Notes under the pieces: model-generated | The model's input: only the letters and a program-made list of their open reading frames with translations | Databases searched by the model: none | Told to the model about the DNA's origin: nothing | Part shown: one piece after another, positions 1 through 64,000 of the stretch | Layout of the letters: every line of letters begins with the position of its first letter | Position numbering within the stretch: position 1 is the stretch's first letter | Made by a program: the position numbers and the translations under genes | From: Brachyspira pilosicoli | GTDB taxonomy: Bacteria > Spirochaetota > Brachyspiria > Brachyspirales > Brachyspiraceae | Direction of reading: 5' to 3' | Length of the DNA: 64,000 nt | Assembly (NCBI RefSeq): GCF_036997485.1 | Contig: NZ_JAWLPU010000001.1 | Span: forward strand, 124,001 to 188,000

Positions 1-459
1 GATAATTTAGTGTTTGAAAATAAAAAAGAAGGAAATATTATATTAAAATTAGAATATACAACACATATAATAAATCAAGAAGAAATATGCCAAACATTAA
101 AAAATAAATCACTTGAATATATAAAATTGTTTTCAGAGTTTTTAAATAAGCATATAAAAGAAAATAATATAGAAGCTTTAAAAATATATTTATCACACTT
201 AAAAAATGCAATACTAATAAACGATAAAAAACTAATAAAATATTTTTCAAACCATATACTAACAATATATACAAGGCTATGTTCAAAAAGGTCTAATGAA
301 TATATAGTTGATATTACAAATGAAATATTAAACATCATATCCTACTATAAACTTGATGATATAATATATATAGACAAAATAAAAAAGAGAATAGTTTATA
401 ATATATCACATTCAGAGATATCAGAAGAAAATAAAAATAATATATTAGTAAAACTATAG
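1..459 (+). CDS. C-terminal part of a hypothetical protein (5' end outside window)
   Basis: The frame is open from the first base of the window, so the GTG at position 10 is probably internal and the gene begins upstream. About 152 codons are visible, ending in TAA at 457-459. The visible part is rich in Lys, Ile, Asn and Glu and predicted mostly helical, with no signal peptide, membrane segment or motif that I recognise. I assign no function. The opposite-strand frames here are low-complexity shadows. The gene is followed by a 330-bp gap that holds a dispersed repeat. Confidence 0.6.
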   Translation, partial: DNLVFENKKEGNIILKLEYTTHIINQEEICQTLKNKSLEYIKLFSEFLNKHIKENNIEALKIYLSHLKNAILINDKKLIKYFSNHILTIYTRLCSKRSNEYIVDITNEILNIISYYKLDDIIYIDKIKKRIVYNISHSEISEENKNNILVKL

Positions 460-524
460 TAAATATTATGGTTCTTTTGATTATTTTATATCAATACTAT
501 ATATAAACAACTATATTTTTTATA

Positions 525-718
525 GAAGTTTTTTCAACTTTTTCCCGTAGCAAAAAGTTGCAAAAAATACAAGTGCTTTTTTATATGTTTGGAATATGAA
601 TAAAATATAAGGCAATACCTCTTTTTAAGCTAGAAATGCAGTTCTTTTGGTTCTTTTATACCAATAAAAGAACTGGGGGTGTGTACCCTATGGGCACGCT
701 TCGCAGGGGGCAAAGCCA
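525..718. repeat. Composite dispersed intergenic repeat, copy 1
   Basis: This fills most of the gene-free stretch 460-792. It has a left element (about 525-570) in which a CAACTTTTT block and an AAAAAGTTG block form an inverted pair. A right element (about 630-718) holds a TTCTTTTAT / ATAAAAGAA inverted pair followed by a GC-rich tail that reads GGGCACGCTTCGCAGGGGG. The same two elements recur near 12.0-12.3, 13.5-13.76, 14.4-14.57 and 23.1-23.4 kb. I see no coding potential in it, and nothing else in the gap. Confidence 0.75.
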
Positions 719-792
719 CCACAATTAAAATACTTTTATAAATAATTTTCTCAAATAGTTATAAAAAGAATACTATTAATAAAACTATAGTT

Positions 793-1335
793 TTAATTCC
801 TTATGCTAAACTCGCATCCGCAGTAATGCTGTCTATAAAGTCCTGCCTCATTAGCTATTATATTAGTCTTTTTAAAGCCGTCTTTTTTCTTGAAATCTAT
901 ATGCAAATATTCTATATTATCATATTTAGAAGCAATGCTGTTTCCTATCATCTCTATAGCCTTGCTGTCTTTATGAGGGCTCACACTCATAACAGTAGTA
1001 ACATATTTTGCATTAATACTATCGGCATATTCAAAAGCCTTAGCTATTCTATGCTTAAAACAAATATTGCATCTCGCACCCTTTTCAGGTTCATTCTCAA
1101 AACCCTTTATATCATTATACCAATCTTTTACATACTTCTCATTTTCTTCTATATGTATCTCTATATTATTATCCTTAGTAAATTTTATAAACTCATCTCT
1201 TCGTCTGTTATACTCTTCTATAGGATAAATATTAGGGTTATAAAAATAAAAAACCGTATCATAATCTTCAAGTAAAGTCCTAGGATAACACATACAAACA
1301 GCACAGCATGTATGAACAACTAATTTATCTTTCAT
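793..1335 (-). CDS. queH: Epoxyqueuosine reductase QueH
   Basis: A 180-residue protein of the QueH (former DUF208) family, which carries out the last step of queuosine synthesis: reduction of epoxyqueuosine in tRNA to queuosine. It is the iron-sulfur alternative to the cobalamin-dependent QueG. The sequence shows the N-terminal HTCCAVC block (Cys10, Cys11, Cys14), a CxxC pair at Cys89/Cys92 in the context GARCNIC, and the C-terminal HYCGC (Cys172, Cys174). All of these are expected for the Fe-S and redox centres of this family. Length is typical. It stands alone, transcribed towards the repeat region; no other queuosine gene is in the window. Confidence 0.92.
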   Translation of the reverse strand: MKDKLVVHTCCAVCMCYPRTLLEDYDTVFYFYNPNIYPIEEYNRRRDEFIKFTKDNNIEIHIEENEKYVKDWYNDIKGFENEPEKGARCNICFKHRIAKAFEYADSINAKYVTTVMSVSPHKDSKAIEMIGNSIASKYDNIEYLHIDFKKKDGFKKTNIIANEAGLYRQHYCGCEFSIRN

Positions 1336-1380
1336 TTTTTAATTGCACCAATTATTTATTACTATCTCTCTATAACACTT

Positions 1381-2613
1381 TTATCTCTTGTTGGCTTTTA
1401 AATTAATGGTCTTGTCATCAAAACTGTTTATAATTATTTGATAGCCCATATTCTTTGCCTTAGCATTAATATCAACGGCTAAATCTCTGCTGCTTCCAAC
1501 ATACTGCACAACATATCTTGATGAATCTCCGCTTATTCCTCTATTATAAACACTTTTAAGATTTTCTATATTTTTCTTAAGAGCTTCTTCAAAACCTATA
1601 GAATCATTAAAATCAAGCCCTGTAACATATATAGTATATTCAGTACCATTTTGAACTTCACTCTGCCACTTATTTACTATTTGATTAATAAAATCTTCAG
1701 AAATAGAATCAGCTGATTTTACCAAAGCAATAGAATGAGCATCTTTTTCGCTTCCGCCTACCCCTCCAGCCTGATGAGTAGCACGAGCTATAGTACTATA
1801 ATCAGATACATTCACAGCAGTAATGGCAACATCACTTCTATAGCTTTTTAAAGCAGTCCCCTGTATAGTGGTAAAATATGCAGCATCAGCCTTGCCAAGT
1901 ATAGCAATTTGAGCACCTGTAGCTTCTGCTATTTTTTTTACAGTAGAAGATGAATTGTCAGAATAGCTAATATTCTCACTTCTTACAACATTTCTTAAAG
2001 AACTTGCACTTACAAATTTAAAACCCTTATCACTCATATTTTTTTCAAGTTCTACATTAAATGCATCGCTTAATTCGCCATTATCATCAGTAACAAGCAC
2101 AACTATTAAAGGCATATTCTTCCTATCCAACAATATACCCATAGCCTGCAAATTATCCTGAAGCATATCAACTCCAACAACCGCCTCAATTTTTGCATAC
2201 CATACAGATGAGCTTTTTGTAATAGAAAGTACTTTATAAGAAGAAATATATCCAGTGGTGTTATCATATATTTTAGAGCTTATGAGTTTATTATTTTCAA
2301 CTAAAGTAGTACCATTAACTATAGAACCAACAGCTTGTTCAACAGCATTTCTTTTAGCACTTTCTAAAGCCCTATCTATAGCATTAGCCTCGCCTCTGTT
2401 ATCAGAAGAAGCAAAACCTTCTGCTACTATCTTTGTAGTTTTGCCGCCTTTAAAATCTGGGTTCTTCCAATTATTAATAACACCTATCTCACCAGTATCC
2501 TCTCCTATAAGAACTCCGCTTTGCGTACTCTTTGAAGTGGTTGCACATGAGATAAAAAACAACATTAAAAACATTGCTAAAAATAATTTATATAATTTCT
2601 TCATAAAACTCAT
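1381..2613 (-). CDS. FlgT-like / LPP20-type lipoprotein
   Basis: A 410-residue predicted lipoprotein. A short basic N-terminus and hydrophobic stretch end in the lipobox FFISC, with Cys about residue 23. Residues of about 60-155 resemble the N-terminal domain of FlgT and related envelope proteins: a glycine/alanine-rich segment with 'AxxRAxESAKRNAVEQAVG', then the 'SSKIYDNTTGYISSYKVL' segment. The rest contains a TolB/CsgG-like alpha-beta region and a C-terminal module repeated in such proteins. The role in the periplasm is unknown; a structural or assembly function in the envelope is an inference. Two start codons (2613 and 2604) are possible and no strong ribosome site decides between them. 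The complementary frame at 2255-2728 is a shadow. Confidence 0.7.
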   Translation of the reverse strand: MSFMKKLYKLFLAMFLMLFFISCATTSKSTQSGVLIGEDTGEIGVINNWKNPDFKGGKTTKIVAEGFASSDNRGEANAIDRALESAKRNAVEQAVGSIVNGTTLVENNKLISSKIYDNTTGYISSYKVLSITKSSSVWYAKIEAVVGVDMLQDNLQAMGILLDRKNMPLIVVLVTDDNGELSDAFNVELEKNMSDKGFKFVSASSLRNVVRSENISYSDNSSSTVKKIAEATGAQIAILGKADAAYFTTIQGTALKSYRSDVAITAVNVSDYSTIARATHQAGGVGGSEKDAHSIALVKSADSISEDFINQIVNKWQSEVQNGTEYTIYVTGLDFNDSIGFEEALKKNIENLKSVYNRGISGDSSRYVVQYVGSSRDLAVDINAKAKNMGYQIIINSFDDKTINLKANKR

Positions 2614-2751
2614 AAACCTAAAAAATATTTTTCTAATAAATATATATTATAATCAAAGCCTTATTTTTTCAAGCAATAATAATTTACAAAAATTTAAAAC
2701 ATTATATATATTCAATAGTGAAATTTAAAATAAAATCCAAATTAAATATTG

Positions 2752-2780
2752 TTGACTAAAAAACTACTTGATTATACTAT
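2752..2780 (+). promoter_or_regulatory. Sigma-70-type promoter of the NhaC gene
   Basis: TTGACT, a 17-bp spacer, then TACTAT lies 22 bp upstream of the NhaC start codon. It is called by pattern only. Confidence 0.5.
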
Positions 2781-2801
2781 ATAATAAAGGCTTAATCTAA
2801 A

Positions 2802-4220
2802 ATGAATAGTAAAATTAAAAATATACCAACCTTCTGGAAACTATTTCCACTTATTTTTATACTTATCACTGTTTTAATATTCACTGTAAAATATGGAGTT
2901 CCAATAGAGTTCTTGCTTACAATAGGAACATTAATAGCATGCATAACTGCATATTTTGCAGGATATAAATGGAAAGACATGGAAAATGCTTTCATAAAAA
3001 AAATTGTTGATACTTGGCTTGGTGTACTTATATTTATATTAATAGGTATAGTAGTAGGCTCTTGGGTATATTCTGGGACTGTGCCTATGCTAATATACTA
3101 TGGCATAAAACTTATTCACCCATCTTTTATACCCGTAATGGCATTTATTGTAACATCATTTCTTTCTATATTTACAGGCACTTCTTGGGGTTCTGCTTCT
3201 ACTGCTGGTGTTGCATTCATTGGTATTGCTCAGGCTACAAATACACCTCTTCCATTGGTTGCTGGTGCTGTTATAAGCGGGGCGTATCTTGGTGATAAAA
3301 ACTCTCCTATATCTGACACCACTGTTTTAGCGGCTCTCGGTGCTGGCACTACTTTACAAAATCATATAAAAACTATGCTCGTGAACACTATTCCATCTGC
3401 AATACTTGCCGCTGTAGTTTTTACAATATTAGGCTTTAATGCAGCTCCAATTAATTCTGATATTCTAAACCTAAAAGAAGCAAGTGATATATTAACTTCA
3501 TTAGAAAATATTTATAATTTCAATATATTATTACTTATTCCTCCTATATTTGTACTTATTGCAAGCGTAAAGGGGGTTAATCCTGTAATCACCATGTTTA
3601 TAGGAAGTTTGCTTGCGATAATATTAGGAGCTTTTATTCAAAACTTTGGTTTTATTAATGCTATGAAATCATTTGTAACAGGGTTTAATATATCAATGTC
3701 CCCTACGGTTAGCCCTGAAAGCATACCTCAAAACCTTCATAGCCTATTAAACCGAGGCGGTATGATAAGCACTATGCCTAGTGTATTGTTTTTAATATTA
3801 GCACTAACCTACGGAGCTATGCTTGAACTTTTGGGTACTTTTCAAACCTTAATAACATTGTTAATAAAAATAACCAAAGGAAGAAGAAGTTTAATATTTA
3901 TCACATGGCTTACAACATTCACTATAAACTCAGCATTAAGCAGTTTACAATTTACTTTCTTAACTTTGGGAAATGTGCTTCAAACAGTATACGATAAATA
4001 TAACATCAACAGAGGCGTACTATCAAGAACTATGGAAGAAGGAGGAACACTTACTGAAGTTCTGCTTCCATGGACAATCACAGGTGTTTATATGACCACT
4101 ATACTTGGAGTGCATACTTTGGAATATATGCCTTATTCGTTTTTTAATTTAATAAGTATATGTATCTCATTTATCTATATGCTCACGCTCCCGAAATTTG
4201 CTGTGGGTATAAAAAATTAA
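2802..4220 (+). CDS. nhaC: Na+/H+ antiporter, NhaC family
   Basis: A 472-residue integral membrane protein with about 11-12 hydrophobic segments. It belongs to the NhaC family, which exchanges Na+ for H+ (some members exchange organic acids) across the inner membrane. Diagnostic stretches are the small-residue-rich 'FTGTSWGSASTAGVAF' at about residues 125-140 and 'GAYLGDKNSPISDTTVLA' at about 160-180. A second conserved polar region, 'MEEGGTLTEVLLPWT', lies near residue 410. The start at 2802 follows a weak AAAGG, 11 bp away. It is monocistronic, with its own promoter. Exact substrate specificity cannot be read from the sequence. Confidence 0.88.
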   Translation: MNSKIKNIPTFWKLFPLIFILITVLIFTVKYGVPIEFLLTIGTLIACITAYFAGYKWKDMENAFIKKIVDTWLGVLIFILIGIVVGSWVYSGTVPMLIYYGIKLIHPSFIPVMAFIVTSFLSIFTGTSWGSASTAGVAFIGIAQATNTPLPLVAGAVISGAYLGDKNSPISDTTVLAALGAGTTLQNHIKTMLVNTIPSAILAAVVFTILGFNAAPINSDILNLKEASDILTSLENIYNFNILLLIPPIFVLIASVKGVNPVITMFIGSLLAIILGAFIQNFGFINAMKSFVTGFNISMSPTVSPESIPQNLHSLLNRGGMISTMPSVLFLILALTYGAMLELLGTFQTLITLLIKITKGRRSLIFITWLTTFTINSALSSLQFTFLTLGNVLQTVYDKYNINRGVLSRTMEEGGTLTEVLLPWTITGVYMTTILGVHTLEYMPYSFFNLISICISFIYMLTLPKFAVGIKN

Positions 4221-4285
4221 AATAATTGCTTTTTTTTATATATCAAATTATTATAAAAATTAATATTTAATATTAGGTTTTTATT

Positions 4286-5602
4286 ATGATATATGATTAC
4301 ATAAAGAATAATTATTTTTCTGACAGAGTTTTAAATTATGATATAAAAAAATATTTTAATGATGATGATAATTGTAAAAAATCATTCGATTATATAAAAG
4401 AATTATATAAAAAATATGATTTAAAAAAATTGAATGAAAGCCAATTAGAAGATGAGTTTATAAAGCCTATATTAACAAATGCATTTGAATATAAATATAT
4501 AAATCAAAAGGTAATAATAATACATGGCGAAGAAATGAAGCCTGATTATATTTTATTTTCTGATGATAATATAAAAAATAATTATATTAATAGTGAAAAT
4601 ATAGAAGATATATTATCTGTGTTTGAGGCTAAAAGCTGGGGATTAGATTTGGACAGTAAAAAAATAAAAGAATCTCCTCACAGACAGCTTGTAAGATATA
4701 ATTTATTTTTGGGAATAAGATACGGAATATTATCAAATGGTAAAGAATGGAGACTTTATGATTTGAAAGATAAAAAATCTGAAAAAGTATTCTTTGAAAT
4801 AAATTTAGAAAATATTATTAATAATGATGATTATGAGGCATTTGAATATTTTTATTATATATTTAGAAAAAAATTCTTTGTTTTGGAAGATAAAGAAACT
4901 CAAAGTAATGCACAAAAAATAGCAGCCGTAAACGAAGAAATTATTAACGAAATAGAAGAAGATTTAAAAAATGTTATTTACGGAAATAATTCTATAATAG
5001 AAAAAATAGGTCAGGTATTATATAAAGCGTACCCAAATGAAAGTTTAGATAATCTATTTAATCATTCTATTATGATGGCTTACAGATTATTATTTATAGC
5101 ATACTTTGAAACTAAATATGAAAGCCAATTATTTGCAGAACATGAGCATTATAAATCAAAAGCTCTATTTACATTATATAAAAGATTAGAAAGTCATTAT
5201 AGCGGAGAAAAAATAGATGACAAATTAAAAGCATATCAGGAATTATGTGAATTATTTGAAATATTGGATAAAGGAAGCATACCTTTTCATATACCTCTTT
5301 TAAATGGAGGGCTTTTTGATGTCAATAAAGCTCCTTTACTTGAATATAAAAAAAATAAAAACCTATTTACTAATGATGATGTATATAATATATTAAAAGA
5401 ACTTCTTCAGATAAGAGATGATAAAAATAAAATTAATATAAGAAACTTTTCAATAATGTCGGTTACTCATATAGGTAATATTTATGAGGGACTTCTTCAA
5501 TATACATTCAGACATGCTGCAGATAAAAAATATTACTTAGAATACAGAGAAAATAAAGAAAAAAATCTGGATATTTTGAGATATATGATTATGAAGAAAT
5601 AA
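4286..5602 (+). pseudogene. N-terminal (nuclease) part of a frameshifted type IIG restriction-modification enzyme
   Basis: 438 codons carry a PD-(D/E)xK nuclease signature: Pro86-Asp87 in 'KPDYILF' and Glu114-Ala-Lys116 in 'VFEAKSW', preceded by acidic residues at 55-57. This is the usual arrangement at the N-terminus of Eco57I-like type IIG enzymes, which cut and methylate DNA with one polypeptide. The downstream half is helical, as expected for the connector. The frame closes prematurely at 5602. The minus-one frame continues from an A7 run at 5559-5565 straight into the methyltransferase frame. As written, the enzyme is split. Phase variation, programmed frameshifting or a sequencing error are all possible. 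Confidence 0.8.
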
Positions 5603-8199
5603 AAAATAATAAAAACATAGAAATAGATATTGAAAGAGAAATAAGCCCTAACAGCATATATTTAGTTAATAGCTCCAACAGCAGAAAAATGAGTGCGAGT
5701 TATTATACTCCTACTTCATTATCAAATTTTATGGTTCAAGATGCAGTAAATATAATATTAGAAAATGAAAAATATAAAAAAAATATACTCTCATTAAAAG
5801 TGTTAGATAATGCATGCGGAAGCGGACATTTTTTGGTTGATTTTTTAGATGCACTTACAGAAAATATTTATTCAAGAATATTTAAAAGCGAAAACGATGA
5901 AGGCGATTTTTATTATTTGTATGATGATATAATGAGCGAAAAAGAAAAAATAAAAGACAATTTAAGCAATTATAATCTTGAAGATATGGAAATTGATGAA
6001 CTTCAAATATTAAAAAGAATACTATTAAAAAAAGTAATATATGGCGTTGATATAAATTACTTTTCTGTAGAACTTACAAGATTAAGTTTGTGGCTAAAAA
6101 CCTTTATATTTGGTACACCTTTAAGCTTTATAGAACATCATATTAAAGAAGGCAATTCATTAATAGGAAGCACTATAGAAGAGGGACAAAAAGCATTAAG
6201 CGAATATTATGAAGATGAACATAATCAGAGAGATTTATTTTCTCAGGATTTTAGAGATGTATTTGCAGAGTTAAAAAATGTATCAGAACAATTATCATCG
6301 CTTCCAGACAGCACAACCGAAGAAATAGAAAAATCAAAAAAAATATATATTAATGAAATACTTCCAAAACAGAGAAAACTCTCTTCAATATTAGATTTGG
6401 TTACATATAAAAAATTAAAGGAGAGTTTGAAGAAGAAAAAAGATGTTGAAATATTAAGTGCAGACCCTTATGCCAATTTAAGAGACATAAACAATTATAA
6501 TGAGAAGTCTAAAGATTTTGAAGAAGTAAAAAGAGTAAGCAGAAAATATAAATTTTTTAATTATGATATAGAGTTTCCAGAAAGCTATAATTACGGCTTT
6601 GATATAATAATAGGCAACCCTCCTTGGGATAAAGTAAAATTAGACGATAAAGACTTTTTCTCGCAATATAGAAGCAATTACAGAACAATGACAAATAATG
6701 AGAAAAAAGAGACGCAGGATAATTTACTAAAATATTATAAAGAGATAAAAGAAGAATATGAAGACACTAATAAAAGAATAAATACAATATTATCATATTA
6801 TGGTGCTTACTACCCACTAAATGAAGGTGCGGGAGATACAAATTTATTTAGATTATTCATTGAAAGAAATATTAATTTAATTTCTATAAACGGTTCTTTA
6901 ATATATGTTACTCCTTCAGCTTGGACTTATGAAGAAGGCTCAATAAATATAAGAAAATATATATTTGATAATTTATATTTCAGATATTTTTATCAGTTTG
7001 AAAATAGAGAAAAGGTTTTTAAAGATGTAGATTCAAGATATAAATTTGCTGTATGGTCTGTAAAAAAAGAAAAAATAATAAATAAAGATTATAAAGTGCC
7101 TTGTTTCTTTATGGAGCATAATGCTGAAAGGCTTTATAAAGAAAATAAAAATGAAATATTATACCCGCTTGATTTTTCAAGAAAGTATTTTGAAGACAGC
7201 TATATGATGCCAGAAATAGAGAATTATTCTAATATAAATATACTTGAAAAAATGTACTCTATAGGAAAAAAGATAGACAGCGAATATATAGATTTTTTTA
7301 GAGAACTTGATATGACTAATGATAAAGATCTATTTTTGGAAAAAAGAGATAATGATGAAATGCCTCTTTATGAAGGGAAAAAAATTAATCAATTTGATTC
7401 TAAATTTTCAGAAGTTAAGTCTTTTGTAGATAAAAACCAATTGGAAGAAAGGCTTTTTTCAAAAGAAGTATATAGAATGGTAGATAATATTTATGATGAT
7501 GTTAATAATAAATTTAAAGATAAAAATAAATCAGGCAAAGAAAATAGAATAATGGAATATTTAGGAATAGATAAAAAAGAAGAATTTAGCCAATATATAG
7601 TTTATGATTATACTTTTCCAAGGCTTGCATTCAGGGCTATAGCGAGTAATACTAATGAAAGAACATTAATAAGCTGTATTATACCGTCAAATTCTACTGC
7701 TGGAAATTCTCTATATATATCGTATTCAAAAAAATATTATTTAGAAGATAAAGATATAAAAATAAAAACTGTTCCTTTCAAAAGGATTTTATGGGTTAAT
7801 GCTTTATTCAATAGTATAGTGCTTGATTATGTTTTGAGGTTTTTAGTAGATATGAATGTTAATAAAACTTATCTTATGAAAGTGCCTTTGATACATGCAT
7901 CTGATAACGAATTAGAAACTGAGCCTTACTCCACAATTTGCAATAATGCTTTTGCTCTTTCTCTATACAACAACAAAGAGCTCTCCTCCTTTCATTCTCT
8001 GCCTGATGGTTTTGAAATACCTAATAACAGCAAAGATTATGATATGCTTCAAATTCAAAATGATATTTTAATTGCTAAACTTTACAACATATCTTTTGAT
8101 GAACTAAATAATATGCTCAAAACTTTTAAGGTGCTTAATGATAAAAAACCGCATTATGTGAAAACCTTGATTGATAAGACTAAAACTATTTTGAAATAA
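5566..8199 (+). CDS. Methyltransferase/specificity part of the same type IIG restriction-modification enzyme
   Basis: The first internal ATG is at 5689 (836 codons), but the frame is open from 5557 and continues the upstream protein without a gap. Motif I of N6-adenine methyltransferases is present (VLDNACGSGHF, about residues 38-48 from the 5689 ATG). Also present are 'GVDINYFSVELTRLSLW' (motifs II-III) and the catalytic motif IV NPPW at about residue 310, in 'IIGNPPWDK'. The long C-terminal third has no motifs I can name and probably holds the target recognition domain. No ribosome-binding site precedes 5689, which argues against independent translation. If only this part is made, it might still methylate DNA without cutting. 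Confidence 0.85.
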   Translation, partial: SGYFEIYDYEEIKNNKNIEIDIEREISPNSIYLVNSSNSRKMSASYYTPTSLSNFMVQDAVNIILENEKYKKNILSLKVLDNACGSGHFLVDFLDALTENIYSRIFKSENDEGDFYYLYDDIMSEKEKIKDNLSNYNLEDMEIDELQILKRILLKKVIYGVDINYFSVELTRLSLWLKTFIFGTPLSFIEHHIKEGNSLIGSTIEEGQKALSEYYEDEHNQRDLFSQDFRDVFAELKNVSEQLSSLPDSTTEEIEKSKKIYINEILPKQRKLSSILDLVTYKKLKESLKKKKDVEILSADPYANLRDINNYNEKSKDFEEVKRVSRKYKFFNYDIEFPESYNYGFDIIIGNPPWDKVKLDDKDFFSQYRSNYRTMTNNEKKETQDNLLKYYKEIKEEYEDTNKRINTILSYYGAYYPLNEGAGDTNLFRLFIERNINLISINGSLIYVTPSAWTYEEGSINIRKYIFDNLYFRYFYQFENREKVFKDVDSRYKFAVWSVKKEKIINKDYKVPCFFMEHNAERLYKENKNEILYPLDFSRKYFEDSYMMPEIENYSNINILEKMYSIGKKIDSEYIDFFRELDMTNDKDLFLEKRDNDEMPLYEGKKINQFDSKFSEVKSFVDKNQLEERLFSKEVYRMVDNIYDDVNNKFKDKNKSGKENRIMEYLGIDKKEEFSQYIVYDYTFPRLAFRAIASNTNERTLISCIIPSNSTAGNSLYISYSKKYYLEDKDIKIKTVPFKRILWVNALFNSIVLDYVLRFLVDMNVNKTYLMKVPLIHASDNELETEPYSTICNNAFALSLYNNKELSSFHSLPDGFEIPNNSKDYDMLQIQNDILIAKLYNISFDELNNMLKTFKVLNDKKPHYVKTLIDKTKTILK

Positions 8200-8299
8200 T
8201 TGAATGCCTTTTTATAGAATATTCATTATTGAAAAATACGCCCAATTAGTATATAATTATTTGTTATAATGCTAAAACATTTTTATTAAGGAGAATTAA

Positions 8300-8509
8300 A
8301 TGAAAAATATTACTATCAAAATTAAAGGAATGGGCTGTCAAAATTGCGTTAAAGCTGTTACTGAAGAGCTTACTGCTTTAGATGGTATAAGCAAAGTAAA
8401 TGTGAGCTTAGAAAATGCTTGTGCTGAAGTGGAATATGATGAAAGCAAAGTTACTACAGATAAAATGCTTGAAGTAATTAAAGAATTAGAATACGAGCCT
8501 AGTTTATAA
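8300..8509 (+). CDS. Heavy-metal-associated (HMA) domain protein, CopZ-like
   Basis: A 69-residue single HMA domain with a beta-alpha-beta-beta-alpha-beta pattern and the metal-binding motif GMGCQNC (Cys13, Cys16). Such proteins bind Cu(I) or a related soft metal and deliver it to P-type ATPases or sensors. No copper ATPase is in the window, so the partner is unknown. A good ribosome site (AAGGAG) lies 6 bp before the ATG. The gene ends one base before the ruvA start, so the two are probably co-transcribed; this is an odd pairing with no obvious functional link. Confidence 0.88.
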   Translation: MKNITIKIKGMGCQNCVKAVTEELTALDGISKVNVSLENACAEVEYDESKVTTDKMLEVIKELEYEPSL

Positions 8510-8510
8510 T

Positions 8511-9095
8511 ATGTTTGCTTTTATAGAAGGTAAAGTTTGCACGATATCAGAGGGAATCATTGCTCTTTTATGTTCTAATGGGGTCGCTTACGAGATTATA
8601 GTATCAAAAAAGTTAAATGTTAACAACGATGATAATATAAGACTATACACTCAATTAATACATAAAGAAGATTCTATGACGCTTTATGGTTTTAGAACAA
8701 GAGAAGAAAAAAAGATGTTTAATACTTTAATGTCTGCCTCTGGTGTTGGGGCAAAACTTGCAATGGAAGTTCTCTCTACATATTCAATAGATGAAATAAT
8801 GCATATACTCTTTAATAAAGATATTAATATGCTTAAAAAAGTTCAGGGAATGGGAGTAAAAAAGGCTGAAAAACTTTTATTTGAAATTAGAGATAAAATA
8901 GAAAAGATAGACATAAATATTTCTTCTTCAAAAATATCATATAATGAAAATGAAAGCGATGTAATAAAGGCTCTTATATCATTAGGCTTTTCAAATAATG
9001 AAGCTGTAAAAGCATTGTCAAACATAGAAAATAAAGAAAATAAAACAACAGAAGATTTAATTAGCTTAGCATTAAGAAACTTAAGCAGCATATAA
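8511..9095 (+). CDS. ruvA: Holliday junction DNA helicase subunit RuvA
   Basis: A 194-residue protein of normal RuvA length. It has an N-terminal OB-fold (residues 1-65), tandem helix-hairpin-helix motifs ('SASGVGAKLAMEVL' at about 78 and 'VQGMGVKKAEKLLFEI' at about 112), and the C-terminal domain III ('VIKALISLGFSNNEAVKAL'), which contacts RuvB. RuvA tetramers bind four-way junctions and load the RuvB motor for branch migration. The start is one base after the stop of the HMA gene, so translation is probably coupled. ruvB and ruvC are not in this window. Confidence 0.95.
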   Translation: MFAFIEGKVCTISEGIIALLCSNGVAYEIIVSKKLNVNNDDNIRLYTQLIHKEDSMTLYGFRTREEKKMFNTLMSASGVGAKLAMEVLSTYSIDEIMHILFNKDINMLKKVQGMGVKKAEKLLFEIRDKIEKIDINISSSKISYNENESDVIKALISLGFSNNEAVKALSNIENKENKTTEDLISLALRNLSSI

Positions 9096-9110
9096 AAAGG
9101 ATTTAATAAA

Positions 9111-10247
9111 ATGCCTAATACTCTTTTTATAATAATGATACTATACTGGTTTTCTTTATACACTTACATACCTTTTCAAGTACCGTATTTATATGCTTTA
9201 AATGTAACGCCTTCTATAGTAGGTATAATACTTGGGCTTTACGGTGCTTCGCAGATGATACTTAGATTTCCTTTCGGTATAATAAGCGATTATTTTGGTA
9301 AGTATAAAATATTTATAGTATTAGGTTCATTACTTTCTGCTGTTTCTTGTGTTATAAAAATGGTTTATCCTACTGCTAATGGCTTTTTAGTCGGCAATAT
9401 ATTAACAGGTGTTGCTGCTTCTACTTGGCTTATGTATATGGTTTTATATTATTCTTATTTCGACAGAAGCAAAGAACATATGGCTGCTAGTAAATGTTTG
9501 GTTGCTAATGTTATAGGAATGTTTTTAGGATTTTTGTTTGCCACTATATTTTATCAAAAGTTTGGAATGAACCTTATGCTTATTGCCGCTGCTTTGGCTG
9601 CTTTGGCTGCAACTATATTAGCACTTTTCTTAAAAGAAGAGAAGAGAGAGAAAAAAAACAATATAAAAGATTTAATATTAGTTATAAAAAACAAAAGATT
9701 ATTATTTTTCTCTGTATTAAGTATAATAGAACAAGGCATACATATGGCCGCATCTGTGTCATTTACTCTAAACAGAATAAAAGAACTTGGAGGTGCATCA
9801 TACCTTGTTGGAATAGCATCACTGCTTAATATGTTTTTTGCAATAGTGAGTGCATATATAGCAAGCACTTCATTTGCAAGCAAGAGAGGCTCAAAATTTT
9901 ATGTTCCATTTTCTTTTGTGCTTTTAGGTTTATACTGTGTGTCTGTAATACTCACAAAAAATATATTTGTAATAGTAGCTTCTCAAATACTCTCAGGATT
10001 ATCAATAGGAATGCTCGCATCATATCTTACAAGCGAGGCTCTCATTGAAATAGACAGAAATAAAAAATCTTCTGCTATGGGTTTTTATCAAACAGCTTAT
10101 TCAATCGGAATATTTATTTACCCTATCATAACAGGTAAAATAGTAGAAATGTATTCTATAGAGATTGCATATATATTTTTAACTGCCAGTGCTGTAATAT
10201 GTGCATTTATAGCTTTATTATATTATAGAAAAATAAAAACAAATTAA
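9111..10247 (+). CDS. Major facilitator superfamily transporter
   Basis: 378 residues with 12 predicted membrane segments. The MFS loop 2-3 signature is recognisable ('GIISDYFGKYKIF', residues about 55-67). It starts 15 bp after ruvA behind AAGGA, so it probably belongs to the HMA-ruvA-MFS transcription unit. The substrate cannot be told from sequence; drug or metabolite efflux is typical of this type. Its stop codon overlaps that of the convergent kdtA gene by three bases, leaving no room for a terminator between them. Confidence 0.8.
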   Translation: MPNTLFIIMILYWFSLYTYIPFQVPYLYALNVTPSIVGIILGLYGASQMILRFPFGIISDYFGKYKIFIVLGSLLSAVSCVIKMVYPTANGFLVGNILTGVAASTWLMYMVLYYSYFDRSKEHMAASKCLVANVIGMFLGFLFATIFYQKFGMNLMLIAAALAALAATILALFLKEEKREKKNNIKDLILVIKNKRLLFFSVLSIIEQGIHMAASVSFTLNRIKELGGASYLVGIASLLNMFFAIVSAYIASTSFASKRGSKFYVPFSFVLLGLYCVSVILTKNIFVIVASQILSGLSIGMLASYLTSEALIEIDRNKKSSAMGFYQTAYSIGIFIYPIITGKIVEMYSIEIAYIFLTASAVICAFIALLYYRKIKTN

Positions 10248-11509
10248 TAAACTATGCCGTTATATTTATCTATAAACTCCATAGTCTTTTTACTAGCACC
10301 ATTATTTTGTATAAGAAGCTCATAGGCACTATTTGCTAACTTTTCTCTAAGCTCTTTATTCTCATAAGCAAGTTTTATAACTTCCGGAAGATTCTCTTTT
10401 TCTTTGCAATTAAAAACACTCTCTTTCATATATTCGTAAATCTCTATAAAGTTATACATATACCTTCCAACTATCACAGCCTTTTTGAAATAAATAGCCT
10501 CAAGTATATTATGTCCGCCCATATTGCCAATAAAAGTACCCCCCATTATAACAAGGTCAGAAAGTTTATACCAATTAAGAAGCTCCCCTATTGTGTTTAT
10601 AATAATACCGTCTTCAGAACTTCTATCATAATCAGTATAAAGTGGCAAATTATATCCCAACTTTGAAGCAGTATTTTTTATATCTTCTCCTCTCTCTATA
10701 TTTCTTGGCACTATTACAATATATACATCATCTTTTATGCCTATTTTATCTATAGCTTTTAATATAATTTCTTCTTCATTACTATGAGTACTTCCTGCAA
10801 CTATCACAAATTTATTTACAGGTATCATGCTCTCTAAACTGTCTATCTTTTTTTCATCTACACTATAATTAATATCATATTTCAAATTACCAGTAACAGA
10901 TATTAATTTTTTAGGCATACCTATGGTAATCATATTTTGCATATCAATACTGCTTTGTGCAAGTATTTTGGCATACATATTAAAATAAGGCTTAAAGAAA
11001 AATTGAAAGTTTTTATATCCTTTAAGCTCTTTTTTACCAATTCTGCCATTGATTAAAAATATAGGTATAAGTCTCTTATGAAGCATATATATCATAGTAG
11101 GCCATATTTCAATTTCAGCTATCATCACATATTCTGGAGATATTAAATTTATAAGCTTATTAATCATATGAGGATAATCTAAAGTTAAATAAAAAAGCTC
11201 TACTTTATCACCATAATTTTTTTTGGCAATATCATATCCGCCTACAGTAGTTGTAGATAAATAAACAGTATATCCTCTATCAATTAAATTAAACACCATC
11301 TCTCTAACTGCAACTATCTCACCCACACTAACAGCATGAATCCATACAGCATTCTTTTTATTTTCTTTAGGGTAAATAAATCCCAATCTCGATAAAGCAC
11401 CCTTTCTTATAGGTTTATTAAAAAACATCATAATAGAAAAAGCTATAAAAATAAAAGGATAAGCAATATATCCAAAAATAAAATATATATAAAGAAGAAA
11501 TAACTGCAT
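10244..11509 (-). CDS. kdtA: 3-deoxy-D-manno-octulosonic acid (Kdo) transferase
   Basis: A membrane-anchored GT-B glycosyltransferase that adds Kdo to lipid A precursor, early in lipooligosaccharide synthesis at the inner membrane. It has an N-terminal hydrophobic anchor, then 'RLGFIYPKENKKNAVWIHAVSVGE' containing the SVGE motif whose Glu is the catalytic base in the family. The C-terminal nucleotide-sugar site reads 'GNMGGHNILEA'. The frame is also open from a TTG at 11527, but the ATG at 11509 has GGAAAG seven bases upstream and is preferred (421 residues). It implies a lipid A-type outer membrane, consistent with Brachyspira and unlike Borrelia or Treponema pallidum. Confidence 0.9.
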   Translation of the reverse strand: MQLFLLYIYFIFGYIAYPFIFIAFSIMMFFNKPIRKGALSRLGFIYPKENKKNAVWIHAVSVGEIVAVREMVFNLIDRGYTVYLSTTTVGGYDIAKKNYGDKVELFYLTLDYPHMINKLINLISPEYVMIAEIEIWPTMIYMLHKRLIPIFLINGRIGKKELKGYKNFQFFFKPYFNMYAKILAQSSIDMQNMITIGMPKKLISVTGNLKYDINYSVDEKKIDSLESMIPVNKFVIVAGSTHSNEEEIILKAIDKIGIKDDVYIVIVPRNIERGEDIKNTASKLGYNLPLYTDYDRSSEDGIIINTIGELLNWYKLSDLVIMGGTFIGNMGGHNILEAIYFKKAVIVGRYMYNFIEIYEYMKESVFNCKEKENLPEVIKLAYENKELREKLANSAYELLIQNNGASKKTMEFIDKYNGIVY

Positions 11510-11527
11510 TATTAAACTTTCCAACAA

Positions 11528-11902
11528 TTAGAAAATAATGATTATTAATGTAAATAATATTATTAAAACATATATAGATAAAGAAATTAAAGCCTTTACT
11601 ATAGCATGCTGCTTTCTAGTACCCCAATCGCATCTTGCAGATACGGCTATAAAAGAAATAAAAATACCTATCTGTATAACATTTAATAAAATCAGCATTA
11701 CTAAATTAAATCCAGAAGTGATATTTTTATGTGCCATTATTATAAATGCCGCTATAGGAAAAAGCATAAATATAGAAGCATTAATTATCTTATGTATAAC
11801 AATATATTTACTCATAGCTAAAATTATAATATATATATGTATTATGTCAAATATTTTATATGGTTGTATTTTTATAGAGATATTATCAATTTTTGCATAC
11901 AT
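11528..11902 (-). CDS. Small integral membrane protein of unknown function
   Basis: 124 residues with four predicted membrane helices and one conserved-looking polar loop, 'SARCDWGTRKQHA', before the last helix. It lies directly upstream of kdtA with no spacer, which supports this strand and suggests co-expression with lipooligosaccharide synthesis. The overlapping plus-strand frame (11538-11921) is judged a mirror shadow. No recognised family; the start is uncertain because no strong ribosome site is present. Confidence 0.55.
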   Translation of the reverse strand: MYAKIDNISIKIQPYKIFDIIHIYIIILAMSKYIVIHKIINASIFMLFPIAAFIIMAHKNITSGFNLVMLILLNVIQIGIFISFIAVSARCDWGTRKQHAIVKALISLSIYVLIILFTLIIIIF

Positions 11903-11986
11903 GTACGCTTTAAGAAAGTGAAATATTTTATTTTTATATTTATGAAATATATATAAAGTAATACCATATGTTTTTGGCTATACTTG

Positions 11987-12302
11987 ATAGAAATGCAGTT
12001 GTTTTGGTTCTTTTATACCAATAAAAGAACTGGGGTGCTACCCTAAGGGCACGCTTCGCAGGGGGCAAAGCCCTGCAAATATTTCAATTTTAAAAATTCA
12101 TTTTTGACAAAATATAGTTGTTTAGGGATATAGTAAAAATTTTAAAATTTATAAGAAATTAGTTTTTTATTCAACTTTTTCCCGCCGCAAAAAGTGCAAA
12201 CAAAAAAATAATAATATTGATTACATATTTAGCCAAAATGTAGTTCTTTTGATTCTTTAGGTCACACTGAAAGGATACTCCTTCAGTCGCAAAAGAATTA
12301 GC
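11987..12302. repeat. Composite dispersed intergenic repeat, copy 2
   Basis: It occupies most of the gap 11903-12386. It begins with the right-type element (11988-12076, inverted TTCTTTTAT / ATAAAAGAA plus the GC-rich GGGCACGCTTCGCAGGGGG tail). A segment at 12077-12130 follows that is almost identical to 13700-13757, including a TTGACA at 12104-12109; the matching -10 is degraded (GATATA instead of TATAAT). Next comes the CAACTTTTTCCCGCC ... GCAAAAAGTG element (12168-12200) and a partial right element ending near 12302. No gene is seen in the gap. Confidence 0.75.
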
Positions 12303-12386
12303 TCATAACACATCAAATATTTTATGTAATTGTATTTTTTTTATTATAATGTAATATTAACATAATATATAAAAAGGATATTAATT

Positions 12387-13421
12387 TTGAGAACAATAAG
12401 ATTAGATATAGAAACAAGAGAAAAAAGTTTTTTGTCACCAGCAGCATCATTTTCTTCAAACAGTAAAGGCTGTCAATACCCAAGAGAAGAAGACGATATA
12501 AGAACACTTTATATGCAAGACAGAGATAGAATAATACATAGCGAATATTTTAGAAGATTAAAAGACAAAGCACAAGTAATAATGCTTTCTGTTGGAGACT
12601 TTAGAACAAGACTCACACATACATTAGAAGTAATGCAAATAGCAAGAAGCATAGCAAGAGTATTAAGACTTAATGAAGATTTAACAGAAGCCATAGCATT
12701 AGGTCATGATTTGGGGCATTCGCCATTTGGACATGCTGGTGAGAAAGCTATATCAAAATATTTCAAAGGCTTTCATCATTCTGTGCAATCTTTAAGAGTA
12801 GTAGAGCATTTAGAAAAAGGCAAAGGACTTAACCTCACATTCGAAGTGAGAGACGGTATACTAAAACATACAAAAGGAAAAACAGGAAAATTACTCACAG
12901 ATTCATCAGGACCTTCTACTAATGAGGGTATGATTGTAAGAATTGCTGATACTATAGCCTATGCCAATCATGATGTTGATGATGCTATAAGGTACGGACT
13001 TTTAAATTATCATGATATACCAAAAGATATAATAAATGTTCTTGGAAAAAGTTACGGAGAGAGGGCTGATACTATGATAATGGGAGTAATTAATGCCAGT
13101 ATAGAAAAAATGTCTATAGATATAGATGAAAAAGTATTAAAGGCCATTAATGATTTAAGGGCTTTTATGTTTAAAAATGTTTATGAGAGTAATGAAATAT
13201 TGGAAGATGTTGATAGGGTAAATAGAATAATATCTACTATATTTGAATATTTATTAAAGCATAAAGATATTATTGAAGAAGATAAATTATTTAAAAAAGC
13301 AGATATAGCGTATAACAGCGATGAAGAATTGGTAAAAGACTATGTTGCACATCTCACAGACTCTGAAGCTATAAAACTCCACAAGTCTATTACCTACGGC
13401 AAACTTAATTCTATTTATTGA
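12387..13421 (+). CDS. dgt: dGTP triphosphohydrolase (dGTPase) of the HD superfamily
   Basis: A 344-residue HD-domain protein of the short dGTPase-like type, which hydrolyses dGTP or other dNTPs to nucleoside and triphosphate and so controls nucleotide pools. Metal ligands are visible as 'RLTHTLEVMQIAR' (His) and the HD pair in 'ALGHDLGHSPFGHAGE', with a later Asp in 'RIADTIAYANHDVDD'. 'RRLKDKAQV' near residue 50 is the family's conserved N-terminal block. Translation starts at TTG 12387, about nine bases after AAAAGGA; no in-frame ATG lies nearby. It is flanked on both sides by dispersed repeats. Confidence 0.9.
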   Translation: MRTIRLDIETREKSFLSPAASFSSNSKGCQYPREEDDIRTLYMQDRDRIIHSEYFRRLKDKAQVIMLSVGDFRTRLTHTLEVMQIARSIARVLRLNEDLTEAIALGHDLGHSPFGHAGEKAISKYFKGFHHSVQSLRVVEHLEKGKGLNLTFEVRDGILKHTKGKTGKLLTDSSGPSTNEGMIVRIADTIAYANHDVDDAIRYGLLNYHDIPKDIINVLGKSYGERADTMIMGVINASIEKMSIDIDEKVLKAINDLRAFMFKNVYESNEILEDVDRVNRIISTIFEYLLKHKDIIEEDKLFKKADIAYNSDEELVKDYVAHLTDSEAIKLHKSITYGKLNSIY

Positions 13422-13494
13422 AAATAGTTATACGGAAACAAATATGTACCTAAACAAATACATTTTGTCAATTAATATATTTTTAAATATATTA

Positions 13495-13760
13495 TCAACT
13501 TTTTTGCCGCTCAAAAAAGTTGCAAAAAACGCATATACTACAGCTTAATATTTTAAGAATATGTATTAAATATAACACTATTGTTTCGTATAAAAATGCA
13601 GTCCTTTTGCTTCTTTGGGTCATACCCACAGGTACTTCCTACGGTCACCAAAAGAAGTGTGGTACTACCCTACGGGCACGCTTCGCAGGGGGGCAAAGCC
13701 CTGCAAATATTTTAATTTAAAAAATTCATTTTTGACAAAATATAGTTGTTTAGGTATAAT
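13495..13760. repeat. Composite dispersed intergenic repeat, copy 3, with promoter
   Basis: It fills the gap between dgt and the cbrC-like gene. It has a left element at 13495-13532 (CAACTTTTTTG ... CAAAAAAGTTG inverted pair) and a right element at 13591-13700 with an extra GC-rich block at 13617-13660 and the GGGCACGCTTCGCAGGGGG tail. A conserved AT-rich extension at 13700-13760 ends in TTGACA-17-TATAAT. The short open frame across it has no ribosome site and looks spurious. Confidence 0.75.
13732..13760 (+). promoter_or_regulatory. Perfect consensus sigma-70 promoter inside a dispersed repeat
   Basis: TTGACA at 13732-13737, a 17-bp spacer, and TATAAT at 13755-13760 lie 30 bp before the start of the cbrC-like gene. 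The same sequence in repeat copy 2 has a mutated -10. Confidence 0.75.
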
Positions 13761-13790
13761 TAAAAATAATAAATGATAAAGGAGTATAAA

Positions 13791-14330
13791 ATGTCTAACG
13801 ATATACCTAAATTTAAATATGTCGATGATAATATTGTTAAAAATTTTTTTGAAAAGAAAGATAATAAAGTATTATGCAAATGCTGCGAAAAGGAAACTGA
13901 TTTGGTTTATTATACTATTCCATATTGCGAAGATGATATAGAACCACTATGCCCCGAATGCATAGCAAACGGAAAAGCAGCTAAAAAATTTGATTGTGAT
14001 TTTATTGATGTACCTTTTGACAGTGATAATATTATAGAAAACATAGATGAAAAAATTGCGGAACTCACAAAAAGAACCCCTCAATATTCAGCTTGGCAAG
14101 AGCCATATTATCCAAATCATTGCGATGATTTTTGTAAATTTATTTCTTATGTAGGCTATAAAGAATTAAAAGAAAAAAATTTATTAGATAAAATAATCAT
14201 ATCCTCTGATAATGATGAAGATTCTGTAAGAGAATATATTGAAGATTTAGAAATAGGAGGAAGGGTTCAAGGATATTTGTTTGAATGCTTGAAATGCGGG
14301 CAATTAATTTTGCATACAGACTGCGATTAA
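13791..14330 (+). CDS. CbrC family protein (UPF0167)
   Basis: 179 residues. It matches the CbrC/UPF0167 pattern: 'PKFKYVDDN' at the N-terminus, a first zinc-type site 'CKCCEKE ... CEDDIEPLCPECIANGKAAKKF', the central 'SAWQEPYYPNHCDDFCKFISYVGYKEL', and a last CxxC-type 'FECLKCGQLILHTDCD'. In E. coli cbrC belongs to the creB regulon and is linked to colicin E2 tolerance; the biochemical role is unknown. The frame is open from 13773, but AAAGGAG at 13778-13784 is six bases before ATG 13791, which sets the start. Lying between two dispersed repeats and under a repeat-borne promoter, it looks like an acquired gene. Confidence 0.85.
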   Translation: MSNDIPKFKYVDDNIVKNFFEKKDNKVLCKCCEKETDLVYYTIPYCEDDIEPLCPECIANGKAAKKFDCDFIDVPFDSDNIIENIDEKIAELTKRTPQYSAWQEPYYPNHCDDFCKFISYVGYKELKEKNLLDKIIISSDNDEDSVREYIEDLEIGGRVQGYLFECLKCGQLILHTDCD

Positions 14331-14375
14331 TTTGATATTTGCTGTATATAGCAATTTTTTAAGTTTATCAGAAAT

Positions 14376-14575
14376 AAGTTTTTTATTCAACTTTTTCCCG
14401 CCTTCGCACCTAAAGGTACTCCCTTCAGTCGCCCTAAAGGACTCCTTTCAGTCGCGGTGCGGACTTCGTCAAAGTTTTTGCCATTCTGGCACGCTTCGCG
14501 AAAGTGCAAGTAAAAGAATAATACTAATAATATTTATTATATATTTTTGCCAAAATGTAGTTCTTCGCAAAGAGT
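14376..14575. repeat. Composite dispersed intergenic repeat, copy 4 (expanded)
   Basis: It fills the gap after the cbrC-like gene. The left element (TTCAACTTTTTCCCGCC) is interrupted by a GC-rich expansion at about 14400-14510, which includes an imperfect tandem repeat of about 23 bp (units CCTAAAGGTACTCCCTTCAG and CCTAAAGGACTCCTTTCAG). The tail from 14510 (GTGCAAGTAAAAGAATAATA onward to TGTAGTTCTTCG) matches 12190-12248. No gene is seen. Confidence 0.7.
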
Positions 14576-14678
14576 AATTTTTACGAATTTTACAGAGCAT
14601 ATGTATCAAAAAAGTTGATAACATTTCTATGAGATATAGAGATTCACAAAATGTATTTATTACAATGATGCATCACAA

Positions 14679-15080
14679 CTATATTACAGAAGTTTTGAAC
14701 TCGCTTACAAAAGTGGAATCTTGATTGTCTTTTAAAATAACTTTGGAAGTGTATATTGAAGGAGGCAAATAATTACCGTTTTTGTCTATAGCAGACCATA
14801 TTGCTGTAGCTTCCTTTTTATCGGCAGATATAGTCATAGTTTTTTCATCTACCAAATTACCCTCTTGAGAATAAATATAAAGCTTAGCCTCTATTATCTC
14901 TCCTGTATCTATAGAAACTTTAAAAGTAGTATGTGTTTCTTTAGGGTTAAAAGGATTAGGATAATTAAAAAACTCTTTAATGTTAGAGCTAGGTTTATTT
15001 GTGGAACAAGATATATAAAGAATAGCTAAAGAAGTTATTAAAAACAACTTAGCTATTCTTTTAAAAAAATTATTTTTCAT
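14679..15080 (-). CDS. Small lipoprotein with FlgD/Fn3-like Ig domain
   Basis: 133 residues. The signal peptide ends in the lipobox LYISC (Cys about residue 25). The remainder is one Ig-like beta sandwich with 'YPNPFNPKE', the motif that opens FlgD_Ig / CHU_C-type domains, and 'WSAIDKNGNYLPPSIYTSKV', which closes them. In these families the domain is a structural module of exported proteins. The start codon lies three bases after the stop of the upstream EIIA-fusion gene and has no ribosome site of its own, so expression is probably by translational coupling. Function unknown. Confidence 0.75.
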   Translation of the reverse strand: MKNNFFKRIAKLFLITSLAILYISCSTNKPSSNIKEFFNYPNPFNPKETHTTFKVSIDTGEIIEAKLYIYSQEGNLVDEKTMTISADKKEATAIWSAIDKNGNYLPPSIYTSKVILKDNQDSTFVSEFKTSVI

Positions 15081-15083
15081 TAA

Positions 15084-15902
15084 TTAGTCAGTAGTGAATA
15101 ATATTCTTCCGCAGTGGAAGCACATAATTATCTGATTCTGTCTTCTAACTTCATTAACAGTCATTTTAGGTATAGCTACATTACAAGCACTGCATTTATA
15201 ATTTTCAATTTTTGCAAGAGCTTCACCTTTATTTTCTTTAATTCTCTTATAGTTTTCTAATACAGCAACATCAATTTTGCTTAAAATAGTATCTTTATAT
15301 TTTTTGTACTCTTCTAAAACTAAATCTGATTTTTGCTGAGAGTGAGTAGAACTATAAAGTTCATAAGCTTTAATTTGTATTTCAGCTCTTTCAAGTTCTA
15401 TAAGGAATTTAATTTGTTTTTCTGCCTCAAATTTTTCATCTAATTTTTTGAAAGATTCTAATACAGTTTCTAACTCTTCAAAATTCTTAGTAGCTATTAT
15501 TTTATCTAATATTTCTTTTTGGTTAACTAAAAAGAATATTTGAGAAAGATTTAAAAGATAATCTTGAGGGTTTTCAAGATCAGAAAGTATAGCAAATACG
15601 AGTTTAACAGGACTCTTTTCATCAGAATCTGAGTCATAGTTTATCTCATTTTTTAGGAAACCTACAAATATGTCAGTTTTACCATAACCCTGAATTCTAC
15701 CATGCGGAACTGCAACGCCATTACCAATATTAGTTGTGTACTCATCTTCTCTCTTTTTCAAAGCATCAAATATAGAATCAGTAGAAAGTGAAGAAACAGA
15801 AGCTATTTTTTCACTTAAAGCTTTGAAAAGAGAATCCTTATCTTTTGATTCTAAGCCTTCAAATACATGTTCTTTTTTTATTTTGTCAATAATCTTGAGC
15901 AT
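15084..15902 (-). CDS. PTS EIIA (PtsN-like) domain fused to a coiled coil and zinc ribbon
   Basis: 272 residues. Residues 1-150 form an EIIA-Ntr/fructose-type phosphotransferase domain with the phospho-acceptor His67 in 'GVAVPHGRIQ'. Residues of about 155-230 are a charged helical hairpin. Residues 231-272 make a zinc ribbon (Cys237, Cys240, Cys261, Cys264) of the type found at the end of CT398/zf-RING_7 proteins. The family knowledge supports a regulatory role for the EIIA domain, not sugar transport. The fusion suggests a phosphorylation-controlled adaptor that binds nucleic acid or protein through the ribbon; that is inference. AGGAG lies five bases before the ATG. It is co-transcribed with the lipoprotein downstream. 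Confidence 0.85.
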   Translation of the reverse strand: MLKIIDKIKKEHVFEGLESKDKDSLFKALSEKIASVSSLSTDSIFDALKKREDEYTTNIGNGVAVPHGRIQGYGKTDIFVGFLKNEINYDSDSDEKSPVKLVFAILSDLENPQDYLLNLSQIFFLVNQKEILDKIIATKNFEELETVLESFKKLDEKFEAEKQIKFLIELERAEIQIKAYELYSSTHSQQKSDLVLEEYKKYKDTILSKIDVAVLENYKRIKENKGEALAKIENYKCSACNVAIPKMTVNEVRRQNQIIMCFHCGRILFTTD

Positions 15903-15981
15903 ATAATCTCCTAATTTATTATTAAAATATTATATTATAGTATATAAAAAATATCAACTTATATTTATATACATTTTAACC

Positions 15982-18072
15982 CTATTCAGCATTTCCAAGC
16001 AAAGCCTTACGCTCTTCAATAACCTTATCAGCCAAAGGACCAGTAAGCTCTTGATAATGTGAATGTTCCATCTCAAAAGTACCTCTTCCAGAAGTAGAAG
16101 CCTTCATTTCTATAGAATAAGTAAGCATCTCTGAAAGCGGAACTTCTGCCTTAATCATTTGTACAGTGTTTGATGCAGCCTCCATTCCTAAAATTTTGCC
16201 TCTTTTACCTGTGAGCTCATTCATTATAGAACCAGTAAACTCTTCAGGCACATAAACTGTAACCTTCATAACAGGTTCAAGCAGCACAGGTGAAGCATTT
16301 TTAAAAGCCTCCTTAGCAGCCATAGATGCAGCTATTCTAAATGATAATTCATTAGAATCTACATCATGGTACTTACCATCATAAACTCTAACTTTAACAT
16401 CCACCATAGGGTATCTTCCTAAAGGTCCTTGTGCTAAAGCATCTTGTATACCCTTTTCTACACCAGGTATATATTGTTTAGGTATAGCACCTCCAAATAT
16501 ATCGTTTATAAATTCATAACCGCCGTCACGAGGAAGAGGTGAAACTTCTAAATGAACCTCTCCAAATTGTCCGCTTCCGCCTGATTGTTTTTTATGTCTG
16601 TATTGTGCTTGTGCTTGTTTTCTTATTGTCTCTCTATATGCAACTCTTGGAACACTTTGCTCTATTTCTGCTTTTGTAAGAGCAATAACTCTATCTAATG
16701 CCAATTTTACTTGCAAATCTCCCATAGCTTTTATGATAGTTTCTTTTGTTTCGCTATCAAACTCTACATGGAAAGTTAAATCTTCTTGACTAATAGTGTC
16801 TAATACTTCCAATGCTTTTACATCATTTTTAAGTATTTTAATTGCTGTAAAATATATTGGCTGAGGAACTTTAAGAGGTAAGAATTGGAAAGGTGAAGAA
16901 GGTACGCTTATAGTATCGCCTGTTCTACAATCAGAAAGTTTTGCTAATACTCCAATATCGCCTGCTGTGATTGTATCTGCCTCTATTTGTTTTTTTCCTC
17001 TTGCTATATATATGTGCGAAACTTTTTCTTTTTTGCCTGTTCTGGAATTATATATTTCATCGCCGCTTTTTATACTTCCAGAACGAACTTTAAAGAAAGA
17101 AATACGTCCTGCATATTGGTCTATTGTTGTTTTAAATACAAAAGCTGCAAATGGATTATTATCGCCTAATATAGACCTTGTAGCAGGTTCATTAGTTAAA
17201 AGGTCAGTACCGTCTGTAACAGGCACATAAGAAGGCGAAGGCATATATCTTATTATTGTATCAAGTACAGCACCCATTCCTATATCTCTAATGGATGTAC
17301 CAAAAAGAATAGGTACTACCTTGTATTGAAGAATAGATTTAGTTAAAGCTTCTATATATTCTTCATCGGTAAACTTACCGCCATCTAAGAACTTTTCTGT
17401 TAAACTGTCATCTACTTCACATACAAGCTCTTTTAATCTGTCTCTTGTAGCTCTATATTCATCATAATACTCTTCTGGTATTTCTGCTTCTACTATCTTA
17501 CCCTCTTCATCTCTAAAGAAAGCCTTATGATAAATAACATCTATAATACCCTTAAAATCTTTACCATTACCCATAGGTATTTGTATAGGCACTACAGGAG
17601 GCTCTTTAAAATTGTTTTCTATCTTTTCTAATAAAGCCTTATGATCAACCATGTCTTTATCAATTTTATTAATAAATACGATTCTTGGTCTTTTGAAATT
17701 ATTAGCCATTTGCCAATGCTTTTCGGTTTCTATCTGTATGCCAAACTCAGCATCTATTACAACAATACATGATTCTGCAACTCTTAAAGCTGGGTTAATA
17801 TCGCCGCTAAAATCACCCGAACCAGGAATATCCAGCAGATTAATCTTATGGTCTTTCCACTCTATAAAACTTAAAGAAGTACGAATGGACATTTTCTGCT
17901 TAATCTCTTCATCTGTATAATCGCTTACTGTAGTACCTCTTGCCACTTCTCCTTTTTTGTCAATACACTTAGCTCTAAAAAGCAAAGCTTCATTCAAAGA
18001 AGTTTTACCACTTCCAACATGCCCTAATAGGGCTACATTACGAATACTTTCTGGGTTGTAAATTTTTCCCAT
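15982..18072 (-). CDS. Elongation factor G-like GTPase (FusA2 type)
   Basis: 696 residues with the EF-G domain order. The G domain has P-loop 'GHVGSGKT', an altered G3 'DIPGSGDF' (canonical EF-G has DTPGHVDF) and G4 'NKID', followed by domains II-V, with 'RHKKQSGGSGQFGEV' in domain IV and 'GSIMNELTGKRGKILGME' in domain V. The His to Ser change in G3 and the sequence around it fit the EF-G paralogue class rather than the main translocase; its role (recycling, rescue or regulation) is unproven. AAGGAGG at 18080-18086 sits seven bases before ATG 18072, so the ATG at 18078 is not used. Confidence 0.85.
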   Translation of the reverse strand: MGKIYNPESIRNVALLGHVGSGKTSLNEALLFRAKCIDKKGEVARGTTVSDYTDEEIKQKMSIRTSLSFIEWKDHKINLLDIPGSGDFSGDINPALRVAESCIVVIDAEFGIQIETEKHWQMANNFKRPRIVFINKIDKDMVDHKALLEKIENNFKEPPVVPIQIPMGNGKDFKGIIDVIYHKAFFRDEEGKIVEAEIPEEYYDEYRATRDRLKELVCEVDDSLTEKFLDGGKFTDEEYIEALTKSILQYKVVPILFGTSIRDIGMGAVLDTIIRYMPSPSYVPVTDGTDLLTNEPATRSILGDNNPFAAFVFKTTIDQYAGRISFFKVRSGSIKSGDEIYNSRTGKKEKVSHIYIARGKKQIEADTITAGDIGVLAKLSDCRTGDTISVPSSPFQFLPLKVPQPIYFTAIKILKNDVKALEVLDTISQEDLTFHVEFDSETKETIIKAMGDLQVKLALDRVIALTKAEIEQSVPRVAYRETIRKQAQAQYRHKKQSGGSGQFGEVHLEVSPLPRDGGYEFINDIFGGAIPKQYIPGVEKGIQDALAQGPLGRYPMVDVKVRVYDGKYHDVDSNELSFRIAASMAAKEAFKNASPVLLEPVMKVTVYVPEEFTGSIMNELTGKRGKILGMEAASNTVQMIKAEVPLSEMLTYSIEMKASTSGRGTFEMEHSHYQELTGPLADKVIEERKALLGNAE

Positions 18073-18352
18073 AAACATTCCTCCTTATGATGGCGGTTAT
18101 TTTTATTATTAATGTTTTTATGATTTTCTATTGACTTGTGATTGCTTAGAAGATAAGCAGGTTCATAGAAAGCTAAATACTGCATGTTAACTCAAGTATA
18201 GTAAAAAAAGTATCAAAAATCAAATTCTACTACCTATTTTTAACACAAAAATTAATATTTATTTATGAAATAACAATTATATTATAAGAATTTATTGATA
18301 AAATGTTTATATTAATGTATGATATGTATCATTTTTGAGTGCGGAGAGTTAT

Positions 18353-19666
18353 GTGTTTATGAATTTACTTAGAAAAATTAATTTTAAATTGTTTATCGTT
18401 CTAATCATACAAGCTTTAATCCCTTCTATTTACTCAACTTTCAGAATATATTTGTTAGACAGCTATCCTAATGCAAGCGGTATCAATATAGCATCACAGC
18501 AAATGTGGTTAGGAATTATATATGAAGTATTTGAAGAAGCAATAATAGCTCCTCTATTTTTCTTTTTAGGAAATATAAAAGATGATGATATTAATAATCA
18601 TAAAGAAGTTTTTATAAATAAATTAAGAAGCTCCATTATAATAATAACATTTATATATATTATAATGGCTTTAATTATAAATATATTTGCTGGAAACCTT
18701 GTTACTGCAATGAAACAGCAAATTGATTTATATGCTCAAACAACAACATATATAAAATTAGAATCTTTTGCTAACATTGCTATAGTATTATTTCATTTAA
18801 TGATTATAGCTCATACTTCTTTGGAAAATTATAAATCAATATTTGCAATAACTACAATAAAAATGTTTCTAACTATTATTCTTGATATATTATTTGTCTC
18901 TCAATATAGCATATCATTAAACTTGGGTGTTAATGGTATAGCGTACAATAACATAATATCTAACTTAATATCAGTTATAATTGCCATATTTTTATTGAAT
19001 AAATGCGGATATAATATTTTCTCTAAAACAAAATTGACTTTCCTATGGAATAAAAAGATTACTTCTCTAAATGTGGTATCTGGGCTTGAATCTTTTTATA
19101 GAAACTTAATTTATAGTATAGTGCTTGTGAGAATGATAAATATTGTAGGAGAACAGGGAAATTATTGGATTGCTAATTCTTTTTACTGGGCTTGGCTATT
19201 AATACCAATAAATCAAATAGGAACTCTCATAAAAACAGACTTATCAAAAAAACATAATAGAAGCTTAAAACCTTATGTATTATTAACTACTATATTTGTG
19301 TTAATATGGATAGCTTTAATACCAACTTATAAATATTTTATAAAATACATAATGAATGCTCAAAATCTTGAATCGGTTATGAACTTGGTTATGATACTTT
19401 TTCCTTTTTATATATGCTATGCATACTACACCATCATTTCAAGTTTATTATATGCAATAGGTCAAATAAAATATATGCTGCTACAGTCTTTCTTAGTTAA
19501 TACTTTCTTTAATATTCCATACTTTATTTTATATTTAAAAGGTGTGTATGAAATAACATTATTAAATATAACATTGAGATTTGGATTAGCTATATTAATA
19601 TCAACTGTAATAATATATATAATTTATTTCACTATGATAAGAAAATTAAAGAATAATGAAATATAA
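18353..19666 (+). CDS. MATE-type multidrug/Na+ antiporter-like membrane protein
   Basis: About 438 residues with 12 predicted membrane segments in two six-helix halves, as in MATE transporters, which export cationic compounds in exchange for Na+ or H+. Supporting stretches are 'LGVNGIAYNNIISNLISVIIA' after helix 6 and 'YWIANSFYWAWLLIPINQIG' at the start of the second half. The usual MATE N-terminal motif is weak, so a divergent member is likely. The frame is open from TTG 18335; GGAGAG at 18343-18348 favours GTG 18353 or ATG 18359. It is a single gene. Confidence 0.7.
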   Translation: MFMNLLRKINFKLFIVLIIQALIPSIYSTFRIYLLDSYPNASGINIASQQMWLGIIYEVFEEAIIAPLFFFLGNIKDDDINNHKEVFINKLRSSIIIITFIYIIMALIINIFAGNLVTAMKQQIDLYAQTTTYIKLESFANIAIVLFHLMIIAHTSLENYKSIFAITTIKMFLTIILDILFVSQYSISLNLGVNGIAYNNIISNLISVIIAIFLLNKCGYNIFSKTKLTFLWNKKITSLNVVSGLESFYRNLIYSIVLVRMINIVGEQGNYWIANSFYWAWLLIPINQIGTLIKTDLSKKHNRSLKPYVLLTTIFVLIWIALIPTYKYFIKYIMNAQNLESVMNLVMILFPFYICYAYYTIISSLLYAIGQIKYMLLQSFLVNTFFNIPYFILYLKGVYEITLLNITLRFGLAILISTVIIYIIYFTMIRKLKNNEI

Positions 19667-19673
19667 TTAAAAA

Positions 19674-19790
19674 AGCGTAGATATTAAAAAAATACCTACG
19701 GTCTATAAAACATTAAATAATTATTATTTTAATATATCTAAAACCTGAGAAGGAAAGTACCATTTAGATTTTACTTAGTTTGTATTATAA
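19674..19790 (-). pseudogene. Decayed duplicate of the alkaline phosphatase 3' end and terminator
   Basis: Read on the minus strand, 19724-19768 encodes SKWYFPSQVLDILK and a stop. The real alkaline phosphatase ends SKWYFPSQVLDILNN at 21168. The following GCGTAG ... CTACG hairpin and the ACATTAAATAAT stretch also match between 19680-19725 and 21115-21170. Upstream of this block the frame is broken by a stop and similarity fades. This is a remnant of a tandem or segmental duplication and fills most of the gap 19667-19876. Confidence 0.8.
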
Positions 19791-19876
19791 ACTATAACTT
19801 TATTATATTATGAATGCAAAGATATAAAAGAAATAAAAATATAAAAAAGAATTTTAACCTTATAAAAAGATAACTC

Positions 19877-20497
19877 TTAAAATTTAACACTATTTAAAGA
19901 ATTTGCTATCCTCATTAAAGAATCTTCCAAATAATAAACAGGAAACGTATAATTTAATATAAAATAATAGCCATTATTAGATTCAAAGATTGTATAAAGT
20001 ATGCTAGTAGCATTATCCATATTAATTTTAAACTGAATATTTTTTATTCCATTAATAGTATAATATTCTTCTGTAAAATTATTTCCATTATTCATCTTTC
20101 TTATAAAACTAATTAAAGAATTAAGATTATCTCCCTCTTTTTTAGTATATCCCGCCAAACATGTTATTTTTATTTTCTCGTCTATGAACATACTATCAAC
20201 ATCAAAGTAACCTTTTCCATAACCTGTTTTAGAAATTATATCATCTCTCTCTTTATCTGTTAATTTAATAGAGTTTATTGGAGGAACAAAACTTACATAA
20301 GCATTTGTAATAAAATATCTTTCATTAGTAGAAATATCATCTCCTAAGTCTAATTTTTTAAAATTAATTTCTTTGTTGGAAAATAAATCTGCATAATTTA
20401 AAGCATAATTATTAGAAACATCATTTATATTTTCTTTTTTATTGCAGCTTAATAATAAAAATATTAATAATAAATAAAAAATATTTCTTTTCATCAA
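19877..20497 (-). CDS. Hypothetical lipoprotein
   Basis: 206 residues with a basic N-terminus and hydrophobic core ending in the lipobox LLLSC (Cys about residue 18), followed by an Asn/Lys-rich linker typical of spirochaetal lipoproteins. The rest is a mixed alpha-beta sequence with no motif I recognise; one conserved-looking stretch is 'GYGKGYFDVDSMFIDEKIKI'. Two consecutive ATG codons lie at the start. It sits between the alkaline phosphatase remnant and the Bor-like gene on the same strand. Function unknown. Confidence 0.65.
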   Translation of the reverse strand: MMKRNIFYLLLIFLLLSCNKKENINDVSNNYALNYADLFSNKEINFKKLDLGDDISTNERYFITNAYVSFVPPINSIKLTDKERDDIISKTGYGKGYFDVDSMFIDEKIKITCLAGYTKKEGDNLNSLISFIRKMNNGNNFTEEYYTINGIKNIQFKINMDNATSILYTIFESNNGYYFILNYTFPVYYLEDSLMRIANSLNSVKF

Positions 20498-20583
20498 TAC
20501 TTGCCTAAATATTTACCTAACTTAATATTTATGTAGTATCATAATTTTTTATAATAATACATAAATATATAAATAATTAAATT

Positions 20584-20871
20584 TTATTTAGTAACTGTTA
20601 CTGTTCTGCTTTGGAAAGTAACAATACTTGTTAAAATATTTAAGAAAAAGTCCCCAGCATTGCATCTAGTATATATCTCATAATCCTTTGCTCCGCCTGC
20701 TAATTCTTTAGTATTTACATCACCAACAGGAACTAATCCCCATAAAGCATACCACTGCTTTCTTTCAATCTTCACACCAGTTTGAGGTCCATTACCAACT
20801 ATATGCCTATGCGATAAACAAGAAGCTGCAAACAATGCCACAACAAACATCATAACAATAAACTTTTTCAT
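20584..20871 (-). CDS. Bor family lipoprotein
   Basis: 95 residues. The signal sequence ends at AASC (Cys18). The mature part matches the Bor family (PF06291) along its length: 'HIVGNGPQTG', 'KQWYALWGLVPVGDVNTKELAGGAKDY' and the terminal 'IVTFQSRTVTVTK'. Phage lambda Bor is an outer-membrane lipoprotein linked to serum resistance. In spirochaetes the family is chromosomal and its role is not established. Start follows a weak ribosome site. Confidence 0.85.
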   Translation of the reverse strand: MKKFIVMMFVVALFAASCLSHRHIVGNGPQTGVKIERKQWYALWGLVPVGDVNTKELAGGAKDYEIYTRCNAGDFFLNILTSIVTFQSRTVTVTK

Positions 20872-21111
20872 TTTTTATCCTTTTTATTTATATAGTGGGT
20901 TCGATTTTAGCATAAATATTTTTTTATTACAAATATTTAGCATTATGTGTATAAGCCAGACATATTGAATTAAGTATTTCTTAATTTTTTAAGTAAACAA
21001 AAATGAATATCATAATTTAAAACAGAATTATTATATTTTTTAAATTTATTTGATATTGAATAATATTTATATATACAAAAAACTTTTTATATATTATTAA
21101 AATTTATAAAT

Positions 21112-21143
21112 AAAAAAGCGTAAGCATTGAAAAACACCTACGC
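21112..21143 (-). terminator. Intrinsic terminator of alkaline phosphatase
   Basis: Minus-strand hairpin GCGTAG ... TTACGC followed by T6, 25 bp after the stop codon. A decayed copy is at 19682-19702. Confidence 0.75.
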
Positions 21144-21167
21144 TCTCTAAAACATTAAATATTATTA

Positions 21168-22760
21168 TTAATTATTCAATATATCTAACACTTGAGAAGG
21201 AAAATACCATTTAGATTCATTGTAAACAACCACACCATCTAAAGTTTTTTTCTCTCCATCTACAATTATTATATTTCTATTTTTCATTATTTGAGCAGTT
21301 TTATCACCAATATGCATAGTAAGAATATGACCGTCTGATGTTAATTCTACACCTGCCTTCTTTAATTCATCTTCACTCATAAACAATTTTTTTGTAGCTT
21401 CATCTAAATTTATTCCCATAGCAAAAGCAACATTTTTAGCTATGTCTGTATTGTCTATAACTCCTATAATTCTATTGTTATTAGGTAAATATGTATATAG
21501 AGGAACATCTTCACCAGTGTGTCCATGAGTGCTGAAACCTAAATAAGCTCTTTTTGCTAATATTGGTCCTATAGCATAATGTAAATCGTCTCCTGTTTTT
21601 CCTCTAAGAGAATTAACCTCTTCTTCTGTCATATCATCTATAGCATAATATTTTTGCATAGCAGTTTTTATATCTTCTCCTGCTTCTATTTTTCTTGCCA
21701 CATACTCAGCAGAACGTGAAGCTTTTTTTACAGGCTCTATAAAACTTTCTAATTTTCTTTTGTGATAGTCTGAAGAAGTTTCATAATTACCCATAGTAAA
21801 ACCGCTGTTTCCATGGTCAGTTACCGCTATAACCATAGTATTATTATCTTTTTTGGCAAAATCTAATGCCGCTTTTACAGCATCAACATAAGCCAAAGTA
21901 TCAGAAACTAATCCAACAGGATCATTAGCATGAGCTGCCCAATCCACTTTTGAAGCCTCCACAATCAAGAAAAAACCTTTATCATTTTTAGAAAGTATAT
22001 CTATAGCCTTTGAAGTCATTTGAGCTAATGAAGGCTGAGTTGTCTCATCTCTGTCTATTTCATAAGCCAAATCTGCATCAGCAAAAAGTCCTACAACTTT
22101 ATCGCCTCTAAAAGAATCTAATTCGTCTGAAGTTCTAATTATAGAATAGCCTAAATTAGTCATTTCTGATATTAAATCTTTTCCGTCTTTTCTAACTTCT
22201 TTAGTAAAGAACTTATATCCTCCACCTAATATAACATCTATATCTTGAAACACTTGCTGTTCGCTTAAATCATCATAATCTTTTCTAGTGATATCATGAG
22301 CAGAAAAAGCTGCAGGAGTGGCATGCATAATTTCTGAAGTTGAAATTACTCCTGTAGATTTGCCGAGAAGCTGAGCTCCTTCCAAAACATTTGCTATAGG
22401 TGCTCTTGCTTCAGTAGGTATTGATGAATTAGGAAGTATAGCCTCATCTGGAAGTACACCTATAAACTGCTGATAAGATGATTTATAGCCTGTAGATAAA
22501 GCTGTGCCTGCAGGGGCTGAATCTGCTATAGGAGAATCAGCGTTATGTGTTCTCACTGCTCCGCTTAACATCTCATCTATTGCTAATGAATCTCCGCCGT
22601 TAAACCATCTTGAGTATGTGATTACATCAGAGCTTTGTCCGTCTGCAATTAAGACTATAACGTTTTTAGCTTTTGAGGTATTTTCTAAATTAGTGTAATG
22701 CTGTTGACCGCATCCGATAAAAAATGCGGATAAAAGAAGAATAGGTAATAATTGAATCAT
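21168..22760 (-). CDS. phoA: Alkaline phosphatase (lipoprotein)
   Basis: 530 residues of the PhoA superfamily; it hydrolyses phosphomonoesters outside the inner membrane. The signal peptide ends in a lipobox (AFFIGC), so it is probably membrane-anchored. The first metal ligand region is 'VIVLIADGQSSD'; the nucleophile Ser lies in 'IADSAPAGTALSTG'; metal ligands follow in 'VEASKVDWAAHANDP', 'AVTDHGNSG' and 'GFSTHGHTGEDVPLY'. The frame is open from TTG 22772, but GGAGA lies five bases before ATG 22760. It has its own terminator; a fragment of a second copy lies 1.5 kb downstream. Confidence 0.93.
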   Translation of the reverse strand: MIQLLPILLLSAFFIGCGQQHYTNLENTSKAKNVIVLIADGQSSDVITYSRWFNGGDSLAIDEMLSGAVRTHNADSPIADSAPAGTALSTGYKSSYQQFIGVLPDEAILPNSSIPTEARAPIANVLEGAQLLGKSTGVISTSEIMHATPAAFSAHDITRKDYDDLSEQQVFQDIDVILGGGYKFFTKEVRKDGKDLISEMTNLGYSIIRTSDELDSFRGDKVVGLFADADLAYEIDRDETTQPSLAQMTSKAIDILSKNDKGFFLIVEASKVDWAAHANDPVGLVSDTLAYVDAVKAALDFAKKDNNTMVIAVTDHGNSGFTMGNYETSSDYHKRKLESFIEPVKKASRSAEYVARKIEAGEDIKTAMQKYYAIDDMTEEEVNSLRGKTGDDLHYAIGPILAKRAYLGFSTHGHTGEDVPLYTYLPNNNRIIGVIDNTDIAKNVAFAMGINLDEATKKLFMSEDELKKAGVELTSDGHILTMHIGDKTAQIMKNRNIIIVDGEKKTLDGVVVYNESKWYFPSQVLDILNN

Positions 22761-22979
22761 AGATTTCTCCAATCTTTATAATTTGGTAAAAATCTGATAT
22801 CAAATTTTACGCACATACTATATATTATAATAAAATAAAAATCAATAGCATATAAATATTTATGATAGTTTTTTTAAAAAAATTTTAAATTTATTCACAC
22901 TCCCCGCCCTTTATAGCTTGAAATTTTATTTTGAATAAACATTTTATTTATATTTACTGCCTATCAAGTAAAAGCACGC

Positions 22980-23405
22980 CAGCCCAAGTTTTTTTAAATT
23001 TATAAACTTTAACAGCACGCGGTAAACAGAATTTAATTTTATAATAAATGTTTAATTATTAACTAGCTTTATTTTTATAGTGAATTCAACGCGTGTTTAA
23101 AAATTTTATCAACTTTTTTGTGCCCATGCTAAAGCAGACTTAGTCAAAGTTGCAAAAAAGACTAGTTGTAAATTGGCTTAGTAATATTTAGAAATTTATT
23201 TTTATGATTAGCTTAACGCGTGGTAAAGTAAGTCTATACTTGTTTCAAAAGTACTTGACAAAATTGATTACTTATTTTCAGAATAATTTTAGGCATAAAA
23301 TAATGTTTTATATGTTGTGTAATTATTAATTTCAATGTATAAAATTGCAGTCTTTTTGGTTCTTTGTGCCAACAAAAGAACTGGGGTACGGGGCAAAGCC
23401 CCGTT
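22980..23405. repeat. Repeat-rich intergenic region, includes dispersed repeat copy 5
   Basis: The 800-bp gap 22761-23561 has no gene that I can support. It contains an ATCAACTTTTTTG ... CAAAGTTGCAAAAAAG pair (23108-23159) and, at 23345-23404, the right element CTTTTTGGTTCTTTG ... CAAAAGAACTGGGG, whose GC tail is shortened to a GGGGC ... GCCCC hairpin. Three related motifs with an ACGCG core occur at 23017, 23089 and 23216 (for example ACGCGGTAAA and ACGCGTGGTAAA). A GC island (CACTCCCCGCCC) is at 22898. Confidence 0.65.
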
Positions 23406-23484
23406 ATAAAAATCTAAATAGTAAAATTAAAAATGCTGTAAATATTTCTTAATTTAGTTTTGAAACAAGTATTCTATACAAATT

Positions 23485-23523
23485 AAAAAAGCCCGTCCTA
23501 AAATATTAAGACAGACTTTTTAT
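23485..23523 (-). terminator. Intrinsic terminator of OMP gene A
   Basis: GTCTGTCTTAA pairs, with G-U wobbles, to TTAGGACGGGC and is followed by T6 on the minus strand. A homologous hairpin follows OMP gene B at 27205-27245. Confidence 0.75.
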
Positions 23524-23561
23524 ATAATTGTTTTATTAACAGAACTATTTGCTAAAATTAA

Positions 23562-24356
23562 TTAAAATGCTTTAGGTCCGAATCTATAGCCAATCTGTGC
23601 ACCTACATCGATACCTGTAAATGGTCTATAATAATAAATATCTGCTTCAGGATAATCATTTAGAGAACTATTATCAGGAATTTTTAATCCGCCTACTCCT
23701 GTAAATGTTGCATATAAACCAAGATTCAAAGCTGAAGTTTCTGTAAAGAATATAGAATAATCTAAACTTAATTTGAAATAAAAACCTACTGGCAATTCGC
23801 TTTTATCAAATTGAGATTTATAATTATCTCCTACTTGATAATTAATCCCATTATCTCCTTTGTATACTATAGAACCTGATACAGGAATTATAATGCCGCC
23901 GCCTATGCCTATAGAAAATGCCTTAATATTAAACTTTGGAAACAAACCAATTTTAAAACTATGAGCAGAAGATGTTATAGGATTTTCTCTTAATTTATCG
24001 CCTTCTTTATAAGTATTATTAGTACCGTACATATAAGTATAATTAGCTGTTATAGTATCAAATCTATACCCTACTTCTCCTAAAAGGCTTATACCAAAAT
24101 TATTAACAACTTGAAACATATAACCAACTTGAGCCTCTACACCTGTTGTAAAACCTAAAAAATTATCAGCAGAATAATAAGCTCTATAAACTTTGTCGCC
24201 ATTATACTGAGCTGTATGATCAATACCCTGCCCCATATCAATATTCATACCTAATGGCACATTAAGTATAAACTCAAATCCGCTTGCTGCGAATGCTGAT
24301 GTGCTTAATGCTGCTGCTAATACAGCTGTGAAAATAATTTTTTTCAAGTGTTTCAT
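23562..24356 (-). CDS. Outer-membrane beta-barrel protein, copy A
   Basis: 264 residues with a cleavable Sec signal (residues 1-23, AFA cleavage site), then alternating polar/aromatic strands typical of an 8-12 strand barrel, for example 'FGISLLGEVGYRFDTITANYTYMYG' and 'LNLGLYATFTG'. It ends in 'IGYRFGPKAF'; a terminal Phe is the usual beta-signal for insertion by the BAM complex. It differs from copy B (27278-28075) at about nine residues, and the first 25 bp upstream of the ATG are also conserved, but the promoters diverge. Surface exposure is inferred; function is unknown. It is the last gene of the array. Confidence 0.85.
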   Translation of the reverse strand: MKHLKKIIFTAVLAAALSTSAFAASGFEFILNVPLGMNIDMGQGIDHTAQYNGDKVYRAYYSADNFLGFTTGVEAQVGYMFQVVNNFGISLLGEVGYRFDTITANYTYMYGTNNTYKEGDKLRENPITSSAHSFKIGLFPKFNIKAFSIGIGGGIIIPVSGSIVYKGDNGINYQVGDNYKSQFDKSELPVGFYFKLSLDYSIFFTETSALNLGLYATFTGVGGLKIPDNSSLNDYPEADIYYYRPFTGIDVGAQIGYRFGPKAF

Positions 24357-24430
24357 AACAAACCCCTTATTAATTTTTTTATAGAAAACTATATTTAAGA
24401 GGCATTATACATTGAGATAAAAAAAATACA

Positions 24431-24463
24431 TTTGAAGTATGAAAATAAATTAAATACTTCAAA
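24431..24463 (-). terminator. Hairpin after the 421-residue MerR-like gene
   Basis: Perfect 10-bp inverted repeat TTTGAAGTAT ... ATACTTCAAA with a 13-base loop, starting three bases after the stop codon. A T-rich stretch follows on the minus strand. It could also be a regulatory element of OMP gene A, whose TATAAT box (minus strand, 24404-24409) is close by. Confidence 0.6.
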
Positions 24464-24465
24464 AA

Positions 24466-25731
24466 TTATTTTAAAATTTTTTTAAGCTCGCTTGATTTCA
24501 AGATTAATTGAACATGTTTTTTATAAGAACTTTTGATGCTCTTTTTATGATAAAGCCTTGTGAAATTATATAACTCTATATAGTCTATTAAAACCATATT
24601 GTAATTATTAGCCGATGATACTTCAAAGATTATATTCTCTTCATCTTCTTCTAAATTTATATTATCTTTTTTTAATGGCAAACTCATAGCCTCTAAATAT
24701 TTTATCTTTTCTCTTAAAGCTAAAAAATCAGCCTTAGAAATATGCCCTAAAAAATATAAAAATACTAATATTTGACTGCTAAAAAAATCTGTGTATCTTT
24801 TTAAATATCTCTTTTGTTCTATTTGATAATCTATAAGTTTATAATGTAAATTAATATATTCTTTAAAATTATAATTATATACAAAACCATCATATCTTTT
24901 TAATAAATCTACATTATAATAACTGCTTTTATTTTCTACTTCCTCTCCATAATAAAAATGTTTTTCATCTTTTTTCTTTTTTAAAATTTTTTTATAGGCT
25001 TTTTTATAAATATTTATAAGTTTATAATAATCTTTTTTACCAATTCTCTTTTGTTTATAATAATCATAAATAAAAAACGCAATATAGTATAGCTTATAAT
25101 CATAATATATTTTTTCATTGTTTGATTTTTTTGTTTTTATTATTTTGTTATATAAAGCCTTAATTTTTCTCTCTATAAAACATACATAATTTAAATCTAT
25201 ATCATACAATATCTCTCTTATATCCGTACCAAACTCAAAATTATCAATTAAAAAATCAAGTATATCCAATTCTTGAGTTATATAAAAATGTTTTTCTTTT
25301 TTTATATCTTTACTTTTTAATTTGTATGCTGGAAGTATTAGTTTTTTATAGGTTTTTTGTTTTAGTCTGTCTTTGATTCTATCTACATAATATTGTGTTT
25401 CTATTTTTTTATTAGCAGCATAGTTATAATATTCTATAAAAGCATCTACACTAAAAAAATAAATACTACTTTTAAAATCAATATTTCTAATTTCTTCTTT
25501 ATTAAGATATTCTATCTTATAGCCGTCATACAAAAATTCCCCATTTTTTAAAAGATTAATTTTTCTTAATTTATAATCATTATTTTCTTTCTTCTCTCTT
25601 CCAGAAACACTTTCGATAGTGTAAATATTTTTATTACTATTTTTTATATTATCCAATGAGGGTATAATATTTTTTTTATTGTATTTAAAACTATTATAAC
25701 TAATATCTTCTTTAAATTTTTCAAATGCCAT
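24466..25731 (-). CDS. Large lineage-specific protein with MerR-like HTH module (paralogue 1)
   Basis: 421 residues, very rich in Lys, Tyr and Ile. Residues of about 91-176 ('FFSVDAFIEYYN' ... 'LILPAYKLKS' ... 'HFYITQELDILDFL' ... 'FGTDIREIL') align by eye with the MerR-like module of the 248-residue protein at 28229-28975, which resembles the MerR helix-turn-helix pattern (SIGE ... LPAYR ... RYY ... GFEIREI). The rest is long helical sequence without known motif. Its ATG overlaps the end of the TPR gene by 11 bp, so the two are an operon. DNA binding is inferred, not shown. It lies directly upstream of OMP gene A. Confidence 0.6.
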   Translation of the reverse strand: MAFEKFKEDISYNSFKYNKKNIIPSLDNIKNSNKNIYTIESVSGREKKENNDYKLRKINLLKNGEFLYDGYKIEYLNKEEIRNIDFKSSIYFFSVDAFIEYYNYAANKKIETQYYVDRIKDRLKQKTYKKLILPAYKLKSKDIKKEKHFYITQELDILDFLIDNFEFGTDIREILYDIDLNYVCFIERKIKALYNKIIKTKKSNNEKIYYDYKLYYIAFFIYDYYKQKRIGKKDYYKLINIYKKAYKKILKKKKDEKHFYYGEEVENKSSYYNVDLLKRYDGFVYNYNFKEYINLHYKLIDYQIEQKRYLKRYTDFFSSQILVFLYFLGHISKADFLALREKIKYLEAMSLPLKKDNINLEEDEENIIFEVSSANNYNMVLIDYIELYNFTRLYHKKSIKSSYKKHVQLILKSSELKKILK

Positions 25732-27067
25732 ATCTTTGTAAATCCAATAACATTTTTTTTATTGTATAATATTCTCTTTTTTTATCTTTTATCATAACAA
25801 ATACGCTTTTCAAACTTTCTACTAACTGCCTTTTTAATTTTTTATTATACTCTCCAACCTCATAAATAGAGTATAATACTATAGCCCTATAATAATTATA
25901 ATTAAAAGACTTCTTATCAAATCTTTCAATATGCTCTAAAATTTCACTGCCAAGATTATTCACAGTTCCAAAATCATTTTCTTCTTTATATATTGAGAGT
26001 AATTTTAAAATATTTTCTAAAAACTCTATATCATCATAATTATTATTCATTCTATATTCACATGCCTGAATATAATATTTTGCCTTTTTATAATTTCTGC
26101 AATCTTTATCTATTTTAGAAAAATATTTATACGCCTCATCATATTTCTTTAAATGAAGTTTTAATTTTGCTATATTATAATAGGCTAAAGAATTATCTTC
26201 TATTATATCATCAACTTCAATATCATCAAAAACAATATCAATATTATTTAGTTTATAATTACACCAAGCAATATAATGGTCGCATTTTATTCTATCTACA
26301 ACATTTGAAGAAGATTCTCTCATAAATATTTGTTTAGCTTTTTTAAAATCTCTTAAGGCCTCACTATATTCTCTTAATTTGTATTTTAGTTTTGCTCTAT
26401 TATAATAACCGTCTGAATATTTATGATTTATTGAAGTATTGAAATCTTCTAAAGCTTCATCATATATATTTAAATTGAATTTAATAAAACCTCTCAAATT
26501 ATGTAAATCATATTTCATATTATTGTTTGTTTCTATAAAATGATTATAATTTTCTATAATATCAGAATAATCATATTTAACTTTTTGAGTATTAAAATCT
26601 ATCATATAATCTTTTATCTCTTCAATATTTTTTAATATTAAAGTTTTTTTATTTTGAAAATATAATGGATTTTTTAAGAAATTTTTTATTATATTTTTTA
26701 TTAAATAATTATTTACAAGTTTCTTTAAAAAACAAATATCCAATTTCATTTCTTCTTTAATTTTAGAAGCTTCTTTACTATTAATTTTAATTAATATTTT
26801 TTTTGACTTAATTCTATAATAGTAAGATAATGGATAATATTTTTGAAGCTTTATAGATATATCAAAATAGTTAATAGCTTGTTTTAATTTTTCTCTATTA
26901 TTTTCTGAATTTATAAAAATAATATATCCTAATAAACAATATGCTTTATAAGAAGTTTTATCTCTTTTGATTAATTCTTCTAATAATTTTAGTGTTAAAT
27001 TATATGATTTATTTTTGAAAGAACGATTAATAAAATATATTAAATTTTCCATACTATAATTGTTCAT
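25721..27067 (-). CDS. TPR-repeat protein
   Basis: About 448 residues without signal peptide or membrane segment. Several tetratricopeptide repeats are visible: 'KQAINYFDISIKLQKYYPLSYYYRI' (about residues 64-90), 'ALEDFNTSINHKYSDGYYNRAKLKYKLREYSEALRDFKKA' (about 207-247) and 'KLKLHLKKYDEAYKYFSKID' (about 310). TPRs mediate protein-protein contacts. The frame is open from GTG 27085; ATG 27067 is the better-looking start, though no clear ribosome site precedes either. It overlaps the MerR-like gene downstream, suggesting that the two products work together, perhaps as a partner-binding pair; that is inference. Confidence 0.65.
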   Translation of the reverse strand: MNNYSMENLIYFINRSFKNKSYNLTLKLLEELIKRDKTSYKAYCLLGYIIFINSENNREKLKQAINYFDISIKLQKYYPLSYYYRIKSKKILIKINSKEASKIKEEMKLDICFLKKLVNNYLIKNIIKNFLKNPLYFQNKKTLILKNIEEIKDYMIDFNTQKVKYDYSDIIENYNHFIETNNNMKYDLHNLRGFIKFNLNIYDEALEDFNTSINHKYSDGYYNRAKLKYKLREYSEALRDFKKAKQIFMRESSSNVVDRIKCDHYIAWCNYKLNNIDIVFDDIEVDDIIEDNSLAYYNIAKLKLHLKKYDEAYKYFSKIDKDCRNYKKAKYYIQACEYRMNNNYDDIEFLENILKLLSIYKEENDFGTVNNLGSEILEHIERFDKKSFNYNYYRAIVLYSIYEVGEYNKKLKRQLVESLKSVFVMIKDKKREYYTIKKMLLDLQRYGI

Positions 27068-27136
27068 AATTATACAACCAAACACTATTAAATTATGAGC
27101 ATTATAATAGATAAATTAATAAATATCAATAAAAAA

Positions 27137-27165
27137 GGTGCATGCATTTTTTTATTGCACACACC
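27137..27165 (-). terminator. Second terminator after OMP gene B
   Basis: Minus-strand GGTGTGTGCA ... TGCATGCACC hairpin followed by T6. The same hairpin, with the same 20-odd flanking bases, follows OMP gene C at 31943-31969, showing that the two intergenic regions share ancestry. Confidence 0.75.
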
Positions 27166-27204
27166 CTAAAAACATTAAATAATTTATTTTTAAATTTTTA
27201 TAAT

Positions 27205-27245
27205 AAAAAGCCCGCCCTAATAAATATTAAGACAGACTTTTTATA
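27205..27245 (-). terminator. First terminator after OMP gene B
   Basis: 13-bp stem (GTCTGTCTTAATA with TATTAGGGCGGGC, four G-U pairs) followed by TTTTTA on the minus strand. Homologous to 23485-23523. Confidence 0.75.
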
Positions 27246-27277
27246 TAATGTTTTATTAACAGAACTATTTGCTAAAA

Positions 27278-28075
27278 TTAATTAAAAGCTTTAGGTCCGA
27301 ATCTATAGCCAATCTGTGCACCTACATCGATACCTGTAAATGGTCTATAATAATAAATATCTGCTTCAGGATAATCATTTAGAGAACTATTATCAGGAAT
27401 TTTTAATCCGCCTACTCCTGTAAATGTTGCATATAAACCAAGATTCAAAGCTGAAGTTTCTGTAAAGAATATAGAATAATCTAAACTTAATTTGAAATAA
27501 AAACCTACTGGCAATTCGCTTTTATCAAATTGAGATTTATAATTATCTCCTACTTGATAATTAATTCCATCATCTCCTTTGTATACTATAGAACCTGATA
27601 CAGGAATTATAATACCGCCGCCTATGCCTATAGAAAATGCCTTAATATTAAACTTTGGAAATAAACCAATTTTAAAACTATGAGCAGAAGATATTATAGG
27701 ATTTTCTCTTAATTTATCGCCTTCTTTATAAGGATTATTAGTACCGTACATATAAGTATAATTAGCTGTTATAGTATCAAATCTATACCCTACTTCTCCC
27801 AAAACGCTTATACCAAAATTATTAACAACTTGAAACATATAACCAACTTGAGCCTCTACACCTGTTGTAAAACCTAAAAAATTATCAGCAGAATAATAAG
27901 CTCTATAAACATCTTCGCCATTATACTGAGCTATATGATCAATACCCTGCCCCATATCAATATTCATACCTAATGGCACATTAAGTATAAACTCGAATCC
28001 GCTTGCTGCGAATGCTGATGTGCTTAATGCTGCTGCTAATACAGCTGTGAATAATAATTTTTTTAAGTGTTTCAT
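27278..28075 (-). CDS. Outer-membrane beta-barrel protein, copy B
   Basis: 265 residues, near-identical to copy A at 23562-24356. Visible changes are II to LL at residues 7-8, T to I and DK to ED near 48-55, L to V near 90, T to P near 113, T to I near 127, N to D near 168, and one added residue at the end. A one-base deletion relative to copy A changes the ending from KAF to KAFN, so the terminal aromatic residue is no longer last. Signal peptide and barrel strands are as in copy A. It has its own upstream region, different from that of copy A beyond about 25 bp. Two tandem terminators follow it. Confidence 0.85.
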   Translation of the reverse strand: MKHLKKLLFTAVLAAALSTSAFAASGFEFILNVPLGMNIDMGQGIDHIAQYNGEDVYRAYYSADNFLGFTTGVEAQVGYMFQVVNNFGISVLGEVGYRFDTITANYTYMYGTNNPYKEGDKLRENPIISSAHSFKIGLFPKFNIKAFSIGIGGGIIIPVSGSIVYKGDDGINYQVGDNYKSQFDKSELPVGFYFKLSLDYSIFFTETSALNLGLYATFTGVGGLKIPDNSSLNDYPEADIYYYRPFTGIDVGAQIGYRFGPKAFN

Positions 28076-28215
28076 AACAAACCCCTTATTAATATTTTTT
28101 TATTTATAACAATTAAAGATTTACTAACCTTTAATAAATTATCAAATGTTAAAATATGTTTATCTATATTAAATATATTTACTCTTTATTCAATCTAATC
28201 AATCAATAAACTATG

Positions 28216-28235
28216 TACCTAAGTATGGTTAGGTA
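28216..28235. promoter_or_regulatory. Inverted repeat TACCTAA-6-TTAGGTA
   Basis: A perfect 7-bp dyad overlaps the stop codon of the 248-residue MerR-like gene. It contains ATGGTTAGGT (28225-28234), a motif also found on the minus strand at 29317-29326 and, as ATGGTTAGAT, at 29593-29602. Possible operator or RNA hairpin. Confidence 0.4.
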
Positions 28236-28975
28236 GTATTTTTATTCTCATTTATAATGCTATAAAACTGTTTAGAGAATTTTTTCCTGTCAAAAGAATT
28301 ATTGTCATAAGAATTGTATAAACTCAAAAGTATTAAAGATAATAACAATACACTTAATTCATCAGGATTTAAATTGCTGCTTTTATAATCATTTAATATA
28401 GTGTTTAAATACTTATCATTAAAAGTTTCTTTAAAATCATCATCATTAATGTTAAATATATTTTTTACTTCATTGCATATAGAACTTACTAATTCATCTT
28501 CTATATGTTTTATGTTTTTTACAATGTATTTCATTTTCATAAGCAACTCCTTATTTTTTATTAATTTTGATAAAAAAAGTATTTCAAAAGATTTATTTTC
28601 AAAAACAACCTTTTCTATCTCTCTTATTTCAAACCCATAGGATTTTAATTTCACTATTTCTTTTACAATATCAAGATGCTCCATTATGTAGTATCTGCTT
28701 TCTGTTCTAATCATTCCCCTCTCAACTCTATATGCAGGAAGAAGCTCTTTATTGTCCCATTCCCTAAGTAAATTAATACTCATATTTTTTATATTGTTAT
28801 CTTCTAAAAGATTTAAAAATTCTCCTATAGACATTAATCTTTTTTTGCTTTTCAAAATAAATGAATATTTTGGCAAAGCATATTTTTTATTCTTTATAAA
28901 ATAATACACATCAAAAGCATTTATATTTCTTTTGGCATTTTTATCTATATTGTTGTTTTCATCTCTTCTTGCCAT
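28229..28975 (-). CDS. MerR-like HTH protein (paralogue 2)
   Basis: 248 residues. Residues 47-120 follow the MerR winged-helix pattern: 'RLMSIGEFLNLLED' (helix-turn-helix start), 'INLLREWDNKELLPAYR' (equivalent to the tLRyYe-GLlpPxR block), 'SRYYIMEHLDIVKEIVKLKSYGFEIREI' (wing and dimer entry). MerR proteins are dimeric transcription regulators that bind between -35 and -10. The last 120 residues are helical and do not match a known effector domain. It lies 26 bp downstream of the Smr gene in the same direction and upstream of OMP gene B, so control of OMP expression is a reasonable hypothesis but unproven. Confidence 0.7.
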   Translation of the reverse strand: MARRDENNNIDKNAKRNINAFDVYYFIKNKKYALPKYSFILKSKKRLMSIGEFLNLLEDNNIKNMSINLLREWDNKELLPAYRVERGMIRTESRYYIMEHLDIVKEIVKLKSYGFEIREIEKVVFENKSFEILFLSKLIKNKELLMKMKYIVKNIKHIEDELVSSICNEVKNIFNINDDDFKETFNDKYLNTILNDYKSSNLNPDELSVLLLSLILLSLYNSYDNNSFDRKKFSKQFYSIINENKNTT

Positions 28976-29001
28976 TTTACACTTACCTTATTCGCACAAA
29001 A

Positions 29002-29277
29002 TTAAAAAGTTATAATCATAGAACCATTAGCTGTTTTTTTATTTAGTTTGTATTTGTATCCGAAATATTTATATTTTTTAGCTTGTCTTAAAACAACATA
29101 TTTCAAAACAGGTTTTTTATTTTCGCTATGAAGCCCTCTTCCGAATACTATTTCCATATTAATGTTTAGATTATCATCAAATAATATTTTCAATATGCAT
29201 AATACCTTTAATAAATTTGTGAAATAGCTTCTAGCTTCTTTTGCACTTTTTCTATGTAAATCAATGAATAAATTCAT
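29002..29277 (-). CDS. Stand-alone Smr domain protein
   Basis: 91 residues that correspond to one Smr (MutS2 C-terminal) domain: 'IDLHRKSAKEARSYFTNLL' at residues 5-23 (family LDLHG), 'IVFGRGLHSENKKPVLKYVV' at about 43-62 (family IxGxGxHS) and 'GSMIITF' at the end. Smr domains nick or cut branched or structured nucleic acid, or act on mRNA during ribosome collisions. The LHG of the first motif is LHR here, a change in a usually conserved position. The ribosome site AAGGAG is good. It is the first gene of a likely two-gene operon with the MerR-like protein. Confidence 0.8.
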   Translation of the reverse strand: MNLFIDLHRKSAKEARSYFTNLLKVLCILKILFDDNLNINMEIVFGRGLHSENKKPVLKYVVLRQAKKYKYFGYKYKLNKKTANGSMIITF

Positions 29278-29316
29278 TATATAATCTCCTTATTATAAAT
29301 ATTAATTTTTCTTTTC

Positions 29317-29326
29317 ACCTAACCAT
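29317..29326 (-). promoter_or_regulatory. ATGGTTAGGT motif upstream of the Smr gene
   Basis: About 40 bp before the Smr start codon. It matches the motif in the dyad at 28216-28235 and the one near the 42-residue gene (29593-29602). Candidate shared binding site; not verified. Confidence 0.35.
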
Positions 29327-29415
29327 CATTACATATAAACTTTTTACATAATGATTTCTAAACTTTAAGCCGCCCCAAACTAGTAAATAATTTGAGGCAG
29401 CCGAAGAAATAAATT

Positions 29416-29544
29416 TTATTTCTTCTGATTAGGGTTCATCTGTTTTCCTCTATTACCCTGATTTTTGTCATAAGTAATATTGGTTCCAGATGTACCTTTG
29501 TTTGGATTTGAAATATCCGCATTATGATTTGGTTTTTTACTCAT
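29416..29544 (-). CDS. Small polar protein of 42 residues (unannotated)
   Basis: Starts at ATG 29544, six bases after a strong AAAGGAGG, and ends with TAA at 29416-29418. The product begins MSKKPNHNADISNPNKG and ends GNRGKQMNPNQKK. It is rich in Asn, Lys, Gly and Gln, with no hydrophobic segment, so it is probably soluble and disordered. The strong ribosome site and the AT-rich setting, where random frames rarely show this composition, support it as a real gene. Function unknown. It stands alone between the 730-residue gene and the Smr gene, behind two inverted repeats. Confidence 0.7.
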   Translation of the reverse strand: MSKKPNHNADISNPNKGTSGTNITYDKNQGNRGKQMNPNQKK

Positions 29545-29574
29545 ATCGAGCCTCCTTTATAAAAATGATATTTA

Positions 29575-29599
29575 GTTAGATATGTGTTTTTTATCTAAC
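29575..29599. promoter_or_regulatory. Inverted repeat GTTAGATA-9-TATCTAAC
   Basis: A perfect 8-bp dyad lies 31 bp upstream of the 42-residue gene. Its half-site TTAG(A/G)TA is the same as in the dyad at 28216-28235. Such a dyad could be an operator for a dimeric regulator or a leader hairpin. Confidence 0.5.
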
Positions 29600-29637
29600 C
29601 ATAGTTATATATTAGGCTCTTTATATGTTTTTATCAT

Positions 29638-29661
29638 TTGACATATTTGTATGGATGTCAA
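29638..29661. promoter_or_regulatory. Inverted repeat TTGACAT-10-ATGTCAA
   Basis: A perfect 7-bp dyad sits between the end of the 730-residue gene and the 42-residue gene. Read on the minus strand the first half is a consensus -35 box (TTGACA), so the dyad may overlap the promoter of the 42-residue gene, although no convincing -10 is at standard distance. Confidence 0.45.
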
Positions 29662-29685
29662 TAGAGAATTTTTTTTTTGATTTTT

Positions 29686-31878
29686 TTAAATATTTTTTAT
29701 AGGAATTTCTATTTGTTTATATATATCATAGAAATTATTGATTTTTTTTATTATGTCTTCTATTTTATCATAGCTTAATTTGTATTCTTCTTCTAAAAAT
29801 GAGTGGAATAATTTATTTAAAAGATTATATGAATTGTGAATATATTCTAATTTTTTATTATTTAATTCTATCTCTTTTTTTATTAATTTGTATACTTTAA
29901 ATTGTTTTATATTTTCAAATTGTTTTATATTTTCAAATTGTTTTATATTTTCTTCTATATCCGCAAATTTATCTTTAATTTGATAAAAAATAAAATTTAA
30001 TAAATTTATCGTCTTTATGTCTTTAGATGAATTGAAATTGTTAATAATTTTATGCAAATATTCAATAACTTTTTCAAACTCAGAAACAATGCTTTTTATT
30101 TTTGTAATTTCTTTTTTTATTGATTGATATACTTCAAAGTTTTTTATATTTTCTTCTATATTTATAAATTTTTCTTCATCTTCAATTAAACCGCAAATAT
30201 AATTTATTAATTCTTCTAACTTAAAACAATTATATTTTTTATACTCTTCATAATCAATAATATTAATAAAATATAAATTATTAAGCATTCTATTAAACTT
30301 ATTAATATCATTTTTTATCTTTTCAAATTCTTCTTTATAAAAAATTCCAAAATTCAATATCATATTATCTGGATTTTTTTCTATCTCTTCTTTTATTTCT
30401 ATCCTAGTTTTTATATAATCTTTTTCATCTCTATGATATCCTACAATATTGTATGCAATACTCATCAATATAAACTTATAATAATAAATGCATATTTCCT
30501 TATAATCATATATTGAATATCTTTTAATTATTTTCTCTTCATCTCGATAATAGTAAAGATTATAGTTAATAGTACCGTAATCTTTTATATTATATTTTTT
30601 TGCCGTTTCATTATTTAAATAAAATTTGTAAAACCTATAAATATTATGGTTTCTAAGTGTATTATATTTATAAATGTAAAGCTCTATTATTTTTATATAT
30701 TCTTCTTCATTTATAATTTGTTTATCAGTAAATAAATACCCTATAAAATATCTTAAATAATAAAAAACACTGTCATAATATAGAATGCCTCTTTTTAATT
30801 CTTCATTTTCTTCTATTATATTATTATAGTTTTTATTATCTCTTATATCTTTTATCAGACTAAGTATTGTATCATACAAATAAAATATAGTATTCTCTAA
30901 ATCTTTTATTTGTATAGTTTCAAAATTATTAAATATATTTAATATATTTTTTATATCGATTTTTTTTATTTCTTTTTGTCTTTCTTCATCATCACTTATA
31001 TTTAAAATAATTTCTTTTATGTATTTTGCTCCTTCAATAGTATAGATATTTGATTTTAGTATTTTATTAAAATTAAATATCTCTTTTGCTATCTCTTCAG
31101 TATCATCTAAGTAGCTTATATTTCTAATAAATACAAACTCTGTGCTTTTTATGCTTTTATATATTCTTAATATTTCATCTAAAACTATTAAACTTTCTAA
31201 TGTATAATATCTCGTTTTCTTCGGTTCATTCTTTTTCTTATCTTTCTTATATTTCTCATCTTGCTCGTCTTTCTTATCTTTCTTATTTAATCTATATGAA
31301 GGAAGAATAGAATTAGTAATTTTTTTATTATTATCATCAAAATACTCCTGCATAACTTTTTTTAATCTATCAATTTCTCTTTCTTTGATGATAAGATCAA
31401 AATGATTATTTTTTATATCTTTTATAATATCTTTGTAATTTCTTTCTTTATTAAAAAACGGGAAATTTTCATATATTAATTTATAAGGGCTTATTATTTT
31501 ATTAATCGTTTCATATATATAAGTATGGCTAAATTGTTCATAAGATTTTAAATTATTGTATAATTCTAAAAACACACCTATTTCAAAAAAGCAAATTTTA
31601 TTTTCATCTAAAAAGAAATGAATATTATCTGTATAATAATAATCTCCTTCTTTATAGCTTAAATCTTTATAAAACTCTATTTCTATATATTTATACTTTT
31701 TTTTTAATTGTGTAGGCTTTCCTGAATTGATTGATACTAATAATACTTTTATATTATTATTTTTTTCTTTTAGTATATTAATTCTTTTTACTATATTTTT
31801 TAGAGAATGAAGAATATAATAATCATCATATATGTCAGAGTTATATTTTTCAATTATATATCTTTTATTTTTTGTCAT
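29686..31878 (-). CDS. Giant lineage-specific coiled-coil protein with degenerate MerR-like module (paralogue 3)
   Basis: 730 residues, very rich in Lys, Ile, Tyr and Asn, mostly helical, without signal peptide. Residues of about 96-250 contain the elements shared with the two other MerR-like proteins: 'CFFEIGVFLELYNNL', 'ITNSILPSYRLNKK' and 'TRYYTLESLIVLDEIL'. Here the element between LPSYR and RYY, where the wing would be, is expanded by about 25 charged residues. The C-terminal 350 residues are predicted coiled coil and include a six-residue repeat ENIKQF. Function unknown. It is transcribed alone from a region that resembles the one upstream of the TPR gene. Confidence 0.6.
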   Translation of the reverse strand: MTKNKRYIIEKYNSDIYDDYYILHSLKNIVKRINILKEKNNNIKVLLVSINSGKPTQLKKKYKYIEIEFYKDLSYKEGDYYYTDNIHFFLDENKICFFEIGVFLELYNNLKSYEQFSHTYIYETINKIISPYKLIYENFPFFNKERNYKDIIKDIKNNHFDLIIKEREIDRLKKVMQEYFDDNNKKITNSILPSYRLNKKDKKDEQDEKYKKDKKKNEPKKTRYYTLESLIVLDEILRIYKSIKSTEFVFIRNISYLDDTEEIAKEIFNFNKILKSNIYTIEGAKYIKEIILNISDDEERQKEIKKIDIKNILNIFNNFETIQIKDLENTIFYLYDTILSLIKDIRDNKNYNNIIEENEELKRGILYYDSVFYYLRYFIGYLFTDKQIINEEEYIKIIELYIYKYNTLRNHNIYRFYKFYLNNETAKKYNIKDYGTINYNLYYYRDEEKIIKRYSIYDYKEICIYYYKFILMSIAYNIVGYHRDEKDYIKTRIEIKEEIEKNPDNMILNFGIFYKEEFEKIKNDINKFNRMLNNLYFINIIDYEEYKKYNCFKLEELINYICGLIEDEEKFINIEENIKNFEVYQSIKKEITKIKSIVSEFEKVIEYLHKIINNFNSSKDIKTINLLNFIFYQIKDKFADIEENIKQFENIKQFENIKQFKVYKLIKKEIELNNKKLEYIHNSYNLLNKLFHSFLEEEYKLSYDKIEDIIKKINNFYDIYKQIEIPIKNI
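29899..29952. repeat. 18-bp tandem repeat, three perfect copies, in the 730-residue gene
   Basis: Three exact copies of AAATTGTTTTATATTTTC encode the repeated hexapeptide ENIKQF on the minus strand, in a predicted coiled coil. Because the unit is a multiple of three, copy-number change would alter length without breaking the frame. Confidence 0.9.
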
Positions 31879-31942
31879 ATCAAAATCATAAATATTTAAT
31901 TTGCCTTATTATAATAAAAAATTAATAAATATCAATAAAAAA

Positions 31943-31969
31943 GGTGCATGCATTTTATTTGCACACACC
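31943..31969 (-). terminator. Terminator of OMP gene C
   Basis: Minus-strand GGTGTGTGCA ... TGCATGCACC hairpin followed by T6. Homologous to 27137-27165. Confidence 0.75.
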
Positions 31970-32014
31970 TTAAAACATTAAATTATTTTTTATAAAAATT
32001 TTATATAAAGGGGA

Positions 32015-32737
32015 TTAATTATCTACAAAATAAAGACTTATTTGTGCACCTATATCAAAAGCACCTAAAGATTTTTTGCTAAATCTATCATCTGCCTTAA
32101 ATGAAGGACCAAAATCATATCCTGCATATATTCCAAGCCCTAATGCAGCTTCTTTATTAAAGAAAAATAAATAATCAACAGTAAGTTTTATATAAGGTAT
32201 CACAAACATATCAAATCTATTTTTTGTATTATTAAAATTATATTTATTATTAGCATCTACTAATTGCTGAGTTTGTTCGTCATATATTTTAGTAGTTTCA
32301 CTTGAAGCAAGAGGAATCTTAACTCCTCCGCCAAGCCCTATAAAAAATCTTGCTATATTAAACTTTGGAAGAAGGCCAATAGATATAGTATCAAAATTGT
32401 AGGAAGTATTAACAGTAGAATAAGAATTATTTCCAGTTGCCACACTTTCTTTGTATGCAAAAACATCTCTATGATAAGCCAAATCTAAAGCCAAAGAAAA
32501 ACCCATATAATCATCAAAATCCTTATAAAAACCAGGAGTAATACCAACACCCCATTCAAAAGCACCAGATGTACTTAAAGCACCATTTTTAGTGTCAACA
32601 CCCGATTTATGAGTTATTGAACTTTGTGATATAGAAGCCCCAAGAGGTACCACTATACCAATTCCCAAATCGGCAGCAAGAATACTATATGACTGAATTA
32701 AAAATAATGAAAAAATTAGAAGAAATAGCTTTTTCAT
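32015..32737 (-). CDS. Outer-membrane beta-barrel protein, paralogue C
   Basis: 240 residues with a signal peptide (about 1-21). It shares the fold and several blocks with copies A and B: 'FDTISIGLLPKFNIARFFIGLGGGVKIPLA', an aromatic transmembrane-strand pattern, 'AALGLGIYAGY' and 'FDIGAQISLYF' near the end. Overall identity is clearly low, so this is an older paralogue. AAGGAG lies before the ATG. It is the first gene of the minus-strand array 32.7 to 23.5 kb. Surface location inferred from family features. Confidence 0.8.
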   Translation of the reverse strand: MKKLFLLIFSLFLIQSYSILAADLGIGIVVPLGASISQSSITHKSGVDTKNGALSTSGAFEWGVGITPGFYKDFDDYMGFSLALDLAYHRDVFAYKESVATGNNSYSTVNTSYNFDTISIGLLPKFNIARFFIGLGGGVKIPLASSETTKIYDEQTQQLVDANNKYNFNNTKNRFDMFVIPYIKLTVDYLFFFNKEAALGLGIYAGYDFGPSFKADDRFSKKSLGAFDIGAQISLYFVDN

Positions 32738-32868
32738 AAATAATCTCCTTTTTTAATTATGTATATCAATGAAGGACATTATTTATTATAGCAAATTGTA
32801 AATTGAATGTCAAGTAAAAGTAAATATTTTTTACTAAAAACTAATAAAAAGTAAATTTTTTTTAATTT

Positions 32869-34020
32869 TTATTTAGAAATACTGCTTAAAAAGTCATAAA
32901 CTTCTAAATTACCCTTCCTCTTAGCAATACTTGAAGCCGTCTCCCCTGCCTTTGATTTGTAATTAATATCAGCCCCTGCATCAACCAATATCTTAACAAT
33001 ATCCAAATTTCCCGCAGCAGAAGCCCCCATTAAAGCAGTATACCCCTCTTCTGTAACAGCATTAATATCAGCTTTATATACTAAAAGCTCTTTTACTATA
33101 TCAATATGATTTTCTATGGAAGCTATAATTAAAGCATTATATCCAGAATTGTTAGTTTTATTGACATCAGCCTTATTTCTTAATAATTCTTTTATTATAT
33201 CAATATAACCGTCTATAGAAGCAGCAATTAAAGGGGTAGTTCCGTCAGAAGCAGCAGCATTTACATCACTTTTACTTTTTATAAGCTCTTTTACTATCTC
33301 TAATCTTCCAAACCTTGAAGCATAAATTATAGCTGTAATTCCATTAGAGCCTCTAAAATGAACATTAGCCCCAGCAACAATTAACTTCCTCACAATATCA
33401 ACATTTCCAGATATAGAAGCCATAAGTAAAGCATTATCCCCTAAACCGTTTGCCTGATTTACATCAACCTTTAATTTTATAAGCCTTTCAACAATCTCTA
33501 TATAAGCAGAATCGGAAGCTATCATCAAAGGAGTGTTTCCATTTCTATCAGCAATATTTATATCTGCCCCATATTCTATAAGCAAATTAAAAACATTAAT
33601 ATCCCCCCTCACAGAAGCCCACATCAAAGCAGACCAGCCATCATTATTTGTTATATTGATATTTGCTTTATTGTCTAATAAAAGTTTAATTGTAGAATAA
33701 TGCCCCTCAAGAACAGCGCCCATCAAAGCAGTATTTCCAAAATTGTTAGTATTATCAATATTTACATTAGCCTTAATAAGCTCTCTTACTATATCAATAT
33801 TTCCATAAAGTGCCGCCCATATTAAAGGAGTATTACCCTGTTCATCTCTAACCTCTAAATCTTCGCCGCTATTTATAATATTTTTTAGAGAATTAATATC
33901 ATCTTCAGCAATAGCCTTAATTATAGGAATATCTATAGGAGGATTTTGTTCTTCTTCATTATAATCCTGAGAATAAAGAAGATTAAATGTTATAAAAAAT
34001 ATAAGCAAAATAATACGCAT
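32869..34020 (-). CDS. Secreted ankyrin-repeat protein
   Basis: 383 residues. A short signal peptide (about residues 1-17, ending LLYS) is followed by about ten or eleven ankyrin repeats that fill the rest of the protein; typical units read 'NTPLIWAALYGNIDIVRELIKANVNI' and 'TALMGASAAGNLDIVKILVDAGADI'. Ankyrin repeats bind other proteins; in Brachyspira such genes are numerous, but targets are unknown. The frame is open upstream to 34065, but ATG 34020 has the signal peptide immediately after it and a TAGGAT upstream, so it is preferred. No catalytic domain is attached. Confidence 0.85.
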   Translation of the reverse strand: MRIILLIFFITFNLLYSQDYNEEEQNPPIDIPIIKAIAEDDINSLKNIINSGEDLEVRDEQGNTPLIWAALYGNIDIVRELIKANVNIDNTNNFGNTALMGAVLEGHYSTIKLLLDNKANINITNNDGWSALMWASVRGDINVFNLLIEYGADINIADRNGNTPLMIASDSAYIEIVERLIKLKVDVNQANGLGDNALLMASISGNVDIVRKLIVAGANVHFRGSNGITAIIYASRFGRLEIVKELIKSKSDVNAAASDGTTPLIAASIDGYIDIIKELLRNKADVNKTNNSGYNALIIASIENHIDIVKELLVYKADINAVTEEGYTALMGASAAGNLDIVKILVDAGADINYKSKAGETASSIAKRKGNLEVYDFLSSISK

Positions 34021-34097
34021 AAAATATCCTACAATAAACTTAAAGACATTATAACATATTAACATAATATTTGAAAACTATTTGCTTTAAATAAAAT

Positions 34098-34472
34098 TTA
34101 CTGATTAAATAATACCGCCTTAAAATTTTTAGCAATATTAAATGCAACCTCATAATAATGATTAGAAGCATCTTTTTCAAATACTTCATCAAGGCACTCT
34201 TTAAATAGATTAAGCCAAGTGTCAAATAAGTTCATATCAAAAGGCATAAGATTAATATGCGGCTGAACAGGGTTACCCATATAAAGTTTTTGATTTAGAA
34301 GCATAGTTTTCCAAAACTTAGCAATCTTTTCTTTATGTCTCTCCCAAGACTCATCATCAATTCCAACATGTTCATTAAATATAGGCCCCAATTCTTTATG
34401 CACCCTAATTTTAGCATAAAAAATATCCATTAATTTTTCTATACCTTCATTATTAATTTCACAATATTTCAT
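34098..34472 (-). CDS. Group III truncated haemoglobin
   Basis: 124 residues aligning along their length with the group III truncated globins such as Campylobacter Ctb: 'MDIFYAKIRVHKELGPIFNEHVG', 'HKEKIAKFWKTMLL', the proximal His in 'QPHINLMPF', and 'FDTWLNLFKECLDEVF'. These haem proteins bind O2 and NO at low oxygen and are linked to nitrosative-stress handling. The longer frame to 34574 would add a spurious hydrophobic leader; AAGGA upstream of ATG 34472 supports the short form. It lies just past the terminator of the butyrate operon, so it is probably a separate unit. Confidence 0.9.
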   Translation of the reverse strand: MKYCEINNEGIEKLMDIFYAKIRVHKELGPIFNEHVGIDDESWERHKEKIAKFWKTMLLNQKLYMGNPVQPHINLMPFDMNLFDTWLNLFKECLDEVFEKDASNHYYEVAFNIAKNFKAVLFNQ

Positions 34473-34526
34473 AATTACATATATCCTTATTATATAATAT
34501 AAAAATAGTATACTATATTTTAAAAT

Positions 34527-34561
34527 AAAAAAAAGCGAAGAGATTAAAATAACCCCTTCGC
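34527..34561 (-). terminator. Terminator of the crt-hbd operon
   Basis: GCGAAGGGG ... CTCTTCGC hairpin followed by T8 on the minus strand, 26 bp after hbd. Confidence 0.8.
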
Positions 34562-34586
34562 AAACAACAAACAAACTATATATTAA

Positions 34587-35426
34587 TTATTTAGAATATT
34601 CATAGAAACCTTTACCAGTTTTCTGTCCGAGTAAACCGCCGCGAACCATTTTTTTAAGCAAAGCACTAGGTCTATATTTAGGGTCTCCAGTTTCTCTTTG
34701 AAGTACTTCCATAATAGCAAGCACAATATCAAGACCAATTAAATCACCTAAAGCCAAAGGACCCATAGGATGATTAGCACCAAGTTTCATAGCATTGTCT
34801 ATACCCTCAACAGAAGCAACTCCCATAGAATATAAATCTATTGCCTCATTAATCATAGGTACTAATATACGGTTAACAACAAAACCAGCTGTCTCATTAA
34901 CTTCAACAGGTGTCTTTCCAATCTCTTCAGATATTTTGATGATTTTTTCAACAACATCTCTTGGAGTATTAATACCAGAAATAACTTCAACTAATTTCAT
35001 AACAGGAGCAGGGTTAAAGAAGTGCATACCAACAACAGGCCTTCCAATACCAGCACCTATTTCAGTAATAGAAAGTGAAGAAGTATTAGAAGAGAAAATA
35101 CAATCAGGCTTACAAATTTCATGTAATTCTCTGAAAGTAGTTTTTTTAACTTCCATATTTTCAAAAGCAGCCTCAACGATTAAATCACAATCTTTACAAA
35201 TATCTTTTAAACCAATAGATATTTTAGATAAAATTTTATCAGCATCAGCTTTCTCCATTTTACCCTTAGCAATTCTTCCGTCAAAACTTTTAGCGATTCT
35301 TGCCTTACCGCTTGCAGCAAATTCTTCTTTAATATCACATAAACAAACTTCATAACCTTCAGTTTGAGCAAAAGCTTGAGCAATACCAGAGCCCATAGCT
35401 CCAGCACCAATAACACCAACTTTCAT
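34587..35426 (-). CDS. hbd: 3-hydroxybutyryl-CoA dehydrogenase
   Basis: 279 residues. It reduces acetoacetyl-CoA to 3-hydroxybutyryl-CoA with NAD(P)H, the second step of butyrate synthesis. The N-terminal Rossmann motif is '[14 protein letters not shown]'. The catalytic His is in '[20 protein letters not shown]', and the C-terminal dimer domain has '[18 protein letters not shown]' and '[18 protein letters not shown]'. Length is typical. AAGGAG lies before the ATG. It follows crt by 55 bp and is the last gene of the unit. Confidence 0.95.
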
Positions 35427-35481
35427 TTTAATTTCTCCTTTTTTATAAAAATTTTATAGTTTTATTAAATTTTATTAATTA

Positions 35482-36258
35482 TTACCTATTAACAAATTTT
35501 TCAACTTTTCTCTTTTCTAAGAAAGCAGCCATACCCTCTCTCTGGTCTTCGCTTTCAAAACAATCCCCAAATAACTTTTCTTCTATAATAATACCCATAT
35601 CCATCTCAACATCAAGTCCCCTATTAATAGCCCTCTTACAATTACGAACAGCGATAGGAGCATTATTAGCAATAGTTTGAGCTAATTTTTCAGCCTGGGG
35701 CATAAGTTCAGATTGAGTATAAACAGCATTAACTAAACCAATCCTATAAGCCTCATCAGCCTTAATGTTTTTAGCAGAATATATTAACTGTTTAGCCATA
35801 CCAGCTCCCACTAATCGAGGAAGTCTCTGAGTACCGCCAAAACCCGGAGTAATACCAAGCCCCACTTCAGGCTGACCAAATAAAGCATTATCAGAACAAA
35901 TACGTATATCACAGCTCATAGCTATTTCACAACCGCCGCCCAAAGCAAAACCATTAACCGCAGCAATCACAGGTATAGGGAAAGTTTCTATCTTTCTAAA
36001 CACATCATTACCCTTCTTACCAAAAGCCTCTCCCTCTATCTTGCTTGCCTTACTCATCTCAGATATATCAGCACCAGCAACAAAAGATTTCTCTCCTGCA
36101 CCAGTTAATATCAAACATCTAATATTATTTATATCAACAGCATCTAAAGTTTTATCAAGTTCATCTAAAACTTGAGAGTTAAGGGCATTAAGAGCTTTTT
36201 CTCTGCTAATAGTGATAACAGCAATCATACCCTTCTCTTCATACTTTACAAAATCCAT
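35482..36258 (-). CDS. crt: 3-hydroxybutyryl-CoA dehydratase (crotonase)
   Basis: 258 residues of the enoyl-CoA hydratase family, which turns 3-hydroxybutyryl-CoA into crotonyl-CoA. The oxyanion-hole region is 'AGADISEMS' and 'NGFALGGGCEIAMSCDIRI'; the two catalytic Glu positions are in 'GGGCE' and 'FGQPEVGLGITPGFGGTQRL'. The frame extends to 36321, but AAGGAG lies seven bases before ATG 36258, which sets the start. It is between thl and hbd, which fixes the assignment to the butyrate route. Confidence 0.93.
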   Translation of the reverse strand: MDFVKYEEKGMIAVITISREKALNALNSQVLDELDKTLDAVDINNIRCLILTGAGEKSFVAGADISEMSKASKIEGEAFGKKGNDVFRKIETFPIPVIAAVNGFALGGGCEIAMSCDIRICSDNALFGQPEVGLGITPGFGGTQRLPRLVGAGMAKQLIYSAKNIKADEAYRIGLVNAVYTQSELMPQAEKLAQTIANNAPIAVRNCKRAINRGLDVEMDMGIIIEEKLFGDCFESEDQREGMAAFLEKRKVEKFVNR

Positions 36259-36295
36259 CAATTTCTCCTTAAAATTAAATTTTATATTGTAATAA

Positions 36296-36333
36296 CTAAA
36301 AACAGGTTTAGAAAAACACACTCTCTAAACCTG
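36296..36333 (-). terminator. Intrinsic terminator between thl and crt
   Basis: Perfect 10-bp stem CAGGTTTAGA ... TCTAAACCTG with an 11-base loop, followed on the minus strand by T7. It sits inside what looks like one operon, so it may attenuate crt-hbd relative to thl. Confidence 0.75.
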
Positions 36334-36345
36334 CCAACAAAATTA

Positions 36346-37530
36346 TTACATCTCTACAATGGTAGCACAACCCATACCACCGCCGATACACAAAGTAGCA
36401 AGTCCTCTCTTAGCTCCTTTAGCATCCATCTCATGAAGTAAAGTAACAAGTATTCTGCATCCTGAAGCACCTACTGGGTGACCCAAAGCTATAGCTCCGC
36501 CATTAGGGTTAAGCTGTCTTTCAACATCTATTCCAAGCTCTCTTCCCACAGCAATAGATTGAGCAGCAAAAGCTTCATTAGATTCAATAATATCAAAATC
36601 TTTAATAGTTAAACCAGTACGAGCCAATACTTTTTTAGTAGCAGCAACAGGTCCTATTCCCATAATCCTTGGTTCAACACCGCCTAAAGCACCAGTAACC
36701 CAAGTAGCCATAGGTTTAATTCCTAATTCATTAGCTTTCTCTTCACTCATTACTACAACAGCAGCAGCACCATCGTTTATACTGGAAGAATTACCAGCAG
36801 TAACTCTTCCTCCATCTGGTTTGAAAGCAGGTTTTAATTTAGCCAAACTTTCAACTGTTGTACCAGCCCTCGGACCTTCATCTTTATCAAATACTACATC
36901 ACCTTTTTTAGTTTTTATAGTAACAGGTACAATTTCTCTTGTAAAATTACCTAAATCTTGAGCTTGAATAGCTTTTTGCTGAGACTTAGCAGCAAATTCA
37001 TCTAACTCTTCACGAGTAATAGACCAATCATCACAAATATTTTCTGCTGTAATACCCATGTGATAATTATGAAAAGCATCAGTTAAAGCATCATTAACCA
37101 TAGTATCCACAATAGTGTTATTTCCCATTCTATAACCATAACGAGCATTTTTCAAAGCATAAGGAGCCATACTCATATTTTCAGTACCTCCCGCAACAAC
37201 TATATCAGCATTACCGGCAAGTATCATATTAGCAGCTATATTAACAGCATCAAGCCCAGAACCGCAAACAACATTAAGAGTCATAGCAGGAACTTCTACA
37301 GGCAACCCAGCTTTAATAGAACATTGACGAGCAACGTTTTGTCCCTGTGAAGCTTGTATTACACAGCCCATATAAACCATATCAACTTGATTAGGTTCTA
37401 CTTTAGCTCTTTTTAAAGCTTCCTTAATAACTATAGCTCCTAACTCTGCAGCAGGAACAGTACTCAATGAGCCCCCCATACTTCCTATAGGTGTACGGCA
37501 AGCACTAGCTATTACTACTTTCTTAGCCAT
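36346..37530 (-). CDS. thlA: Acetyl-CoA acetyltransferase (thiolase)
   Basis: 394 residues, biosynthetic thiolase that condenses two acetyl-CoA into acetoacetyl-CoA, the entry of the butyrate pathway. The nucleophilic Cys89 is in '[12 protein letters not shown]'; '[20 protein letters not shown]' holds the catalytic His, and 'CIGGGMGCA' holds the second catalytic Cys near the C-terminus. GGGAG precedes the ATG. It is the first gene of thl-crt-hbd, with a promoter at 37603-37631 and a terminator right after it. Confidence 0.95.
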
Positions 37531-37602
37531 AATAAAAATCTCCCAAAAAAAATAATTTATTCACATCTTATATATTTTTATTTTTTATAATATGCTTTTT
37601 TT

Positions 37603-37631
37603 AGTATAGTACATTTTTATTTCTAATTCAA
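37603..37631 (-). promoter_or_regulatory. Sigma-70-type promoter of thl-crt-hbd
   Basis: Minus-strand TTGAAT, 17-bp spacer, TATACT, 73 bp before the thl start. Confidence 0.6.
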
Positions 37632-37786
37632 TAAAATAAACATTTTTTTTATTATACCCTTATATAGTATAATATTATTCTAAAATCTACACACTTAATA
37701 AATTAAAAAATAATATTTATGTTAACATAACGTAATATAATATCATTATAAATACAATAAAATATTATTAAATTTATGTTTTATTA

Positions 37787-37815
37787 TTGACATATAAAAT
37801 ATTATTATTTATATT
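37787..37815 (+). promoter_or_regulatory. Sigma-70-type promoter of the cyclase-like gene
   Basis: TTGACA, 17-bp spacer, TATATT, 43 bp before ATG 37859. The gap 37531-37858 otherwise contains only this and the divergent thl promoter. Confidence 0.65.
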
Positions 37816-37858
37816 ATATATTATTAAAAATATAAATAGTTCGTTTGGGAGAGGTTTT

Positions 37859-38521
37859 ATGATAATAGGAAAAGCACAATACGAAGAATATCTAACAAAT
37901 TTTACTGATGAAAAAGTATTTTTTAGTATAAACGAGGGAGAGGGATATATAAAAAATACAAATGCTTCTTCTGTAGTATTATCATTAAAGCTATGCAATC
38001 TATATGGAGTTTTAAATACATTAAAACAAAAAAATATTAATTCATATTTAAAAGACTTTTATAGTAAATCATTACCTATAATAAACAACAAATACGGCGG
38101 AAAAATTGACCAAATTTCAGCTCAATATATAGTAGCAGTTTTTTCAGACAATTTTAAATTTAGAAATACAACATATAGCGATATTTTAAAAGATGCCTAT
38201 AGCTGTGCCAAAGAATTAATATCAACATTAAAAGCAAACAGATACATCGTAAGCATATCCATAGCTATGGGAGACTTATGCTTTTGTCAGGTTTCAGATA
38301 CTGAAGTATTATTTAATGAAGTGGTATGCATGGGAGAACCTATGCTGCTTGCAAATAGATTAATAAATATAGCAGATGCAAATGAAATATTAGTTCCAGA
38401 AAATATTAACCAAATGGTTTATGCTGATAAAGAATTAAGAGCTTCTTGGTCTGTAAGTTCACAAGAATATAATTTTAATGAACTTGGAAATCATTATATA
38501 AAGAAATTAATAAAATTATAA
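37859..38521 (+). CDS. Degenerate class III nucleotide cyclase-like protein
   Basis: 220 residues. The pattern of a class III adenylate/guanylate cyclase homology domain can be followed ('AQYIVAVFSDN', 'IVSISIAMGDLCFCQV', 'GEPMLLANRLINIADANEILVPENIN'). The key residues are changed: the first metal Asp position is in 'LSLKLCN' without Asp, the second (usually GD before the VAVF strand) is 'ISAQ', and the transition-state Asn is Leu although the Arg remains. It is therefore probably catalytically dead and may bind a ligand or partner. GGGAGAGG sets the start at ATG 37859. It is a single gene with its own promoter and a strong hairpin after it. Confidence 0.65.
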   Translation: MIIGKAQYEEYLTNFTDEKVFFSINEGEGYIKNTNASSVVLSLKLCNLYGVLNTLKQKNINSYLKDFYSKSLPIINNKYGGKIDQISAQYIVAVFSDNFKFRNTTYSDILKDAYSCAKELISTLKANRYIVSISIAMGDLCFCQVSDTEVLFNEVVCMGEPMLLANRLINIADANEILVPENINQMVYADKELRASWSVSSQEYNFNELGNHYIKKLIKL

Positions 38522-38568
38522 CTTATCATTAACATACATTTTATATGTATAAATAAATGATAAGTTAT
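38518..38568. terminator. Bidirectional terminator hairpin
   Basis: Perfect 13-bp inverted repeat ATAACTTATCATT ... AATGATAAGTTAT between two convergent genes. Confidence 0.7.
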
Positions 38569-38580
38569 ATAAAACAAAAA

Positions 38581-39411
38581 TCACATATAGAATATTTCAG
38601 GCTCAGCTCTCCTTTCGAACTGTTCTTCTAATTCATGCTGATGGTATAAATAACCCTCATCATCATAATATCTACATTTTTCTGGGCATTTTTTGATACA
38701 AGCACCGCATTTTGTACATATACCAACATATTTACTCACATCATTAAAATCAATAGACCCCATAGGGCAAACATGAGCACATATTTTGCAATTGGTACAT
38801 TTTGACAAATTAACTTTAGGTTTTACTTTTAATATATCAATAGCATGTTCGTGTCTGTCTCTTGGTGTATAATAAGGACGAATAGGGTCATTTCCTCTCA
38901 CTTTAATAGGTTCAGTAGGTATATTATCTACATTTGTTATTTTTTCTACTATTTTATCTACAAAATCTAAAGCAATTTGCATATCTTTTTCATCAGGTCT
39001 ATTAGCTCCCAAAGTATAAGAGAAAGCATGCTCTCCAACAAAACCAGCCCCCGCTATAGTATGAAATCCATTACACTCCAATATATTTCTAAGTTCAATT
39101 AAAGCATCATCAAAATTTCTATTACCAAAAAGCACCACAGGTATAGCCAAAGCACCATTTCCTTTAATATTATTTTTTAAGTAAGGAAGCATTATATTCG
39201 GAACTCTTCCAGCATAAGTAGGAGTTCCACATACTACTAAATCATTTTCTTCAAACTCAAGAACCTTCTCTCTTCTTTTAGGTAAGCTATAATTATATTT
39301 TTCACATTCAACATTAAGTTTTTTAGCAACATTTTCAGCTATAAAAGAAACAATCTTTTGAGTAGTACCTGTAGCGCTGTAATATACAGCATATACTTTT
39401 TTCACTATCAT
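38581..39411 (-). CDS. EFR1-type flavodoxin-ferredoxin protein
   Basis: 276 residues. The N-terminal flavodoxin domain has the FMN phosphate loop 'YSATGTTQKIV' and 'GTPTYAGRVPN'. The C-terminal part carries two [4Fe-4S] motifs, 'CTNCKICAHVCP' and 'CTKCGACIKKCP'. Such proteins shuttle electrons between ferredoxin- and flavin-dependent partners in anaerobes. The start at ATG 39411 follows a purine-rich GGGGGT; the longer frame from 39429 lacks support. It lies next to butyrate genes, where reduced ferredoxin is likely produced, but a direct link is inference. Confidence 0.88.
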   Translation of the reverse strand: MIVKKVYAVYYSATGTTQKIVSFIAENVAKKLNVECEKYNYSLPKRREKVLEFEENDLVVCGTPTYAGRVPNIMLPYLKNNIKGNGALAIPVVLFGNRNFDDALIELRNILECNGFHTIAGAGFVGEHAFSYTLGANRPDEKDMQIALDFVDKIVEKITNVDNIPTEPIKVRGNDPIRPYYTPRDRHEHAIDILKVKPKVNLSKCTNCKICAHVCPMGSIDFNDVSKYVGICTKCGACIKKCPEKCRYYDDEGYLYHQHELEEQFERRAEPEIFYM

Positions 39412-39602
39412 AATATACCCCCATAGCACTTTTATATATTATATTATAATTATGTAAATAAATATATATAAGTCAAGTAAAAACTAAATAAAAGCTAAAA
39501 ATAAAAAATAAAAACAATGTTTTTGTGAAATATAAAATATAAAAATAACAAAATAATAACACATAAATGAAAATTTAAAAAATAATATATAATAAATTCT
39601 AA

Positions 39603-39631
39603 TTGACAATTAAAATTTATTTTACTATACT
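39603..39631 (+). promoter_or_regulatory. Sigma-70-type promoter of the CoA-transferase operon
   Basis: TTGACA, 17-bp spacer, TATACT, 36 bp before ATG 39668. Confidence 0.75.
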
Positions 39632-39667
39632 AGAGTATATCAAAAAATAAATTAAGTGGGAGATTTC

Positions 39668-41017
39668 ATGGATTATATCAAACTTTATAATCAAAAATTA
39701 ACCTCGCCATATGAAGCCGTTAAGGTAATAAAATCTGGTGACTGGATAGATTACGGTTGGGTAACTGCTACTCCAATAGAATTAGATAAAGCTTTAGCAG
39801 AAAGAATGCCTGATTTAACAGATATAAACATCAGAGGCGGTATATTATGCTGGGAGCCTCAAATATTCAAAATTCTTAACCCAGAAAAACATTTCACTTG
39901 GAACTCTTGGCACATGTCTGGTATAGAAAGAAAGGCAATATCAAGAGGGTTTTGTTTTTATGACCCTATTCGTTATTCTGAAATGCCTAGATATTATAGA
40001 GATTTACCTCGCGGTATAGATGTGGCTATGTTCCAAGTTGGACCTATGGACGAAAATGGTTATTTTAGTTTTGGTCCTAATGCTTCACATATGCAAGCTG
40101 TTATAGAAAGGTCAAAATGCGTTATAGTTGAAGTAAATGAGAATATGCCTCGCTGTTTAGGCGCTGACCATATTGGCGGAGAATCTGTACATATTAATCA
40201 AGTTGATATGATAGTAGAAGGAGATAATCCTGCTATAGTAGAATTAGGAGGAGGCGGTGCTGCTACTGAGGTAGATAAAACCGTAGCTAAACTTATAGTA
40301 GAAGAAATACCTAATGGTGCTTGTATACAGTTAGGTATTGGAGGCATGCCTAATGCTGTAGGTTCACTTATAGCAGAATCTGATTTAAAAGATTTGGGGG
40401 TACATACAGAAATGTATGTTGATGCTTTCGTTGATATATCATTGGCTGGTAAAATAACTGGAAATAAAAAGAATATAGACAGAGGAAGACAAACTTATGC
40501 TTTTGGTGCTGGTACTAAAAAGTTATATGATTTCCTTCATAATAACCCTCAATGTTTGTCTGCTCCTGTAGATTATACTAATGATGTAAGAGTAATATCT
40601 TCTATAGATAATTTTATGTCTATAAACAATGCTGTTGAAATAGATTTATTCGGTCAGGTAAGTGCTGAATCTACTGGTACTAAACATATAAGCGGTGCTG
40701 GCGGACAATTAGACTTTGTATTGGGTGCTTATCTTTCAAAAGGCGGTAAAAGCTTCATTTGTTTATCATCAACAGTAAAAGGCAAAGATGGTACTTTACA
40801 ATCAAGAATAGTTCCAAGTTTTGCTAATGGCACTATTATTACAGATACAAGGGCTAATACTCATTATGTTGTAACTGAGTATGGTAAAGTGAATTTAAAA
40901 GGTTTAAGCACTTGGCAAAGAGCTGAGGCTTTAATATCAATAGCTCATCCAGATTTTAGAGAAGAGTTAATTAAAAAAGCTCAAGAATGTAATATCTGGA
41001 GAAACAGCAATAAATAA
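39668..41017 (+). CDS. but: Butyryl-CoA:acetate CoA-transferase
   Basis: 449 residues of the acetyl-CoA hydrolase/4-hydroxybutyrate CoA-transferase family. It moves CoA from butyryl-CoA to acetate, releasing butyrate. The active-site Glu lies in '[25 protein letters not shown]', and '[10 protein letters not shown]' is the CoA-binding loop. The assignment to butyrate (over 4-hydroxybutyrate or propionate) rests on the neighbours thl-crt-hbd and the acyl-CoA dehydrogenase. GGGAG sets ATG 39668; the GTG at 39656 overlaps this site. It is the first gene of a three-gene run with the Bcd fusion and the flavodiiron protein. Confidence 0.88.
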
Positions 41018-41070
41018 GAAAATTAGTTTAATTCATAAATAAAACAAATTAATTAAAAAAGGAGAAGCAA

Positions 41071-42996
41071 ATGTTTAAAACAACTGAACAACACGAAGAG
41101 TTTCGTGCTAAGGTCAGAGCTTGGGCTGAAGAAGTAGTAAAACCTATAGCTGTAGAGCTTGACCTTGATAATAAATTTCCAGATGAAGCTGTAAAAGAAA
41201 TGGGAAAAAAGAAATTAGACATTATGGGTATACCATATGCTAAAGAATATGGCGGAGCAGGACTAGACGTTATTAGTTATGCTATAGCCGTAGAAGAACT
41301 TTCAAGAGTTGACGGTGGTGTTGGTGTAATTTTATCAGCTCACACTTCTTTGGGTTCTTACCCTATCGCTGCTTTCGGTACTGAAGAACAAAAGAAAAAA
41401 TATTTAACTCCTCTCGCTAAAGGAGAAAAAATAGGTGCTTTCGGTTTAACTGAGCCTGAAGCTGGTTCTGATGCAGGCGGTACAGAAACTACTGCTGTAT
41501 TAAATGGCGACCACTACATATTAAACGGTGAAAAAATATTCATCACTAATGCTCCTAAAGCTGATACTTATGTAGTATTTGCTGTTACTACTCCTGGTAT
41601 TGGTACTAAAGGTATTAGTGCTTTCATAGTAGAAAAAGGTTGGGAAGGTTTTGAGTTTGGTGAACATTATAACAAACTTGGTATACGTTCATCTTCTACT
41701 GCTCAATTGCTTTTCTCTGATGTTAAAGTTCCTAAAGAAAACTTACTTGGTAAAGAAGGACAAGGTTTCAAAATTGCTATGCAAACTCTTGACGGCGGTC
41801 GTATAGGTATTGCTGCTCAAGCTTTAGGTATAGCTCAAGGAGCTTATGAGGCTGCTTTAGAATATGCTAAAGATAGAATACAGTTCGGACGCCCTATAGC
41901 TCAGCAGCAGGCTGTTGCTTTCAAACTTTCTGATATGGCTACTAAATTACGTGCTGCAAGATTACTTGTTTACAGTGCTGCTTATCTTAAAGAAAAACAT
42001 GAACCTTATGGTATGGAAGCTGCTATGGCTAAACAGTATGCTTCTGATATAGGTTTGGAAGTTGTTAATGATGCTCTTCAAATCCATGGCGGTAACGGTT
42101 ATATTAAAGGTGCTTACATGGTAGAAAGAGCTTACCGTGATGCTAAGATTTGTACAATCTATGAAGGTACTAACGAAATTCAAAGAGTTGTTATTTCTGC
42201 TGCTATACTTGGTAAAATGCCTAAATCTCCTGCTGCTGCTACTGCTGGTCCTATGGCTAAAAAAGGTCCTATCACTGGGGAAAGAAGAAATATCATCTTC
42301 AAAGATGGTTCTGCTCAAGACAAAGTTAATGCTCTTGTTGCTGCTTTACAGAAAGATGGAATCGACTTCTCTGTTGGTATTGACATTAATACTCCTATAG
42401 TTGATGCTGAAAGAGTTGTTTCTGCTGGTAAAGGTATTGGAAGCAAAGAAAATATGAAGCTTGTTGAGAATTTAGCTAAGGCTGCTGGTGCTGCTATTGG
42501 TTGTTCTCGTCCTGTTGCTGAAGAATTGAGATACTTACCTATCAATAGATATGTTGGTATGTCTGGCCAAAAATTCAATGGTAACTTGTATATTGCTTGC
42601 GGTATTTCTGGTGCTAACCAACACTTGAAAGGTATTAAAAACGCTTCTATCATAGTTGCTATCAATATGAAAGCTTCTGCTAAAATATTCAAAAATGCTG
42701 ACTATGGTATTGTTGGTGATGTTACTGAGATACTTCCTTTACTTACTGCTGCTTTAGGCGGAGATGCTGCTAAAAAACCTGCTGAAGTACCTTACAAGAA
42801 AATTAAAAGAATCGTACCTAAGAAAGTTATGGAAATGCCAAAAATATATGTTTGTTCTGGTTGTGGTTATGAGTATAATCCATTCGTTGGAGATCCAGAA
42901 GCTGAAATAGCTCCAGGCACAGACTTTACTGCTCTTCCAGAAGAGTGGGTATGTCCTGAATGTAGTGAAGAAAAAGCTAACTTCATTAAGGCATAA
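41071..42996 (+). CDS. Acyl-CoA dehydrogenase-EtfA-rubredoxin fusion (butyryl-CoA dehydrogenase type)
   Basis: 641 residues in three modules. Residues of about 1-385 are a complete acyl-CoA dehydrogenase with 'FGLTEPEAGSDAGG', 'KIFITNA' and the catalytic Glu in 'IYEGTNEIQR'. Residues of about 445-562 are the C-terminal FAD-binding domain of electron-transfer flavoprotein alpha ('SAGKGIGSKENMKLVENLA', 'GISGANQHLKGIKN', 'ADYGIVGDV') without the usual N-terminal EtfA domain. Residues of about 592-637 are a rubredoxin ('YVCSGCGYEYNP', 'WVCPECSEE'). It probably reduces crotonyl-CoA to butyryl-CoA, or runs in reverse, with built-in electron relay. No etfB is in the window. AAGGAG is at the start. 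Confidence 0.9.
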   Translation: MFKTTEQHEEFRAKVRAWAEEVVKPIAVELDLDNKFPDEAVKEMGKKKLDIMGIPYAKEYGGAGLDVISYAIAVEELSRVDGGVGVILSAHTSLGSYPIAAFGTEEQKKKYLTPLAKGEKIGAFGLTEPEAGSDAGGTETTAVLNGDHYILNGEKIFITNAPKADTYVVFAVTTPGIGTKGISAFIVEKGWEGFEFGEHYNKLGIRSSSTAQLLFSDVKVPKENLLGKEGQGFKIAMQTLDGGRIGIAAQALGIAQGAYEAALEYAKDRIQFGRPIAQQQAVAFKLSDMATKLRAARLLVYSAAYLKEKHEPYGMEAAMAKQYASDIGLEVVNDALQIHGGNGYIKGAYMVERAYRDAKICTIYEGTNEIQRVVISAAILGKMPKSPAAATAGPMAKKGPITGERRNIIFKDGSAQDKVNALVAALQKDGIDFSVGIDINTPIVDAERVVSAGKGIGSKENMKLVENLAKAAGAAIGCSRPVAEELRYLPINRYVGMSGQKFNGNLYIACGISGANQHLKGIKNASIIVAINMKASAKIFKNADYGIVGDVTEILPLLTAALGGDAAKKPAEVPYKKIKRIVPKKVMEMPKIYVCSGCGYEYNPFVGDPEAEIAPGTDFTALPEEWVCPECSEEKANFIKA

Positions 42997-43050
42997 ATAA
43001 TAATTAAGTAAAATGCTTAATTTTGATAAACTAACAAAGGAGGAAATTTA

Positions 43051-44262
43051 ATGCATTGCGTTAGAAAAGTTACTGAAGATTTATATTGGGTTGGAGCTAA
43101 TGAACATCGTTTGGCTCTATTTGAAAATGTTCACCCTTTAACTAGAGGGGTTTCTTATAACTCTTATCTTTTATTAGATGAAAAAACTGTTCTTTTTGAT
43201 ACTGTTGATTGGGCAGTTTGCAGACAATTCTTAGATAATATAGAATATGTTTTAAACGGTAAAAAACTTGATTATATGATTATTAACCACATGGAACCTG
43301 ACCATGCTGCTTCTATTGAAGAAGTATTGATTCGTCACCCTGAAACTCAAGTTATTGCTACTGAAAAAGCATTCATGTTTATGGACCAATTTGGTTTCAC
43401 TATTACTGATGACAAAAAAATTCAAGTAAAAGAAGGCGATTCTAGAAAATTTGGTAAGCATGAAATCCACTTCATCGCTGCTCAAATGGTTCACTGGCCT
43501 GAAGCTATGGTTAGTTTCGACAGCACTAATGGTGTTTTATTCTCTGCAGACGCCTTCGGTTCTTTCATTGCTATAGATGGAAAATTGTTTGCTGATGAAG
43601 TTAACTTCGACAGAGAATGGCTTGATGAAGCTAGAAGATATTATACTAATATCGTTGGTAAATATGGCCCTCATGTACAGCATCTGCTTAAAAAAGCTGG
43701 CGGTATAATAGATAAAATTAAAATGCTTTGTCCTTTACATGGACCAGTTTGGAGAAAAGATTTAGGTTACATTCTTGAAAAATACAATAAATGGAGCACT
43801 TATGAGCCTGAAACTAAAGGTGTATTAATCGTTTATGCTTCTATGTATGGCAATACTGAAGCTATGGCTGGTGTTGTTGCTTCTAAATTGGCTGAAAAAG
43901 GTGTTACTAACACTGTTATGTATGATGTTTCAAGCACTCATGTTTCTTATTTGATTTCTGAAACTTTCAAATATAGCCATGTTATTCTTGCTTCTGTTAC
44001 TTACAACTTGAATATTTATCCTCCTATGCATAATTATTTAGATGATATGAGAGCTCTTAATGTTCAAAAACGTAAGTTCGCTATCATAGAAAATGGTTCT
44101 TGGGCTCCTAAATCTGGTGCTTTGATGCAAGAGTTCATTGAAAACAACTTAAAACAATGTGAAATCATCGACCCTCAAGTATCTGTTTCTTCTTCTATGA
44201 AAGATGCTAATATTGGTGAGATTGATTCTTTAGTTGATGCTATAGTTGAATCTATGAAATAA
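43051..44262 (+). CDS. Flavodiiron protein (FprA/ROO type)
   Basis: 403 residues. The N-terminal metallo-beta-lactamase-like domain has the diiron ligands 'HMEPDH', 'HWPE', 'SADAFGSF' and 'LCPLHGPVW'. The C-terminal flavodoxin domain begins at about residue 253 with 'VYASMYGNTEAMA'. These proteins reduce O2 to water and/or NO to N2O with electrons from rubredoxin. It follows the rubredoxin-containing fusion gene by 54 bp, behind AAAGGAGG, and is followed by a strong terminator, so the fused rubredoxin is the obvious candidate donor. Confidence 0.93.
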   Translation: MHCVRKVTEDLYWVGANEHRLALFENVHPLTRGVSYNSYLLLDEKTVLFDTVDWAVCRQFLDNIEYVLNGKKLDYMIINHMEPDHAASIEEVLIRHPETQVIATEKAFMFMDQFGFTITDDKKIQVKEGDSRKFGKHEIHFIAAQMVHWPEAMVSFDSTNGVLFSADAFGSFIAIDGKLFADEVNFDREWLDEARRYYTNIVGKYGPHVQHLLKKAGGIIDKIKMLCPLHGPVWRKDLGYILEKYNKWSTYEPETKGVLIVYASMYGNTEAMAGVVASKLAEKGVTNTVMYDVSSTHVSYLISETFKYSHVILASVTYNLNIYPPMHNYLDDMRALNVQKRKFAIIENGSWAPKSGALMQEFIENNLKQCEIIDPQVSVSSSMKDANIGEIDSLVDAIVESMK

Positions 44263-44290
44263 TATTAAAAACAACAATTAAAAGCATATA

Positions 44291-44323
44291 AAGTCGGCCG
44301 TAATTTTACGGTCGACTTTTTTA
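44291..44323 (+). terminator. Terminator of the but-Bcd fusion-flavodiiron operon
   Basis: AAGTCGGCCGT ... ACGGTCGACTT hairpin followed by T7, 29 bp after the stop. Confidence 0.9.
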
Positions 44324-44370
44324 TTATTTTTATATATAATTAAAAATATTTGAATAAAAGAGATAATAAT

Positions 44371-45237
44371 ATGACATTAAAAAACACTTTAAATGAAGCT
44401 ATTAAATTATTAGAACTAAATAGAGAAATAATGCTAATAAACATAATAAAATCTAGCGGTTCATCTCCAAGAACTTCTGATGCTATGATGATTGCATATT
44501 TTGATGAAAACAATAATAAAAAAACTCTCTCCACTATAGGAGGAGGAGTATTAGAGTTTAAAGTTTTAAATGATGCTTTTACTCTGCTGCAAAAAAAAGA
44601 AAATGAGAAAAAAAATTATTCTCTCACCAACGAAGAATCAGGCGGAGTTGGTATGCTTTGCGGAGGTAATGTAGAAATTGATTTTAAATATATAAATAAA
44701 AACAACAAAGAAATTATAGAAAGATTAATAGAAGAAGAAAATAAAAAAAACAGCAATGTATATATATTTGGAGCTGGGCACGTTTCATTAGATTTAGTTG
44801 ATATACTTAATAAGTTATCATTTAATTGTATTGTAATTGATGATAGAGAAGAGTTTGCAAACAAAGAGAGATTTTATAATGCATACAAAATAATAGTAGA
44901 TGATTATGAGAATGTATTTAATAAAATAAATATCACAGAAAAAGATTATATAATTATAGTAACTAGAGGACATAGTTATGATTATATAGTAGAAAAAAAT
45001 TCTCTAAAAACAAAAGCCTACTATATTGGAATGATAGGAAGCAGCAAAAAAATAGCTACACTTCATAATAAATTAAAAGAAGAAGAAAAATATACAGATG
45101 AAATGATAAAAAGAGTTCATGCTCCAATAGGCATGCAAATAGGAGCAGAATCTACAGAAGAGATAGCTGTAAGTATAGCAGCAGAGTTAATATTAAAAAG
45201 AGCAATATTTGAAAATAGAAGGAAAATAAAAAAATAA
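44371..45237 (+). CDS. XdhC/CoxI-family molybdenum hydroxylase maturation protein
   Basis: 288 residues. The N-terminal XdhC/CoxI domain is 'IIKSSGSSPRTSDAMMI' with 'STIGGGVLEF', and 'GMLCGGNVEIDF'. The C-terminal Rossmann domain begins at 'VYIFGAGHVSLDLVDIL' and ends in 'HAPIGMQIGAESTEEIAVSIAAELI'. In known systems such proteins bind and sulfurate (or, in this group, selenylate) molybdenum cofactor and insert it into xanthine dehydrogenases. This is not the Fe-S subunit that E. coli calls XdhC. ATG 44371 follows AAAGAG. It is one base from the next gene. Confidence 0.9.
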   Translation: MTLKNTLNEAIKLLELNREIMLINIIKSSGSSPRTSDAMMIAYFDENNNKKTLSTIGGGVLEFKVLNDAFTLLQKKENEKKNYSLTNEESGGVGMLCGGNVEIDFKYINKNNKEIIERLIEEENKKNSNVYIFGAGHVSLDLVDILNKLSFNCIVIDDREEFANKERFYNAYKIIVDDYENVFNKINITEKDYIIIVTRGHSYDYIVEKNSLKTKAYYIGMIGSSKKIATLHNKLKEEEKYTDEMIKRVHAPIGMQIGAESTEEIAVSIAAELILKRAIFENRRKIKK

Positions 45238-45238
45238 T

Positions 45239-46423
45239 ATGCCTGAAATAATATTAGTATGCGGTGCTGGCGGAAAGACTACATATATAGAAAACTTATC
45301 AAAAGCTTACAAAGACAAAAAAGTAATTATAACAACCACAACAAAAATCTATAAACCAAATGAATATACAAATAATATTAATTCTCACTCATTTGACAAT
45401 AAAAATATAATAGTGCTTGGGAAAGAGTATGATGAAAAAAAGCTAATGTATGCTGGAGATGAAGAATTAAATAATGCTATTAAATATGCTGACATAATAT
45501 TAATAGAAGCGGATGGAGCAAAGCATTACCCTATAAAAACACCTAATGAAAACGAGCCTGTTATACCTGATATATTATTAGGCAAAATTTCTAAAATAGT
45601 TATAATAATGGGACTTCATGCTTTAAATAGAAAATTTAGTGAAGTTTGTTTTAGATATAATTTATGCAAGGAAATAGACAAAGATAAAATTGTAGATATT
45701 GAAACTATTAAATTTATTGCAAACAAATATTATATTAATAAGCTTAAAAATAAATGCAGTAATATTCAATTATACTTAAATGATTTCACACAAGATAAAA
45801 ATATTAATTATAAAAAAACTGCATTTATAATTCTCGCTTCCGGAAGCAGCAAACGTTTTAACGGCAACAAATTACTTCATAAATTTAACTCTCTTAATAA
45901 TAAAACATTGTTTGAAAACACAATTAATAAAATATCTGATGTAATAAAATTATTAAAAAAAGATGAGAAGTTAAAAAACTTAGAAACATCTATAATTGTT
46001 ATAAGCATATATGATGAAATAATAAATAAAGAGTTTGAAAATAAATATTATTCTGTTATATATAATACCAATCATAATGCTGGAATAAGCTCATCAATAA
46101 AACTTGGGCTAAAAGAAGCAATAAAAAATAATTGTGATAATTTTTCTTTTTTTGTATGCGATATGCCTTTTTTAGGAAGTGATGATATATTTAATATGAT
46201 AAAGTATTTTTATTTTAGTCAAAAAAATATAGGGGCTATGTTTACAGAAAATAGAGTTTCTAATCCTGCCATTTTTTCTTCTAAATATATTGATGATATT
46301 CTAAAATTAGAAAATGATGAAGGGGCATCAAAAATTATAAAGAAAAATATTGATGACACTTTTTTATATACAATAGATGAAATGAAGTTAATAGATATAG
46401 ATAAAAGAGAAGATTTAAAATAA
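45239..46423 (+). CDS. YqeC-MocA fusion for molybdenum hydroxylase cofactor maturation
   Basis: 394 residues. Residues of about 1-190 match YqeC, the putative selenium-dependent hydroxylase accessory protein: P-loop-like 'VCGAGGKTTYIENLSKAY', 'TTTTKIY' and 'IEADGAKHYPIK'. Residues of about 195-394 are a MobA-like cytidylyltransferase (MocA type): 'FIILASGSSKRFNGNKLLHKF', 'NHNAGISSSIKLGL' and 'FFVCDMPFLG'. MocA makes molybdopterin cytosine dinucleotide. E. coli has yqeC and ygfJ (mocA) as separate adjacent genes; here they are one polypeptide. It is coupled to the XdhC/CoxI gene and next to xanthine dehydrogenase genes. Confidence 0.88.
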   Translation: MPEIILVCGAGGKTTYIENLSKAYKDKKVIITTTTKIYKPNEYTNNINSHSFDNKNIIVLGKEYDEKKLMYAGDEELNNAIKYADIILIEADGAKHYPIKTPNENEPVIPDILLGKISKIVIIMGLHALNRKFSEVCFRYNLCKEIDKDKIVDIETIKFIANKYYINKLKNKCSNIQLYLNDFTQDKNINYKKTAFIILASGSSKRFNGNKLLHKFNSLNNKTLFENTINKISDVIKLLKKDEKLKNLETSIIVISIYDEIINKEFENKYYSVIYNTNHNAGISSSIKLGLKEAIKNNCDNFSFFVCDMPFLGSDDIFNMIKYFYFSQKNIGAMFTENRVSNPAIFSSKYIDDILKLENDEGASKIIKKNIDDTFLYTIDEMKLIDIDKREDLK

Positions 46424-46424
46424 A

Positions 46425-46453
46425 AGACAATGGGCTTTAAAATCCCATTGTCT
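46425..46453. terminator. Bidirectional terminator
   Basis: Perfect 10-bp stem AGACAATGGG ... CCCATTGTCT between the convergent YqeC-MocA and NCS2 genes. Confidence 0.85.
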
Positions 46454-46465
46454 AAAATTATACAA

Positions 46466-47845
46466 TTATTTTTTTTCTTCTTTAGGAAGAATAACATTTA
46501 ATATAATAGCAGTACAAGTAGCTATAACAACAGGGCTGCTTCCAAATACAGTTTTAGCCCAAGCAGGGAAAGTATCCAAAGCTCCTCCAACTTGAACAGT
46601 ACCCATACCTAAAGCAACAGCAAGACCTACTATTAAAGTATTTCTAGGACCCATATTTTCAGTAAATACTAATTTAATACCAGTCATAGCAATAGAAGCA
46701 AATACCATTATAGTAGCACCGCCTAACACACAAGAAGGTATAGTAGTAAGTAAAGCTGAGAATTTAGGGAATAAACCAGCAACTAATATTATAATAGCAG
46801 CAATTAAAAATACTATTCTATTAACAACTTTAGTAGTAGCAACTATACCAACGTTTTGGCTATAAGTAGCAGTAGGCAAACAACCAAATACAGATGATAA
46901 TATATTAGTAATACCATAAGCAGTGATACCGCATTTTAATTCTTTATCAGTAGGCATTCTTCCCATACCGCCTGAAGTAGTAGCAGAAAAGTCTCCAATA
47001 GCTTGAACAGAGTTTACAGCAAATAAAAGTGCTATAGCAATACAAGCAGAAGGATCAAACACTATACCAAAAGGCAGTAATTTGGGAGCTTGGAAAATGC
47101 CAGCATTAATAACACTTGTAAAATTAATCATACCAAAGAAAAATGCCGCTATATAGCCTACTATTAAACCCATAAGTATAGAAGCTAATTTTAAGAAACC
47201 TTTAGTAAATTGATTAAAGAAAATAACGGCAATAAGAGTAATGAAAGCAACAGTCCAATACTGCCAAGAACCAAAAGGAACAACTTCACCATTTATGCTA
47301 TATAAAGTACTTCCTCCAGCCATATATCTAACAGCAGTAGGATATAATGAAAGACCAACTGTAAAAACAACAGTACCAGCAATCAAAGGCGGAAATAATT
47401 TTCTAATTTTTTCTACAGCCAAACCAAATATAAAAGCAACTATACCTCCTACCACTTGAGCACCCAAAATAATAGCAATACCTTGTATACCAAGCCCTGT
47501 ACCTTCAGGACCTTTTGCAATAGACTGCATAGTAGATACATAAGCAAAACTAACTCCTATAATCATAGGAAGTCTTGCACCTATATGATAGTTTTTAGTA
47601 ATAGGTATAGGAAACAACATAATAATAGTAGAAATTGCAGCAAATACCAATGAAGATTGAACTAATAATATTTGCTCAGGACTACCGCTTTTAAGACCAG
47701 CTGCAGATGATACTATAAGTGCAGGAGTTACACATCCGACAATCATAGCAACTACGTGCTGAATAGCCAGCGGGAAAGCTTGAGTCATTTTTGGAACAGC
47801 TTCATATTGAAACAAAGCATCTTGAGTTTTTTCATTCATACTCAT
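46466..47845 (-). CDS. Purine (xanthine/urate) permease, NCS2 family, copy 1
   Basis: 459 residues, about 14 membrane segments. The NCS2 signature 'QNVGIVATTKVVNR' and the substrate-site region 'AIGDFSATTSGGMGR' are present. Members carry xanthine, urate or uracil with H+ or Na+; the context of xanthine dehydrogenase genes favours a purine. GGAGAG supports ATG 47845 over the ATG at 47857, which overlaps this site. It is the last gene of the long minus-strand purine operon. Confidence 0.88.
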   Translation of the reverse strand: MSMNEKTQDALFQYEAVPKMTQAFPLAIQHVVAMIVGCVTPALIVSSAAGLKSGSPEQILLVQSSLVFAAISTIIMLFPIPITKNYHIGARLPMIIGVSFAYVSTMQSIAKGPEGTGLGIQGIAIILGAQVVGGIVAFIFGLAVEKIRKLFPPLIAGTVVFTVGLSLYPTAVRYMAGGSTLYSINGEVVPFGSWQYWTVAFITLIAVIFFNQFTKGFLKLASILMGLIVGYIAAFFFGMINFTSVINAGIFQAPKLLPFGIVFDPSACIAIALLFAVNSVQAIGDFSATTSGGMGRMPTDKELKCGITAYGITNILSSVFGCLPTATYSQNVGIVATTKVVNRIVFLIAAIIILVAGLFPKFSALLTTIPSCVLGGATIMVFASIAMTGIKLVFTENMGPRNTLIVGLAVALGMGTVQVGGALDTFPAWAKTVFGSSPVVIATCTAIILNVILPKEEKK

Positions 47846-47891
47846 ATTTCTCTCCATTTTTCATAATTATTTTATTTATTAAATTAATAAA

Positions 47892-48737
47892 CTATTTTTT
47901 ACAGATATCTTCCACAAAATATTTTATTAAATTTAAAGCACATTTTTTTCTATACAAAGCTGTTGACCTCGCACTATCCCTAGGCTTCATAATAGCAGAA
48001 TATGCTTCTTGTATAGATTTAATATTATTTTTCCACTCATTAATATTTGAAACAGCAAATTTTTCTTCTATACTTTCATCTCTTGTAACTGTAACACCTA
48101 ATGTACAGAAACTTATTTTAAACCTATACTTATCATTTTCTTTACAAACTAAAGCACATATAGCAAGTTTAGATAAAGCATTAGCTTTTCTTGTACCTAT
48201 TTTCCTATAAAAAGAATATTCATAATTTTTCTTAGGTATTATAATATGAGTTAATATTTCATCATCTTTTATTATAGTTTTACTTACACCAGTAATAAAA
48301 TCTTTTATTTTTATTTCTCTTTGTGAATCTTTTCCTTTTAATCTTAAAACAGCATCCATAGCATATAAAGAAGGCAAGCTATCAGCAGAAGGAGAAGCAT
48401 TACAAATATTTCCGCCTATTGTAGCGATATTTCTAATAGGAGGCCCTGCTATACCAGAAGCGCTTTTCTTTAATACTTGAGGGATTAGAGGAGATTTTAT
48501 TATCTCATCAAATGTAGTTAATGCGCCTATTATAATATTATTTCCATCTTCTTTTATTCCTTTTAACTCGTCTATGGAATTTATAAAAAGCACAGGTCTT
48601 TCAAATTTAGCTATTAAATTACTTCCTCTTAAATATTCAACCATCAAATCGGTACCGCCAGCAAAAATAATTGCATTGTGTTTTGATTTTAATTCCAAAG
48701 CATCGTTTATATTTTTAGCTATCAAAGTTTCTACCAT
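47892..48737 (-). CDS. xdhB: Xanthine dehydrogenase FAD-binding subunit
   Basis: 281 residues of the molybdopterin dehydrogenase FAD-binding family. FAD-contact loops are 'AIIFAGGTDLMVEYL' and 'ATIGGNICNASPSADSLPSLYAMDA'; the C-terminal CO-dehydrogenase flavoprotein domain begins near 'FYRKIGTRKANALSKLAIC'. It passes electrons from the Fe-S subunit to NAD+ or another acceptor. AGGAGG precedes the ATG, which overlaps the Fe-S subunit gene by 7 bp. E. coli naming is followed. Confidence 0.93.
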   Translation of the reverse strand: MVETLIAKNINDALELKSKHNAIIFAGGTDLMVEYLRGSNLIAKFERPVLFINSIDELKGIKEDGNNIIIGALTTFDEIIKSPLIPQVLKKSASGIAGPPIRNIATIGGNICNASPSADSLPSLYAMDAVLRLKGKDSQREIKIKDFITGVSKTIIKDDEILTHIIIPKKNYEYSFYRKIGTRKANALSKLAICALVCKENDKYRFKISFCTLGVTVTRDESIEEKFAVSNINEWKNNIKSIQEAYSAIMKPRDSARSTALYRKKCALNLIKYFVEDICKK

Positions 48738-49216
48738 AATTTTTTACCCTCCTTTGAAGCTATATCAGAAGCTCTTAATACAGCATTAACTATATGATCA
48801 TATCCAGTACATCTGCATAGATTTCCAGATAATCCCTTTCTAACTTCTTCTTCTGTAGGTTTTCCATTAGTATCTCTTAGTATAACCTCAGATGACATTA
48901 CCATACCTGGTATACAAAAACCGCATTGAACAGCACCTTCATCTAAAAAAGATTGAACTACAACCTTTCCTCTTTCAGTTTCTGTATATCCTTCTATAGT
49001 CATAACTTCTTTTCCTTCGCATAAAGCTATAGGGACTAAACATGAATTAACAACTTTTCCATCTAAAAATACTGCACAAGCACCGCATTCGCCCTCTCCG
49101 CAGCCTTCTTTAGTTCCTGTAAGTTTTAATTCATCTCTAATAAAATCTATTAATCTAGTTAAAGGATTCAATTCTGTAGTAATTTTTTTCCCATTAACAG
49201 TAAAATTTATAGCCAT
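48731..49216 (-). CDS. xdhC: Xanthine dehydrogenase [2Fe-2S] subunit
   Basis: 161 residues. The plant-type [2Fe-2S] motif is 'CGEGECGACAVFLDGKVVNSC', split as CGEGECGAC and the later Cys. The all-helical second cluster motif is 'QCGFCIPGM' and 'LCRCTGY'. It relays electrons from molybdenum to FAD. Its start codon shares one base with the stop of the large-subunit gene (TAATG), which indicates translational coupling; AGGAGG lies upstream. The symbol follows E. coli usage. Confidence 0.95.
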   Translation of the reverse strand: MAINFTVNGKKITTELNPLTRLIDFIRDELKLTGTKEGCGEGECGACAVFLDGKVVNSCLVPIALCEGKEVMTIEGYTETERGKVVVQSFLDEGAVQCGFCIPGMVMSSEVILRDTNGKPTEEEVRKGLSGNLCRCTGYDHIVNAVLRASDIASKEGKKLW

Positions 49217-51351
49217 TATAATACCTCCGCAATATTCTCAGGTAAAATAGGTATGCTTGTGAAATGGTGTTTTAAAGCACTTTCCATAGCAGAAGCATAA
49301 GCACTAGCAGCCCCATCAAAAGTTATCTCCCCTATTCCCTTAGCACCTAATGGACCATACTGATATGGCTCACCCATTATACAAGTTTTTATTTCAGGCA
49401 AATCTAAAGAAGTAGGAATCATATAATCAGACATTTTTACTTGAAGGAATTTTCCATCTTTATTTACCAATTTTTCTAAAGCTCCCCAACCAAGTGCCTG
49501 AGCAACTCCGCCTTTTATTTGACCTTCTACTATCTTTTCATCTATAGGATATCCGCAGTCAAATACAGCCCATACACCTACAATTTTTACTTCTAATGTA
49601 ACTTTGTCTACTTCTACTTCAACAACATTGATTCCAAGTCCATAACTTGGATAAGCATCTCCTCTTAAAGTAGTAGTATCCCAATCTATTAAATGTGTTG
49701 GATGCTTATAATCTTCTATTATTTCTATTTCATCAGCTTCATTCCATCTTTCTTTTAACTTCTTAGAAGCTTCTTGTATTAAATATCCTACTATCATAGC
49801 AGAGCGTGAAGCTACAGTAGGACCTGTATTAGGAACAATGTTCGTATCGTATTCAGCTATTTCAACATCTTCTAATGGAATATTTAAATTGTATGAAGCT
49901 ATTTTTCTAAATGTTGTATGAAGTCCCTGACCTATTTCTGTGTTTGAAGTTAATATAGTTACTTTTTTACCTTTTTTTCTTAATTTTAATTTAGCCTTTA
50001 TTATATCTCTTTCACCGCTTCCAGTAAAAGCGCATCCATGCAAGAAACAAGATATACCTATTCCTTTATACATGGTGTTCTTATATTCTTTTGCTTTTCT
50101 TTCGTAGTCAGATTCTTTTAAAGCCCAATCAAGCATTTTAGGAAGTATTATATTATCATGGAATATACCGCCTGTTATTGTAGGGTCATCTCGTTTTACG
50201 AAATATTTTCTTTTTAGTTCAATAGGATCAACACCTATTTTATTTGCAATATTGTCCATAGTTCTTTCTATAGCAAATATTGCTTGAGGAGCACCAAATC
50301 CTCTGAAAGCACAGCTAGGTACATTATTAGTAACATATAATCTTCCTAATACTCTCACATTAGGGAAATTATACACATTGGCAGCAGTGTATGTACATCT
50401 TTGCATTATAACTCTTGAACTAGCTTCATAAGCACCAGCATCCATATCTGATACTACATCAAGAGCAATGATATTATTATTTTCATCAAGTGCAACTTTA
50501 GTAGTTATTTGGGCAGGCTGTCTTTTTACACTGTAAGCCATATCAAATTGTCTATCTAATATAAGTTTTACAGTTTTTTTTGCTTTATGTGTTGCAACTG
50601 CCACTACCGCAGATAATACATCAGGATAATGCTCTTTTCCTCCAAATCCTCCGCCTATAGGTGGGGCTACTATCCTTAATTTGTCATCTTCAACTCCAAG
50701 TACAGGTGCAGTTGCTTTACGTACATAATATGGACACTGTGTAGATGAATAAATTGATACCTTGCCATTTTCCCATACACCTACAGCGCCATTAACTTCC
50801 ATATACAAATGTTCTTGATATGGTGTATAATAAGTTTCTTCTATTATAGTTTTTGCTTTTTTGAATGCTTCATCTACATCACCATATCCAGCTTTGAATG
50901 ATACGAATATGTTGTCATTATTAACTATAGGTCCGCCTAATAATTTTTTAGAATCTTCAATATTTAAAACTACTGGTAAATCTTCGTATTCTATAGTTAT
51001 TTTTTCAGCAATATCATAAACTATATTTTTATCAGGTCCTACTACAAGAAGTATCGTCTCTCCAATATATCTTACAGAATCTTCTGCAAATGGAGGCCAA
51101 TCAGCTACTACCATAGTAGTCATATTTTTACCAGGTACATCTTTGTAATCAACAGTAAAATAACCTTCAGGTAATTCGGGAATATTAATCTTTAATATTT
51201 TAGCTCTGGCTTTGGTAGAATAAACTATTGTTGCATATAGAATATCTTTTCCAAAGTCTATATCATTTAAATACTTTGTTTTTCCTGTTAATTTATCAAA
51301 AGCATCTACTCTTGGAACTGAGTTTTTTAATTCTTTAATAAAAGTTTCCAT
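49216..51351 (-). CDS. xdhA: Xanthine dehydrogenase molybdopterin-binding subunit
   Basis: 711 residues, the catalytic subunit of the molybdenum hydroxylase family, which oxidises hypoxanthine/xanthine. Features: the N-terminal a/b hammerhead domain from 'VPRVDAFDKLTGKTKYLNDI', the cofactor loops 'GGGFGGKEHYPD' and 'SCAFRGFGAPQAIFAIE', and the catalytic Glu in 'GAKGIGEITFDG' near the C-terminus. It is part of one operon with both other subunits, two NCS2 permeases and the ygeW-arcC-dpaL genes. Substrate choice between xanthine and related N-heterocycles cannot be read directly. Confidence 0.92.
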   Translation of the reverse strand: METFIKELKNSVPRVDAFDKLTGKTKYLNDIDFGKDILYATIVYSTKARAKILKINIPELPEGYFTVDYKDVPGKNMTTMVVADWPPFAEDSVRYIGETILLVVGPDKNIVYDIAEKITIEYEDLPVVLNIEDSKKLLGGPIVNNDNIFVSFKAGYGDVDEAFKKAKTIIEETYYTPYQEHLYMEVNGAVGVWENGKVSIYSSTQCPYYVRKATAPVLGVEDDKLRIVAPPIGGGFGGKEHYPDVLSAVVAVATHKAKKTVKLILDRQFDMAYSVKRQPAQITTKVALDENNNIIALDVVSDMDAGAYEASSRVIMQRCTYTAANVYNFPNVRVLGRLYVTNNVPSCAFRGFGAPQAIFAIERTMDNIANKIGVDPIELKRKYFVKRDDPTITGGIFHDNIILPKMLDWALKESDYERKAKEYKNTMYKGIGISCFLHGCAFTGSGERDIIKAKLKLRKKGKKVTILTSNTEIGQGLHTTFRKIASYNLNIPLEDVEIAEYDTNIVPNTGPTVASRSAMIVGYLIQEASKKLKERWNEADEIEIIEDYKHPTHLIDWDTTTLRGDAYPSYGLGINVVEVEVDKVTLEVKIVGVWAVFDCGYPIDEKIVEGQIKGGVAQALGWGALEKLVNKDGKFLQVKMSDYMIPTSLDLPEIKTCIMGEPYQYGPLGAKGIGEITFDGAASAYASAMESALKHHFTSIPILPENIAEVL

Positions 51352-51386
51352 TGTATATCCTTACTAATTAAAAACTTACACTCTAA

Positions 51387-52733
51387 TTATGCATTATAAT
51401 CCTCTGGCTTACTCTCTTTATCAGCAGGGAATATAAGATTTGCTAAAATAGATATAATACAAGTTGCAGAAACTGTATCATGGAATACAAATTTCACATA
51501 ACTAGGAAGACTAGCAATTGCATCCTGATGGTTTGCTATTCCAAGACCTAAAGCAAAAGTAATACCCATTACTATTATATTACGTTCACTAAAACCAGCT
51601 TTAGCTATCATTTTGATTCCATTAATTAAAATCATAGCAAATACTGTTATTATAGATCCGCCTAATACAGAGCTAGGTATAGCAGAAAATATTGCACCTA
51701 ACTTAGGGAAGAAACCGCATAACATTAAAACAAAAGCGCCTGTTGCTATACAGAATTTATTAACAACTTTAGTCATAGATACTATTCCAGCATTTTGTCC
51801 AAAAGCAGTATTTGGAAGACAATTAAAGAATGCAGCAGTTGTAGAACCTAAAGCATCTGCTAATATAGCACCAGAGGTTTCTTTTTCTGTAGCTTCTCTG
51901 TCAAAACCGGCTATTGTAATACCAGAAGTATTTCCTATAGTTTCAAGTCCTGAAGTTATATAAAGAACAGCAAAACTTATTATAGCAGGTAAAGAAAATT
52001 CTATTTTAAAATGCATAGGAAGAGGAATTCTAAACCAAGATGCCTCAGATATAGGCTGCGTATTAACCATACCTAAACAAGCAGAAACTATATATCCTAC
52101 AACAAGACCTATTAAAATAGCAGAATTTTTAATAATACCTTTACCAAATTTCTGAAGTATAATAATAACAAATAAAGATAAAAAACCCATCGCTAAATTT
52201 TTAGGAGAACCATAATCAGGAGATCCAACCCCGCCAGCAAAATAACCAACTCCAACATTAAGCAAACTTACACCTATAGTTACAAGCGTACATCCAACAA
52301 CCAAAGGCGGGAAAAATTTACGTATATATTTATAGAAAAAACCCATAATAACTTCTGTTAAACTTCCAACCATAGCACCGCCTAATACCATTCCTATACC
52401 ACCCATAGCAGCAACGCTTTGAGCAGTTGGTACAAAAGCAAAAGATGTACCCATTACTATTGGAAGATTAGCACCGATTTGTCTGTTTTTACCTAATTTT
52501 ATAGGGTAAAGCTGAATAAAAGTTGTAAGCCCTGATACAAACATAGCACATTGTATCATTACAACAGTATCTGCACCAGATAAACCGCACACTCCTGCAA
52601 TAATTAATATAGGTGCCAAATTTGAGGTAAACATTGCCATTACATGCTGCATACCTAAAGGAAGAGCAACAGCTATGCTAGGTCGGCCTTCAAGCTGATA
52701 AACCAATTCAGAATTAGATTTATTTCCTTCCAT
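51387..52733 (-). CDS. Purine permease, NCS2 family, copy 2
   Basis: 448 residues, about 14 membrane segments. The NCS2 signature is 'QNAGIVSMTKVVNK', the substrate helix is 'GLETIGNTSGITIAGFDR'. It is clearly paralogous to the 46466-47845 permease but divergent. The two may differ in substrate, for example urate versus xanthine; that is inference. AGGAGG lies before the ATG. It lies between arcC and the xanthine dehydrogenase genes. Confidence 0.88.
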   Translation of the reverse strand: MEGNKSNSELVYQLEGRPSIAVALPLGMQHVMAMFTSNLAPILIIAGVCGLSGADTVVMIQCAMFVSGLTTFIQLYPIKLGKNRQIGANLPIVMGTSFAFVPTAQSVAAMGGIGMVLGGAMVGSLTEVIMGFFYKYIRKFFPPLVVGCTLVTIGVSLLNVGVGYFAGGVGSPDYGSPKNLAMGFLSLFVIIILQKFGKGIIKNSAILIGLVVGYIVSACLGMVNTQPISEASWFRIPLPMHFKIEFSLPAIISFAVLYITSGLETIGNTSGITIAGFDREATEKETSGAILADALGSTTAAFFNCLPNTAFGQNAGIVSMTKVVNKFCIATGAFVLMLCGFFPKLGAIFSAIPSSVLGGSIITVFAMILINGIKMIAKAGFSERNIIVMGITFALGLGIANHQDAIASLPSYVKFVFHDTVSATCIISILANLIFPADKESKPEDYNA

Positions 52734-52783
52734 TTATAATCCTCCTATTTTATTTCTATATTTATTATAGTAAATATAATTTT

Positions 52784-53725
52784 TTATTTCACTACTTTAG
52801 TACCAGTTTTTCCATTTATAGCGTCTTTAGCTTTTTCAAGTAAAGTAATCATAGCTTCTTTTCCAGTTGCTTCAACAAACTGCATACAAGCCTGTACTTT
52901 TGGAAGCATAGAACCAGGAGCAAATTGACCATCATCACAATGTTTTTTAGCTTCAGCTATAGTCATAGAATCAAGCCATTTAACATCAGGCTTACCAAAG
53001 TTGATAGCTACTTTTTCAACAGCAGTTAAAATTATAAGCATATCAGCATCAAGCTCTTTAGCAAGTACCGCAGAAGCAAAATCTTTATCTATAACAGCAG
53101 CCATACCCTTTAAATGATTGCCTCTTCTTACAACAGGTATGCCGCCGCCGCCGCAGCATATTACTAATGCTTTTTCATTAAGCATTGCTTTAATAGCAGT
53201 ACTCTCAGCTATAGCAACAGGTTTAGGAGAAGCAACAACTCTTCTGTATCCTCTTCCTGCATCTTCTTTTACATTCCAGCCTAATTCTTTAGCTTTTGCT
53301 TCACCTTCTTCTTTAGTCATAAACTGACCTATAGGTTTAGTAGGGTTTTTAAAAGCAGGGTCATTCTCATCAACTACTACCTGTGTAATTAATGTAGCTA
53401 TTGGTGGAACAGTAATATTTCTATTAGAGAATTCTTCCATAATAGCATTTTGTAAGTCATAACCAATATAAGCCTGACTCATAGCAACACATACTGATAA
53501 AGGTATAGGGTTTCCAGTATTATGATTATTAGTATATTCATTCATAGCATTGTTGATAAAACCTACTTGAGGTCCATTACCATGAGCTACTATTACTTCA
53601 CATCCGCTTTCTACTAAATCTACTATGTTTTTAGCAGTTATTTTTACAGCTTGCATTTGCTCTGCAAGAGTATCTCCTAAAGCATTTCCTCCCAAAGCAA
53701 TTACAATTCTTTTTTTATTTTCCAT
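52784..53725 (-). CDS. arcC: Carbamate kinase
   Basis: 313 residues. It converts carbamoyl phosphate and ADP into carbamate and ATP, a substrate-level phosphorylation. Conserved stretches are 'VIALGGNALG', 'VIVAHGNGPQVGFINNAM', 'VICCGGGGIPVV' and 'AVIDKDFASAVLA'. In this cluster carbamoyl phosphate would come from the YgeW step, giving the energy yield of purine fermentation. E. coli has yqeA at the same place. AGGAT precedes the ATG. Confidence 0.95.
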   Translation of the reverse strand: MENKKRIVIALGGNALGDTLAEQMQAVKITAKNIVDLVESGCEVIVAHGNGPQVGFINNAMNEYTNNHNTGNPIPLSVCVAMSQAYIGYDLQNAIMEEFSNRNITVPPIATLITQVVVDENDPAFKNPTKPIGQFMTKEEGEAKAKELGWNVKEDAGRGYRRVVASPKPVAIAESTAIKAMLNEKALVICCGGGGIPVVRRGNHLKGMAAVIDKDFASAVLAKELDADMLIILTAVEKVAINFGKPDVKWLDSMTIAEAKKHCDDGQFAPGSMLPKVQACMQFVEATGKEAMITLLEKAKDAINGKTGTKVVK

Positions 53726-53805
53726 TTTTATATCCTAAAAATAAAATTAATTCAATTTTAATATCAGAAAAAAGTTCTTCTTTTCACAATATTAAAGATA
53801 TAAAA

Positions 53806-53836
53806 TGGTAAGCACTATATTCATAGATACTTACCA
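53806..53836 (-). terminator. Weak hairpin between ygeW and arcC
   Basis: TGGTAAG ... CTTACCA stem with a short, impure T-run on the minus strand. It may be a processing or attenuation site more than a full terminator. Confidence 0.4.
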
Positions 53837-53852
53837 CTACATTTGTTAATTA

Positions 53853-55046
53853 TTAGCAACCAAATACTCTTGGTTTTCCATCAGAAGCTAATTTGCTTAA
53901 TACAGCTTGAGGATCTCTAAACTTAGCTAAGAAAATCATAGCAGCTATAACATAAGGTTTGTAGCTAGCTTGTTTGTAAAGAGGTACTCTATATCTGTCA
54001 AACACAGAAGCAGCAACCTCACCATCTTTACAGCTAACATCATTAATGTCAGCAGGTAAACAGTGTAAGTATAATGCTTTTCCGTCTTTAGTTTTTTTCA
54101 TTTTTTCTTCAGTACAGCACCAATCTTTATAGTTAGCATTTTGCTCTAATAGTCTCTTTTCAAGAGCTTTTATTCCATCAGTGTCGCCTTTACCATAAAG
54201 GTCTGTTCTCTCTTGCATAGCAGCAAAAGGAGCCCAAGATTTAGGATAAACAACATCAGCATCTTCAAAAGCTTCGTCCATATTGTTAGTGATAGTTAAT
54301 TTAACGCCAGCAGCTTCAGCATTTTTCTTAGCAATAGCTTCAACTTCAGGCATAAGCTCATAACCTTTTGGATAAGCCAAAGCAACATCCATACCTAATC
54401 TTGTGAATAAACCAGCAGCACCTTGAGGTACAGAAAGAGGTTTACCGTAAGAAGGTGAATAAGCCCAAGTCATAGCAACTTTTTTACCTCTTAAGTTTTC
54501 TAATCCGCCTAATTCGTGGATAAAGTGTAAAGAGTCAGCCATCATTTGAGTTGGATGGTCTCTGTCACATTGTAAGTTAACTAAAGTAGGAATTTGCTCT
54601 AATATACCGTCATTGTAACCTTGTCTTACAGACTCAGAAACTTCTTTCATATATTCGTGACCTTTACCGATGTACATATCATCTCTGATACCTATAACAT
54701 CAGCCATAAATGATACCATGTTAGCAGTTTCTCTAACTGTTTCACCATGAGCTATTTGGCTTTTACCTTCGTCTAAGTCTTGTACTTCTAAACCTAAAAG
54801 GTTACAAGCAGAAGCAAAAGAAAAACGAGTCCTTGTAGAATTATCTCTGAATAAAGAGATACCTAAACCAGAATCAAAAACTTTAGTAGACACATTGCTT
54901 TCTCTTAAGAATCTTAAAGCATCAGCAACTGTCCAAACAGCTTGTAATTCATCAAAAGTTTTGTCCCAAGTAAGGAAAAAGTCATTTTTATACATTTTTC
55001 CAAATTCAAGGCTATCGAGTTTTGAAATATATTTTTGTATACCCAT
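53853..55046 (-). CDS. ygeW: Knotted carbamoyltransferase YgeW
   Basis: 397 residues of the aspartate/ornithine carbamoyltransferase superfamily, YgeW subgroup. The carbamoyl phosphate loop is 'FRDNSTRTRFSFASACNLLGL', and 'CDRDHPTQMMADS' and 'LYLHCLPADINDVS' are the other active-site blocks. The amino substrate of YgeW is not settled; in purine-degrading bacteria it is placed at the step that releases carbamoyl phosphate. AAGG lies nine bases before ATG 55046; the ATG at 55055 overlaps it. It is between ygeY and arcC. Confidence 0.93.
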   Translation of the reverse strand: MGIQKYISKLDSLEFGKMYKNDFFLTWDKTFDELQAVWTVADALRFLRESNVSTKVFDSGLGISLFRDNSTRTRFSFASACNLLGLEVQDLDEGKSQIAHGETVRETANMVSFMADVIGIRDDMYIGKGHEYMKEVSESVRQGYNDGILEQIPTLVNLQCDRDHPTQMMADSLHFIHELGGLENLRGKKVAMTWAYSPSYGKPLSVPQGAAGLFTRLGMDVALAYPKGYELMPEVEAIAKKNAEAAGVKLTITNNMDEAFEDADVVYPKSWAPFAAMQERTDLYGKGDTDGIKALEKRLLEQNANYKDWCCTEEKMKKTKDGKALYLHCLPADINDVSCKDGEVAASVFDRYRVPLYKQASYKPYVIAAMIFLAKFRDPQAVLSKLASDGKPRVFGC

Positions 55047-55101
55047 ATTTTTCATCCTTTTGTTTTTTATTTTTTATTTAATTAATATTAATTAATTTTT
55101 A

Positions 55102-56433
55102 TTATTTATTAGCACAATATATAGTAGGTACAGCAGCATACATAGCAGCACATACAACTAAATCTTGTTTCCAAGTTTTTTCATTAGGAGCATGAGCTTG
55201 AGCTTCAGCACCAGGTCCGAAACCTATACAAGGTATTCCGTTTCTTCCCATAATAGATACACCGTTAGTAGAGAATGTCCATTTATCAGTAAGCGGACGA
55301 GCTTTTCTTTCTTTATCTATTTCTGGAGTAGGTCCCATTCTTTCTGTACCATAAAGACCTTTATAAGCCTCTTCTAAAGCTTTAGTTACAGCATGGTCTT
55401 CTGGAATTACCCAAGTTGGGAAGTAACATTCTATTGGATAAACTAAACCTTTCCAAGATGGTCTTTCATAATTATACATAGATACTTCAGCACCATATTT
55501 TTTTACATTAGGAAGGTTTCTTATTTCTTCTAAGCAGCTTTCCCAAGTTTCGCCAGCTGTCATTCTTCTGTCTAATGAAATAGAGCAAGAATCAGCAACA
55601 GCACATCTGCTTGGAGAAGTGTAGAATATTTGAGAAACAGTTACAGTACCTCTGCCTAAGAAATTAGCTTCTTTGTATTGAGGATTGTATTTTTCTTCAA
55701 GCATTTTTACTAAACCTTTGATAGGTGTAGAATCTTTAGCATCGTTTTCGTTAAGGCTTCTGATGTCTTGAAGTATGTCAGCCATTTTGTAGATAGCGTT
55801 ATCTCCTCTTTCTGGAGCAGAACCGTGGCAAGAAATACCTTTAACATCTACTCTTATTTCCATTCTTCCTCTTTGACCTCTGTAAATACCGCCGTCAGTA
55901 GGTTCAGTAGAAATTACGAATTCAGGTTTAATTTTGCTTTCTTTACAAATGTATTCCCAGCATAAACCATCGCAGTCCTCTTCCTGTACAGTACCAACAA
56001 CAACAACTTGATATTTGTCGCTTAAAAGACCTAAATCTTTCATTATTTTAGCACCATAAACACCAGAAACTATACCGCCCTCTTGGTCAGAAGTTCCTCT
56101 ACCGCCTATTTCTACATCGTTTTCATAACCTTTATAAGGGTCAAATTCCCAGTTGTCTTTGTTACCTATACCAACTGTGTCTATATGAGCATCTATACCT
56201 ATTAAAGTTTTACCAGTACCCATATAACCTAAAACGTTACCCATAGGATCTATTTCTACTTTGTCAAATCCTACTTTTTTCATCTCTTCAGCAATTCTCT
56301 CAATTACACCTTTCTCTTCGCAAGATTCACTAGGAATTGCTACCAAATCTCTTAAAAACTTAGTCATATCAGCTTTATAGCCTTCTGCTTTTGCTTTTAT
56401 TTGTTCAAATTGTTCTTTTGAAATAGCACTCAT
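55102..56433 (-). CDS. ygeY: YgeY-type selenium-metabolism-linked M20 hydrolase
   Basis: 443 residues of the M20 metallopeptidase family. Metal ligands are in '[12 protein letters not shown]', '[10 protein letters not shown]', 'VQEEDCDG' and '[15 protein letters not shown]'. The dimerisation domain follows, and '[11 protein letters not shown]' lies at the end. In the purine cluster it probably hydrolyses an amide or ureido intermediate upstream of 2,3-diaminopropionate. GGGAG lies before the ATG. It is 40 bp downstream of the ammonia-lyase gene. Confidence 0.92.
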
Positions 56434-56473
56434 TTTTATTTCTCCCTAAAATTATATATATTATAAAATTTTA

Positions 56474-57667
56474 TTATCTCTCTTTTGCTTCCCAAATGAT
56501 ATTTTTCCATCTAATTGGGTCTGTATCGCCTTCTGTGCTGAATAATAATACTTTAGAATTAGAATCAAGTTTTAATTTCTTTCTTAATTCAGCATATTCA
56601 TCATTAAGCATTATAGTAGCCAAAGCACCAAATGGAGCAGCTCCAGATTCACCAGATACTACTTGAGGGTCTCCTTTTAATGGAGCAGAAAGCATTCTCA
56701 TACCTCTTGCAGCAACTACATCTTCAGCAGCTATAAAACAATCAGCATGATTTTTAAGTATATCCCAAGAAGTAATATTAGGTTCACCGCAAGCAAGTCC
56801 AGCCATAATAGTATTTAAATCGCCTTCTACTATTCTTATTTTACCATCGCCTGCTACAGCACCTTTATATAAACAAGCAGCAGCTTCAGCTTCTACTACA
56901 ACCATTACAGGAGGATTATCTTTATATTTGTTAGCAAAATATCCAACCATAGCACCAGCCAAAGAACCAACACCAGCCTGTACAAATACATGTGTAGGTC
57001 TTTCGCCAAATTGCTCATCAGCTTCTAAAGCCATAGTACCATAACCTTGCATAATCCAAGCAGGTATCTCTTCATAGCCTTCCCAAGCAGTATCCTGTAC
57101 AACTACTCCGTTAGGCACCTTTGCAGCTTCTGCAGCAGCTTTTCTAACGCATTCATCATAGTTATATTCTTCTATTGTAGCAGTTGCACCTTCAGCTTGA
57201 ATATTTTTTAATCTTGTTTCTGTTGAGCCTTTAGGCATAAAAATAACTGATTTTTGTCCTAATTTATTAGCAGCCCAAGCAACACCTCTTCCGTGGTTAC
57301 CATCTGTAGCTGAGAAGAAAGTAGCCTGACCGAACTCATCTTTTAATTTTTTTGAAGTTAATACATCATAAGGGAATTCGCTTACATCTTTTCCCATTTT
57401 TTGAGCTATATATTTAGCCATAGAGTAAGAACCGCCTAATACTTTAAAGGCATTAAGACCAAATCTATATGACTCATCTTTTACTTTTATAGTTCCTAAA
57501 CCTAAATATTTTGCCATTTCTTTTAATTCTGACAATGGTGTTTGTGTGTATTGAGGGAAACTTTGATGAAATGCTTTTGCTTTCTTTACTTCCTCAATAG
57601 ACATTATTGGTAAATTTTTGTCATCTGACTTAGGCATTTTATTTTCTGCCCATTTAAGCTCACTCAT
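56474..57667 (-). CDS. ygeX: 2,3-diaminopropionate ammonia-lyase
   Basis: 397 residues, PLP fold type II. The PLP lysine is in 'YRFGLNAFKVLGGSY'. 'SATDGNHGRGVAWAA' binds the substrate carboxylate, and the phosphate loop is 'QAGVGSLAGAMVGYF'. It splits 2,3-diaminopropionate into pyruvate and two ammonia. It gives the carbon exit of the pathway and feeds pyruvate to the butyrate route encoded nearby. AAGGAGG precedes the ATG, which overlaps the regulator gene by 8 bp. Confidence 0.94.
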   Translation of the reverse strand: MSELKWAENKMPKSDDKNLPIMSIEEVKKAKAFHQSFPQYTQTPLSELKEMAKYLGLGTIKVKDESYRFGLNAFKVLGGSYSMAKYIAQKMGKDVSEFPYDVLTSKKLKDEFGQATFFSATDGNHGRGVAWAANKLGQKSVIFMPKGSTETRLKNIQAEGATATIEEYNYDECVRKAAAEAAKVPNGVVVQDTAWEGYEEIPAWIMQGYGTMALEADEQFGERPTHVFVQAGVGSLAGAMVGYFANKYKDNPPVMVVVEAEAAACLYKGAVAGDGKIRIVEGDLNTIMAGLACGEPNITSWDILKNHADCFIAAEDVVAARGMRMLSAPLKGDPQVVSGESGAAPFGALATIMLNDEYAELRKKLKLDSNSKVLLFSTEGDTDPIRWKNIIWEAKER

Positions 57668-58313
57668 TTACTTCCTCCTTTTTTGAATCTATATAATTAT
57701 ATAGAGTGAATTTACTTATTCCAAAATGATTTGATACCTTATCTCCGGATTTTGTTATTAAAAATACTCCAGAGTCATTTAAAAATTTAATAGCCTTTAT
57801 TTTTTCATCTTTACTCATTATAGAAGCAGGCTTTCCTATTAATTCTTCACTTTTTAATATAAGTTTTTCCATAAGCTCCTGAGCACTATTTGGTATTTCT
57901 TCAAGCTTAGATTTATCTTCTGTTTGAATCAATAAATCTAAATCACTCTTAAATGGTATAAAACTTGTTATATCAAAGTTTATAGACAATATATATCTAT
58001 ATTTACCATTAATATCCTTTATAAAAACAGTTGAAGACTTTAATATTTTGCCGTTTGATGCTTTAGTAAGATAAGACAAATGATCAACTATAGGCTCGCC
58101 TTTCTTTAGCTTTTCTATAGTTTTTAATACCACATTTGAAGCACCTTCTCCTGCTTGTCTTCCTGTAACACCTCCATTAATAATAAAAAGAATAGTATGC
58201 TCTAAATCATCTTCTTTTAATTCATGAATACAAACTTCGCAATTACTTCCAAATTGCCTTGCTATTCCATGTGCCACACTCACTAAAGTCTCTAGTATTA
58301 TATTAGAACTCAT
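57660..58313 (-). CDS. YheO/DauR-type transcriptional regulator
   Basis: 217 residues. The N-terminal PAS-like YheO domain (residues 1-120) has 'VAHGIARQFGSNCEVCIHEL' and 'SSTVFIKDINGKYRYILSINFD'. The C-terminal HTH_22 domain is 'FLNDSGVFLITKSGDKVSNHFGISKFTLYNYID'. It is the first gene of the minus-strand operon and divergent from ssnA, so it is the likely regulator of the whole purine cluster. In E. coli the equivalent position is held by the sigma-54 regulator YgeV; here a different family is used. Confidence 0.88.
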   Translation of the reverse strand: MSSNIILETLVSVAHGIARQFGSNCEVCIHELKEDDLEHTILFIINGGVTGRQAGEGASNVVLKTIEKLKKGEPIVDHLSYLTKASNGKILKSSTVFIKDINGKYRYILSINFDITSFIPFKSDLDLLIQTEDKSKLEEIPNSAQELMEKLILKSEELIGKPASIMSKDEKIKAIKFLNDSGVFLITKSGDKVSNHFGISKFTLYNYIDSKKEEVNE

Positions 58314-58331
58314 AAAACCTTACAAAAACCT

Positions 58332-58360
58332 ATTATGTTTTACTATACAACAATCATCAA
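58332..58360 (-). promoter_or_regulatory. Promoter of the regulator-ygeX-...-xdh operon
   Basis: Minus-strand TTGATG, 17-bp spacer, CATAAT, 19 bp before the regulator start codon. Confidence 0.5.
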
Positions 58361-58386
58361 TTGATACGTTTATAGTATACTAATTT

Positions 58387-58418
58387 TTTTTTAGATTTTC
58401 AAGAAAAAATCTAAAAAA
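58387..58418. promoter_or_regulatory. Inverted repeat in the divergent purine-cluster control region
   Basis: TTTAGATTTT (58390-58399) and AAAATCTAAA (58406-58415) form a perfect dyad with six-base spacer, flanked by further T and A runs. It sits midway between the two divergent promoters and is a candidate operator for the YheO-type regulator. Confidence 0.45.
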
Positions 58419-58442
58419 TTTTGGATTTTTTATACAAATTCG

Positions 58443-58470
58443 TTGACAAATCGACTTTTTTTAATATCCT
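58443..58470 (+). promoter_or_regulatory. Promoter of ssnA-ygfK-xdhD
   Basis: TTGACA, 16-bp spacer, TATCCT, 50 bp before the ssnA start codon. Confidence 0.6.
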
Positions 58471-58520
58471 ATTAAAATATAGATAATAAATTATAAAAAT
58501 ATGAAATTTAGGGGGAATAT

Positions 58521-59852
58521 ATGCTATTAATAGGCGGAGGTAAATTAATAACAAGAGATTCTGCTAAACCATTTTTAGAAGATGGGGCAGTTCTTTGTGA
58601 TGGGAGATTAATTAAAGAAGTTGGTAAAACTTCAGATTTAAAAGCAAAATATAAAGATGCTGAGTTTATAGATGCTAAAGGAAGCATCATTATGCCGGCA
58701 TTTATAAATATACATGAACATATTTACTCTGCAATGGCTAGAGGGTTCAGTATTAATGGTTATAACCCTAAAGGCTTCTTAGAAATATTAGACGGTATGT
58801 GGTGGACTATAGACAGAAATCTTACTTTAGAACAAACTAAACAAAGTGCTATGGCTACCTATATAGAATCAATTAAAAATGGCGTTACTACTGTGTTCGA
58901 CCACCATGCAAGTTTTGGTCATATTGAAGGCTCACTATTTGCTATAGAAGAGGCTGCTAAAACTATGGGTGTTCGTTCTTGTTTATGTTATGAGGTTTCG
59001 GACAGAGACGGAGAGGCTAAATCTAAAGCTTCAGTTAAAGAAAACCTTGATTTTATTAAGCATGCTATGGCTGATAAAACTGATATGATTAAAGGTATGA
59101 TGGGAATGCATGCTTCTTTCACTATATCTGATAAAACTATGGAAGCTTGTATGAAAGATTTACCTGAAGGCATAGGCTGCCATATTCACGTTGCTGAAGG
59201 TATAGAAGATTTGCATGCTTGTCTTAAAGAACATGGCAAAAGAATAGTTGATAGACTTTATGATTTCAAAGTTTTAGGTCCTCAAACTATATTAGTACAC
59301 TGTATATATGTTAATCCTCACGAGATGGATTTAATCAAAGAAACAGATACTATGACGTCTCATAACCCAGAATCTAATATGGGTAATGCTTGCGGATGTC
59401 CTCCTACAATGGAATTAATGAAAAAAGGCATATTAACAGGTTTAGGTACTGACGGTTATACACATGATATGATAGAGTCATACAAAGTTGCTAATGTACT
59501 TCATAAACATAATCTCTGCGACCCTAATGCTGCTTGGGGAGAATTACCTACAATGCTATTTGAAAATAATGCTAAAATGGCTAATCGTTATTTCGATACT
59601 CCTTTAGGCGTACTTAAAGAGGGTGCTGCTGCTGATGTCATCATTATGGATTATAAAAACTATACAGAATTAAGCGATAAAAACATTAATGGACATATAT
59701 TATTTGGTATGAACGGCGGACATGTTAATACTACTGTTTGTAACGGTGAAGTATTAATGAGAGATAGAAAACTTACAAAAATTGACGAAGAAGCTGCTTA
59801 TGCTAAAATAAGAGAAGAGTCTGCTAAACTTTGGAAACAAATTAATAAATAA
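58521..59852 (+). CDS. ssnA: Putative aminohydrolase SsnA
   Basis: 443 residues of the amidohydrolase superfamily. The metal ligands are visible as 'INIHEHIYSAMARGF', 'GCHIHVAEG', 'VHCIYVNPHE' and 'LGTDGYTHDM'. SsnA is part of the selenium-linked purine cluster in E. coli and anaerobes; it is thought to deaminate or ring-open a purine-derived intermediate. AGGGGG lies before the ATG. It is transcribed away from the regulator and followed by a hairpin before ygfK. Confidence 0.92.
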   Translation: MLLIGGGKLITRDSAKPFLEDGAVLCDGRLIKEVGKTSDLKAKYKDAEFIDAKGSIIMPAFINIHEHIYSAMARGFSINGYNPKGFLEILDGMWWTIDRNLTLEQTKQSAMATYIESIKNGVTTVFDHHASFGHIEGSLFAIEEAAKTMGVRSCLCYEVSDRDGEAKSKASVKENLDFIKHAMADKTDMIKGMMGMHASFTISDKTMEACMKDLPEGIGCHIHVAEGIEDLHACLKEHGKRIVDRLYDFKVLGPQTILVHCIYVNPHEMDLIKETDTMTSHNPESNMGNACGCPPTMELMKKGILTGLGTDGYTHDMIESYKVANVLHKHNLCDPNAAWGELPTMLFENNAKMANRYFDTPLGVLKEGAAADVIIMDYKNYTELSDKNINGHILFGMNGGHVNTTVCNGEVLMRDRKLTKIDEEAAYAKIREESAKLWKQINK

Positions 59853-59870
59853 TTAAATATATTAATATTA

Positions 59871-59900
59871 AGTAATGGGGTATATTTTTGCTCCATTACT
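59871..59900 (+). terminator. Hairpin between ssnA and ygfK
   Basis: AGTAATGG ... CCATTACT stem followed by ATAAATTTTTT. Possible partial terminator inside the operon. Confidence 0.55.
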
Positions 59901-59945
59901 ATAAATTTTTTAAAACAGTATTAATTAATAATTGGAGGATTATAA

Positions 59946-62921
59946 ATGAGTGATGTAATGACACCCATACCTTTTGGAAACCTTATGAATTGGATTTTGG
60001 AAGAAAAAAAATCTGGTAAAGTTTTTGGTATTTCAAGAGCGTTTAAAGCTGATAAAGCTAAATATTATGAAATCTTTGGAAGAAAATTAGAAACTCCTAT
60101 AGGACCTGCTGCAGGACCTCATACTCAATTAGCTCAAAATATAATAGCTGCTTACTATACAGGAAGCAGATTCTTTGAACTTAAAACTGTTCAAAAAATG
60201 GACGGAGAAGAATTAAGCAAATGTGTTAATAAACCTTGTATTACTGCTAATGATGAATGTTATAACTGCGAATGGTCTACTGAGCTTTATGTTCCTCAGG
60301 CTTTTGATGAATATGTTAAGGCTTGGGTTGCTTTAAAAGTAATTGCTAAAGAATGGGATTTAGGAGATATGGACGGTTTTCAGTTTAATATATCTGTTGG
60401 TTATGATTATGACGGCATTAAAACTGAAAAAATTGATAAGTTTATAGAAGGAATGAAAGACGCTTCAAACACTCCTATATTCAAAGAATGTAAAGAGTGG
60501 CTTACTAATAATATAAGCAGATTTAAAAACTTCAAAAAAGAAGATATTGATAAAATTAATGCTGATATTTGTAATTCTGTTACATTATCTACTCTTCACG
60601 GTTGTCCTCCAACAGAAATAGAGAAAATAGCTTCTTATTTAATTACAGAAAAAAAATTAAACACATTCGTAAAATGTAACCCTACTCTTTTAGGTTATGA
60701 TTATGCAAGAAAAACTTTAGATGAAATGGGTTATGATTATATATCATTTACTGATTTCCACTTTAATGATGACTTGCAGTATAGCGATGCTGTTCCTATG
60801 CTTCAAAGACTTCAAAAATTAGCTTCTGATAATTCACTTGCATTCGGTGTAAAAATTACTAATACATTCCCTGTAGATGTTAAACAAAAAGAATTACCTT
60901 CTGAAGAGATGTATATGTCTGGAAAATCTTTATTCCCTCTTTCTATGACAGTAGCTTCAAGATTAAGTAAAGATTTTGACGGAAAATTAAGAATATCATA
61001 TTCTGGCGGTTGTGATTATTTTAATATTAATGATGTTATAGATGCTGGAATATGGCCTGTAACTATGGCTACTACTTTCTTAAAAACAGGCGGATACCAA
61101 AGAGGAGAGCAAATAGCTAAAAACCTCAAAGAGCCTAAAGCATTTACAAAAGTAGATGTTGCTAAAACAGAAAAAATTGTTGAATGGGGTAAAAAAAGCA
61201 AACATCATGTTAAACCTATTAAGCCTCTTGCAAGCAGAAAAGTTAATAAAAAAGTACCTTTAGTTGATTGTTATATAGCTCCTTGTATGGAAACTTGTCC
61301 TATTCATCAAGACCTTACTACTTATATAAGACTTAATTCTAAAGGACAATATGAAGAATCTTTCAAAGTAATTATAGAGAAAAATGCTCTTCCATTTGCT
61401 ACAGGTATATTATGCCCTCATACTTGTATGGATAAATGTACTAGACAGTTTTACGAAGAGCCTGTAAGTATTAGAGCTTGCAAATTGGAAGCTGCTAAAG
61501 CTGGATACAGCAAAGTAATTGGCACATTAAAAGCAGCTCCTTCTATAGGCAAAAAAGCTGGTGTTATAGGTGCTGGTCCTGCTGGTCTTTCTGCTGCTTT
61601 CTTCTTGGCTCGTGCTGGAGTGGAAGTTACAGTATTTGATAAGAGAGAAAAAGCAGGAGGAGTAGTTGCTAATATCATACCTAATTTCAGAATTACGGCT
61701 GAAGAGATTGGAAATGATGTAAGTTTATGCAAACAAATGGGTGTTAAATTTGAATTAGGCAAAGAGATAAAAGACATAAAAGAGTTTGCTAAAAATTATG
61801 ATTATACTGTTGTTTGTATAGGTGCTCATAAGAATATGCCTTTAAAACTTGAGGCTGGCGAATCTATGAATGCTCTTAAGTTCTTAGAAGAGTTTAATAA
61901 AACTAATGGTAGTGTTGAATTAGGTGAGAATGTAGTAGTAATCGGAGGCGGCAACACTGCTATGGACGCTGCTCGTGCTGCTAAGAAAAACAAGGGTGTA
62001 AAAAATGTTAGATTAGTTTATAGAAGAACTAAGAGATATATGCCTGCTCACGAAGAAGAATTAAAAGAGGCTTTAGAAGACGGTGTTGAGTTTATGGAAT
62101 TACTTGCACCTGTTAAATTAGAAAGCGGCAAACTTTTATGCAAAAAAATGGAATTATCTGACTATGATGAAAAAGGCAGAAGAAACGTTGTTGAAACTAA
62201 TGAAACAGTAGAAGTTTCTGCTAACACAGTAATAGCTTCTATAGGTGAACAAATTGAATCTGACTTCTATAAATCTAACGGCATAGATGTTGATGATAAA
62301 GGTAAGCCAAAATGCAATGCTAATAATGAATCATCTATCAAAAATGTTTATGTTGCTGGTGATGGATTATACGGAGCTGCTACTATAGTTGAGGCTATAA
62401 GAGATGCTAAAGTTGTTGCTGAATCTATTTTAGGTAAAGCAATCGCTCCTGATTTACCTTCTGTTTCTACTGAAGAGATTTCTTACAGCAAAAAAGGTAA
62501 CTTAAAAGAAGTATCAAAAGACCCTGAAGCTACAAGATGTTTAAGCTGCGATTATATTTGTGAAAGCTGCACAGAGGTTTGTCCTAACAGAGCAAATGTC
62601 TCTATTAAAGTTGAAGGCGGAGCTAAAATATCACAAATTATACACGTTGATTATATGTGTAATGAATGCGGAAACTGTGAAACATTCTGTCCTTATAGTT
62701 CTGCTCCTTATAAAGATAAGTTTACATTATTTGCTACTGCAGATGATATGAAAAACTCTAAAAATGACGGCTTCTTGTTTTTAGATAAAGAAGGAAATGC
62801 TAAACTTAGAATTGACGGCAAAGAAGAGTCTTATAAGGCTGGAAGTTCTAAAAACTTTAATGGAGTTTATAGCATAGTTGATAGCGTATTTAATAATTAT
62901 AAATATTTAATATTAAAATAA
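59946..62921 (+). CDS. ygfK: YgfK, putative selenate reductase-type oxidoreductase
   Basis: 991 residues. The N-terminal TIM-barrel part resembles dihydropyrimidine/dihydroorotate dehydrogenases ('TPIGPAAGPHTQLAQNI', 'TLSTLHGCPPTEIEKIASYL'). A GltD-like Fe-S region has 'CMETCPIHQ' and 'GILCPHTCMDKCTR'. The FAD site is 'GVIGAGPAGLSAAFFLARAG', and the NAD(P) site is 'VVIGGGNTAMDAARAA'. The C-terminal ferredoxin-like motifs are 'CLSCDYICESCTEVCP' and 'CNECGNCETFCP'. It is thought to be the electron-transfer reductase of the purine cluster; its name as selenate reductase is historical. AGGAGG precedes ATG. Confidence 0.93.
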   Translation: MSDVMTPIPFGNLMNWILEEKKSGKVFGISRAFKADKAKYYEIFGRKLETPIGPAAGPHTQLAQNIIAAYYTGSRFFELKTVQKMDGEELSKCVNKPCITANDECYNCEWSTELYVPQAFDEYVKAWVALKVIAKEWDLGDMDGFQFNISVGYDYDGIKTEKIDKFIEGMKDASNTPIFKECKEWLTNNISRFKNFKKEDIDKINADICNSVTLSTLHGCPPTEIEKIASYLITEKKLNTFVKCNPTLLGYDYARKTLDEMGYDYISFTDFHFNDDLQYSDAVPMLQRLQKLASDNSLAFGVKITNTFPVDVKQKELPSEEMYMSGKSLFPLSMTVASRLSKDFDGKLRISYSGGCDYFNINDVIDAGIWPVTMATTFLKTGGYQRGEQIAKNLKEPKAFTKVDVAKTEKIVEWGKKSKHHVKPIKPLASRKVNKKVPLVDCYIAPCMETCPIHQDLTTYIRLNSKGQYEESFKVIIEKNALPFATGILCPHTCMDKCTRQFYEEPVSIRACKLEAAKAGYSKVIGTLKAAPSIGKKAGVIGAGPAGLSAAFFLARAGVEVTVFDKREKAGGVVANIIPNFRITAEEIGNDVSLCKQMGVKFELGKEIKDIKEFAKNYDYTVVCIGAHKNMPLKLEAGESMNALKFLEEFNKTNGSVELGENVVVIGGGNTAMDAARAAKKNKGVKNVRLVYRRTKRYMPAHEEELKEALEDGVEFMELLAPVKLESGKLLCKKMELSDYDEKGRRNVVETNETVEVSANTVIASIGEQIESDFYKSNGIDVDDKGKPKCNANNESSIKNVYVAGDGLYGAATIVEAIRDAKVVAESILGKAIAPDLPSVSTEEISYSKKGNLKEVSKDPEATRCLSCDYICESCTEVCPNRANVSIKVEGGAKISQIIHVDYMCNECGNCETFCPYSSAPYKDKFTLFATADDMKNSKNDGFLFLDKEGNAKLRIDGKEESYKAGSSKNFNGVYSIVDSVFNNYKYLILK

Positions 62922-62948
62922 TTTACTTTATACTAATTGTTGCATAGC

Positions 62949-62975
62949 GAAGGGAATAAAACTATTATTCCCTTT
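62949..62975 (+). terminator. Hairpin after ygfK
   Basis: AAGGGAATA ... TATTCCCTT stem between ygfK and the next gene, with only a short T-run (CTTTGTTATG). It may be a partial terminator. Confidence 0.5.
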
Positions 62976-63022
62976 GTTATGTTTATTTTATTAATATATT
63001 ATTAAAATTGGAGGTATCATAT

Positions 63023-64000
63023 ATGGGTGAAAGTGCCAAGATTATAATTAATGGCAAAGAAATGAGCTTTGACTCTGATAGAAAATTAATGGACGTTCTT
63101 AGGAATGATTGTAAATGTAAATCAGTAAAAGACGGCTGCTCTGAAGGAGCTTGCGGAACTTGTACTGTATTAATAGATGGAAAACCTACTAAAGCTTGTA
63201 TACAAACTATAGGAAGACTTCAAGGAAAGAGTGTTCAAACTATAGAAGGATTTACTCAAAGAGAAAAAGATGTTTATTCTCATGCTTTTGCAGTTGCTGG
63301 TGCTGTGCAATGCGGATTCTGTATACCTGGTATGGTGATATGTGCTAAGGGCTTAATTGATAAAAACAATAACCCTACAAGACTTGAAATTGTTGCTGCT
63401 ATAAAAAACAATATTTGCAGATGTACTGGATACAAAAAAATTATTGATGCTATTGAATTAGCAGCTAAAATGATTAGAGAAAATATTGATGTTAAAGAAT
63501 ATAAAGGTAAAGTAAAATTAGGTGACAAAAACATTATAAGAGTGGACGCTAAAGAAAAAGCACTTGGTATTGGTGAATATTGTGATGATGTTGAAATAGA
63601 AGGTATGCTTTATGGTGTTGCGGTTAGAACTAAATACCCAAGAGCTAAAATATTAAAAATAGATATAAGCGAAGCAAAAGCTTTGAAAGGTGTAGTTGAT
63701 GTAATCACTGCTAAAGATTTACCTGGGGCAAAAAAAGTTGGTCATATTTTCCATGACTGGGACGTGCTTATTGGAGAAGGCGAAACTACAAGATTTATTG
63801 CTGACGGTTTAGCTTTGATTGTTGCTGAAGATGAAGCTACTGCTAAAAAAGCAAGAGATTTAGTAAAAATAGAATATGAAGAGTTACCTCTTGTAAGAAA
63901 TCCTCAGGAAGCTATGAAAGAAAACGCTCCTTTAGTTCATGAAGATAGAGAAAGCAATTTACTTACTCATGAAAGATTAGTTAAAGGCAATGCTGATGAA
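63023..64000 (+). CDS. xdhD: Single-chain xanthine dehydrogenase (XdhD-like), 3' end outside window
   Basis: 326 codons visible, open at the window end. Residues of about 1-165 are the [2Fe-2S] domain: 'CSEGACGTCTVLIDGKPTKAC' split as CSEGACGTC and later Cys, and the second cluster 'QCGFCIPGM' and 'ICRCTGY'. The molybdopterin subunit follows directly from 'VDAKEKALGIGEYCDDVEIEG'. The family is the selenium-dependent purine hydroxylase XdhD of E. coli. There is no FAD domain in the visible part; YgfK next door is the probable electron partner. AGGAGG-like GGAGG precedes ATG 63023. Confidence 0.92.
   Translation, partial: MGESAKIIINGKEMSFDSDRKLMDVLRNDCKCKSVKDGCSEGACGTCTVLIDGKPTKACIQTIGRLQGKSVQTIEGFTQREKDVYSHAFAVAGAVQCGFCIPGMVICAKGLIDKNNNPTRLEIVAAIKNNICRCTGYKKIIDAIELAAKMIRENIDVKEYKGKVKLGDKNIIRVDAKEKALGIGEYCDDVEIEGMLYGVAVRTKYPRAKILKIDISEAKALKGVVDVITAKDLPGAKKVGHIFHDWDVLIGEGETTRFIADGLALIVAEDEATAKKARDLVKIEYEELPLVRNPQEAMKENAPLVHEDRESNLLTHERLVKGNADE

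Follow-up and report, generated by a model that had tools for sequence, protein, structure and literature searches.

A type IIG restriction-modification gene of Brachyspira split at a run of seven A: probably a recent, ordinary inactivating deletion of one base

Results

A type IIG gene in two reading frames

The window (the whole stretch of 64,000 nucleotides of Brachyspira pilosicoli DNA that was analyzed) carries on its forward strand an open reading frame of 438 aa (4286-5602) that terminates with TAA at 5600-5602, and an overlapping minus-one frame of 880 aa that is open from 5557 and stops at 8199 (5557-8199). The earliest ATG, GTG or TTG codon of the second frame is the ATG at 5689, from which 836 aa would be encoded. 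Judged by sequence, the two frames are the halves of one type IIG restriction-modification gene: the first half appears to comprise the nuclease domain and a connector, and the second the adenine methyltransferase and the target-recognition region. The PADLOC profile PDLC03613 (REase_MTase_IIG, 1250 positions) matches the first half over positions 9-426 (E 2.6e-66) and the second half over positions 429-1246 (E 1e-191), i.e., the two matches lie back to back and a single family profile covers nuclease and methyltransferase over the full length. The Pfam matches of the second half, Eco57I (E 1.2e-19) and MmeI_Mtase (E 2.8e-7), are both over the cut-offs; those of the first half, HSDR_N_2 (E 0.001) and MmeI_N (E 0.0022), are weak and fall below the curated cut-off. 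A search by sequence among solved structures gave no relative of the enzyme.

The catalytic motifs are all intact across the two halves. The first half contains the motif PDYILF ... FEAK (4541-4633), probably that of a PD-(D/E)xK nuclease fold, which is kept in the homologues from B. hampsonii, a more distant Brachyspira (genome G001) and Campylobacter jejuni. In the second half, alignment locates methyltransferase motif I, DNACGSGHF (5806-5832, D84-F92 of the 880-aa frame), and the catalytic motif IV, NPPW (6616-6627).

The frame changes at a run of seven A (A7, 5559-5565) that encodes part of a lysine-rich linker, a region poorly conserved in the alignment of homologues. The stop codon of the first half is reached only owing to this frame change, and apart from it the 3.9 kb gene has no further stop. 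The coincidence of the frame change with the homopolymer is real. Elsewhere in the gene there are nine A/T runs of length 7 and three of length 8; the A8 runs are in frame. The zero-frame codons GAA AAA AAT place the heptamer A_AAA_AAT (5560-5566) in phase with the first frame. The initial annotation had described a type IIG gene whose frame is broken by one base at A7, with the nuclease frame ending at 5602, the minus-one frame open from 5557 and a heptamer of slippery form in the zero frame; the coordinates, the phase of the heptamer and the split itself all hold.

Orthologues and the wider family

An orthologue was located in B. hampsonii 30446 by DNA search, and among 26 genomes of the genus the gene is present in two others, G006 (B. 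hampsonii, 86% identity) and G001 (69%), as one open frame in each. The B. hampsonii orthologue has 1319 aa in a single frame of 3960 nt and reads A8 at the junction site. The G001 orthologue has 1299 aa, likewise in a single frame, and its junction site reads AAA TCA AAA AAC, without the long run. In the nucleotide alignment of the window gene with that of B. hampsonii, the sole uncompensated frame-changing indel is the one base at A7/A8; the remaining gaps of one base are noise of the alignment, each offset a few bases away, and longer ones preserve the frame.

Across 393 genomes of the phylum, most members of the family consist of one frame of about 1270-1300 aa. Many of them occur in two genera with small genomes (about 1.2 Mb), which we take to be Borrelia and its relatives, and a plasmid collection yields 101 matching records, of which 94 belong to Borreliella or Borrelia. 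The second half is 43% identical to a homologue of C. jejuni ZS006, whose gene adjoins ackA and pta and is presumably, from this gene order, the Cj0690c locus; identity to BBE02 of Borrelia is 36%. The closest characterized relatives are RM.CjeNIII (Cj0690c) and BBE02. Both activities reside in one polypeptide in the B. hampsonii and G001 orthologues, whereas the split at 5559-5602 separates them in the window copy, and for this reason the latter is filed as a broken allele of the CjeNIII/BBE02 group.

The insertion site

The stretch 4220-8212, which lies between an antiporter gene and the side of the copZ-like gene and ruvA, is absent from the nearest complete relative (G011), where the flanks are joined directly as an empty site. 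The nearest genomes compared (G011, G012, G013 and G016) are 95-96% identical across the ruvA region. At the same site, G012 has a different gene of 1029 aa (L033, 4019-7108) with a methyltransferase motif of the NPPY type, and at that position G016 carries other sequence, about 0.8 kb long. The site thus looks like an insertion site for defense genes that varies among close relatives: next to ruvA, it may be empty or hold either the type IIG gene or a different methyltransferase gene.

Synonymous divergence (dS) from B. hampsonii is 0.43-0.48 for the type IIG gene, about half of that for the neighboring antiporter (1.0), and nucleotide identity, about 80% in the antiporter, climbs to about 90% in the type IIG gene. 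Because of this halved dS and the rise in identity, transfer of the gene between the lineages after the split of the species, beside the same neighbor, is suggested. Elsewhere in the window, an intergenic repeat of about 60-250 bases occurs at 505-730, 11915-12186 and 13441-13767, with copies of about 78-95% identity at many places in the genome.

Age of the break

Both halves show purifying selection, with dN/dS relative to B. hampsonii of 0.095 for the part 5' of the junction and 0.158 for the part 3' of it, and the window lineage has no excess of changes. With G001 as the outgroup, there are 7 + 36 = 43 lineage-specific amino-acid changes in the window gene and 6 + 35 = 41 in that of B. hampsonii. 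Since dN/dS is low and the two lineages have changed to a similar extent (43 versus 41), the gene is unlikely to have been decaying for long, and the loss of one A is apparently recent. Pseudogene decay was rejected as a description of the gene, none being visible in dN/dS or in the lineage-specific changes.

Phase variation

The initial annotation had offered phase variation as one reading of the split. In its full form, A7/A8 would flip the enzyme between on and off with high frequency, giving a mixed population and perhaps a phasevarion. There is a precedent among type IIG genes: in C. jejuni NCTC 11168, the initial description of cj0031 was of a frameshifted gene, with its modification undetected (PMC3526280), and phase variation through its polyG tract was later demonstrated (PMC4889913). 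The window gene also differs from its in-frame orthologue by one base at the run, and its halves are otherwise intact. Several results nevertheless make high-frequency switching unlikely here. Campylobacter candidates have been called with a cut-off of 10 or more for A/T tracts (PMC6321876); by this PhasomeIt cut-off, neither A7 in the window nor A8 in B. hampsonii reaches the length of a hypermutable tract, and G001 has no run at the site. Runs of this kind are ordinary in the genome, at about 1.6 A/T runs of 7 or more per kb of ORF (about 1400 in the 794 ORFs scanned), and three A8 runs within the gene itself stay in frame. Compared with synonymous-codon shuffles of the genome ORFs, such runs are not enriched (1407 observed with the gene excluded versus 1601 expected), nor are they in the halves of the gene (5 and 7 observed versus 4.8 and 7.8 expected). 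Selection for instability through A-run enrichment was rejected on the basis of these shuffles. Missing mismatch repair was rejected as a cause of instability as well, mutS and mutL both being encoded with matches over the profile cut-offs. The literature searched yielded nothing on a phase-variable restriction gene in Brachyspira.

The idea of phase variation thus survives in the weak sense that any A7 or A8 can slip, but a dedicated switch is not supported, given a short run that is not enriched and the presence of mutS and mutL. We regard as a similarly slim chance a slow but selected on/off switch of the type IIG methyltransferase, under which cultures would mix methylated and unmethylated cells; if true, Brachyspira would thereby have its first described methylation switch, as far as the literature searched shows. 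It should be noted that the run is A7 in the one genome of this species analyzed and A8 in another species, B. hampsonii, and that the evidence for a fixed versus a variable state comes from the assembly of that one genome. Outside the window, a G8 run lies in an ORF for a membrane transporter-like protein (L050, G000:C1:242354). Of all G runs in the 1.08 Mb scanned it is the longest, and commonly applied cut-offs make it a stronger candidate than A7 for switching by repeat length.

Assembly or sequencing error

If the split were an error of assembly or sequencing, as the initial annotation had also allowed, the actual gene would be intact, which would suit the purifying selection and the absence of excess changes. 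We compared 1.08 Mb of the genome of the window gene by gene with 1.21 Mb of G011. Among the ORFs of G011, 433 were found at full length in the genome of the window and 1 showed an apparent frameshift, which looks like an antisense reading frame and not a gene. In the reverse direction, 399 genes were found at full length in G011 and 24 were apparently broken, many of them next to A/T runs; homopolymer frameshifts are therefore frequent in some Brachyspira assemblies. These 24 may be sequencing errors of the G011 assembly. The 399 genes of the window's genome that have full-length, single-frame matches in G011 contain 653 A/T runs of 7 or more. Because no true frameshift is seen in about 433 comparable genes, the assembly that holds the window appears clean in this respect and systematic error is unlikely, although the control limits error more than it limits a true mutation in a dispensable gene, since core genes are under selection. 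We thus consider error an improbable source of the split, and the break in the DNA is very probably real.

Leakage, frameshifting and separate translation

Slippage of RNA polymerase or of the ribosome on the A run could yield some full-length enzyme. In M.HaeIII, a frameshift located in a run of 8A is bypassed with functional methylation (PMC3812077), and E. coli RNA polymerase inserts a base at the A7 of mboIIM2 at 0.39% (PMC6260861). By analogy, low-level bypass at A7 in Brachyspira is plausible. A7 is at the low end, however, as an effect was detectable in earlier reporter assays only with runs of more than seven A or T (PMC6260861), and no instance of frame restoration was detected in the transcriptomes of Buchnera and E. 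coli (PMC5574713); it is very doubtful that leakage supplies enough enzyme for partial function.

Programmed minus-one ribosomal frameshifting, another proposal of the initial annotation, is not supported. In its favor, A_AAA_AAT is in phase and a fold of 5530-5640 has a z-score of -2.5, but that fold holds the run in its own loop and its counterpart in B. hampsonii has a z-score of -0.64. Folds of the downstream sequence only (z -0.99 and -0.28) are no better than shuffles, so that no stimulator stem was found downstream of the heptamer, and no inverted repeat was found in 5480-5720. There are 703 in-phase occurrences of the heptamer in 794 ORFs, and the strongly shift-prone form in E. coli is A_AAA_AAG (PMC5009743). 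Because the orthologues are single-frame, a two-frame design is not conserved, and we regard such frameshifting as extremely improbable.

Synthesis of two separate proteins, a stand-alone nuclease and a methyltransferase begun at the ATG at 5689, can be practically dismissed: this ATG does sit just ahead of the conserved SASYYTP, where the methyltransferase part begins, but in the intact orthologues from Brachyspira the same codon encodes a methionine within the protein, the stop at 5602 lies 86 bases upstream of it, and no Shine-Dalgarno-like sequence precedes it (a weak test that also misses at 4286).

Discussion

The reading that we consider probable is that the split is a real and recent one-base slippage deletion, an ordinary inactivating mutation that has left an OFF allele in this isolate; it stands as a fourth reading beside the three of the initial annotation. 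A type IIG gene that moves horizontally and belongs with CjeNIII and BBE02 would have lost one base by slippage, probably recently, in an A run encoding lysines of the linker that joins the nuclease and connector part to the methyltransferase. Translation of the first frame would then stop at 5602 and give a 438-aa nuclease fragment without the methyltransferase or target-recognition part, and the second half would be left untranslated or made only in traces. We infer that the mutation is in the DNA and not in the assembly, that the protein is inactive and that the change is recent. Restriction and modification would vanish together, which would be harmless to the cell. Reversion may occur at the low rate usual for runs of this kind, and low-level leakage or slow reversion is possible under this reading of an inactivating deletion. 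If the run varied within a culture, Brachyspira would gain a methylation switch. A homopolymer frameshift in an AT-rich genome need not be phase variation, such runs being found in most genes, and caution is warranted.

The best-characterized relative, Cj0690c (RM.CjeNIII), has been cloned; it cleaves at GKAAYG (19/17), and the second A of this sequence is its methylation target (PMC3526280). The type IIG enzymes RM.CjeNIII and RM.CjeFIII have the same domain order as the Brachyspira gene product in one chain of about 1250 aa, and their gene is one frame in Campylobacter, whereas the window copy is split. BBE02, on lp25 of Borrelia burgdorferi, is a type II restriction-modification protein and a barrier to transformation (PMC12811465); it belongs to the same family and likewise comes from a spirochaete, but it is plasmid-borne and a single frame of 1277 aa, unlike the split window copy. 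Cj0031/Cj0032 resembles the window gene as a type IIG system recorded as two parts owing to a homopolymer-associated frameshift. There, however, the tract is polyG, switching was measured and ON and OFF methylomes were obtained (PMC4889913), whereas the window gene has a short A run. M.HaeIII (PMC3812077) and mboIIM2 (PMC6260861) are also methyltransferase genes with one-base homopolymer changes that are partly bypassed by slippage; their bypass was seen in laboratory constructs in E. coli.

Follow-up and report, generated by a model that had tools for sequence, protein, structure and literature searches.

To explain how a gene of the UPF0167/CbrC family came to lie behind a full-consensus promoter sequence, we analysed the window, a 64,000-nucleotide stretch of a 2.72-Mb Brachyspira genome (G000:C1:124001-188000). 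TTGACA at 13732-13737, a 17-bp spacer and TATAAT at 13755-13760 match the sigma-70 consensus at 12 of 12 positions, and 30 bp separate the TATAAT from the ATG at 13791. The first-pass annotation had described this promoter as the end of a dispersed repeat (copy 3), placed 30 bp before a gene with its own ribosome site, and the description proved exact to the base. The likeness to copy 2 that it had reported was also borne out, the final 70 bp (13689-13758) being 96% identical to 12061-12130 (family D6), and the -10 box of copy 2 is indeed altered in the window. The features considered here are collected in Table 1.

Table 1. Positions of the element, its tips and the neighbouring genes and signals in the window
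Feature	Position	Strand	Remarks
Promoter-like TTGACA-16-TATAAT of small membrane-protein gene	11823..11850	-	Native, then tttagctATG
Copy 2 tip, point-mutated -10 (TTGACA-17-GATATA)	12104..12132	+	
HD-domain phosphohydrolase (dGTPase-like) gene	12387..13421	+	Upstream of element
Left copy of TA target duplication, degenerate (TG)	13445..13446	.	Tip pairing, boundary model
Complete mobile element, copy 3, 310 bp, inverted tips TACC...GGTA	13447..13756	+	Tip pair and filled/empty-site boundary model
Left tip, inverted; outward on minus strand TTGACA-17-TACATA	13447..13471	-	
Repeat core (GGCAAAGCC type)	13590..13706	+	Common to 11988-12098 and others
Right tip, TTGACA, 17-bp spacer, TA	13732..13756	+	Faces cbrC-like gene
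-10 box TATAAT	13755..13760	+	TA (element) + TA (duplication) + AT (flank)
Right copy of TA target duplication	13757..13758	.	Middle third of -10 box
Predicted transcription start	13767	+	From spacing only
Ribosome-binding site AAAGGAG	13778..13784	+	Also kept in L049, L050, L052, L053
UPF0167/CbrC family gene (PF03691)	13791..14330	+	E 2.1e-44

The cbrC-like gene has a sigma-70 promoter sequence of the form TTGACA-17-TATAAT. The exact pattern occurs 40 times in the genome and the reversed pattern 2 times, so the 12/12 match is not background; sites of this kind are in all likelihood genuine signals in this organism, and the putative cbrC promoter is one among many, not unique. Relatives of the gene in named records came from Brachyspira at 4 of 4 loci. 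Our main reading, to which we give a probability of about 0.83, is that copy 3 is a non-autonomous element that inserts at TA, has outward TTGACA-17-TA ends and keeps or creates a -10 box, and that the junction would drive the CbrC-like gene.

A search of the same genome with copy 3 returned a reverse match at 13447-13488, which represents its own left tip. This inverted second tip (13447-13471) had been overlooked in the first-pass annotation, and 13447-13756 is therefore a complete element with both tips facing outward. RNA folding of this interval gave a z of -6.95, with the outermost helix pairing both tips, and no known RNA family was found between 11000 and 15000 with E values up to 1. 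The element supplies the -35, the 17-bp spacer and the opening TA of the -10 box, the duplicated TA is the middle of the box, and the flank provides the final AT. A boundary at GGTATA without duplication was rejected, as the junctions at birA and DUF3810 agree with GGTA followed by a duplicated TA. The proposal that the repeat carries an outward promoter therefore stands for an outward promoter half, with the full-consensus sequence present at the cbrC-like gene; the repeat itself ends in TTGACA-17-TA.

Matches to the right tip (TTGACAAAATATAGTTGTTTAGGTATA, 27 bp, up to three mismatches allowed) numbered 1281, a total summed by hand, and came from 22 of the 26 Brachyspira genomes, while the reversed control gave 0; 16 copies were in the window's genome and 69 in G007. 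The opposite end is usually a second tip type, with the outward reading TTGACAAACTTAAAAATTTTTAGTATA; a left tip could be paired with 66 of the 85 right tips of these two genomes, some weakly, and most pairs were 140-390 bp apart. TTGACA stands 17 bp before TATA in both tip types despite different spacer sequences. Junctions elsewhere mostly read TATATA, and the idea of a repeat that carries a perfect promoter was rejected, since TATAAT was present at only 3 of the 85 right tips and absent from 82. Repeat copies ending before the promoter segment had been named beforehand as evidence against an outward promoter. Many core copies do end there, and most of the 28 GGCAAAGCC anchors listed had no TTGACA within the next ~60 bp (core copies are a lower bound, with 40 of 261 first-look candidates scored); the tip is nevertheless the real, shared mobile terminus, because different cores, of the GGCAAAGCC, GGGGCTAGTCCCC and GGCGGGAAAAAGTTG types, lie behind it.

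Like MITEs, these elements are short, have no coding capacity, carry terminal inverted repeats, and show a target-site duplication (TA) and empty orthologous sites. The TA duplication is also that of MITEs derived from IS630/Tc1-mariner elements. No autonomous parent sharing these ends was found in a search of the 26 genomes that covered DDE_3 (IS630 type); this profile matched in one genome, as one broken fragment, and an IS630-type parent was rejected on that ground. Because the IS630-type (DDE_3) enzyme was found as that fragment only, we do not file the element under the IS630/Tc1-mariner MITEs. On its tips and structure, the repeat belongs to a MITE-like family that is spread across Brachyspira and has TTGACA-17-TA facing outward at both ends.

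Some further features of the family were observed. A second dispersed module (TTTTTTATTCAACTTTTTCCCGCC...), at 12137-12186 and 14353-14402 of the window, often abuts a tip and resembles the family's other core type. L181 and other tips of G007 abut other tips head to head with a shared TATATA, and in that genome one element apparently inserts into the end of another. The orthologue of copy 2 in G012 (L064) is GGTATATAG; because its -10 there remains TATATA, the GATATA of copy 2 is a T-to-G point change in the window lineage.

Filled and empty orthologous sites were compared by removing the element and one TA and aligning the joined flanks to the empty site. At birA, L225 treated in this way was identical to L226 (G009) at 65/65 positions; the corresponding values were 68/69 at DUF3810 (L286 of G022 against L285 of G009) and 70/75 at pheA (L259 of G007 against L255 of G023). 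The joined flanks of another filled pheA locus, L254, matched at only 45-47 of 75 positions, poorly upstream, so its left side has changed. Among the upstream regions listed, which were tallied by eye with more distant or broken hits left out, elements were present at 2 of 21 birA loci (G022 and G024; the other 19 were without), 2 of 22 DUF3810 loci and 4 of 17 pheA loci. A native TATAAT is kept at the same place in every element-free locus of these sets (birA 19/19, DUF3810 20/20, pheA 13/13), and the box therefore preceded the element at these three genes. This refutes for them the view that elements land at random TAs near genes and that mutations then complete TATAAT, an order of events that we consider improbable overall.

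The target TA corresponds to positions 3-4 of the native TATAAT at all three genes. The native -35 sequences are TTGATA (17 bp, birA), TTTACA (16 bp, DUF3810) and TTTACA (17 bp, pheA), and TTGACA-17 stands in their place at the filled sites. The same box has received different elements: the G022 and G024 elements at DUF3810 have different cores, and the G007 element at pheA differs in core type from that in G009, G022 and G025. In the window, the minus-strand site at 11850-11823 is the element-free counterpart of L319 in G022, which has a left tip in front of the same -10 box and leader sequence. From these comparisons, elements of the family insert at the TA inside the native TATAAT of birA, pheA, DUF3810 and the small membrane-protein gene, rebuilding a predicted promoter with TTGACA-17. 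Insertion into the -10 box leaves a complete promoter sequence because the element ends carry the other half at the right distance.

The tips could also be read as transposase-binding inverted repeats in which TTGACA and TATA are protein-recognition blocks, leaving the TATAAT at the cbrC-like gene without a transcriptional role. Tips in general fit this reading: most end in TATATA, and the next downstream gene is co-oriented for 36 of 81 tips in G000 and G007 (four of the 85, inside ORFs, were dropped), so that a general placement of tips to drive genes was rejected. The -10 of the nearest relative, G016, is TTTAAT, which also agrees with it. What speaks against such a coincidence is the behaviour of the tips with an exact TATAAT. 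The 26 genomes held 22 right and 18 left tips of this class, the right ones a small share of the 1281, with different filters behind the two counts (exact pattern and three mismatches). An ORF of 80 aa or more in the same orientation starts within 60 bp of 30 of these 40 tips (right 17/22, left 13/18), compared with 11 of the 82 non-TATAAT right tips of G000 and G007 (Fisher p 2e-11). Orthologues inflate the 30/40, and grouping by distinct gene, done by hand with L207 counted as negative, gave 16/21 vs 11/82 (p 6e-8). L207, a dubious ORF that runs antisense to a 282-aa frame, counts as positive under the rule, which misses the degraded nuclease-like copies L202, L211, L312 and L317 and the frame-disturbed L313. 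As the TATAAT class was chosen after the first cases had been seen, the left-tip set (13/18) comes closest to an independent replicate. Moreover, the tip is the nearest upstream promoter-like sequence for pheA, birA, smpB, queA, hisH and lolC-like genes, which by eye look like housekeeping genes, and the 17-bp spacing is common to both tip types though their spacers differ. Coincidence is accordingly the account to which we give the least weight, and we regard it as very unlikely.

An element-body match was detected upstream of 38 of the 40 TATAAT tips, 33 of them at E<=1e-10. Seen from the side of the promoters, 14 of the genome's 40 perfect sites have an element match in the preceding 200 bp, several of them weak, and 26 have none; the notion that the perfect promoters are mostly element-made was rejected on this raw count, which carries no intergenic baseline. 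Several TATAAT tips lie only 6 bp before an ATG (birA and nuclease-like genes) and would give leaderless transcripts. In the nuclease-like cases (L202, L204, L211, L218, L221, L308, L312, L317), tips of both types place TATAAT 6 bp ahead of the start codon in several paralogues of one gene that we take to be of the Rpn/PD-(D/E)XK type; some of these paralogues are degraded with the tip intact. TATAAC tips lie 42-43 bp before the same alpha-amylase-like gene (by eye) in G000 (L125) and G007 (L194) and are probably a shared insertion near the gene start.

At the cbrC locus itself, the gene is element-free and close behind another gene in G024, G002, G022 and G009, with ...AAATAATTAAAAGCAATAAA...GGAGTATAAAATG upstream (L049, L050, L052, L053). 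The flank reads AAATAATTAAAA in these 4 of the 5 element-free relatives listed, G014 (L051/L061) differing upstream and a broken copy in G010 being left out of the count, and GGTATAATTAAAA in the window. The window junction is TTTAGG TATAATTAAAAATAATAAATGATAAAGGAGTATAAAATG; an insertion at the TA of AAATAATTAAAA is expected to yield precisely its GGTA + TA + ATTAAAA, and the -10 box of the cbrC-like gene would then be newly made. The left side of the insertion has been rearranged, and the box may alternatively go back to an ancestral TATAAT. This left side reads TG for TA, its flank is unlike that of the relatives, and a dgt-like gene replaces the operon neighbour of the four relatives; because of this, the site before insertion can be rebuilt only with reservation. 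The AAATAAT of these four relatives, in place of TATAAT, would also suit a box completed by later mutation, as would the TATAAC tips of L125 and L194, which look half-completed. G016 has a pair of cbrC-like genes downstream of the dgt-like gene; the orthologue of the window's gene, at 96% identity, also carries the tip, but with TTTAAT as its -10.

The cbrC-like gene might instead be transcribed mainly from the upstream dGTPase-like gene, which would make the tip promoter redundant. The two genes lie on the same strand about 370 bp apart, and the operon-like position of the gene closely behind another in the four relatives agrees with such read-through. The strongly palindromic element between them might hinder passage, and we consider read-through as the main source rather unlikely, with somewhat better prospects than the other two alternatives.

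Under our main reading of a TA-inserting element with half-promoter ends, a MITE-like element of ~140-390 bp (by tip pairing) would insert at TA and duplicate it, with TTGACA exactly 17 bp before the terminal TA and facing outward at both ends. Where the target TA occupies positions 3-4 of TATAAT, or is any TA before AT, the junction would become TTGACA-17-TA.TA.AT; the insertion would keep or create the -10 box, and the consensus -35 of the element would replace the old one. At the 13791 locus this junction would drive the CbrC-like gene. We infer that RNA polymerase uses the junction, that it is the main promoter of the gene and that it has been kept by selection; the earlier suggestion that the repeat was co-opted here is of the same inferential kind, and the TTTAAT of G016 and the rarity of TATAAT among right tips (3 of 85) speak against it. 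A broader idea is that the terminal repeats evolved into target-matched half-promoters, with core promoters as safe harbours and the -35s of housekeeping genes standardised over time across the genus. A preference for TATATA- or TATAAT-like TA sites would often bring the element to -10 boxes, where insertion in either orientation would be harmless or beneficial because each end carries TTGACA at the 17-bp distance. We put this forward tentatively, as possible but less probable than not.

Hybrid promoters are known in which the outward -35 of an insertion sequence is joined to a resident -10, and the insertion sequence usually lands beside the host -10. The Brachyspira element differs in that its target TA lies inside the -10 and its terminal TA becomes part of the rebuilt box. 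The closest likeness is to the Correia repeat enclosed elements of Neisseria, in which, according to the accessible passages of PMC2649163, a -35 and partial -10 lie in the element and insertion sometimes completes the -10 (the 'Black promoter'). These too are small non-autonomous inverted-repeat elements, often with a TA target and a -35 plus partial -10 at the end, and are present in about 100 or more copies per genome, many of them 5' of genes (same passages). The Correia terminal repeat (TATAGYGGATTAA...) was not matched by our tip consensus when compared by eye, the Brachyspira tip being TACCTAAACAACTATATTTTGTCAA, and the host belongs to a different phylum. The passages did not state for Correia elements three features seen here: filled/empty orthologues in which the element has entered a -10 box already present, two genes whose box has received different elements, and TTGACA-17 in both tip types. 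Completion of a -10 by insertion is found here in sequence terms only; by that measure the Brachyspira element works like the Correia Black type and is not a member of it. MITEAba12 of Acinetobacter, likewise a MITE, has a predicted sigma-70 promoter facing outward at each end, with transcripts seen from one; it differs in its 9-bp target duplications, its identified parent ISAba12 and the prediction of promoters from its own consensus (PMC6382973, accessible part). Sigma-70-like promoters of other MITEs are listed in the part of a review available to us (PMC10969869).

Our searches of the open literature found no description of such a repeat in Brachyspira, and the accessible parts of the genome papers PMC2897892 and PMC3532143 do not mention one. 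The logic is thus that known from the Black promoter, and what appears to be new is the comparative evidence for insertion inside a -10 box with rebuilding of the box. It amounts to a repeated natural experiment, with native and element-rebuilt promoter sequences at the same genes in close relatives and base-exact junctions. If transcription is confirmed, the case shows how insertion of a mobile element into the few most sensitive bases of a control region need not silence the gene, and part of the intergenic repeats of Brachyspira would be accounted for.

Two further observations concern the window. The stretch 13421-14640, from the dgt-like gene to a 133-aa lipoprotein-like gene, varies in comparison with G016 (L140) and G012 (L141): it holds one cbrC-like gene in the window, two in G016 and none in G012, and the element copies differ. 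The 300-bp stretches 23555-23854 and 27274-27573 are 98% identical, lie 3.7 kb apart and possibly represent paralogous genes.
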